Assembly: GCA_000961745.1 (NCBI GenBank) | Contig: LAEA01000077.1 | Location: forward strand, 1 to 33,834 | Direction: 5' to 3' | Source of the DNA: Rhodospirillaceae bacterium BRH_c57 | Lineage (GTDB): Bacteria; Pseudomonadota; Alphaproteobacteria; Rhodospirillales; Rhodospirillaceae | Length of the DNA: 33,834 bases | Shown: positions 1-33,834 of the stretch, piece by piece | Numbering within the stretch: the stretch's first letter is position 1 | How the letters are laid out: every line of letters starts with the position of its first letter | Notes under the pieces: generated by a model | The model's input: only the letters and a program-made list of their open reading frames with translations | What the model was told of the DNA's origin: nothing | The model's database searches: none | Made by a program: the position numbers and the translations under genes

Positions 1-1239
1 CTGGTCCTGGTGGCGGCAAGCGTCTTCTTCAACTTCGCGCTCAGCCTTGTCAATACACACCTCTTCCGCACAACGGAGGCCGTCGTCGTCCTGAGCGAGG
101 CCCTGATAATCGGGGCTGCCGCGATTATGATTGCCCGCTTCAGGGCGGTCACCGCCAACCCGCTACCCTGGTTGCTGATCGCCTACTTCATGGCCTTGCT
201 GGCGGTGCGGGGGGAGGTTGATCTCAAGTTTGCCCGCGATATGGCCATCCCGTTGATCTTCTTCTGGCTGGGGCAGTTCTATGGCATCCCGGAACGGCTC
301 GACCGCTTCATCATTGCCGTTACCATCGTCCTCCTGGTGATCGTGACGGTCGAGATGGCTTTCGTGGACATCTATACTCAATTTGTCGGGGTCTTGGACT
401 ACTATATCGCCCGTGGCACCCTGATCGACGGCGCCTCGTACTACAGCATGGACTTGGCCAACAACGCCTTTCGGCCCCGAGATGAGCCGCGCCAACTCCT
501 GCCCTTCCTTGGCAGCCACCGGGGGTCCGGGGCCTTTCTTGAGCCCTTGTCCGCAGCCAATTTTGGGGCTATCGCCGCCGCCTGGATGCTGGCTCGCCAG
601 AACAGCCGACCGGCTGTTCTGGCGCTCCTCCCGTTGCCCCTGTCCCTCGTGATCCTGGCCGACGGGCGGTTCGGCATGGGCATTGTGATACTGTGCGCCT
701 TCTTCCTCCTGCTGCGCCTGCACCGCCTTCGGCTTGCCGTTGCGCTTCTGCCGGTGGGGGCAGCGGCGGTCACCTTGATGATGGGGGTCCTGTACGACTT
801 TTCGGGCCTGCCCAACACCCTGGTGGGGCGGCTGTGGTATTCCGGCCAGAAACTGCTGTCCTTCGACCTGGCGACGGCGCTGGGGCTGGTGGTGCTTCCG
901 GTGAGCCATGATTCTGGGTTGGCGTACATGATCAGTCGCATGGGGCTTCCCGGCCTAACACTGCTCTGGGGGGTCTTCGTGCTCCTACGGATGCCGAGCG
1001 AGGAGGCCCGCCGGTTCCACTTTTTTGTCGGTCTGTACTTGGCGGCTTTGCTGACCATCAGCGTGTCGAGCTTTTCCCTTAAGACGGCCGCCCTGCTGTG
1101 GTTCTGCCTTGGCACCCTGGCCGCCGCCCGACGGCATGCTCCTGCGGCCAGAGCGGCCGGTGTGGCCAACGCGAGAGCGCCAGGGACCCCCGTCCCCTCG
1201 AAGCCCCTGACCACCCCAAGCATGTGGAGAGCCCCGTGA
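1..1239 (+). CDS. O-antigen ligase / Wzy-type polysaccharide polymerase-like membrane protein (5' partial)
   Basis: The reading frame is open from base 1 with no clear start, so the N-terminus probably lies outside the window; a GTG at 10 is the first internal candidate. The visible 412 residues are almost entirely hydrophobic helices (about 9-10) with one long polar, probably periplasmic loop around residues 130-180. The segment 'HDSGLAYMISRMGLPGL' near the C-terminus resembles the D-S-G...G-L-P-G motif common in Wzy polymerases and O-antigen ligases. Such proteins join lipid-linked repeat units in the inner membrane. The frame ends in the GTGA overlap with the glycosyltransferase, and a glycanase and flippase follow, so a role in assembling a secreted polysaccharide is a good inference. 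Polymerase versus ligase cannot be settled. The C-terminal tail of about 40 residues is Ala/Pro-rich and probably cytoplasmic. Confidence 0.75.
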   Translation: MVLVAASVFFNFALSLVNTHLFRTTEAVVVLSEALIIGAAAIMIARFRAVTANPLPWLLIAYFMALLAVRGEVDLKFARDMAIPLIFFWLGQFYGIPERLDRFIIAVTIVLLVIVTVEMAFVDIYTQFVGVLDYYIARGTLIDGASYYSMDLANNAFRPRDEPRQLLPFLGSHRGSGAFLEPLSAANFGAIAAAWMLARQNSRPAVLALLPLPLSLVILADGRFGMGIVILCAFFLLLRLHRLRLAVALLPVGAAAVTLMMGVLYDFSGLPNTLVGRLWYSGQKLLSFDLATALGLVVLPVSHDSGLAYMISRMGLPGLTLLWGVFVLLRMPSEEARRFHFFVGLYLAALLTISVSSFSLKTAALLWFCLGTLAAARRHAPAARAAGVANARAPGTPVPSKPLTTPSMWRAP

Positions 1240-2408
1240 GTCCAGCCGGAAGCATGGAAATTACGATGGTGTCCCGGCAGTTCCGGCCAGGCATCGGCGG
1301 ACTGGAAGATGCTGTCTTTAACCTGAGCCGCACCCTGGCGGCGCGCGGCCACAGCATCCGGGTGGTCACGCTGGATCGCCTGTTCCGTGGCGATGGTCGC
1401 CGCCTTGCCGCGCGCGAGACCATGGAGGGTATCGAGGTGGTCCGCCTCCCCTGGGCCGGGTCGGAGCGTTATCCCTTCGCGCCGGGCGTTTTGCGACACC
1501 TGGGGAGTGCGGATGTTGTCCATGTCCATGGGATCGACTTCTTTTTTGATTTCCTCGCACTGGCCCGCCTGGGCCACGGCAGACCCTTGGTTGCCACGAC
1601 CCACGGGGGCTTCTTTCACTCCGGATTCGCGCGCCCGGCCAAGGTGGTATGGTTTCACACCGTCACCCGGCTCTCGGCCCGTGCCTACAGGCGCATCATC
1701 TGCTGTGGGGTGGGCGATGGAGAGACATTTTCGGCCATCGCGCCATCGCGCCTGCAAGTCATTGAGAACGGGGTGGATACCGCCAAGTTCAGGAATGCCG
1801 CCGCGCCGCAGGCAGAGCGCGTCCTGATGTACTTCGGGCGACTTTCAGCAAACAAGAACACGCCGCAGTTGATGCCCCTGCTGGCGGCCCTGCGGAAGCG
1901 TCATCCTGGGTGGCGGCTCATCGTGGCCGGGCGGAACTGGGATACCACTTTCGCCGATCTCGAAGGCCTGGTTCGGAATTATGACCTGACGGACGCCGTC
2001 ACCCTTGTGCCCGAGCCCGACGACCGGCAATTACGGAATCTCATGGGGCGGGCAACCTACTTCATATCGCCGTCCCTATACGAAGGCTTTGGCTTAACCA
2101 CCGTGGAGTCACTGTCGGCTGGATTGGTGCCGGTCCTAAGCGACATCCCAGCCTTCCGCCGTTTTGTCCGTTTTGCTGATCCCAGCCTGCTCTTCGATCC
2201 CGCTGATCCGACCGCTTCGGCGGCCGCCATCGAGGCGTTGCACGCCTCTGTCCAGGAGAGATATCCCGCGCTCCGCGCCGGCCTTGTCACGAGTGCGGAA
2301 CAGTTTGCGTGGAAAGCCGTGGCCGATCGCCATGAGGCAATCTATCGGACGGTGGCAAAAGCGGGGCAGTGGCAGGAAGACGAATGCGGAGGCGAATCCC
2401 ATGGCTGA
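1236..2408 (+). CDS. GT4-family glycosyltransferase (exopolysaccharide cluster)
   Basis: This 390-residue protein has the GT-B layout of family GT4. The N-terminal 'RQFRPGIGGLEDAVFNLSRTLAARGH' region (split here only by description: residues 14-39) carries the Gly-rich acceptor-side loop. The C-terminal half has the E-x7-E signature 'EGFGLTTVE' at residues 283-291, which contacts the nucleotide sugar. I chose GTG 1236 because it overlaps the upstream stop as GTGA and has GGAGA five bases upstream; ATG 1254 is the alternative. Frame readings further upstream run through the preceding gene and are not supported. The enzyme should act at the cytoplasmic face, adding a sugar from a nucleotide donor to a lipid-linked intermediate. 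Donor and linkage cannot be read from sequence. Confidence 0.88.
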   Translation: MSPAGSMEITMVSRQFRPGIGGLEDAVFNLSRTLAARGHSIRVVTLDRLFRGDGRRLAARETMEGIEVVRLPWAGSERYPFAPGVLRHLGSADVVHVHGIDFFFDFLALARLGHGRPLVATTHGGFFHSGFARPAKVVWFHTVTRLSARAYRRIICCGVGDGETFSAIAPSRLQVIENGVDTAKFRNAAAPQAERVLMYFGRLSANKNTPQLMPLLAALRKRHPGWRLIVAGRNWDTTFADLEGLVRNYDLTDAVTLVPEPDDRQLRNLMGRATYFISPSLYEGFGLTTVESLSAGLVPVLSDIPAFRRFVRFADPSLLFDPADPTASAAAIEALHASVQERYPALRAGLVTSAEQFAWKAVADRHEAIYRTVAKAGQWQEDECGGESHG

Positions 2409-3444
2409 CAGATGGCACCGGACCCTTCGCATGGTGGGACTGGCCGCGGTGCTCGTCGGTGCGGGCACGGAGGCGGCAGCGTCGGAGACGGCCGAGATCC
2501 CGTTCCTCGCCGGCGTGAACTTGGCTGGTGGAGAGTTCCAAACGGCGACCCTGCCGGGCGTCCACGGCACGGACTACATTTATCCCACCTTACAGGATGC
2601 GACGCCGTTCCTGGGGCGGTCATTCAACGCCTTTCGCATTCCCTTCCGATGGGAGCGCCTGCAACGTGATCTCTTTGCGCCGTTGCATCAAGCAGACGCG
2701 GCACGGCTGGACGCCATTGTGCGCGCGGTGACCCGACGCGGCGGCTTTATCATTCTGGACATGCACAACTATGCCCGCTACGGCGGGCATGTCGTCGGCA
2801 CGTCCGAGCTTGACCAGGCCGCGTTTGCCGATGCGTGGCGCCGTCTTGCCGAACGCTACGGCGACAACGCCCGTGTCGTTTTCGGGCTGATGAATGAACC
2901 GATGCGCATGCCGACCGAGCAGTGGCTGGACGCCGCCAATGCGGCATTGCAGGCCATTCGCGCCACTGGCGCCGACAACCTCGTCCTGGTTCCTGGCAAC
3001 GGGTGGTCAGGGGCCCACAGTTGGTTCAGCAACGGCTATGGCAGCCCGAATGCCGAGGTGATGGGCGGGATCGAGGACCCCCTGGATAATGTCGCCATAG
3101 AAGTCCACCAGTACCTTGACGGCGACTTCTCGGGCCGCAGCACCTCTTGCCCGGAGGTGGACGCCGGCGCCGCTGCCCTTTCGTCCTTTACGGCATGGCT
3201 TGAGGAAACGGGCAACCGGGGCTTCCTGGGGGAGTTTGCCGGCGGGTCTTCGCCAGCCTGCCTGGAAGCCCTCAACAAAATGTTATCGGTCATCAACCGC
3301 AATGCCGACCTCTGGATCGGCTGGACCGCCTGGGCCGGCGGTCCCTGGTGGGGCGATTACCCGTTCAACCTCACGCCACGCCAAGGGACGAGGCCGGTGC
3401 AACTGCGCCTTCTTGAAGCGCATGCCCGGTGGAGAACGGAATGA
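2401..3444 (+). CDS. Secreted glycoside hydrolase family 5 (endoglucanase-like)
   Basis: This 347-residue protein starts with a typical Sec signal (basic MADRWHR, then a hydrophobic stretch and an Ala-rich cleavage region near residue 27). The GH5 fold is recognisable from 'GVNLAGGEF', 'AFRIPFRWERL', 'MNEP' with the acid/base Glu at residue 166, and 'GEFAGG' with the nucleophile Glu at residue 278. The start at 2401 has GGAGG eight bases upstream and overlaps the glycosyltransferase by 8 bp. Family knowledge makes it a retaining beta-glucanase of the periplasm or exterior. Inside a polysaccharide operon it more likely trims or releases the cell's own beta-glucan than degrades food cellulose, as cellulases in bacterial cellulose operons do. 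That role is inference. Confidence 0.88.
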   Translation: MADRWHRTLRMVGLAAVLVGAGTEAAASETAEIPFLAGVNLAGGEFQTATLPGVHGTDYIYPTLQDATPFLGRSFNAFRIPFRWERLQRDLFAPLHQADAARLDAIVRAVTRRGGFIILDMHNYARYGGHVVGTSELDQAAFADAWRRLAERYGDNARVVFGLMNEPMRMPTEQWLDAANAALQAIRATGADNLVLVPGNGWSGAHSWFSNGYGSPNAEVMGGIEDPLDNVAIEVHQYLDGDFSGRSTSCPEVDAGAAALSSFTAWLEETGNRGFLGEFAGGSSPACLEALNKMLSVINRNADLWIGWTAWAGGPWWGDYPFNLTPRQGTRPVQLRLLEAHARWRTE

Positions 3445-4802
3445 CGGCACCTGGGGAGACGTCCTCACAAGCATCGGCACCTACAGCCAAAGCCCTTTCG
3501 TACACCCGGAAGGCGGCGCTGAGCTTCAGTTGGCTGATGATGGAACGCGTGGTGCATCTGGGCGCCGGGCTTGTCGTCGGTCTTTGGGTAGCGCGCCATC
3601 TGGGGCCAGAACAACAGGGCCTGTTGAGCTACGTCCTGGCCTACTCGGTTCTGGCAACTCCGCTGCTCACCCTCGGCATTAACGCCATCGTCGCCAGGGA
3701 AATTGTTCGCCACCCAGAAGATGAAGGGCGCATTCTTGGGGCGGCTGTTGGTCTGCGCATGGTGGGCGCACTTCTGTCGGCTGTGCTGTGCTGGGGAATC
3801 GCGCTTTGGCTCAATCCCGGCAATACGACGCTGGCGTTCTATGTCGCGTTGGTCAATGCGGCTTGGGCCATCGGTGCCCTAAGGGTGGTGCAGTTCTGGT
3901 TCCAGGCGCACTACATCCCCCGCAACATGACGATCGCCATGATGGTGGTCAGTCTGTCGTTTGCCATGCTTCGCATCGGGCTCATCCTGTTGAACGCTCC
4001 CCTGGGCGCCTTCGTCTATGCCGCAGCGGGTGAAATTGCCGTTTTTGGCATTGCGGGTCTTGCGGCCTATCTGCACACAGCCAGTGCGATCCGGTGGCGC
4101 TGGCACATGCCCACCGCCCGTGGGCTGCTCCGCAATTCGTGGATGCTCGCCGTTTCGGAATTACCCGCCGTGGTCTATCTGAAGATCGACATCTTAATGT
4201 TGGCACACACACGTACAGCAAGCGAAGTCGGGCACTACGCCGCCGCAGCGCGCCTGAGCGAAGCCTGGTACGTCTTGCCCATCGTCTTTGCCTCGGCGAT
4301 CTTGCCCCGCCTGATCTCACTCCGGGATCAGGACCATGGCCGGTACAATCAACGCCTTCAAGAGGCGTACGATCTTCTCGCCTGTGGAGCCATGCTTGTT
4401 GCCATGACGACCACGGTGCTGGCCGATGATATTATTTCCTTCCTGCTGGGCCCCGCGTATGCCCCGTCGGCGCTCATCCTGATCATCCACATCTGGGCAG
4501 GGGTCTTCATGTCCATGAGGGCGCTGCTGGCCCAATGGCTGATAGCCGAGGATCTCTACGTGTTCTCGATAGTGACGCAGAGCTGCGGGGCCTTGATCAA
4601 CATCGCCCTGAACCTGATACTTATCCCCTCACTGGGAGGGACGGGAGCCGCCATGGCAACGGTGGTGTCCTATGCCGTGGCGTCCTTCGGAGCCCTGTTC
4701 CTTAGTCGCCGGACCAGGCCGGCCGGCGACATGATGGTGCGGGCGCTGTTCTGGCCGTTGCGCATAGCCAGCGTCCTGCGGACATTGCGGCGCAGTCTAT
4801 GA
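3441..4802 (+). CDS. Wzx-type polysaccharide flippase (MOP superfamily)
   Basis: This 453-residue protein shows about 12-14 hydrophobic helices. It begins with the pattern typical of the polysaccharide_synt family ('SFSWLMMERVVHLGAGLVVG', 'VARHLGPEQQGLLSY') and has the later 'LKIDILMLAHTRTASEVGHYAAAARLSE' segment characteristic of oligosaccharide flippases. ATG 3441 overlaps the glycanase stop as ATGA and has GGAGA upstream, so I prefer it to GTG 3429. The protein should move a lipid-linked saccharide across the inner membrane for the upstream polymerase-like protein. It closes the operon. The next gene is convergent after a 59-bp gap holding no convincing terminator. By eye the four polysaccharide genes use more AT-ending codons than the liv genes, as often seen in transferred surface-polysaccharide loci. 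Confidence 0.9.
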   Translation: MTAPGETSSQASAPTAKALSYTRKAALSFSWLMMERVVHLGAGLVVGLWVARHLGPEQQGLLSYVLAYSVLATPLLTLGINAIVAREIVRHPEDEGRILGAAVGLRMVGALLSAVLCWGIALWLNPGNTTLAFYVALVNAAWAIGALRVVQFWFQAHYIPRNMTIAMMVVSLSFAMLRIGLILLNAPLGAFVYAAAGEIAVFGIAGLAAYLHTASAIRWRWHMPTARGLLRNSWMLAVSELPAVVYLKIDILMLAHTRTASEVGHYAAAARLSEAWYVLPIVFASAILPRLISLRDQDHGRYNQRLQEAYDLLACGAMLVAMTTTVLADDIISFLLGPAYAPSALILIIHIWAGVFMSMRALLAQWLIAEDLYVFSIVTQSCGALINIALNLILIPSLGGTGAAMATVVSYAVASFGALFLSRRTRPAGDMMVRALFWPLRIASVLRTLRRSL

Positions 4803-4861
4803 ACAGCGGGCTTAGCGGTTTGCTTTTGATGTGAACCACGGTCTGTACCGGGAGCAACCCG

Positions 4862-6103
4862 CTATTCATACACCCGCACGTCGTCGATGACCTTGCCGTC
4901 GTTGGGCAGGGTGCCCGGTTCGGCCGGTTCGACGTGACCCTTCAGCTTGACGACGTCCTGGAGGGTCTGGCGGACGGTGTCGAGGAAGCCTGGCTCACGA
5001 GTGGCGGTTTCAATTTTCAGGACCATCTGGTCGACGTTGTCGACCGACGACACCACGAGGCGGGCGCGGGTGATCTCGGGGTGGCGCTTGGCCACGGCGG
5101 CGATCTGTTCGGGGTGGACGAACATGCCCTTGACCTTGGTGGTCTGGTCGGCGCGGCCCATCCATCCCTTGATGCGCATGTTGGTGCGGCCGCACGGGCT
5201 GGTGCCCGGCAGGACGGCGCTCATGTCGCCCGTGGCGAAGCGGATAAGCGGGTATTCGGGGGTGAAAGCGGTGACCAGCACTTCGCCGACCTCGCCCTCG
5301 GGCACCGGGTTGCCAGTGCCGGGGCGGACGATCTCGACGATCACGCCCTCGTCCACGATCATGCCCTCAAGGCTCGGCGTCTCGTAGGCGATGACGCCCA
5401 GGTCGGCGGTGGCGTAGGCCTGCAGGATGGCAATGCCGCGCTCCTGGAACAGGGTGCGCAGGGCCGGCGGCAGGTACTCGCCCGACACCACGCCCTTGGT
5501 CAGGGTGGAGGTGTCGATGCCCAGTTCATCAGCCTTTTCCAGAATAATGCGCAGGAACGACGGCGTGCCGGTGTAGGCGTTCGACCGCATGGCGGCAATG
5601 GCCTGGGCCTGTTGCTCGGTCTGGCCGGTGCCGGCCGGGAACACGGTGCAGCCCAGGGCACGGGCGCCATTGTCGAGAATCCAGCCGCCCGGCGTGAAGT
5701 GGTACGAGAACGTGTTGTGGACCAAATCGCCCTTGCGGAACCCTGCCGCATACAACGCACGGGCGGCGCGCCAGAAGTTGGCGTTGACGCCCTGCGGCTC
5801 GTGGATCGGGCCGGGGCTCTGGAAAATGCGGCCGATCTGGCGGTCGTGGGCGACCAGCCCGCCGAACGGGGGATGCTCGGCCTGCACGGTCTTGAGGTCG
5901 TTCTTGCGGGTCACCGGCAGGGTGGCCAGGGCCTCGCGGCTGGTCACCGCGTCGGCGTCCACGTCGGCCAGGACCTTGGCAAAGAAGGGCGTCTGCGCCT
6001 TGGCGTGGGCGATCAGGCCGGGCAGCGCGGCAAACTGTTCACGCTCGCGCACGGCCGGATCACGGGTTTCCAGGTCGTCGAAGTGCATGTCGTCGCGCTG
6101 CAT
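4862..6103 (-). CDS. PaaK-like acyl-adenylate enzyme (phenylacetate-CoA ligase family) with atypical P-loop
   Basis: This 413-residue protein aligns by eye with the phenylacetate-CoA ligase branch of the AMP-forming family. It has 'AYTGTPSFLRIILEKADELGID', 'ATADLGVIAYETPS', 'GEVGEVLVTAFTPEYPLIRFATGD' and a C-terminal 'KVKGMFVHPEQI' lid. The usual Ser/Thr-rich P-loop is replaced by 'FQSPGPIHEPQG' at residues 94-105, lacking the normal SSGTTGxP pattern. I believe this is a feature of a sub-branch that travels with liv operons rather than damage, since the rest is intact. GAGGGG precedes ATG 6103. It is the last gene of the fadD-liv operon, separated from livF by a hairpin repeat. It is likely to activate an aryl or acyl acid imported by the transporter, but substrate and even activity are unproven. 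Confidence 0.8.
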   Translation of the reverse strand: MQRDDMHFDDLETRDPAVREREQFAALPGLIAHAKAQTPFFAKVLADVDADAVTSREALATLPVTRKNDLKTVQAEHPPFGGLVAHDRQIGRIFQSPGPIHEPQGVNANFWRAARALYAAGFRKGDLVHNTFSYHFTPGGWILDNGARALGCTVFPAGTGQTEQQAQAIAAMRSNAYTGTPSFLRIILEKADELGIDTSTLTKGVVSGEYLPPALRTLFQERGIAILQAYATADLGVIAYETPSLEGMIVDEGVIVEIVRPGTGNPVPEGEVGEVLVTAFTPEYPLIRFATGDMSAVLPGTSPCGRTNMRIKGWMGRADQTTKVKGMFVHPEQIAAVAKRHPEITRARLVVSSVDNVDQMVLKIETATREPGFLDTVRQTLQDVVKLKGHVEPAEPGTLPNDGKVIDDVRVYE

Positions 6104-6132
6104 GGTGTGCCCCTCAGGAAAAAAAGGATTTG

Positions 6133-6221
6133 AACCACAGAGGACACAGAGATCACAGAGGGGAGGAAGATTTCAAATCTTGCCTCGTCCCTTCTCTGCG
6201 TCCTCTGTGCCCTCTGTGGTG
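6133..6221. repeat. Intergenic hairpin repeat, 'accacagaggacacagag' family, copy 1
   Basis: The left arm 6133-6160 and right arm 6194-6221 are imperfect inverted repeats built from CACAGAG/CTCTGTG words around a 33-base centre. A second copy lies at 16766-16860. This family is widespread in bacterial intergenic DNA and produces spurious 'QRTQRSQR'-like peptides when translated. Here it sits between livF and the PaaK-like gene and would fold in their shared mRNA. Confidence 0.85.
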
Positions 6222-6233
6222 AATAATTCTACC

Positions 6234-7088
6234 CTACAGCCAGCGCTTGCGGCGGCGGTAGTGTTTGACGTCGCGGAAGCTCTTGCGGCCCTCGCCGGAG
6301 ATGCCGAGGTAGAACTCCTTCACGTCGTCGTTCTCGCGCAGCTTGGCAGCCTCACCTTCCAGCACCACACGCCCGTTTTCCAGGATGTAGCCGAAGGTGG
6401 CGTAGCGCAGGGCGACCATGGTGTTCTGTTCGGCCAGCAGGAAGGACACGCCTTCCTTGGTGTTCAGTTCACGCACGATCTCAAAGATTTCCTCGACCAA
6501 CTGCGGGGCCAGGCCCATCGACGGCTCGTCAAGCAGGATGACCTTGGGGCGGCTCATCAGGGCGCGGCCGATGGCCACCATCTGCTGCTCGCCACCGGAC
6601 GTGTAGCCGGCTTGGCTGGAGCGCCGCTCGCGCAGGCGGGGGAAGTAGTTGTAGACCATTTCCAGGTCCTGCTTGATGGCGGCATTGCCTTCCTTGCGGG
6701 TATAGGCGCCGGTCAGCAGGTTTTCCTCGACGGTCAGGTGTTCAAAGCAGTGGCGGCCTTCCATCACCTGCACGACGCCCATCTTGACGAGGTCGTTGGG
6801 GGTCAGTTTTTCGATGGACGCGCCGTTGTATTCGATGGAGCCCTTGGTGACTTCACCGCGCTCGGCGTTCAAAAGGTTGGAGATCGCCTTCAACGTGGTG
6901 GTCTTGCCAGCCCCGTTGGCGCCCAGCAGGGCCACGATGCCGCCCTCGGGAACCTCAAGCGAGACGCCCTTCAGCACCAGAATGACGTGGTCGTAGATGA
7001 CCTCGATGTTGTTCACCCGAAGGATCGGTTCAGCGGCCTCGGCCTTGACGGCGGCATTGCCGACGGTGTGGAGCGCGGTCTGGCTCAC
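6234..7088 (-). CDS. livF: Branched-chain amino acid-type ABC transporter ATP-binding protein LivF
   Basis: This is a 284-residue ABC ATPase with Walker A 'GANGAGKTT' at residues 56-64, signature 'TSGGEQQM', Walker B 'VILLDEPSMGLAP' and the switch 'LLAEQN', all typical of LivF in the HAAT family. It powers import through LivH/LivM in the inner membrane. It is longer than the usual LivF (about 235 residues), with a roughly 20-residue N-terminal extension and a basic C-terminal tail ending in 'KHYRRRKRWL'. The start at 7088 is the first ATG. The gene follows the binding-protein gene after a 138-bp gap that contains a strong stem-loop. 'Branched-chain' names the family, not the substrate: these systems also carry aromatic acids, amides and urea. 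Confidence 0.93.
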   Translation of the reverse strand: MSQTALHTVGNAAVKAEAAEPILRVNNIEVIYDHVILVLKGVSLEVPEGGIVALLGANGAGKTTTLKAISNLLNAERGEVTKGSIEYNGASIEKLTPNDLVKMGVVQVMEGRHCFEHLTVEENLLTGAYTRKEGNAAIKQDLEMVYNYFPRLRERRSSQAGYTSGGEQQMVAIGRALMSRPKVILLDEPSMGLAPQLVEEIFEIVRELNTKEGVSFLLAEQNTMVALRYATFGYILENGRVVLEGEAAKLRENDDVKEFYLGISGEGRKSFRDVKHYRRRKRWL

Positions 7089-7185
7089 GGCGGTATCTCC
7101 CGGTTCCTGATGCTCAGGATTTTTCTTGTCGAGGGGTAGTGGGGTCTTGTCGTGGGGTAGGGGCGCTGTGGATCAGGCGACAGCC

Positions 7186-7209
7186 TCCGGGGTGCCGAAG
7201 CACCCCGGA
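7186..7209 (-). other. Intercistronic stem-loop with UUCG loop between binding-protein gene and livF
   Basis: Read on the minus strand, TCCGGGGTGC pairs perfectly with GCACCCCGGA (10 bp) around TTCG. It begins about 18 bases after the stop of the substrate-binding protein gene. There is no following T-run, so it is not a standard intrinsic terminator. Such hairpins commonly protect the mRNA of highly expressed periplasmic binding proteins from 3' decay. Confidence 0.7.
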
Positions 7210-7226
7210 AGTCTGCCGAACCGGCC

Positions 7227-8555
7227 TTACTCCTTGGAGCAGTCGCGCGGCTCGATGCCCTTTTCCTTGGCGTACTGCATGGCCGACTCTTCGTACATGG
7301 CACGCAGGTAGCCGTCGCGGTCCGGCTTGATCCAGTCGGACACGGTGTCCCAACCAGTGCCGTTCCACTGGGTCATGATGACGTCGCCGCCACCCTCATG
7401 GTCGTTGCACGACACCTTGACCGGGTTGATCATGCCGGTCAGGCCGAGTTCCTTGAGGCGCTCGGGCGACAGGTCGATGTTCTCGATGCCCCACCGGATT
7501 TCCTCGCCGGTCAGCGGCTTCTTGCCGTACTTGTCCTGGGCGACCTTGATGCCTTCGGCGCTCAGCACGGCCGCGGCGATGCCACGGTTGTAGATGACCG
7601 ACCCGATTTCCTCGGGCTTGCCCATGCCCTTGTTCTTGTCATAGACGTGGGTGCGGACGTCCTTCAGGACCGGGAAGTCCTTGCCCGGCAGGACGAACTG
7701 GGCGGCCTTGAAGCCCTTGGCGGCATCGCCGGCCGGAACGGTGTCAACCTCGGACCCGGACCACCACACGCCGATGAACTTGTCGGCCGGGAAACCAACC
7801 GCGGCGGCTTCCTTCATGGCGGTCGAGTTCATGACGCCCCAGCCCCACATCACGACATAGTCGGGACGAAGCTGACGGCCGATCTTCAGCCAGGTGGCCT
7901 TCTGCTCCAGGCCCGGATGCGGCACCGGGAACAGGTCGAGCTGGAAGCCTTCCTTGACGGCCAGGGCCTCCAGGGTCTTGATCGGCTCCTTGCCGTAGGC
8001 GGAGTCGTGGTAGACCAGGGCGATCTTCTTGCCCTTCAGGCTGCCGCCCTCTTCGGCCTTGATGTACTGGGTGATGGCGTCGGCGCCGGCCCAGTAGGTC
8101 ACCGGCAGGGTGAAGACCCACGGGAACACCGAACCGATGGTGGCGTCAGCGCGGCCCAGGCCCGAGGTGATCATCGGGATCTTGTCCGACCGCAGACGGT
8201 CGAGCAGGGCGTAGGTGATGCCGGTCGACAGGGGCTGGAACACGGACGCGCCGGTCGGGCCCTTGTTCTTCATGCGCTCGTAGCACTCCACGCCCTTGTC
8301 GTTGTTGTAGGCCGTGTCGCACTCTTCGTACAGGATCGGCACGCCGCCGATGCCACCGTCACGTTCGTTGAGCATCGCGAAATAGTCGCCGTACCCGTCC
8401 GCCCACGGAATACCGCCGGGAGCGTAGGGACCGGAACGGTACACCGTGCCGGGCACATACTGGCCGCCTTCCTGCGCGACGGCGGGAACCGAAATCAGCG
8501 CGGTCGCCCCGATGGCGGCGCTGACAGCGGCCAGAGTGATCTTCTTGAGCAACAT
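7227..8555 (-). CDS. ABC transporter periplasmic substrate-binding protein (LivK-like)
   Basis: This 442-residue protein has a clear signal peptide (MLLKK, a hydrophobic stretch, then 'VPAVAQ') and a type I periplasmic binding fold: 'VPILYEECDTAYNNDKGVECYERM' early, then 'GKKIALVYHDSAYGKEPIKTLEALA' opening the second lobe. It is longer than classical LivK (about 370 residues), as is common for HAAT binding proteins dedicated to non-amino-acid ligands. I chose ATG 8555 because GGAGG lies eight bases upstream and the signal peptide starts there; the longer frame to 8597 adds an unlikely polar leader. It feeds LivH/LivM. Two Cys (in 'CDTAYNNDKGVEC') may form a disulfide. The ligand is unknown; the flanking CoA ligases suggest an organic acid. 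Confidence 0.9.
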   Translation of the reverse strand: MLLKKITLAAVSAAIGATALISVPAVAQEGGQYVPGTVYRSGPYAPGGIPWADGYGDYFAMLNERDGGIGGVPILYEECDTAYNNDKGVECYERMKNKGPTGASVFQPLSTGITYALLDRLRSDKIPMITSGLGRADATIGSVFPWVFTLPVTYWAGADAITQYIKAEEGGSLKGKKIALVYHDSAYGKEPIKTLEALAVKEGFQLDLFPVPHPGLEQKATWLKIGRQLRPDYVVMWGWGVMNSTAMKEAAAVGFPADKFIGVWWSGSEVDTVPAGDAAKGFKAAQFVLPGKDFPVLKDVRTHVYDKNKGMGKPEEIGSVIYNRGIAAAVLSAEGIKVAQDKYGKKPLTGEEIRWGIENIDLSPERLKELGLTGMINPVKVSCNDHEGGGDVIMTQWNGTGWDTVSDWIKPDRDGYLRAMYEESAMQYAKEKGIEPRDCSKE

Positions 8556-8656
8556 TCTTGGGTCCTCCCATGGACGTTTACTTGGCAACCAGTTCACAGT
8601 CCGGGCGGTGGTCCGCCTCTTGTGGATTCTGTTCGTGTCCCCCGGTGTCCTTCACC

Positions 8657-9733
8657 TTAATACGGGAAGGGCCACAGGCGGAGCTTCTCCTTACCAATCT
8701 GCCACAAACGGGCCAGCCCGTGCGGCTCGACGATCAGGAAGAAGATAATGAGGGCACCGAAGACCATGACTTCCATGTGGGAAATGATGTCCACGGGAAT
8801 GTTCAGGCCCAGCATGTGCGGGGCGTTGGTCAGGAACACCGGCAGCAGGATGATGAAGCCCGCACCCAGGAACGACCCCAGGATGGACCCCAGACCACCG
8901 ATGATGATCATGAACAGGATGCGGAACGACACATCGATGTTGAACGCCAGCGGCTCGACCGACCCGGTGTAGATGAACGCCCAGGCCGCACCCGCGATGC
9001 CGCAGTAGAACGAGCTGATGGCAAAGGCGGCCAGCTTGGTCTGCAACGGGCGGATGCCGATGATTTCGGCCGCGATGTCCATGTCGCGCACGGCCATCCA
9101 GGCCCGCCCGATGTGGCCGCGCACCATGTTCTTGGCTGCCAGGGCGAGCAATGTCACCAATACCAGCAGGAAGAAGTACTTGGCGGTGTGGCTGGCCTCG
9201 GTTCCGGTGACGAAGACCCCGAAAATGCTCATCGGCGGGGCCGAGATCACGCCCGAGGACGAGTAGTTGGTGAACCACGGCACCTTGTTGAACAGCCACA
9301 GCAGGAAGAACTGCGCGGCCAGGGTCGCCACCGCAAGGTAGAACCCCTTGATGCGCAAGCTGGGGATGCCGAACAGGATACCGACCAGCGCGGTGATGAG
9401 GCCGGCGAGAATGAACACGAAGATGATGTTCAGGTCCGGGAAGCTAGTCGCCAGCTTGTAGGCGGCGAACGCCCCGGTGGCCATGAACCCGCCGGTGCCC
9501 AGCGACAACTGCCCGGCGTACCCGGTCAGCAGGTTGAGGCCGATGGCCGCGACGCTGAGTACCAGGAACGGAATGAAGATGGTCTGCGTCAGATAGTCGC
9601 CTGCAAACATCGGGATCGCGATGAAGGCAACCGCCATGGTGACGAAGAAGCCGATACGGTCCTGCAAGATCGGGAAGATCTGCTGGTCGGCCGAATAGGT
9701 GGTCTTGAACTGACCTGCCTCACGGTAGAGCAT
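8657..9733 (-). CDS. livM: HAAT-family ABC permease LivM
   Basis: This 358-residue inner-membrane permease has about 9-10 helices. Recognisable LivM features are 'IGLNLLTGYAGQLSLGTGGFMATGAF', 'FGIPSLRIKGFYLAVATLAAQ' and 'RDMDIAAEIIGIRPLQTKLAAFAISSFYCGIAGA', the last holding the EAA-like loop that contacts the ATPases. GAGGGAAG precedes ATG 9733. It lies 14 bases after livH and 101 bases before the binding-protein gene, consistent with one transcript. It pairs with LivH to form the channel. Confidence 0.93.
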   Translation of the reverse strand: MLYREAGQFKTTYSADQQIFPILQDRIGFFVTMAVAFIAIPMFAGDYLTQTIFIPFLVLSVAAIGLNLLTGYAGQLSLGTGGFMATGAFAAYKLATSFPDLNIIFVFILAGLITALVGILFGIPSLRIKGFYLAVATLAAQFFLLWLFNKVPWFTNYSSSGVISAPPMSIFGVFVTGTEASHTAKYFFLLVLVTLLALAAKNMVRGHIGRAWMAVRDMDIAAEIIGIRPLQTKLAAFAISSFYCGIAGAAWAFIYTGSVEPLAFNIDVSFRILFMIIIGGLGSILGSFLGAGFIILLPVFLTNAPHMLGLNIPVDIISHMEVMVFGALIIFFLIVEPHGLARLWQIGKEKLRLWPFPY

Positions 9734-9747
9734 TGTTCTTCCCTCTC

Positions 9748-10683
9748 TTACACGCGCTCGATGATCTTTTCGCCGAACAGGCCCTGCGGCCGGAACAGCA
9801 GGAAGGCCAGGGCGAGCATGTAGGCGAACCAGTCTTCAATGCCGCCGCCGATGGCCGGGGCCCAGAACACTTCGGCCAGCTTTTCGCCCGCACCGATGAT
9901 CAGGCCGCCGATGATGGCGCCGGGAATGGAGGTGAAGCCGCCCAGGATGAGCACCGGCAGCGCCTTCAGCGCGACCATGGCCAGACTGAACTGCACGCCC
10001 AGCTTGGCGCCCCACATGATGCCGGCGACCAGGCCGACCAGGCCGGCGACGGTCCACACGATGGCCCAGATGGTCTTCAGCGGGATGCCGACCGACAGCG
10101 CCGCCTGATGGTCGTCGGCCACCGCGCGCAGGGCGCGGCCGACGCGGGTCTTCTGGAAGAACACGGCCAGGGCGGCGACCAGCGTCCCGGCGACCACGGC
10201 GGCCACCATGTCGAACTGGTTGATCAGCACGCCGCCGAATTCCATCGGATTGTTGGGAATGCCCAGGTCCAGCACCCGCACCGAACTGCCCCAGATAGTC
10301 TGGCCGAAGCCGTCGAGGAAGTAGGTGATGCCGATGGTGGCCATGAACAGGATGATGTGCGGCTGGTTGACCAGCGGGCGCAGCACAACGCGTTCAATGG
10401 TCATCGCCAGCAGCACCATGACGCCGATGGTCAGCAGCAGCGCGATGTACCACGGCAGCCCGGTGTCGATGAACCCGGCAAAGAACAGCGCGGCGAACAG
10501 CACCATGGCGCCCTGGGCGAAGTTGAACACGCCTGACGCCTTGAAGATCAGCACGAAGCCCAAGGCCACGAGCGAATACATGACACCCGACAGCAGACCG
10601 CCGATCAGCACCTCAAGGGCAAAGATCGGATAGGTGAAGATCTGCACCAAGGGGTCGATCAGCAAATTGTAAAGAAAGTCCAT
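9748..10683 (-). CDS. livH: HAAT-family ABC permease LivH
   Basis: This 311-residue permease has about 8 helices, the LivH opening 'EVLIGGLLSGVMYSLVALGFVLIFKASGVFNFAQGAM' (in two stretches, residues 24-60) and the coupling region 'RALRAVADDHQAALSVGIPLKTIW'. The end 'AYMLALAFLLFRPQGLFGE' is typical of the family. ATG 10683 is preceded by a GGGAGGGAG Shine-Dalgarno sequence. It partners LivM in the inner membrane and is driven by LivF and LivG. Confidence 0.94.
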   Translation of the reverse strand: MDFLYNLLIDPLVQIFTYPIFALEVLIGGLLSGVMYSLVALGFVLIFKASGVFNFAQGAMVLFAALFFAGFIDTGLPWYIALLLTIGVMVLLAMTIERVVLRPLVNQPHIILFMATIGITYFLDGFGQTIWGSSVRVLDLGIPNNPMEFGGVLINQFDMVAAVVAGTLVAALAVFFQKTRVGRALRAVADDHQAALSVGIPLKTIWAIVWTVAGLVGLVAGIMWGAKLGVQFSLAMVALKALPVLILGGFTSIPGAIIGGLIIGAGEKLAEVFWAPAIGGGIEDWFAYMLALAFLLFRPQGLFGEKIIERV

Positions 10684-10743
10684 CGGACCCGCTCCCTCCC
10701 TGGGGATTTATTCGTTTATTGCGAGCGGTTCAGTGGCTGACGC

Positions 10744-11577
10744 CTAATGACCAACACCAAGATAGGCGTCGATCACTTCCTGGTTGGCGCGCACCGCGTC
10801 GGGGGTGCCGTCGGCCAGCTTGCGGCCGTAGTCCAGCACCACGACGCGGTCGGAGATATCCATCACCACGCCCATGTCATGCTCGATCAGCACCATGGTG
10901 GTGCCGAATTCGTTGTTCACGTCCAGGATGAAGCGGCACATGTCCTCCTTCTCCTCGACGTTCATGCCGGCCATCGGCTCGTCGAGCAGCAGGATGTCGG
11001 GCTGCGCGGCCAGGGCGCGGCCCAATTCGACGCGCTTCTGCATGCCATAGGGCAGGCGCCCCACGGGCGTCTTGCGCACCGCCTCGATCTCCAGGAAGTC
11101 GATGATGTGCTCGCAGAACTTGCGATGCTCCATCTCCTCCTTCCTGGCCGGGCCGAAGTACAGGGCCTGGGCCAGAATGTTGGACTTCATCATGGTGTTG
11201 CGGCCGGTCATGATGTTGTCCAGCGCGCTCATGCCCTTGAACAGGGCGATGTTCTGGAACGTGCGCGCGATGCCCCGGCGCGCGGCCTCGTGCGGCCGCA
11301 TGCTTTTGCGCTCCACCCCCTTGTGGATGATCTTGCCTTCCTGGGGATGGTAGAACCCGTTGATGACGTTGAGCATCGAGCTTTTGCCGGCCCCGTTGGG
11401 ACCGATGATGGCCAGGATCTCGTGCTCGCGGACCTCGAAGCTGATGTTGGTCAGCGCGCGCACGCCGCCGAAACTGAGCGAAATGTTCTGCACGCTGAGC
11501 ACCACGTCGCCGATGCTGCGGGCGTGGGCGGCGACGGACGCCTGGTTGATGTCGGTGAGGTCAGCCACTACGGACAT
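10744..11577 (-). CDS. livG: HAAT-family ABC transporter ATP-binding protein LivG
   Basis: This 277-residue ABC ATPase has Walker A 'GPNGAGKSS' at residues 59-67, 'ARTFQNIALFKGMSALDNIMTGR' after it, the LivG-type signature 'LPYGMQKRVELGRAL' in place of LSGGQ, Walker B 'DILLLDEPMAGMN' and switch 'VLIEHDM'. I chose ATG 11577, which has AGGAG seven bases upstream; ATG 11613 lacks such a site. The 20-residue stretch before the ABC domain is longer than in E. coli LivG. It follows fadD after 84 bases and precedes livH by 60. It hydrolyses ATP with LivF for import. Confidence 0.94.
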   Translation of the reverse strand: MSVVADLTDINQASVAAHARSIGDVVLSVQNISLSFGGVRALTNISFEVREHEILAIIGPNGAGKSSMLNVINGFYHPQEGKIIHKGVERKSMRPHEAARRGIARTFQNIALFKGMSALDNIMTGRNTMMKSNILAQALYFGPARKEEMEHRKFCEHIIDFLEIEAVRKTPVGRLPYGMQKRVELGRALAAQPDILLLDEPMAGMNVEEKEDMCRFILDVNNEFGTTMVLIEHDMGVVMDISDRVVVLDYGRKLADGTPDAVRANQEVIDAYLGVGH

Positions 11578-11661
11578 GACGGGACTCCTGTCGAAACGGA
11601 CTGCTGGATGCAAGGCCCTCTGAATGCGGGGGCGAGTGGCGAAACGGGCGAACGCCGCCCG

Positions 11662-13632
11662 TCAGCTTGCCTTGCGCAGCGGTTCATCCACCTTGTGGAC
11701 CTTGGCGTCGCGGATGCGCAGGTCGGCCGAGACCGTGCCCTTGCGGCCGTCCTCGAAGGTCACTTCGGTCGACACATAGACGCTGTCGCGGCCGTCGTAG
11801 AGGGCTTCGATCTGGTCGGCGTAGCGTTCCGCGATGAACCGGCGGCGCACCTTGCGGGTCCGGGTCAATTCACCGTCATCGGCATCCAGTTCCTTGTGCA
11901 GGATGAGGAAGCGGTGGATCTGGCAGGACGACAGCATGGGGTGGACGGCCAAGTCATCGTTGACCGTGTTCACGCAGTCCAGCAGCAGGTCATAGACCTC
12001 CGGCCGGGCGGCCAGATCCTGGAACCCGGAGTAGGCCAGGCCCTTGCGTTCGGCCCAGTTGCCCACCGCCTCGATGTCGATGTTGATAAAGACGGTCACG
12101 GCGTCGCGCTTGTCGCCAAACGCCACCGCCTCTTTGACGTAGGGGAAGAACTTGAGCTTGTTCTCCACGTACTTGGGCGGGAACATGGCCCCGTTGTTGA
12201 GGTGCCCGACGTCCTTGGCGCGGTCGATGATCTTGAGGTGGCCGTTGTCATCAAAGATGCCGGCGTCACCGGTGTGCACCCAGCCGTCCGCGGTCTTCTC
12301 GTCGGCCGTCTTCTGCGGTTCCTTGAAGTAGGCCTGGAACACGCCGGGGCTCTTGAACTGCACCTCGCCATTGTCGGCCAGACGAATTTCCACGTCGGGC
12401 GCCGGCTTGCCGACGGTGTCGGCATAGACCTCGCCGTTCGGCTGCACGCAGATGAACACCGACGCCTCGGTCGAGCCGTAGATTTGTTTGATGTTCATGC
12501 CGAGCGAGCGGTAGAACGAGAATATCTCCGGCCCGATGGCCTCGCCGGCGGTGTAGGCCAGGCGAATGCGCGAGAAGCCCAGGACGTTCTTGAGCGGCGC
12601 GTAGACCATCATGTTGCCGATCGCGTACTTCAGGCGGTCCATGCCCGACACCGGCTTGCCGTCGAGGATGCGGGTGCCGACGCGCTTGGCGACGTCCATG
12701 AAGTAGCTGAACATCTTGCGCTTCCACGATGCCGCATCTTCCATGCGGATCATCACGGTGGTCAGGATGTTTTCATAGATGCGCGGCGGGGCAAAGAAGT
12801 AGGTCGGCCCCAGCTCGCGCATGTCGGTCAGCACCGTCTCACTGCTTTCGGCGCAGTTGACGGTGAAGCCGCACACATAGGCCTGGCCCATGGAGAAGAT
12901 GTTGTCGCCAACCCACGCCATCGGCAGGTAGGCCAGGACATCCTCGTCCGGCCCCAGACCTTCCATAACGGCGTTGTTGCGAGCGGTAATCAGGATGTTG
13001 TCGAACGACAGCATCACGCCTTTGGGCTGCCCGGTGGTGCCCGAGGTGTAGAGCATCACCCCAAGGTCGGAGCCCTTGCCCTTGGCAATCTCGGCATCCA
13101 GGAAGCCGGGCTTTTCCTTCATGAAGGCACGGCCGGTGTCCTGCACCTTTTCATAGGAGTGCAGGAAATCCATGGTGTAGTCCCGCAGACCGCGCGGATC
13201 CTTGTAGATCAGCGTCTTCAGGGCCGGGCAGTCGGGCATGATTTCCGATAGCTTGTCGACCTGCTCCTGGTTTTCCACCACGGCAAATTTCACTTCGGCG
13301 TGTTGCAGGACGAAGGCCATCTCCTTGGCCACCGAGTCCTGGTAGACCGGGATCGGCGTGCCGCCGAGGGTCTGCGCGGCCGCCATCGCCCAATAGAGCT
13401 GCGGCCGGTTGTCGCCGACAATGGCCAGCGTGTCCCCCCGCTCGAAGCCGAGCGCCGACAGACCGGCGGCGAACGCCATGATCTCGTCGTGCACCTGGCT
13501 CCACGACCACGTCTGCCAGATGCCGTAGTCCTTCTCGCGCATGGCGGGATGGTTCGGCCGGACCTGGGCGTGGTGCTTGAGCAGTTTGGGGAGGGTGTCC
13601 ATGTCCCGCGTGGTGGTCAGGGGGCCAGCCAT
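11662..13632 (-). CDS. AMP-forming long-chain acyl-CoA synthetase (FadD15-like)
   Basis: This 656-residue member of the ANL superfamily has P-loop 'YTSGTTGQPKG' at residues 195-205, 'YGSTEASVF' as the adenine-binding motif, 'DGWVHTGDAGIFDDNGHLKIIDRAKD' as the hinge region, and the long C-terminal domain of the FadD15 type. It makes acyl-CoA from a free acid, ATP and CoA at the cytoplasmic face. GGGGAG precedes ATG 13632, which shares one base with the stop of the small ORF upstream (TGATG). As first full gene of the liv operon it pairs activation with transport. Co-location with Liv transporters is common in proteobacteria. The substrate is probably a medium/long-chain or aryl-alkanoic acid, which I cannot resolve further. 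Confidence 0.9.
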   Translation of the reverse strand: MAGPLTTTRDMDTLPKLLKHHAQVRPNHPAMREKDYGIWQTWSWSQVHDEIMAFAAGLSALGFERGDTLAIVGDNRPQLYWAMAAAQTLGGTPIPVYQDSVAKEMAFVLQHAEVKFAVVENQEQVDKLSEIMPDCPALKTLIYKDPRGLRDYTMDFLHSYEKVQDTGRAFMKEKPGFLDAEIAKGKGSDLGVMLYTSGTTGQPKGVMLSFDNILITARNNAVMEGLGPDEDVLAYLPMAWVGDNIFSMGQAYVCGFTVNCAESSETVLTDMRELGPTYFFAPPRIYENILTTVMIRMEDAASWKRKMFSYFMDVAKRVGTRILDGKPVSGMDRLKYAIGNMMVYAPLKNVLGFSRIRLAYTAGEAIGPEIFSFYRSLGMNIKQIYGSTEASVFICVQPNGEVYADTVGKPAPDVEIRLADNGEVQFKSPGVFQAYFKEPQKTADEKTADGWVHTGDAGIFDDNGHLKIIDRAKDVGHLNNGAMFPPKYVENKLKFFPYVKEAVAFGDKRDAVTVFINIDIEAVGNWAERKGLAYSGFQDLAARPEVYDLLLDCVNTVNDDLAVHPMLSSCQIHRFLILHKELDADDGELTRTRKVRRRFIAERYADQIEALYDGRDSVYVSTEVTFEDGRKGTVSADLRIRDAKVHKVDEPLRKAS

Positions 13633-13763
13633 CAGCAGCTCTCCCCGACAAACGTGGACGCGGTGGACTGGAACCCAGTGGAATGGGAAGCAGCAGAATG
13701 GGGAGTGCTCTCCCGGCGTCCGGACACACTTCGGGTGTCGATCATGGACGTCTCCTTGGCCAT
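13632..13763 (-). CDS. Possible 43-residue small ORF translationally coupled to the acyl-CoA synthetase gene
   Basis: An ATG at 13763 preceded by GGGAGACG opens a 43-codon frame whose TGA overlaps the fadD-like ATG by one base (TGATG). The peptide starts MAKETSMIDTRSVSGRR and is Ser/Thr-rich with no membrane segment; a second ATG (MIDTR) also has an AAGGAG upstream. Two plausible ribosome sites and the precise coupling favour a translated leader or small protein. I recognise no family, and the composition is not compelling, so chance remains possible. Confidence 0.4.
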   Translation of the reverse strand: MAKETSMIDTRSVSGRRESTPHSAASHSTGFQSTASTFVGESC

Positions 13764-13937
13764 CGTTTCGTCTCCCTGTGCCCCCCGGTTGAACCGGCGG
13801 ACTGACGGTTGCGCGTCTTTGTGACGCGGTCTGCTTGTCACGCCTTGGTGGCGCTTGGTCTGTTTCGCCCTGTTTTGAGGGCTTCTAAAGCGCTGCAGTG
13901 CAAGGCAACTGCAAATTTGCATACACGATAGGCGCTC

Positions 13938-13950
13938 TTTGTATCACCTA
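13938..13950. promoter_or_regulatory. Candidate second GntR/FadR-type operator (TTTGTATCACCTA)
   Basis: It keeps the GT-N3-AC core of FadR-subfamily operators, and its left half TTTGT is identical to that of the operator in the acuI-gntR intergenic region; the right half departs from it (ACCTA instead of ACAAA). It overlaps the weak -10 proposed for the fadD-liv operon. Assignment is inference. Confidence 0.35.
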
Positions 13951-14040
13951 AAACCAAAATCGACCGGGGGTCAAGCATGCTTGGCAAGATGCCGGGAAAC
14001 GCTTCCGAAGGTCCGATTGGAACGGTCGAGCGTGGGCATG

Positions 14041-14085
14041 AAAAACCGGGCCGCGATCCCCTGGTAGGGACACTGTACGGCCCGG
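14041..14085 (-). terminator. Intrinsic terminator of acuI
   Basis: On the minus strand, 45 bases after the acuI stop, CCGGGCCG (14085-14078) pairs with CGGCCCGG (14053-14046) and is followed directly by TTTTT (14045-14041). The 24-base loop contains an inner TCCC/GGGA helix. Stem plus T-run fit a rho-independent terminator separating acuI from the fadD-liv operon. Confidence 0.8.
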
Positions 14086-14130
14086 CTGCACTCATTAACA
14101 GAAAAATTGTATACGAAAAAAGTTAGGGGC

Positions 14131-15117
14131 TTATCCGTTGATATCCACCACAACGCGGCCGCGAACACCGCCCTTGAGGATTTCGCCCGCAATGCGCGGC
14201 AGGTCCTCCAAGGTGGCCGGCACGACCATCGCTTCCAGGGTGTCCATCGGCAGGTCCTGCACGATGCGCGCCCAGGCGGCGGCGCGGCGCGGCGGCGGGC
14301 AGAACACCGAATCGATGCCCAACAGGTTGCAGCCCCGGATGATGAACGGGATGACGGTGGTTTCAAGCTTGCTCGACCCGGCCAGACCGACCGCCGCCAC
14401 GCTGTGCCCGGCCTTGGTCTGGGCCAGGGCGCGGGCCAGGATGGTGCCGCCCACCGAATCGATGACACCCGCCCAACGCTCCGATTCGAGCGGCCGCTTG
14501 GACGGCTCGTTCAGGTCCGCGCGGTCGAGGATGGTGGTCGCGCCCAGGCCCTTGAGATAGGCGTGCTCGCTTTGCTTGCCGGTCAGCGCGGCGACCTGAT
14601 AGCCCAGCTTGGCCAGCACCGCAACGGCGACCGACCCCACGCCGCCGGTCGCGCCGGTGACCAGCACCTCGCCATCGCCGGGCTTGAGGCCATGGTCCTC
14701 CAGCGCCATCACGGCGAGCATGGCGGTGAAGCCCGCCGTGCCTACGGCCATGGCGGCACGCGGGGTCAGGCCGTCGGGCAGCTTGACCAGCCAATCGCCC
14801 TTGACGCGGGCCTTCTGGGCATAACCGCCCCAGTGGACCTCGCCGACCCGCCAGCCGGTCAGGACCACCGTGTCGCCCGGCTTGAAATCAGGGTTGTCCG
14901 ACGCCTCCACGGTGCCGGCGAAATCGACGCCGGGGACGTGGGGGTAGGTCTTGACCAGCCCGCCCAGGCCGTTCAGCACCAACCCGTCCTTGTAGTTCAC
15001 CGTCGAGTAGTCCACCGCCACCGTCACGTCGCCGGCAGGCAGGCGGGCCTCGTCCACATCCTGGATAGTTGCGGAAACCTGATCGTCGGTCTTGTCCACC
15101 ACCATGGCCTTGAACAT
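14131..15117 (-). CDS. acuI: Acrylyl-CoA reductase / YhdH-family zinc-free medium-chain reductase AcuI
   Basis: This 328-residue protein of the MDR superfamily matches the AcuI/YhdH branch: 'VDYSTVNYKDGLVLNG' near residues 35-50, 'PHVPGVDFAGTV', 'GTAGFTAMLAVMALE' and the Rossmann motif 'GATGGVGSVA' at 155-164. No structural-zinc Cys cluster is present. AcuI reduces acryloyl-CoA to propionyl-CoA with NADPH, used in 3-hydroxypropionate/DMSP metabolism and to detoxify acryloyl-CoA. It has its own terminator and diverges from a GntR regulator across a 111-bp region with a palindromic operator over its -35 element. Regulation by that GntR protein is the natural inference. A generic quinone-reductase-like role cannot be excluded. 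Confidence 0.87.
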   Translation of the reverse strand: MFKAMVVDKTDDQVSATIQDVDEARLPAGDVTVAVDYSTVNYKDGLVLNGLGGLVKTYPHVPGVDFAGTVEASDNPDFKPGDTVVLTGWRVGEVHWGGYAQKARVKGDWLVKLPDGLTPRAAMAVGTAGFTAMLAVMALEDHGLKPGDGEVLVTGATGGVGSVAVAVLAKLGYQVAALTGKQSEHAYLKGLGATTILDRADLNEPSKRPLESERWAGVIDSVGGTILARALAQTKAGHSVAAVGLAGSSKLETTVIPFIIRGCNLLGIDSVFCPPPRRAAAWARIVQDLPMDTLEAMVVPATLEDLPRIAGEILKGGVRGRVVVDING

Positions 15118-15152
15118 GCGGTTCTCCCGTTTTGGCTGAGTCTGTTGAGGGG

Positions 15153-15182
15153 TATCGAAAACCCGATTGACCTATTTGTCAA
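15153..15182 (-). promoter_or_regulatory. Putative acuI promoter
   Basis: On the minus strand a consensus TTGACA (15182-15177) is followed after 18 bases by TCGATA (15158-15153), 36 bases before the acuI ATG. The -35 hexamer lies inside the 17-bp operator palindrome. The -10 match is only moderate. Confidence 0.5.
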
Positions 15183-15195
15183 ACAAATATACTTA
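15167..15195 (+). promoter_or_regulatory. Putative promoter of the GntR regulator gene
   Basis: TTGACC (15167-15172) and TACTTA (15190-15195) are separated by exactly 17 bases, and those 17 bases are the operator palindrome. TATACT at 15188-15193 is a better -10 hexamer but at 15-base spacing. Either reading puts the operator within the RNA polymerase footprint, 34 bases before the ATG. Confidence 0.5.
15173..15189. promoter_or_regulatory. GntR/FadR-type operator TATTTGTCAAACAAATA
   Basis: This is a perfect 7-bp inverted repeat around CAA. Its centre reads TTGTCAAACAA and fits the FadR-subfamily pattern TNGTNNNACNA. It lies between acuI and the FadR-type gene, occupying the -35 of one and the spacer of the other, so bound protein would repress both. 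Site and position are seen; the binding partner is inferred. Confidence 0.7.
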
Positions 15196-15228
15196 ATATC
15201 TAAAGCACCCCAGGTTGGAACACCGCAC

Positions 15229-15969
15229 ATGTCCGTAACGTTCGACGGCGTCGTCACCGAAAGCCTCGCCAAGCAGATCGCCGAACAGATCCGCGAGGCC
15301 ATTCTCGACGGCCGCCTCAAGGTGGACGAACGCCTGCCGACCGAAATGGATCTGGCCGAGCGGTTCGAAGTGTCCCGCCCCACCGTGCGCGAGGCCCTGA
15401 AACGCCTTGCTGCCCAGAACCTCATCCGGTCGCGGCGCGGGCCGACCGGCGGCACCTTCGTCAACCGGCCGAGCATCGCCGACGCTAGCCGCGCCCTGAC
15501 CGAATCAGCCACCTTGCTGGTATCCCTGGGCGAGTTCAGCCTGACCGACATCGCCGAGGCGCGCGACGCCCTGCAACGCTCCTGCGCCCGGCTGGCCGCC
15601 ACACGCCGCACCCCCGACCACCTGGGCCGCATGGCCGCCGAGATCGCCGTGCAGCGCGATCCGGCGCTGAGTGGCGAAGCGTTCTGCGCCTCGGACGTGC
15701 GGTTCCACCGCGCCCTGGTCGATGCCGCCAGAAACCCTGTGCTGGGCTTCGTCATGGGGTCGGTGATCGAGGCCTTGCAACCGGCGTCGAACATGGTCAT
15801 CGACCGCTTCCGCGACCGCACCCAGGCCGCCGACCAGCACCAAAAGCTTCTGGATGCCGTGACGGCGGGCAACCCCGACGCCGCCGAGGACGCCGTGGCC
15901 GCCCTCATCGCCACCCTCAAGGCGCAGTACGCGAGGGCACAAGATGCTTGGGAGTCGCGCCATGGCTGA
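15229..15969 (+). CDS. GntR-family transcriptional regulator, FadR subfamily (FCD domain)
   Basis: This 246-residue protein has an N-terminal winged helix (residues 11-75: 'LAKQIAEQIREAILDGRL', 'LPTEMDLAERFEVSRPTVREALKRLA', 'GGTFV') and a C-terminal all-helical FCD ligand domain with 'DVRFHRALVDAARNPVL' and 'QHQKLLDAVTAGN'. ATG 15229 gives the standard start; longer frames upstream run through the acuI gene and are not real. It probably senses an acyl-CoA or organic acid and controls its own gene and acuI through the adjacent palindrome, perhaps also fadD-liv. It overlaps the DUF2182 gene by 8 bp (ATGGCTGA), so the two are co-transcribed, an odd partnership for an acid-catabolism regulator. 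Confidence 0.92.
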   Translation: MSVTFDGVVTESLAKQIAEQIREAILDGRLKVDERLPTEMDLAERFEVSRPTVREALKRLAAQNLIRSRRGPTGGTFVNRPSIADASRALTESATLLVSLGEFSLTDIAEARDALQRSCARLAATRRTPDHLGRMAAEIAVQRDPALSGEAFCASDVRFHRALVDAARNPVLGFVMGSVIEALQPASNMVIDRFRDRTQAADQHQKLLDAVTAGNPDAAEDAVAALIATLKAQYARAQDAWESRHG

Positions 15970-16750
15970 CCGCGCCGCCCTGCCCCTGGAAGGCCTGCTG
16001 ACCGGTAGGCGCCTGACCGTTTCCGCCAGCCTCATCGCCCTCATCGCCCTGGCCTGGGTCTATCTGGCCGCCACCATGGGCGGTGCCGCGTGGGTCGACC
16101 GGGTGGCCGACATCTGCCGGGTGGATGCCGGGCAGCCGTGGGGGCTGGGCGACGTGGGGATGCTGCTGGTCATGTGGCTGGTCATGAGCATCGCCATGAT
16201 GCTGCCGACCGCCGCGCCGATGATCCTGACCTTCGCCGATATTTCCGCCACCAAGCTGGACGGCCGCGCCCTGCTCGCCCGCGTCGGCGTGTTCGCCAGC
16301 GGCTATCTGGCGGTGTGGGGTGGCTATGCGGTGGCCGCCACCGGCCTGCAATGGGCCCTGCGCGAAGGCGCCCAGGCGGTGCCCGAACTCAGCGCCGCCC
16401 ACCCGTGGATGGCCGGCGGCCTGCTGATCGCGGCCGGACTGTACCAGTTCACGCCGCTCAAGGACCTGTGCCTCAGTCAGTGCCGCAACCCGATGACGTG
16501 GTTCATGGGAAACTGGCGGAACGGCGCGAAAGGAGCCTGGCGCATGGGCCTCGGCCACGGCGCGTGGTGCCTGGGCTGCTGCTGGGCGCTGATGCTGGTG
16601 ATGATTACGGCCGGCGCGATGAATCTGGCGTGGATGGCGGTGCTGGCCGCCCTCATGCTGGCCGAAAAAGTCCTCCCCCACCCGGTCCTGGTCGGCCGCG
16701 CGGCGGGGGTCATCCTGACCGGCTGGGGGCTTGCCCTGCTGACGGTGTGA
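15962..16750 (+). CDS. DUF2182 predicted metal-binding integral membrane protein
   Basis: This 262-residue protein has about six or seven helices. It carries the DUF2182 landmarks: Met-rich 'MLLVMWLVMSIAMMLPTAAPM' (residues 67-87, written in two parts: MLLVMWLVMS, IAMMLPTAAPM), 'YQFTPLKDLCLSQCRNP' with C170 and C174, and 'GHGAWCLGCCW' with H199, C203, C206 and C207. ATG 15962 has GGGAG seven bases upstream. The family (COG5486) is described as metal-binding; from memory Marinomonas PpoB2, tied to copper delivery to oxidases, is a member. The adjacent DUF1326 gene is a frequent partner. A role in moving or inserting copper at the inner membrane is likely but unproven. Confidence 0.85.
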   Translation: MADRAALPLEGLLTGRRLTVSASLIALIALAWVYLAATMGGAAWVDRVADICRVDAGQPWGLGDVGMLLVMWLVMSIAMMLPTAAPMILTFADISATKLDGRALLARVGVFASGYLAVWGGYAVAATGLQWALREGAQAVPELSAAHPWMAGGLLIAAGLYQFTPLKDLCLSQCRNPMTWFMGNWRNGAKGAWRMGLGHGAWCLGCCWALMLVMITAGAMNLAWMAVLAALMLAEKVLPHPVLVGRAAGVILTGWGLALLTV

Positions 16751-16765
16751 GGAAAGGAAGAGGGA

Positions 16766-16860
16766 TTTACCACAGAGGACACAGAGAGCGCAGAGAAGAA
16801 AATACAAGAAAATAAAACCTTACTTCTTTTCTCTGCGCTCTCTGTGTCCTCTATGGTTAA
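16766..16860. repeat. Intergenic hairpin repeat, 'accacagaggacacagag' family, copy 2
   Basis: Arms 16766-16800 and 16824-16860 are nearly perfect inverted repeats sharing ACCACAGAGGACACAGAG with copy 1 at 6133-6221. It lies between the DUF2182 and DUF1326 genes and ends just before the DUF1326 ribosome site, so it may shape expression of the downstream gene. The copies share arms but not centres, suggesting arm sequence is what is maintained. Confidence 0.88.
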
Positions 16861-16887
16861 CAAAATTTAATAACGGGAGGGAATTCC

Positions 16888-17502
16888 ATGGCTGAAAACT
16901 GGAAGATCAACGGGGAACTTGTCCTCAACTGTAACTGCAACGTCTTTTGCCCCTGCGTTATCAGCCTGGGCAAACACGCCCCGAGCGAGGGCTATTGCCA
17001 CGGCTGGGGCGCTATCGCCATCACCGAGGGGCACTTTGGCGACGAACGCCTGGACGGCCTGAACGTCGGCATCCTGCTCGACATCCCCGGCAAGATGGCG
17101 AACGGCAACTGGACCGCAGCACTTTATGTGGACGAACGGGCTTCCGACGCCGCGCTGGCCGGGCTGGAACAGATTTTCTCCGGGCAGGCCGGCGGCACCA
17201 CGGGGCTGTTCTCCATGCTGGTGTCCACCTACCTGGGCACCAAGCGCGCACCCGTCACCATCGAGCACGACGGCAAGACCCGCCACGTCACCATCGGCCC
17301 CAAGATCCTCCAGGCCAGCGTCGCCCCGGTGCCCGGCGCGTCCAAGGACGACGATCTGGTCATCACCAACACACAGTACTGGATGGGGCCGGACGTCACG
17401 GTCGCCAACGCGTCGAAGGCCAAGTTCCGCGACTTCGGCCGGGTGTGGGACCTGTCCGGCAAGAGCGCCGAGATCGTCCCCATCGCGTGGTCGGGGCCGT
17501 AA
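16888..17502 (+). CDS. DUF1326 family Cys-rich protein
   Basis: This 204-residue protein shows the DUF1326 hallmark 'CNCNVFCPC' (C15, C17, C21, C23) followed by 'GYCHGWG' (C37, H38), then a beta-rich body with 'TIEHDGKTRHVTIGP' and 'NTQYWMGPDV'. No signal peptide or membrane helix is seen, so it is likely cytoplasmic. GGGAGG lies seven bases before ATG 16888. DUF1326 and DUF2182 genes are often adjacent, supporting a joint metal-handling function; the CxC...CxC cluster suits a soft metal such as Cu(I). The biochemical activity of the family is not established to my knowledge. Confidence 0.88.
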   Translation: MAENWKINGELVLNCNCNVFCPCVISLGKHAPSEGYCHGWGAIAITEGHFGDERLDGLNVGILLDIPGKMANGNWTAALYVDERASDAALAGLEQIFSGQAGGTTGLFSMLVSTYLGTKRAPVTIEHDGKTRHVTIGPKILQASVAPVPGASKDDDLVITNTQYWMGPDVTVANASKAKFRDFGRVWDLSGKSAEIVPIAWSGP

Positions 17503-17744
17503 TGGCAATCCGCTGACGCGGACGTGCTCCCGCCCGAACCCGGCTGGAGCACGCTCCAGACCTCTTTGCTTTCTTTGAAGAAACAAGAGGGGTTCGGGGT
17601 TCCCCCGAGCAGGCCAAGAGACGTGGAGGTGGCGGCAGCCCGCCTTCTCCCGGCGAAGTGATGCAGGGGACTGGGGGCGGGCTTCACCCGGACATGCCCC
17701 ACCGGGGAAGCCCCCTCCTCGCCGTGCCGCGCGGCCGCAAGAGA
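17503..17744. other. Gene-free, hairpin-rich intergenic region
   Basis: Between the convergent DUF1326 and PfpI-like genes I find no coding signal. It contains several inverted repeats: CGTGCTCC/GGAGCACG (17523-17553), a compound CCTCTT...AAGAGG helix near 17561-17590 and TCGGGG-TTC-CCCCGA just after. They probably end transcription from both sides. Confidence 0.5.
17523..17553 (+). terminator. Candidate terminator after DUF1326
   Basis: A perfect 8-bp stem CGTGCTCC/GGAGCACG with a 15-base loop begins 21 bases after the stop codon. It is followed not by a clean T-run but by a T-rich stretch (CTCTTTGCTTTCTTT), so termination is plausible but not typical. Confidence 0.35.
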
Positions 17745-18308
17745 TCAGCCGTTGGCGCGGACGCCGAAACGGCCTTCGTGCAGGGCCCTGGCGATGGCCG
17801 CGTTGAAGGCGGGGATGTCGCCGGGATTGCGGCTGGTAATGATGCCTTCATCCTCGACCACTTCCTGGTCATGCCAATGTGCGCCGGCGTTGGTGATGTC
17901 CGTCTGCAAGGACGGCCACGACGTCATGTTGAGGCCCTTGACGACACCGGCCTCGATCAGCATCCACGGCCCATGGCAGATGGCCGCCACCGGACGTCCG
18001 GTTTCGTAGAAATCCTGAACGAAGGCCACCGCCTCGGGCACCAAACGCAGCTTGTCGGGGTTGATCTGGCCGCCCGGCAGGATGAGGGCGTCGTAGCTGT
18101 CGAACGTCACCGAATCGAGCGTCTTGTCGACCGACACGTCGCTCCCCCAGTCGGTATGGCGCCAAGCACGAATGGTGCCGCCTTTGGGGCTGACCACATG
18201 CACCTCGGCCCCCAGGGCGCGCAGTTCGTCGCGGGGTTTGATGAGTTCGTCTTCCTCAAAACCGTCGGTGGCGAGAATGGCGATGGTCTTGCCGTCGAGT
18301 TCGGCCAT
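17745..18308 (-). CDS. PfpI/DJ-1 family protein (type 1 glutamine amidotransferase-like)
   Basis: This 187-residue protein has the DJ-1/PfpI nucleophile elbow 'AAICHGPW' with C111-H112, plus 'ILATDGFEEDEL' carrying the conserved Glu and 'ALILPGGQINPDKLR'. Length and motifs match the PfpI endopeptidase/deglycase group. ATG 18308 has AGGAG seven bases upstream; a longer frame to 18335 lacks one. Members have been reported as proteases, glyoxalases or deglycases, a disputed area, so a general protein or aldehyde stress role is the safe reading. It follows selO (same strand) after 60 bases and may be co-transcribed. Confidence 0.9.
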   Translation of the reverse strand: MAELDGKTIAILATDGFEEDELIKPRDELRALGAEVHVVSPKGGTIRAWRHTDWGSDVSVDKTLDSVTFDSYDALILPGGQINPDKLRLVPEAVAFVQDFYETGRPVAAICHGPWMLIEAGVVKGLNMTSWPSLQTDITNAGAHWHDQEVVEDEGIITSRNPGDIPAFNAAIARALHEGRFGVRANG

Positions 18309-18368
18309 GGCTGGTCTCCTGTTGAGGGGATGCACCCCACGAACGCGACGGAGGCCATGCCAGTTCTG

Positions 18369-19790
18369 TCAGACCACGGCGTTCCCCATCGCCCGGATTT
18401 CGGCCACCTTGGCTGTGACGGCCGTCCAGTCGTCGTGCGCGGCGATGGGCGCCCACAGGGCTTCGACTTCTTCGATGAGCAGGCCGCTAGGTGCCCCGGC
18501 AAAGTAGTCGTGGCCAAGATCGACGCCGGGCCGGGGGGCGCGGGCCAACAAAGCATCGCGCACCGGCTGAAACGCGGCGCTGGCGTAGTGGGCGGCGTGG
18601 GGGCTGGCGCTAGCGCGCTCGACCGAGGCTGGGCCGCCGAACCAGTCGAAGAACGGGCGGTCAAAGGGGATCTGCGTGTCTTCGAGGAACCCGAACAATG
18701 CCCCGGCCAGTCGGTTGTCCTCCTCTACCGTGCCGCGCACCACGCCCAGGCGGCGGGTCACCGCCTCGGCCAGGGCGTCGGAAAAGGCGGCCGGGAAGGT
18801 ATCCAGCGCGGCAACCAAGCGGTCCTGGTTGCACAGCGGCAGCAACGTCTCGGCCAGACGGGTCAGGTTCCACATCAGCGTTTCGGGCTGACGGCCGTAG
18901 GCGTACAGCCCGGCGTGGTCAAAGTAAGCCGCCGTGAAGCGCGGGTCATAGGTCGGCAGGAAGCGCCACGGGCCGTAGTCAAAGCTCTCGCCGGTGACCA
19001 GGATGTTGTCGGTGTTGAGCACCCCGTGCACAAAACCCGCCGCCATCCACTGCGCCGTGGTGCGTGCGGTGTTCGCCACCACCTGACGCAGAAAGGCGGC
19101 CACGCGGTCCAGGCCGTCCGTGATCGCATCAACCTCGGGCATGTGCACGGCGGCGACGTGGTCAAGCAGCGTGCGCAGGGCGTCAGGGTCCTGCAAGGCG
19201 GCCTGACGCTGGAAACTACCCAGGCGGATGTGACTGTGGTTCAGGCGCACCAGCACGGCCGACCGCGTGGGCGAGGGTTCGTCGCCGCGATAGAGGCTCT
19301 CGCCAGTCTCGACGATGGAGAAGGTCTTGGAGGTGTTGACCCCACGGGCCTCCAGCATTTCTGTTGCCAGCACCTCGCGCACCGCGCCCTTGAGGGTCAG
19401 GCGGCCGTCGCCCTGGCGGGAATAGGGCGTCTGCCCGCTGCCCTTGGTGCCGAGGTCGAGCAGCCGCCCGGCCGGGTCGCCATCCTCGTGCATCTGGGCG
19501 AACAGAAAGCCGCGCCCGTCGCCAAGGTTCGGATTATAGGACCGGAACTGGTGGCCGTGATATCGTAGGGCCAGAGGGTGTTCGAGGTTGCCGGGCAACG
19601 GCTCGAACTGCGCGAAGTGGGCCAGCCACTCGGCATCGCTCAGCCTGTCGAGCCCCACCCGCGCCGCCCAGCGGTCGTTGCGGAAGCGCAAGATATGTTT
19701 GGGAAACTCGGCCGGGCGCACCACATCAAAAAAGCGGTCGCCGAGTGCGAGATGGTGGGGATTGGGGAGGTAACGGGGGGTCAAGGGCAT
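18369..19790 (-). CDS. selO: SelO/YdiU family protein adenylyltransferase (pseudokinase fold)
   Basis: This 473-residue protein carries SelO motifs: 'YHGHQFRSYNPNLGDGRGFLFAQ' (residues 77-99, given in pieces YHGHQF, LGDGRG), 'GTKGSGQTPYSR' with the nucleotide-contacting K116, 'HGVLNTDNI' with D261/N262 and 'DYGPWRF' with D271. SelO transfers AMP from ATP to Ser/Thr/Tyr of target proteins and links to oxidative stress. ATG 19790 gives the canonical 'PLTPRYLPNPHHLALG' opening; ribosome-site support is weak. The C-terminus ends 'AEIRAMGNAVV' with no Cys, whereas many SelO proteins end in a redox Cys or Sec motif, and the NPxxxLRN-type segment is not evident. The redox switch may therefore be absent here. 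Confidence 0.88.
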   Translation of the reverse strand: MPLTPRYLPNPHHLALGDRFFDVVRPAEFPKHILRFRNDRWAARVGLDRLSDAEWLAHFAQFEPLPGNLEHPLALRYHGHQFRSYNPNLGDGRGFLFAQMHEDGDPAGRLLDLGTKGSGQTPYSRQGDGRLTLKGAVREVLATEMLEARGVNTSKTFSIVETGESLYRGDEPSPTRSAVLVRLNHSHIRLGSFQRQAALQDPDALRTLLDHVAAVHMPEVDAITDGLDRVAAFLRQVVANTARTTAQWMAAGFVHGVLNTDNILVTGESFDYGPWRFLPTYDPRFTAAYFDHAGLYAYGRQPETLMWNLTRLAETLLPLCNQDRLVAALDTFPAAFSDALAEAVTRRLGVVRGTVEEDNRLAGALFGFLEDTQIPFDRPFFDWFGGPASVERASASPHAAHYASAAFQPVRDALLARAPRPGVDLGHDYFAGAPSGLLIEEVEALWAPIAAHDDWTAVTAKVAEIRAMGNAVV

Positions 19791-19886
19791 ATCCCGCAGA
19801 TGGGTCCGCACCCGGCGTCGGTCAAGGCACCACACGAGGCTTGCACCATCGACGCGAACGGGGCATCAAATGTCTCTACTCAGGTA

Positions 19887-21077
19887 ATGAAGGGCTCCCG
19901 CGGCATGGCGTTCGACATTCGATCGCTACTGGTTGCCACCGCGCTGGTCTGCGCGGTCTGCGCGGCCGCGCGGTTCCTGCTGTGGCGCATGCATCCGGCC
20001 ATGCCGGGGCTGCTGCATTGGGCGTGGGCCGGCGTGGTCGCCACCGGCGGGTTGTTGTTGATCGCCTTCCACGAACAGCTTCCCGAAATCCTGTCGTTGT
20101 CGGCCGGGCAGGTTCTTGTCGCGATTGCGCTTGCCGTCGCCTGGGACGGCTTCCGGCGATTCCTGGGCCGCCCGCCCGTGACCCTGGCGAGGTTGGGTGG
20201 ACTGGTGGCGGGTGTGGTCGTCCTGGTCGCCCTGGCGCATGGTGCACAGTCGGTACCGATGCGCTCCCTGGTCAACGCCGCGATCATGGTCCTGCTGTCA
20301 GGCGCCATCACCTGGGAGATATTCCGGGTCACCGCAGGCCGCACGTTGGCCCTGCGCGCCACCGGCGTGATTTACGGCCTCAACACTGTTTTCTTTGTCG
20401 TGCGCGGCGTCTCCTCGCTCACCGACACTGCCGAGGCGGTGCCCCTGGTGTCGGCCGGCTTCTACGCCTTTACCCTACTGTGGGGATTGTGCGTGATGCT
20501 GGGCGTGACGCTGGGCATGGTGCTGATGGCCAGCGAGCGGTTGCAGGACGAACTGGACCACCAGATCAGCCGCGACCCGTTGACCGGCACGCTCAACCGC
20601 CGGGCCTTCGCCTCTCTGGCCGAGCGCGAGGTGGCGCGCACCCGGCGGAGCGGCCAGCCGCTGGCCCTGCTAATGATGGACCTCGACCATTTCAAGCAGA
20701 TCAACGACCGCCTGGGCCATGCCGCCGGGGATCACTATCTGCAATTGTTCGTGTCGGTGGCCGCCAATGCCTTGCGGGCCGAGGATCTGTTGTGCCGGTT
20801 CGGCGGCGAGGAGTTCGTCGCCCTGCTGCCCAACACCTCGGCCGATGCCGCCCTGGTGGTGGCCAACCGCCTGCGCACCGCCTTTGCCGAGGCCGCCGGA
20901 CCTGCCCCGGCAACCCTGCCGACCTGCGTCACGGTCAGCATCGGTATCAGCGAGATGAAAACGACCGAACCCCTGGAGAACATGCTGCGGCGGGCCGACC
21001 ATGCGATGTATCAGGCCAAGCACAATGGCCGCAACCGCTGCGAGGTTGCCGCCGCCCTCGTGCCCGTGCCGTCATAA
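19887..21077 (+). CDS. Membrane-bound GGDEF diguanylate cyclase
   Basis: The N-terminal half (about 220 residues) has about seven hydrophobic helices with no recognised sensor family. The C-terminal GGDEF domain starts at 'DPLTGTLNRRAF'. The active site is GGEEF at residues 306-310, a functional variant, with inhibitory I-site RAED at 297-300 at the correct five-residue spacing, so c-di-GMP synthesis with product inhibition is expected. 'MDLDHFKQINDRLGHAAGD' is intact. The start is uncertain: ATG 19887 or ATG 19905; frames further upstream run into selO on the other strand. It diverges from selO by 96 bp and is followed after 11 bases by a DUF2293 gene. A link with the exopolysaccharide operon at the left end is possible but unsupported. 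Confidence 0.92.
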   Translation: MKGSRGMAFDIRSLLVATALVCAVCAAARFLLWRMHPAMPGLLHWAWAGVVATGGLLLIAFHEQLPEILSLSAGQVLVAIALAVAWDGFRRFLGRPPVTLARLGGLVAGVVVLVALAHGAQSVPMRSLVNAAIMVLLSGAITWEIFRVTAGRTLALRATGVIYGLNTVFFVVRGVSSLTDTAEAVPLVSAGFYAFTLLWGLCVMLGVTLGMVLMASERLQDELDHQISRDPLTGTLNRRAFASLAEREVARTRRSGQPLALLMMDLDHFKQINDRLGHAAGDHYLQLFVSVAANALRAEDLLCRFGGEEFVALLPNTSADAALVVANRLRTAFAEAAGPAPATLPTCVTVSIGISEMKTTEPLENMLRRADHAMYQAKHNGRNRCEVAAALVPVPS

Positions 21078-21088
21078 GGTTTCAAAGA

Positions 21089-21418
21089 ATGAGCCCCCAG
21101 CCCCCGCTGCGTCGCGCCCAGATCCTCGACGCCTTGCGCCGCATGGCGCCCGGCATCCCCCGTTTCGACCTGGAGGCGGCGGCCGATCACGGGGTGGACT
21201 CGCCCGGCCTGCGCCGTGCCGCACCCGAGACGGCGGCGTGGCTGTCGCTGGTCGCCTACGTCCGCCATGTCCACACGGACTATGACACCCTTCTGGAGGA
21301 CGGTTACGATACCGAGTCGGCGCGATTCTTCGTGCTCGACGCCATCAACGCGGTGCTTGGTGACTGGGACTGCCGGCGCACGGTCAGCGGCGAGGACCCC
21401 GACCCGGACGATGCCTGA
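21089..21418 (+). CDS. DUF2293 domain protein
   Basis: This 109-residue protein has the DUF2293 core 'YVRHVHTDYDTLLEDGYDTESARFFV' (residues about 56-81, in two parts: YVRHVHTDYDTLL, GYDTESARFFV). The family is common in alphaproteobacteria and has no defined function that I know of. It is soluble and acidic at the C-terminus. ATG 21089 lies 11 bases after the GGDEF stop with AAGG upstream, so it is probably co-transcribed with the cyclase. Confidence 0.82.
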   Translation: MSPQPPLRRAQILDALRRMAPGIPRFDLEAAADHGVDSPGLRRAAPETAAWLSLVAYVRHVHTDYDTLLEDGYDTESARFFVLDAINAVLGDWDCRRTVSGEDPDPDDA

Positions 21419-21481
21419 CGTGAACCGCAGCGGCCGTCCGCCGTTGGTGGGGAAACACCCCCAGCAACGGAGGACTTGTCC

Positions 21482-22126
21482 ATGACCACCCTGCGCACCA
21501 CGCTTGCCGCCGCCAGTGCCCTGGCCGTTCTTGCTGCCGGGCCGGCGTTTTCCCAAGAGCAACAGGATGCGGCCGCCACCGTCCATGAGCGGCTTGCCAC
21601 CCTGGTCGCCCCGCCAGAGGGCGTCGGCGGGCCGGTGCTTGGCATGGCGCGGATCCTGAACCGCGACGGCCTGCAGGTCGGCGCCGCCAGTTTCCAGGCC
21701 GCTCCCAACGGCACCCTGGTGCGCATGGCCTTTACCGGCGTCGCGCCGGGGCCGAAGGGTATCCACGTCCACGAAACCGGCACCTGCGAGGGGGACTTCA
21801 AGGCGGCCGGCGGTCACTTCAGCGCCGCCGGCGGCGACCACGGGTTCTGGCACGAGAACGGCCCGCACGCCGGCGACCTGCCCAATGTCTACATCCCCGA
21901 GGGCGGTGAAACGACGGTGGCCTATTTCAACGAACGCCTGCGCCTGGACGAAACCCTGTTCGATGCCGACGGCGCGGCCATGGTCCTGCACGCCAAGGCC
22001 GACGACTACCGCAGCCAGCCAGCCGGGGAGTCCGGCGACCGCATCGCCTGCGGCGTGATCGAACCGCTAAGCCCCCAGGCGGCTGAACAGCCGACCGACC
22101 AAACGCCTCCGGTCAGGGCAGAATAA
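21482..22126 (+). CDS. sodC: Periplasmic Cu/Zn superoxide dismutase
   Basis: This 214-residue protein has a Sec signal (MTTLRTT, a hydrophobic stretch, 'GPAFSQ'). All metal ligands are visible with canonical spacing: H95, H97, H112, H120, H129, D132, H170; the C102-C190 pair can form the conserved disulfide. It converts superoxide to peroxide and oxygen in the periplasm. GGAGG precedes ATG 21482 by eight bases. A Pro/Gln-rich tail follows the fold. The 3' end overlaps the convergent VOC gene by 14 bp. Confidence 0.95.
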   Translation: MTTLRTTLAAASALAVLAAGPAFSQEQQDAAATVHERLATLVAPPEGVGGPVLGMARILNRDGLQVGAASFQAAPNGTLVRMAFTGVAPGPKGIHVHETGTCEGDFKAAGGHFSAAGGDHGFWHENGPHAGDLPNVYIPEGGETTVAYFNERLRLDETLFDADGAAMVLHAKADDYRSQPAGESGDRIACGVIEPLSPQAAEQPTDQTPPVRAE

Positions 22127-22529
22127 GGCTGCCATCAACCGCCAGTGCCGGCTCGGGCAGCCAGGAGATTTCCCACGGGTGGCCGTCGGGGTCGGCGAAG
22201 TACCCGGTGGTGCCGCCCCACGGCATGTCCGTCGCCGGCTTGAGGAGCGTCGCCCCAGCGGCAACCACCTCCTCCAGGCCGGCGGCCACGCCGTCGCGGG
22301 TCGGCACGTTGATCGCCAGGGTGATGCCGCCGGGGCGCGGGGCCTCCATGCCGGTGTCGGCGGCCAGCGCCGCCGCTCCATACAACGCGACCACCATGCA
22401 CCCGGTCTGGAAAAAGGCGATCTGCGGGTTGCTCCAGGCATGAGCCACCCAGCCCAGCCGTTCATAAAAGGCCCGCGCCGCCGCCACATCCGCGACGGCC
22501 AGGGTGACAAGGGAAACACGTTGGTCCAT
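22113..22529 (-). CDS. VOC-family (glyoxalase/bleomycin-resistance fold) protein
   Basis: This 138-residue protein has two beta-alpha-beta-beta-beta modules: 'LVTLAVADVAAARAFYERLGW' opens the first (residues 7-27, LVTLAVADV then FYERLGW) and 'GYFADPDGHPWEISW' ends the second, with a Glu in the usual metal position. ATG 22529 has GGAGG seven bases upstream. The family covers lyases, dioxygenases and antibiotic-binding proteins; a His/Glu set sufficient to name glyoxalase I is not obvious, so the function is open. Confidence 0.85.
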   Translation of the reverse strand: MDQRVSLVTLAVADVAAARAFYERLGWVAHAWSNPQIAFFQTGCMVVALYGAAALAADTGMEAPRPGGITLAINVPTRDGVAAGLEEVVAAGATLLKPATDMPWGGTTGYFADPDGHPWEISWLPEPALAVDGSLILP

Positions 22530-22630
22530 GGCATGGCCTCCTAAGTGACAGAATGCCACTTTAGGGCGACTCGACCCCTTTGAGCAGCATTCTTTCACCG
22601 ACTGGCGGACTTCCAGCCAAGACAATGGCG

Positions 22631-23344
22631 TCACAGGACCGAGGTTGCCCGCGTCACTCCGTACAGCGCCCCCAGCATGACGGCGTTGAACACCCCATGC
22701 AGCACGATGGACGGCCACAATGACCGCGTGCGCTCATAGACCATGGCCAGAACCACGCCTTGCACCGCCAGGGCCGGAACAAGCTGGGGGATGCCGTGCA
22801 CGGCGCCGAACACCAGGGCGCTCAACACGATCCCTGCGGCCGGGCTGAGAAAGCGCCGCAGCCAGCCGTACAGCACGCCGCGAAAGACGATCTCCTCGAC
22901 CACCGGCGCCACGCCAGCGGCCAGGACCAGCATCCCGACCATGGCCGGCACCGACAGGGCGGTCGGCGCCAGGACCTCGATCTGCGGATTCTCGAACGGG
23001 CCGTCCGTCAGGCTGGTGACCAGCGCATTGACCAGCCCGGCCAACGGAACGGTCAGCAGGCCCAGCACCACCCCCCACCCCAGGTGCCGCCCCGAGGCCG
23101 CCCGCAGGCCGAGATCCGCCCACGCCACGCCGCGCAGCCGCACCATCACGACCCACACCGCCACAATCGGCGCCAGGGCCGCCAGCAGCATCAGGCCGAC
23201 CAGCCCCAGCGGCGTCACCGTCACCGCGCCGACCATCAGGCGGGCGGCGTACAGCACCGCTGCGGTCAGGGCAACCACGGCCAGCAGATCCCACACGCGA
23301 ACCGGGGCGGCGGTGGAGGAAAAAGATTGCACTGTCAGGGTCAT
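22631..23344 (-). CDS. CPBP-family intramembrane metalloprotease
   Basis: This 237-residue membrane protein has about seven helices and the CPBP (ABI/Rce1-like) motifs: 'EEIVFRGVLYGWLRR' (EExxxR), 'FGAVHGIPQ' and 'HGVFNAVM'. These Glu and His residues form the proposed intramembrane zinc site. The start is uncertain: ATG 23344 begins a natural N-terminus but its GGGAG is very close; ATG 23386 adds a Pro-rich leader with no ribosome site. Substrates are unknown. Confidence 0.87.
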   Translation of the reverse strand: MTLTVQSFSSTAAPVRVWDLLAVVALTAAVLYAARLMVGAVTVTPLGLVGLMLLAALAPIVAVWVVMVRLRGVAWADLGLRAASGRHLGWGVVLGLLTVPLAGLVNALVTSLTDGPFENPQIEVLAPTALSVPAMVGMLVLAAGVAPVVEEIVFRGVLYGWLRRFLSPAAGIVLSALVFGAVHGIPQLVPALAVQGVVLAMVYERTRSLWPSIVLHGVFNAVMLGALYGVTRATSVL

Positions 23345-23433
23345 CTCCCACGGGAAGGGTCTGGTATCCGGCGGGGCCGGCAGCATAAGATGGTTGCTTC
23401 GGTAACCGTCCGCTCCTCAGGAATCCTTTTCGC

Positions 23434-24672
23434 ATGTCCGTTCCGCCCGATGCCCGGTCCCTCAACCGGCCCGATCCCCGTTCGCTGCCCGTCGCGGTTC
23501 TGCTGACCGCCCTGGTCGCGTTCGGGCCGATTTCCACCGACATGTACCTGCCGTCGCTGCCCGACATGACGCGGGCGTTCGACACCACGGTATCGCACGT
23601 TCAGTTGACGCTGTCGGTGTTCATTGCCGGGTTCGCCTGCGGGATGCTGGTCTATGGGCCGCTGTCCGACCGCTTTGGGCGCCGCCCGGTGCTGCTGGGC
23701 GGGGTGGCGCTGTACATGCTGGCCTCGGTCGCCTGCCTGTTCGCGCCGACCATCGAGGCGCTGATCGTGTCGCGCTTCGTGCAGGCCATCGGGGCCTGTG
23801 CCGGGCCGGTGCTGGCCCGCGCCGTGGTGCGCGATGTCTACACCCGCGAGGAAGGGGCGCGGATGCTGTCCTACATGGCCTCGGCCATGGCCCTGGCCCC
23901 GGCCGTCGGGCCGATCCTGGGCGGTTGGCTGCATGCGACGCTGGGCTGGCGGTCCAACTTCGGCGCCCTGACGCTGTTCGGCGTGGCGGTGCTGGCGGCA
24001 ACGTGGTGGATGCTGCGCGAGACCAACACCCGCCGCGATCCCCTGGCGCTGAAGCCGTCGCGGATGCTGCGCAACTATGCCTCGCTGTTCGCCTCGCGCG
24101 TGTTCATGGGCTACACCCTGACCGTGGGCTTTGCGTTCGGCGGGCTGTTCAGCTTCATTTCGGGCAGTTCGTTCGTGGTCATCGACGTGCTGGGCGTCGC
24201 ACCGTCCAACTTCGGCTATGTGTTCGCCGCCGTGGTGGTGGGCTACATGAGCGGCGCGTTCTCGTCGGCCAAGCTGACCATGAAGCTGGGCATCGAGCGG
24301 GTCCTTTTGATCGGCACCGCCCTGGCCACCGCCGCCGGGGGTATCGTCGCGGCCCTGGCCCTGTCTGGCATCCAGGAGGTGGCGGCCATCGTCGCCCCGA
24401 TGATCGTCTATTTCTTCGCCTGCGCGCTGATCATCCCCAACGGCACGGCCGGGGCCATCGGGCCATTCCCCAGCAAGGCGGGCACCGTGTCGGCCCTGCT
24501 CGGCTTCTTGCAGATGAGCCTGGGTGCCACCGCCGGCGGGCTGGTCGGTTTGTTCCATAACGGCACCACGGTGCCGATGACCGTGACCATCGCCCTGATG
24601 GGCGCCGCGTCGCTGGCCGCCTATGCCTTCATCGTGCGGGGCGCGGTAGAGGTCCCGGAGGAAGCCTCTTAG
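23434..24672 (+). CDS. Bcr/CflA-family multidrug efflux MFS transporter
   Basis: This 412-residue protein has 12 predicted helices. The Bcr/CflA signature is clear: 'ISTDMYLPSLPDMTRAF' in the first helix-loop, 'GPLSDRFGRRPVLLGG' between helices 2 and 3, and 'PAVGPILGGWL' in helix 5. The family exports drugs such as bicyclomycin, chloramphenicol or sulfonamides by proton antiport. It diverges from the CPBP gene, and its stop overlaps a convergent small membrane gene by 4 bp. Substrate unknown. Confidence 0.93.
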   Translation: MSVPPDARSLNRPDPRSLPVAVLLTALVAFGPISTDMYLPSLPDMTRAFDTTVSHVQLTLSVFIAGFACGMLVYGPLSDRFGRRPVLLGGVALYMLASVACLFAPTIEALIVSRFVQAIGACAGPVLARAVVRDVYTREEGARMLSYMASAMALAPAVGPILGGWLHATLGWRSNFGALTLFGVAVLAATWWMLRETNTRRDPLALKPSRMLRNYASLFASRVFMGYTLTVGFAFGGLFSFISGSSFVVIDVLGVAPSNFGYVFAAVVVGYMSGAFSSAKLTMKLGIERVLLIGTALATAAGGIVAALALSGIQEVAAIVAPMIVYFFACALIIPNGTAGAIGPFPSKAGTVSALLGFLQMSLGATAGGLVGLFHNGTTVPMTVTIALMGAASLAAYAFIVRGAVEVPEEAS

Positions 24673-24845
24673 GTATCCGGCGCGGCGAGTCGCTGATAAG
24701 CCAACGCCACGCGGCGCTGGTGGCTGTGCAGGATGGTGCGCAGGCGGGTTTCCTGACGGTGCAGGAGGGGCGCCACAGCCAAAGCCAGGGCGCCGAGCAG
24801 GACAATGGCGGTGGGGCCAACCAATAGGCTGAGCGTCTGGTCCAT
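24669..24845 (-). CDS. Small single-span membrane protein (58 residues), uncharacterised
   Basis: ATG 24845 with AGGAG seven bases upstream opens a 58-residue protein: a short N-terminus, one hydrophobic helix (about residues 6-26, LSLLVGPTAIVLLGALALAV) and a basic C-terminal half with many Arg and His, probably cytoplasmic. I recognise no family. A consensus CtrA box lies 50 bases upstream, and a weak hairpin followed by TTTTTT lies directly before the ribosome site. It ends in a 4-bp overlap with the convergent transporter gene. A frame to 24902 exists but lacks a ribosome site. Confidence 0.65.
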   Translation of the reverse strand: MDQTLSLLVGPTAIVLLGALALAVAPLLHRQETRLRTILHSHQRRVALAYQRLAAPDT

Positions 24846-24894
24846 TTCTCTGCTCCTAAAAAACATTCCGAACCATACTGTTACGGGATGTTCT

Positions 24895-24909
24895 TTAAGC
24901 ATCGGTTAA
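24895..24909. promoter_or_regulatory. Consensus CtrA-binding box TTAA-N7-TTAA
   Basis: TTAA at 24895-24898 and TTAA at 24906-24909 are separated by exactly seven bases, the full CtrA consensus known from Caulobacter and used across alphaproteobacteria. It lies in the 150-bp region between divergent genes, 50 bases before the small membrane gene and 87 bases before the 234-residue gene. Binding is inferred from sequence only. Confidence 0.6.
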
Positions 24910-24995
24910 GGCGCTGCCCGCAGCCGGACGGAACAAGGCGCGCGAAACGATACTCATGCTGGACGCGCCTTGGAAAACTGTTTTAGATAAGCCCT

Positions 24996-25700
24996 ATGGA
25001 TGAGGAAGATAAGACTGGTGTGTTAGGCTGTACGGCGGCGTTGCTGGTTATCGGCGCGTCGATTGGCGGCGTCGTGTGGTTCATCAACCGCGACGTCGGC
25101 CCCGAGCCCGAAACCCAGGCGGCAGCCACGCCTGCGGCCGAGGCACCGCGCAGCACCCCGATCACGCGCGTTTCGCCGGTACGCGAAAAGACCGTGGTGG
25201 CCAAGGCCGCGCCGATCGTCCCGTTGGCCCGCAAGATCGTCGTCGGCGAAACAGCGGACGCCTCTCCGCCGGCAGCGGTAACGGTCAGCGCCGCCGTCCA
25301 GGATCTCGGTCAGGTGACCGACCAGGGGCCGCCACCGGGCGCCGTCCAGGTCGTCGCCACCGTGCTGGAGGCCGAGCAACTCTGCTACCATGGCCGCGTG
25401 GCACGCCGGGCGCCCAGCCTATTCGACCCGAACGGCTTTGCGATCACCTACGGAGCCGACACCTTCAACACCGGCAATCCCAGGCCGCGCCTGGAGTTCT
25501 TTTTCCACCCGCCGTCGGCGCCAACGGTCGCCACCTTCCTCAGCATGACCGACGAGGACATGCCCGGCTTCCCGGCTGACCACGAGTTGCCGGTGGTCTA
25601 CGACGAAGGGGCCATTCATGCCGTGGTCGCCCGTTGGGTCGCCGCCATCGCCACCGAAACCTGCCCGGCTCCCGTTCCGGCACCTAACGCCGCCAACTGA
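24996..25700 (+). CDS. Uncharacterised membrane-anchored envelope protein (234 residues)
   Basis: The protein begins with an acidic MDEEDK, a single hydrophobic helix (about residues 8-29), then a Pro/Ala-rich linker of about 70 residues and a compact C-terminal region from about residue 95 with 'YHGRVARRAPSLFDPNGFAI', 'RPRLEFFFHPP' and 'HAVVARWVAAI'. Two Cys in this region (in 'QLCYHG' and 'TETCPAP') could form a disulfide. Topology should be one span with the body in the periplasm. I recognise no family. It diverges from the 58-residue membrane gene around a CtrA box and is followed by yjbQ after 87 bases. Confidence 0.75.
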   Translation: MDEEDKTGVLGCTAALLVIGASIGGVVWFINRDVGPEPETQAAATPAAEAPRSTPITRVSPVREKTVVAKAAPIVPLARKIVVGETADASPPAAVTVSAAVQDLGQVTDQGPPPGAVQVVATVLEAEQLCYHGRVARRAPSLFDPNGFAITYGADTFNTGNPRPRLEFFFHPPSAPTVATFLSMTDEDMPGFPADHELPVVYDEGAIHAVVARWVAAIATETCPAPVPAPNAAN

Positions 25701-25733
25701 GCCCCCCTCCCACGCCAGCCCCCCTCCCACGCC
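25700..25733. repeat. Exact 17-bp tandem duplication
   Basis: AGCCCCCCTCCCACGCC occurs twice in direct succession and starts again (AGCC) at 25734. It begins at the last base of the preceding stop codon. It looks like a simple local duplication in intergenic DNA. Confidence 0.8.
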
Positions 25734-25787
25734 AGCCATGCCTGTGGTAAAACAATACGGGTGGGGGTATCGTGGCGGAGGTTGTCC

Positions 25788-26213
25788 ATGCGACAGGCGC
25801 AGACCACCCTGACCGTGCGCACGCGCGGCAAGGAATTTTCCGACATCACCGACGATGTCGCCCGCTGGGTGCGCCAAAGCGGCATCCAAACAGGACTGCT
25901 GACGCTGTTCCTACAGCACACCTCAGCCAGCCTGACCATCCAGGAAAACGCCGATCCCGACGTCCTGCGGGATCTGCAAACCTTCTTCAGCCACATCGTG
26001 CCCGAAGACACCCACGGCCAGCGCTACCGCCACCGCGCCGAGGGCTCCGACGACATGCCGGCCCACATCCGCGCCGTCCTCACCGGCGTGTCAACGGCCG
26101 TCCCTGTGGTCGATGGCGTGCTCGGCCTGGGCACTTGGCAGGCCCTCTACGTCTTCGAACACCGGGCACGCGGCCACGACCGCCACGTGGTGCTGCATCT
26201 GGTCGGCGAATAG
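25788..26213 (+). CDS. YjbQ / UPF0047 family protein
   Basis: This 141-residue protein has the family motifs 'FLQHTSASLTIQENADPDVLRDL' (HTSAS and NADP regions), 'HIRAVLTG' and 'GTWQALYVFEHRARGHDRHV'. The fold is a trimeric beta sandwich with a metal site formed by conserved His. Members have been reported to have weak thiamine-phosphate synthase activity, but the true role is unsettled. GGAGG lies six bases before ATG 25788. Confidence 0.92.
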   Translation: MRQAQTTLTVRTRGKEFSDITDDVARWVRQSGIQTGLLTLFLQHTSASLTIQENADPDVLRDLQTFFSHIVPEDTHGQRYRHRAEGSDDMPAHIRAVLTGVSTAVPVVDGVLGLGTWQALYVFEHRARGHDRHVVLHLVGE

Positions 26214-26267
26214 GGACGGGCTCTGCGCGGACCGACAATAATCAAAAACGAGCAAAATCCGCTTCAT

Positions 26268-27782
26268 TCAGCCGACAATCACACCGATCCCATCATCCGC
26301 CGCCGCCGTGGCGAAGCCGAAGTCGGCCGGGCGACAGGCGTGGATGCGATAGAGGGGGTCACCCTTTCTGACGCGGTCGCCCACGCTTTGCAGCAGGTCG
26401 ATGCCCGAGCCCTTGTCCATGGGGCAACCAGCCAGCCGGGCGATGTGGTTGAGGCGGGCGCAATCCATGTTGACCACCACGCCATCGGCCGGGGCCACCA
26501 CGTCACGGGTTAGCGGGCCGGGTTGCAGGCCGAGCACCGGGGCCGGGCCCTGCGCGGCCATGATGCGCTCCATCTTGGCCAGGGCGCGGCCGTCGTCGAG
26601 GATCTCGCGGGCCAGCCGCACCCCCTGCCCGCCCCGCACCGCCGGATCGAACTCCAGCACCCGTCCGGCCAGCAGGATGGACTTTTCGCGCAGGTCCTGC
26701 GGCGCGTCGAGATCACAGCGCAGCACCGCCATGGCGTCGCGGGCCTCCAGCACCGGGCCAATGCCCCGGCCGATGGGCTGGCGGCCGTCAGTGATGGCGA
26801 CCTCCAGGTTGAGGCCAAGGGCGTCGCCGACGAACTCGAACATCTTGCGCAGGCGCACGGCTTCGACCTGGCTGCGCACCTTGGCCTGCGGGCCCATGGG
26901 AATGTCGATCAGCAGGTGGGTGGACCCGGCCGATACCTTCTTGGACAGGATGGAGGCAACCATCTGTTCCTGGGTGTCGATGCCGAGCGGCCGTTCGACC
27001 GAGATCAGGATATCGTCGGCCGGAGCCAGCCGCATGTGCCCGCCCCATACCAGACACCCCTTCTCCTCGGCGATGATGTGGCGCATGTGGTCGAGGTCCA
27101 CCGTGACATTGCACAGCACCTCCATGGTGTCGGCGGTCCCGGCCGGTGAGGTGATGGCGCGCGAGCTGGTTTTGGGGATGGCGAGGCCGTGGGCGGCGAC
27201 GATGGGCACCACGATCATGGTCGTGCGGTTGCCGGGGATGCCGCCGATGCAGTGCTTGTCCACCACCATATCCATCGGCCAAGTCAAACGTTGCCCGACC
27301 TCGACCATGGCCTGGGTCAACGCAAGAACTTCTTCAGTGGTCATGAACCCAGCGGACGCGACCAGGAAGGCGGCCAGTTCCATGCGCGAATAGCGGTGGT
27401 CGGAAATGTCCTCGATGATGGCCCGGTAATTGTCGGGGGTCAGCACCGCGCCGTTGATCTTGCGCCGCACGGACTCCAGGCTGCCGGGCGGCGGCGCGGG
27501 CTCGATGGACACCTCCGCTCCGGCCGGCAGGCCCAGGCGCGCGAAGGCCTCGGTGGACAGGCCCAGTTCATCGGTCCCGAGCAAGGCATGGGCGCCGTTA
27601 CCGTTGGCCTCAACCAGATTGAGGGTGGCCAGAAGATGGCGCCGCCCGCCGTGGACCTCGATCTTGGCAAGCGCGCGCAGGCCTTCGACCGTATATTGAG
27701 TGCAGTCGCGGCGCAGAAACGCGACGTTTTCCGAATGGGTGTCGATCGGCACCCGGCGAACTTTGAGCATGGCCTTAAGCAT
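26268..27782 (-). CDS. Thymidine/AMP phosphorylase family protein (archaeal AMPpase-like)
   Basis: This 504-residue protein belongs to the glycosyltransferase-family-3 fold nucleoside phosphorylases: 'DKHCIGGIPGNRTTMIVVPIVAA' (residues about 193-215; phosphate loop 'GGIPGNRT'), 'KTSSRAITSPAGTADTMEVL' and 'KGSGIDLLQSVGDRVRKGDPLY'. An extra N-terminal domain of about 85 residues, as in archaeal AMP phosphorylases, separates it from standard DeoA (about 440 residues). AMPpase makes ribose 1,5-bisphosphate and adenine; the role of bacterial relatives is less clear. ATG 27782 has an AGGGGGGGG stretch upstream; ATG 27770 is an alternative. It stands alone, convergent with yjbQ and divergent from DUF1848. 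Confidence 0.88.
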   Translation of the reverse strand: MLKAMLKVRRVPIDTHSENVAFLRRDCTQYTVEGLRALAKIEVHGGRRHLLATLNLVEANGNGAHALLGTDELGLSTEAFARLGLPAGAEVSIEPAPPPGSLESVRRKINGAVLTPDNYRAIIEDISDHRYSRMELAAFLVASAGFMTTEEVLALTQAMVEVGQRLTWPMDMVVDKHCIGGIPGNRTTMIVVPIVAAHGLAIPKTSSRAITSPAGTADTMEVLCNVTVDLDHMRHIIAEEKGCLVWGGHMRLAPADDILISVERPLGIDTQEQMVASILSKKVSAGSTHLLIDIPMGPQAKVRSQVEAVRLRKMFEFVGDALGLNLEVAITDGRQPIGRGIGPVLEARDAMAVLRCDLDAPQDLREKSILLAGRVLEFDPAVRGGQGVRLAREILDDGRALAKMERIMAAQGPAPVLGLQPGPLTRDVVAPADGVVVNMDCARLNHIARLAGCPMDKGSGIDLLQSVGDRVRKGDPLYRIHACRPADFGFATAAADDGIGVIVG

Positions 27783-27846
27783 GGCAGCCCCCCCCCTGAA
27801 CTCACCGATCACAGTAGCCCACCCCGTTGAGCAGAGGAACTAGCAG

Positions 27847-28731
27847 GTGATCATCTCGGCCAGCTATCGCACTGACATTCCGGCATTCTATGGCCCATGG
27901 TTCCTGAACCGCCTGAAGGCGGGGTTTGTCGAGGTCACCAACCCCTATGGCGGCCCGGTGAGCCGGGTGGATCTGCGGCCCGAAGCGGTGGATGGCATCA
28001 TACTATGGACCCGCAACCTGGCCCCGCTCCTGCCGCGCTTGGAGGCCGTGCGAGCAGTGGCGCCGGTGGTGGTGCAGTACACGGTTCTGGGCTATCCGGC
28101 CGTGCTCGATCGATCCGTGGTGGCACCCGAGCGGTCGGTGGAGGTGTTGCAGCGCCTCGCCAGCGACCACGGTCCACGTGTCGGCGTATGGCGCTATGAC
28201 CCCATCGTGCTCACCAGCCTGACCCCGCCAGCGTGGCACGTCGAGACCTTCGGGCGACTGTCCGAGGCCCTGCGTGGGGCGGTGGACGAGGTGGTGGTCA
28301 GCTTCGTCCAGATCTATCGCAAGACCCGCCGCAACCTCGACCGGGCCGCGGCCGAGTGTTTCACCCCGCAATGTTTCACGTGGAACACTCCGGAGGACGC
28401 TGAGAAGCAGGCCCTGTTGCGCACCCTCGCCCCAATCGCCACCGCCAACGGCCAGCGCCTCACCCTGTGCGCCCAGGCCGACCTGCTGCTGCCCGGCGTC
28501 GAGGAGGCCGCGTGCATCGACCCGCACCGTCTGGCCGATGTGGGCGGAAGCCCCCTCTCCGCCCCCGCCAAGCCACACCGCAAAACCTGCCGCTGCGCCC
28601 AGTCGCGCGATATCGGCGCCTATGACACATGCCCCCACGGCTGCGCCTACTGCTACGCCGTGCAAAGCCGGGATCGGGCCAAGGCCCTCTATCAGGCCCA
28701 TGACTCGATGGCGGCGCAACTCGGGCGGTAA
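27847..28731 (+). CDS. DUF1848 family protein
   Basis: This 294-residue protein matches DUF1848: 'IISASYRTDIPAFYGPWF' at the start, 'VDGIILWTRNLAPLL', 'VGVWRYDPIV' and a C-terminal 'CRCAQSRDIGAYDTC..GCAYCYA' cluster (C248, C250, C262, C266, C269). The CxxxCxxC-like spacing recalls iron-sulfur sites of the radical SAM type, but it is C-terminal, so a classical radical SAM assignment would be wrong without more evidence. Start GTG 27847 has GAGG upstream. Codons 176-181 contain a near-perfect parS site. Confidence 0.85.
   Translation: MIISASYRTDIPAFYGPWFLNRLKAGFVEVTNPYGGPVSRVDLRPEAVDGIILWTRNLAPLLPRLEAVRAVAPVVVQYTVLGYPAVLDRSVVAPERSVEVLQRLASDHGPRVGVWRYDPIVLTSLTPPAWHVETFGRLSEALRGAVDEVVVSFVQIYRKTRRNLDRAAAECFTPQCFTWNTPEDAEKQALLRTLAPIATANGQRLTLCAQADLLLPGVEEAACIDPHRLADVGGSPLSAPAKPHRKTCRCAQSRDIGAYDTCPHGCAYCYAVQSRDRAKALYQAHDSMAAQLGR
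28372..28387. promoter_or_regulatory. parS: parS-like ParB-binding site (one mismatch)
   Basis: TGTTTCACGTGGAACA differs from the parS consensus TGTTTCACGTGAAACA at one base. It lies inside the DUF1848 coding region, about 3.3 kb from the perfect site at 31728. The half-site TGTTTCAC also occurs at 28357-28364. Confidence 0.65.
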
Positions 28732-28937
28732 TTGGGGATAGTGGAAAGACGCGGGCTCTGCCCGCACCCGCCAAAGGCCATTGGCTTTTGGAAACCGCTT
28801 TTTGGCCGTTTCCCTGCACCGCAGGCATTTAAACGCGGGACAAGATATCTGCCTGCGGCGCAAAAATCCGTACCCACCTCCACGGGGTCCGGGGCCAATG
28901 GCCCCGGCGGGGCGCGAGGCTGGCCCCGCCTACGGCC
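28732..28937. other. Hairpin-rich intergenic region between convergent DUF1848 and parB
   Basis: No gene is evident. It contains GCGGGC-tct-GCCCGC (28751-28765), CCAAAGGCC-ATT-GGCTTTTGG (28771-28791), a perfect CCGGGGCCA-A-TGGCCCCGG (28889-28907) and GGCGGGGC-N9-GCCCCGCC (28906-28930). The last two are alternative, overlapping folds just after the parB stop. Together they probably end transcription from both sides, although no stem is followed directly by a clean T-run. Confidence 0.55.
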
Positions 28938-30257
28938 TCAGCGATCCTTAAACCCGCTTTGCGGCCAATCATCGCCGTCGTCTTCGTCGTCGGCGGCAGA
29001 CATGAGAGTGGACACATAGTCCTTGTCGGCAGCCAGGGCCGCCACGGCATCGGCAACGCGGGAGCCATCCGAATCCTCGGCGACGTCCTCAAGATCAACT
29101 TCCGGGAGGTCCCCAAGATCAACTTCGGGAATATCGTCAAGGCCCACCTCGGGTTCCCCTTCGGCGGCATCCTCCAGGGCGATCTCTTCAGCCTCGGCCT
29201 CCGGTTCGTCCTCAACCTCCAGCACGTCCTCTTCAACCGGCGCGTCCGCAATCTCGTGCCCGACGATGGCGCTGGCGAAGGCCCTGTCAGCACTGTCCTC
29301 ACCGAGGTCCTCGTCGCTATCATCAACTTCGGCGGCGTGTCGGCGGGCGTCGGCGGCGTTGTCGGTCGGGTTGTTGAGGCGGTAGAGGATGTCATCGAGT
29401 TGTTCAAGCGTCTCGTAATGCAGGACCACGGCGCCGCCGCGCCCCCGGAAATCAATCTGCACCCGCAGGCCCAGCAGGTTGGACAGGTCGCGTTCCAGGG
29501 CGACGGTGTCGGCGTCCTTCTCATCCCGTTGGCCAGCCGGGCGCGGTTTGCGGGTCTTCACGCCGCCGCGTTCGGTGGCGAGCTTTTCGGTCTGGCGGAC
29601 GTTGAGACCTTTCTTGACCACGGCTTCGGCCAAGTGCACCGGGTCTTCGGCATTAAGCAGGGCGCGGGCGTGACCGGCCGAAAGGGTGCCGGCGCGCAAC
29701 ATGCCCTTGACCGGGTCGGGCAAGCCGAGCAGGCGGACCATGTTGGCAACGTGGCTGCGGCTTTTGCCGAGCGCCTTGGACAGGTCGTCCTGGGTGCGTG
29801 CGAACTCGTCCATCAGGCGCTTGTAGCCCTCGGCCTCCTCCAGCGGCGACAGGTCGCGGCGCTGAAGGTTTTCGATCAGGGCAACCTCGGCCGCTTCCTG
29901 GTCGGAGAAGGCACGGATGAGCACCGGGACGCTGTGCAACTGGGCCATCTGCGAGGCCCGCCAACGACGTTCACCGGCGATAATTTCATACCGGGTGCTG
30001 TCTTCGGGCAGGCGGCGCACCAGGATGGGCTGAAGGATGCCCTTCTCACGGATGCTGTCGGACAGGTCCTGCAGCGCCTCGGGGTCGAACTCCATGCGCG
30101 GCTGGAAGCGCCCGGATTCGAGGTGGCCGATGGGCACCTCGACGGGCGCGCGCGGATCGGTGCCCTCGATCACGTCGGGGACTTCCTCGCCGAACAGGGA
30201 GGACAGACCACGGCCCAGGCCCTTGCGCTGCTTCATGCCGGTTGTCTCCTCGCTCAT
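28938..30257 (-). CDS. parB: Chromosome-partitioning protein ParB with long acidic C-terminal tail
   Basis: This 439-residue protein has a normal ParB core: the CTP-binding region 'GERRWRAS' at 95-102 and 'ENLQRRDLSPLEEAEGY' at 129-145, the parS-reading helix-turn-helix near 157-180 ('DDLSKALGKSRSHVANMVRLLGLP'), and the dimerisation domain ending 'HYETLEQLDDILYRLN' at about residue 295. Most ParB proteins end there. Here a further 144 residues follow, rich in Glu/Asp, with three octapeptide repeats (EVGLDDIP, EVDLGDLP, EVDLEDVA at 370-393), a short helix-like segment and the tip 'WPQSGFKDR'. ATG 30257 overlaps the parA stop as ATGA; ATG 30236 is an alternative with AGGAG. It loads on parS and spreads to organise origin segregation. 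Confidence 0.95.
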   Translation of the reverse strand: MSEETTGMKQRKGLGRGLSSLFGEEVPDVIEGTDPRAPVEVPIGHLESGRFQPRMEFDPEALQDLSDSIREKGILQPILVRRLPEDSTRYEIIAGERRWRASQMAQLHSVPVLIRAFSDQEAAEVALIENLQRRDLSPLEEAEGYKRLMDEFARTQDDLSKALGKSRSHVANMVRLLGLPDPVKGMLRAGTLSAGHARALLNAEDPVHLAEAVVKKGLNVRQTEKLATERGGVKTRKPRPAGQRDEKDADTVALERDLSNLLGLRVQIDFRGRGGAVVLHYETLEQLDDILYRLNNPTDNAADARRHAAEVDDSDEDLGEDSADRAFASAIVGHEIADAPVEEDVLEVEDEPEAEAEEIALEDAAEGEPEVGLDDIPEVDLGDLPEVDLEDVAEDSDGSRVADAVAALAADKDYVSTLMSAADDEDDGDDWPQSGFKDR

Positions 30258-31075
30258 GACGCCGCTCTTATCATCTTGTCGCGGCGCAGGACCTCGCCGG
30301 CCAGGTGCACATAGGCCTGTGCCCCGGTCGAACGCAGGTCATAGAGCAGCACCGGCTTGCCGTGCGAGGGCGCCTCGGACACCCGCACATTGCGGGGAAT
30401 GACGGTTTTGAAAACCTTGTCGCCAAAATGCCCGCGCACGTCGCTTTCAACCATGGTCGACAGGTTGTTGCGACGGTCGAACATGGTCAGGACGATGCCC
30501 TGGATTTCGAGGCCAGGATTGAATGCCTTGCGCACGCGCTCGATGGTCTTGACCAGGTACGACACGCCTTCCAGGGCGAAGAACTCGCACTGCAAGGGCA
30601 CCAGGACCTCGTCGGCGGCGACCAGGGCGTTCAGCGTCAGCAGGCCGAGCGCCGGCGGGCAGTCGATCAGCACGTAGTCGTATCCGGCCAGGGTTCCGCC
30701 CAGGGCGTCCTTGAGGCGGAACTCGCGGCGGGTGATGGAGACCAGTTCCAGCTCCGCCCCGGCCAAATCGACACCCGATGGCACCACCGACAGGTTGGGC
30801 ACCCCGGTGGACACCATGGCCTCGGCCACCGTGGCGTCGCCGGTCAGAACGTCGTAGCTCGAAATCAGGCGCTGGTCATGACCGACGCCGAGCCCGGTGG
30901 AGGCATTGCCCTGCGGGTCCATGTCGATAATCAGCACACGCTTCTTCACCGCCGCCATGGCCGTGGCCAGATTGATGGCTGTGGTGGTCTTGCCCACCCC
31001 GCCCTTCTGGTTGGCGATGGCGATGATCTTGGGGATGGACAGCGGAAGGATCTGCTGGACGTCAGGCTGGCTCAC
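30254..31075 (-). CDS. parA: Chromosome-partitioning ATPase ParA
   Basis: This 273-residue Walker-type ATPase has the deviant P-loop 'KGGVGKTT' at residues 24-31, 'IIDMDPQGNASTG' (Walker A' region) and 'YDYVLIDCPPALGLLT' (Walker B). ParA binds DNA nonspecifically with ATP and moves ParB-parS complexes. The start is GTG 31075, overlapping the rsmG stop by 14 bp; the stop overlaps parB as ATGA, so rsmG, parA and parB are co-translated. Confidence 0.96.
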   Translation of the reverse strand: MSQPDVQQILPLSIPKIIAIANQKGGVGKTTTAINLATAMAAVKKRVLIIDMDPQGNASTGLGVGHDQRLISSYDVLTGDATVAEAMVSTGVPNLSVVPSGVDLAGAELELVSITRREFRLKDALGGTLAGYDYVLIDCPPALGLLTLNALVAADEVLVPLQCEFFALEGVSYLVKTIERVRKAFNPGLEIQGIVLTMFDRRNNLSTMVESDVRGHFGDKVFKTVIPRNVRVSEAPSHGKPVLLYDLRSTGAQAYVHLAGEVLRRDKMIRAAS

Positions 31076-31715
31076 GGCGCACCTCGGAAAGTCGCAGGAT
31101 GGTAGCGGCGGGCTCGGTCCGGCTGGGATGCCTCTCGACCAAAATGTCCCACAGGGTGTGTGCTTCGGTCAACTCCGCCTCAACATTCTGCCCCTTGAGG
31201 AACAGGCACTGGGTGTGAGGCGCGAGAAACGGGGCCGCAAAGTCAAGCAGTTGGGCAACCGGCGCCAGGGCGCGGGCGGTAATCACATCGGCCGGAAACG
31301 GAGCCAGAGCCTCGATCCGTGCCGTGTGCACCGTCACGGCAACCCCGACGGTGCGCGCGACCTCGCGCAGGAAGGCCCCCTTGCGGACGTCGGACTCGAT
31401 CATGTGGACGTCCGGAACGCCGAGGATGGCGAGCACCAGGGCCGGAAATCCCGCCCCCGATCCGAAGTCCACCAGGGTCTTTGTCCCCGGCGGCAGCAAC
31501 GGGAAAAGCTGCGCCGAGTCGAGCATGTGGCGGCGCCAAAGATCAACCAGCGTCGATTTTCCGACCAGATTGATGCTACCCTGCCACTTGACGAGGAGGT
31601 CAGCGTATACCCGGAGTCGGTCCAGCGTTTCACGTGAAACACTAGTGTCGCGCTGAAAGTCCTCCGGCGTCAGCGGCCGGAAGGCGTCGCGGTTCGGGCG
31701 CGCCGGAACGGGCAC
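31062..31715 (-). CDS. rsmG: 16S rRNA (guanine527-N7)-methyltransferase RsmG
   Basis: This 217-residue SAM methyltransferase has 'LVDFGSGAGFPALVLAI' with the SAM loop at residues 83-92 and 'HMIESDVRKGAFLREVAR'. It modifies G527 of 16S rRNA; loss gives streptomycin resistance in many species. GTG 31715 is the start. Residues 26-30 (VSRET) are encoded by a parS-like site, an arrangement seen in many bacteria. mnmG lies 113 bases upstream and parA overlaps downstream. Confidence 0.95.
   Translation of the reverse strand: MPVPARPNRDAFRPLTPEDFQRDTSVSRETLDRLRVYADLLVKWQGSINLVGKSTLVDLWRRHMLDSAQLFPLLPPGTKTLVDFGSGAGFPALVLAILGVPDVHMIESDVRKGAFLREVARTVGVAVTVHTARIEALAPFPADVITARALAPVAQLLDFAAPFLAPHTQCLFLKGQNVEAELTEAHTLWDILVERHPSRTEPAATILRLSEVRREPA
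31626..31641. promoter_or_regulatory. parS: parS site inside rsmG (one mismatch)
   Basis: CGTTTCACGTGAAACA keeps the perfect 14-bp palindrome GTTTCACGTGAAAC and differs from consensus only at the first base. It lies in the rsmG coding region, encoding VSRET. Confidence 0.85.
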
Positions 31716-31727
31716 CGCAATCCCCTT

Positions 31728-31743
31728 TGTTTCACGTGAAACA
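31728..31743. promoter_or_regulatory. parS: Perfect parS site between mnmG and rsmG
   Basis: TGTTTCACGTGAAACA is an exact match to the consensus parS palindrome. It lies 12 bases upstream of the rsmG start and about 100 bp from the second site in rsmG. Together they should nucleate ParB loading. Confidence 0.95.
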
Positions 31744-31828
31744 CAAAATGGGCGCCACGCGGCCCCTCACCTCTTCTCTATACCGCTTTCGGACTGCCAC
31801 GCCAAGAGGCGGTCGCCCCACCAGCGGC

Positions 31829-33703
31829 TCAGGCTAGGGTATTTTCGCGACGACGCCGCCGCACATGGCCCAAAAGCGCAGTGACCGCGGCCGGTGTCAC
31901 GCCCGGAATGCGCGCTGCGGCCCCCAGGGTGGCGGGCTGCGCCTCGGTCAGCTTGAGGCGGATCTCCGACGACAGGCCACCGACTCCGGCGTAGTCGATA
32001 CCGCCCGGCAGTTCCAGATCCTCGTCGCGACGGAACGCTTCGATGTCGGCCCGTTGGCGATCAATATAGCCGGCATAGCGGCCCTCGATCTCAAGCTGTT
32101 CGGCGACGTCCGGGCGTACGGCCCGCAGGTCCGGCCACAGGGTGCACAGCTTCTCAAACGTCGTTTCCGGGTGCCCGAACAGGGTCAAGGCCGACCGCCG
32201 CACGCCATCCTGGTTGATCTTGATGCCCACCGTCTCGGCCTGCCGAGGGGTGGCGGCCAACGATTCCATCAGCGCCTTGGCCGACGCCAGAGCCTCGGCC
32301 TTGGTGGTGAAGGCGCTCGTGCGCGCACTGCCCACCACGCCAACCGCGATGCCCTGCGGCGTCAGGCGTTGGTCGGCGTTGTCGGCCCGCAAAAGCAGGC
32401 GATACTCGGCCCGGCTGGTGAACATGCGGTAAGGCTCGCGGGTACCCAGGGTCACCAGGTCATCAATCATGACCCCAAGATACCCATCGGCGCGGTCGGG
32501 CACGAACGTCCCCTGCCCGCCCCCTGCGGCCAGCGCGGCGTTGACCCCGGCGACCAGCCCTTGCGCGCCGGCTTCCTCGTACCCGGTCGTACCGTTGATC
32601 TGCCCGGCCAGAAACAGGCGGCCGACGCGGCGGGTCTCCAGGGTCGGACGCAGTTCGCGCGGGTCGATGAAGTCGTATTCAATGGCATAGCCAGGGCGGA
32701 TGATCTCGACCCGCTCCAGGCCGGGAATGGTGCGGATCATCTCGGCCTGCACGGCAGCGGGCAGCGAGGTTGAAATACCGTTGGGATAGACCGTGGGATC
32801 GTCGAGGCCCTCGGGCTCCAGGAAAATCTGGTGCCGTTCGCGGTCGGCAAACCGCACCACCTTGTCCTCGATGGACGGGCAATAACGCGGCCCAATGCTC
32901 TGGATCTGGCCGGAATACATCGGCGCGCGGTGCAGGTTGGCGCGGATGATGGCGTGGGTTTCGGGCGTTGTGTAGGTGATGCCGCAGGGGATCTGCGGCG
33001 TGGTAATGGCCTCGGTCAGGAACGAGAACGGCAGCGGCGGGTCATCGGCCGGCTGCATTTCCAGGATGTTCCAAGCGATGGTGCGGCCGTCCAGCCGGGC
33101 CGGGGTCCCCGTCTTCAGGCGGCCCAGGCGGAACCCAACACGCTCCAGCGTGACCGACAGCCCGAGCGCCGGCGCCTCGCCCACCCGCCCGGCCGGGATC
33201 TGCTCCTCGCCCATGTGAATGATGCCGCGCAGGAAGGTGCCGGTGGTCAGCACCACGGCCCCGGCACGGATCACGCTGCCGTCCGCCGTGACGATGCCGC
33301 CACAACGCCCATCGGCGTCGATCACCAAGTCCTCGACGGCGTACGCGGCAATGGTCAGGTTGGCCGTCTCGGCCAGCAGATCCTGCACCGCCTGGCGATA
33401 CAGCTTGCGATCCGCCTGGGCGCGCGGGCCGCGCACGGCCGGACCCTTGGACCGGTTGAGCATGCGGAACTGGATGCCGCCCCGATCAATCGCCCGCCCC
33501 ATGATGCCGTCCAGAGCGTCGATCTCGCGCACCAGATGGCCCTTGGCAAGCCCCCCGATGGCCGGGTTGCACGACATCTCGCCCACCGTGTCGGTGCGGT
33601 GCGTCGCCAGCAACGTGCGCGCGCCCATGCGCGCCGCAGCAGCAGCAGCCTCCGTCCCGGCATGGCCGCCGCCGACTACGATCACGTCATAGGTCATGGT
33701 CAT
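31829..33703 (-). CDS. mnmG: tRNA uridine 5-carboxymethylaminomethyl modification enzyme MnmG (GidA)
   Basis: This 624-residue flavoprotein has the FAD motif '[12 protein letters not shown]' near residue 10, '[23 protein letters not shown]', '[20 protein letters not shown]' and '[21 protein letters not shown]', all MnmG hallmarks. With MnmE it installs cmnm5 groups on wobble uridine 34. I chose ATG 33703 (MTMTYDV) because the conserved Rossmann start follows at once; the frame to 33778 runs into the 29-bp tandem repeats and is unlikely. AAAGG lies 10 bases upstream. It heads the mnmG-rsmG-parA-parB block; mnmE is probably just outside the window. Confidence 0.95.
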
Positions 33704-33730
33704 TTTTGTCGCGCCTTTGGTGGACCTAGG

Positions 33731-33834
33731 GAAGGACGGGCTCCGCCACTTTACAAAAGGAAGGACGGGCTCCGCCACTTTACAAAAGGAAGGACGGGCT
33801 CCGCCACTTTACAAAAGGAAGGACGGGCTCCGCC
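33731..33834. repeat. 29-bp direct tandem repeat upstream of mnmG, running off the window
   Basis: Units start at 33731, 33760 and 33789, with a fourth at 33818 cut by the window end. They are identical, beginning GAAGGACGGGCTCCGCC and ending ACTTTACAAAAG. There are no variable spacers. The GACGGGCTC core recalls sequence just after yjbQ (26214-26230) and after DUF1848 (28748-28765). Confidence 0.93.

Follow-up and report, generated by a model that had tools for sequence, protein, structure and literature searches.

A TTAA-N7-TTAA box upstream of an orphan 58-codon gene as a possible lineage-specific CtrA site in Rhodospirillaceae bacterium BRH_c57

Does the TTAA-N7-TTAA box lying between two uncharacterised membrane protein genes of Rhodospirillaceae bacterium BRH_c57 serve as a CtrA site, and if so, for which gene? 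We addressed this question in a window of 33.8 kb (the whole stretch of DNA analysed, 33,834 nucleotides) and in the assembly to which it belongs (3.9 Mb in 274 contigs, 82% complete). The box, TTAAGCATCGGTTAA, has the TTAA-N7-TTAA sequence that is the criterion for a full CtrA site and is the sole exact match in the window, as an earlier note made from the sequence had stated; an exact box turned up in one of 100 dinucleotide shuffles of the window (mean 0.01). It lies in an intergenic gap of 150 bp with 50.7% GC (window, 65.4% GC), flanked by a leftward 58-aa ORF and a rightward 234-aa ORF (Table 1). Hydropathy analysis gave one strongly hydrophobic stretch of 19 residues in each product, which together with the ORF calls agrees with the earlier description of a one-span and a membrane-anchored protein. 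Neither protein reached the Pfam or NCBIfam cut-offs, and the 234-residue protein is thus, as had been said, without a known family. An Rfam search over positions 24600-25100 returned one match, at chance level.

Table 1. Positions of the box and of the features on either side of it
Feature	Position	Strand	Remarks
58-aa ORF	24669..24845	-	one hydrophobic span (window from residue 7), basic C-terminus; orphan
Shine-Dalgarno AGGAG	24853..24857	-	7 nt before ATG
Candidate -10 TATGGT	24872..24877	-	17 nt past second TTAA on minus strand
TTAA-N7-TTAA box	24895..24909	+	palindromic half-sites; minus-strand reading TTAACCGATGCTTAA
Perfect 9-bp inverted repeat CAAGGCGCG-N21-CGCGCCTTG	24934..24972	.	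between box and 234-aa gene
Possible own -10 TTAGAT of 234-aa gene	24983..24988	+	7 nt before ATG; inferred from sequence
234-aa protein	24996..25700	+	N-terminal membrane anchor, low-confidence linker, about 100-residue alpha/beta C-terminal domain

Assignment of a CtrA site calls for ctrA in the same genome, and analysis of the assembly showed that CtrA is encoded there, with 63% identity to the Caulobacter query and a match of 390.6 bits to the NCBIfam profile NF045991 (cut-off 350). The objection foreseen by the earlier note, that CtrA might be absent, is therefore removed, and the genome scan that it had proposed did find the motif at flagellar and cell-cycle promoters. Besides the focal box there are seven exact sites, three of which stand in a CtrA-type context. 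The first occupies -65 to -51 relative to the ctrA ATG, in the gap separating ctrA from a gene for a FliI-like ATPase, which a FliJ-like gene follows. The second is 160 bp from flgB on one side and 73 bp from an FlhB-like gene on the other; the third is flanked by the gene of a Flp pilin, 267 bp away, and the gene of an OmpR-type response regulator. The pilin-side site is the weakest of the three, because 267 bp is long for an activator site. Of the remaining four, one is inside a helicase-like ORF, one precedes by 21 bp a gene whose product has a QRPTase-N domain, one is at the AT-rich end of a contig and one is next to a transposase-like gene.

As controls we used 25 of the 33 TTAA pairs of other spacing, having dropped seven N12 pairs (mostly one repeated element) and one N11 pair overlapping an N7 site; their neighbours were classified by Pfam for 26 proteins and judged from the first 60 residues for the others. 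No flagellar structural gene, pilus gene or ctrA adjoined any of these 25 sites. Chemotaxis genes (CheB; CheB/CheR) adjoined two of them, a response regulator gene one and a histidine-kinase-like gene another. When only the strict context is counted (ctrA, flgB and Flp pilin/response regulator), the comparison is 3/7 against 0/25 (Fisher P 0.007), and when chemotaxis and signalling genes are included it becomes 3/7 against 4/25 (P 0.16). On the strict count, the motif marks CtrA-type promoters in this genome. Taken together, the presence of CtrA and the sites at ctrA and flgB make a regulatory reading of the box plausible and give it a stronger standing than a bare motif would have.

The most serious alternative is that the box arose by chance, an AT-rich gap of a GC-rich genome holding two TTAA words 11 bp apart to which nothing particular binds, in which case the 58-aa ORF, if real, would have an ordinary promoter. 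We regard this as a substantial possibility, clearly below an even one. The rarity of the motif claimed earlier holds within the window, as the shuffles indicate, but not genome-wide, where its eight distinct exact sites in 3.9 Mb stand against nine of the reversed control pattern. That control is also commoner than the box in each of the seven relatives searched, and about two to three such sites are expected by chance in the genome according to the spacer control and the matrix described below. The number of TTAA pairs was 0, 2, 4 and 5 for spacers N3 to N6, 8 for N7, and 2, 3, 8, 2 and 7 for N8 to N12. The N7 count exceeds the mean of 3.25 for N3-N6 and N8-N11 (Poisson P 0.018), and it is equalled by N10. 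The reversed-control counts and the N10 peak mean that the number of sites alone is no proof of function, and of the eight sites three or more appear to be accidental (helicase-like ORF, AT-rich contig end and transposase-like gene). The strict contrast with the control sites weighs against the chance explanation. We also observed that TTAAAGCGGTTTGCGTTTAA-like words occupy six of the seven N12 places of this genome (C3, C17, C28 twice, C39 and C113); they appear to be copies of a repeat.

The regions upstream of ctrA were examined in 30 of the 59 matching genomes. An exact box is present at 6 of the 30 loci, namely in this genome and in all five nearest relatives (Insolitispirillum peregrinum, two Novispirillum itersonii strains and two Haematospirillum, names inferred), and when up to one mismatch is allowed the count rises to 27 of the 30, this genome included, mostly with the form TTAA-N7-TAAA. 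Upstream of flgB, TTTAC-N6-TTAA was found in 8/8 genomes (this one and 7/7 relatives; L117-L124), and in seven of these eight another CtrA-like box lies farther upstream. Read by eye, the sequences of two relatives have TATGCT 15 nt after the flgB box. The flgB boxes represent a predicted flagellar promoter of the CtrA type that is conserved in the family.

A position weight matrix was trained on the ctrA and flgB boxes of the relatives, which are related and non-independent sequences, with this genome left out. The focal box scores 17.84, much like the genome's own ctrA box (18.05), a similarity that also argues against chance; the two flgB boxes score 22.28 and 16.56 and the pilin-side box 13.65, and the box near the QRPTase-N gene is also high (18.27). 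In the window the focal box has the top score and the runner-up 11.5. Matrix ranks are only indicative, because the 230 kb ranked were picked for TTAA pairs, and in Markov sequence of the window's composition about 2.4 hits of at least 17.8 are expected by chance per 3.9 Mb. The focal box fits the form TTAA-N6-GT(T/A)AA, as do the ctrA and flgB boxes of Novispirillum, Insolitispirillum, Haematospirillum and further members of the family. This form (TTAA-N6-GTWAA) occurs at six places in the 3.9 Mb, including ctrA, flgB and the focal box; the other three (C108, C163 and C178) are without CtrA-type context.

The explanation that we tentatively prefer, and that we hold to be just short of an even bet, is that the box is a genuine lineage-specific CtrA site serving the small one-span 58-aa protein. 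On the minus strand the box is followed by 17 nt, TATGGT, a leader with AGGAG and the ATG at 24845; by chance, a -10 match as good as TATGGT is expected in about 5% of tries in each direction. The fitting -10 and Shine-Dalgarno sequence speak against mere chance; the failure of a sigma-70 scanner to detect a promoter counts against the preferred explanation. The 58-aa ORF has a GC content by codon position of 0.75/0.46/0.80, resembling neighbouring genes. The leftward ORF could also be read as 77 aa from a start at 24902, within the box; we discarded this form, as a Shine-Dalgarno sequence precedes the 58-aa start only.

If the box serves the 58-aa gene, phosphorylated CtrA would bind both TTAA half-sites, the second of which (24895-24898) would overlap the -35 of a leftward promoter. 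TATGGT would then work as the -10. The transcript would begin near 24865 and reach, after some 20 nt of leader carrying AGGAG, the ATG of the one-span membrane protein, whose expression would track CtrA activity alongside the flagellar and pilus genes. We infer CtrA binding, the start site, its direction, activation and the role of the 58-aa peptide from the sequence. With a start at about 24865, the predicted geometry puts the motif's 5' nucleotide near -44 and has the second half-site span roughly -33 to -30. The part of the Caulobacter study considered here (PMC4287350) places the 5' nucleotide of the full motif near -35 at activated promoters, with which the leftward geometry, by analogy, appears to agree.

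That the box serves the rightward 234-aa gene instead, or both genes divergently, is improbable. The shared upstream gap would allow it and divergent CtrA promoters are known, as described in the part of PMC6180460 considered here, but the best rightward hexamer at fitting spacing matches TATAAT at only 2 of 6 positions, the 234-aa gene has its own candidate -10 (TTAGAT), and the 9-bp inverted repeat stands between that gene and the box. The leftward -10 at fitting distance, together with these three features of the rightward side, leads us to place the box with the 58-aa gene. The earlier suggestion that both genes are candidates for CtrA control thus retains its 58-aa half, with a fitting -10, and finds little backing in its 234-aa half; the envelope, polarity or motility functions that it proposed for them are conjectural. 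The TTAGAT may possibly give a leaderless mRNA. The inverted repeat, which might act as an operator or form a hairpin in the RNA, has a fold z of -2.03, and 6 of 200 shuffled sequences folded as stably. The predicted structure of the 234-aa protein has a mean pLDDT of 60, with its C-terminal 100 residues mostly at 70-90, and gave no PDB fold match at E <= 0.001. The protein belongs to an unnamed membrane-anchored family with a conserved C-terminal domain and invariant cysteines C130 and C223.

Conservation bears on all these explanations. Relatives of the 234-aa protein occur in 15 of the 72 other family genomes (45-49% identity in the nearest three), in a set in which this genome is the sole member of its genus. 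The check proposed earlier, whether orthologous intergenic regions keep the box, turned out negative: an exact box was found within about 420 bp upstream of none of the 15 orthologues, which also counts against service to the 234-aa gene, and a one-mismatch box upstream of one (about 0.17 expected by chance). Since the ctrA box is present in exact form in all five nearest genomes, this test would have detected a conserved focal site. Conservation upstream of orthologues is usual for CtrA sites, though not strictly defining, and the orthologues of the 234-aa gene do not show it. None of ten other window genes tested was present in the relatives' 234-aa neighbourhoods (16 kb; 6 kb for one), and the pair of 58-aa and 234-aa genes was found in no relative. 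The 58-aa ORF had no match at E <= 0.01 among the 72 other family genomes, only one chance-like match besides itself in a sample of 297 genomes of the order, and none in a tblastn search of plasmids with the protein; on these searches the gene is an orphan. The match in the order sample, a weak one in L092 (E 0.001, 36 residues), falls, by eye, in an ABC-transporter permease gene, and the tblastn pieces in the relatives' loci were all weak and scattered; both were set aside. The unconserved box and the orphan ORF are what chance would also give.

It is very improbable that the box is part of an origin or centromere region and acts on replication or segregation instead of on a gene, since, in spite of the parA-parB-rsmG-mnmG-like genes (ParB by Pfam, the others by eye) and three parS-like sites of the window, the box stands alone and not in a cluster, the window has no perfect DnaA box (five with one mismatch against 2.35 expected, the nearest 6 kb off) and there is no clear GC-skew switch at the box. 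The parS-like sites (28372-28387, 31626-31641 and 31728-31743; two exact, one with one mismatch) compare with 0.08 expected, and their position in and around the gene cluster indicates that the window is centromere-proximal and probably origin-proximal.

Comparison with known systems shows both likenesses and differences. As far as the part of PMC4287350 considered here describes Caulobacter crescentus, the focal box has the same sequence and spacing as the full site and would lie towards the -35 of the proposed leftward promoter, and the boxes of this genome at ctrA, flagellar and Flp pilin genes are at typical CtrA targets; unlike the Caulobacter sites, the focal box is a predicted site, is unconserved and has neighbours that are not known targets. 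The flagellar CtrA promoters of Rhodobacter sphaeroides, in the part of PMC6180460 considered, likewise have a box between divergent genes, whereas the focal locus has a fitting -10 in one direction only and a spacing of 7, where 6 bp is discussed for that species. The ctrA and flgB boxes of Novispirillum, Insolitispirillum and Haematospirillum are kept across genera and the focal box is not. Our literature search found no paper on the focal site and none joining CtrA with these three genera.

At best, the focal box is an ordinary regulatory site, and it could still be a product of chance. The wider picture, in which one spirillum lineage gained a full site and thereby brought into its CtrA regulon an orphan one-span membrane protein of 58 residues, encoded in the parABS neighbourhood, specific to the lineage and timed with the cell cycle or motility, is possible and rather doubtful. 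The family-wide form of the ctrA and flgB boxes, a by-product of this work, may be more useful than the focal site itself, as the recurrence of TTAA-N6-GT(T/A)AA at both genes across genera supports CtrA autoregulation and flagellar control in the family. If the preferred explanation is true, one lineage-specific small membrane protein would be added to the CtrA regulon of the Rhodospirillum-like spirilla.
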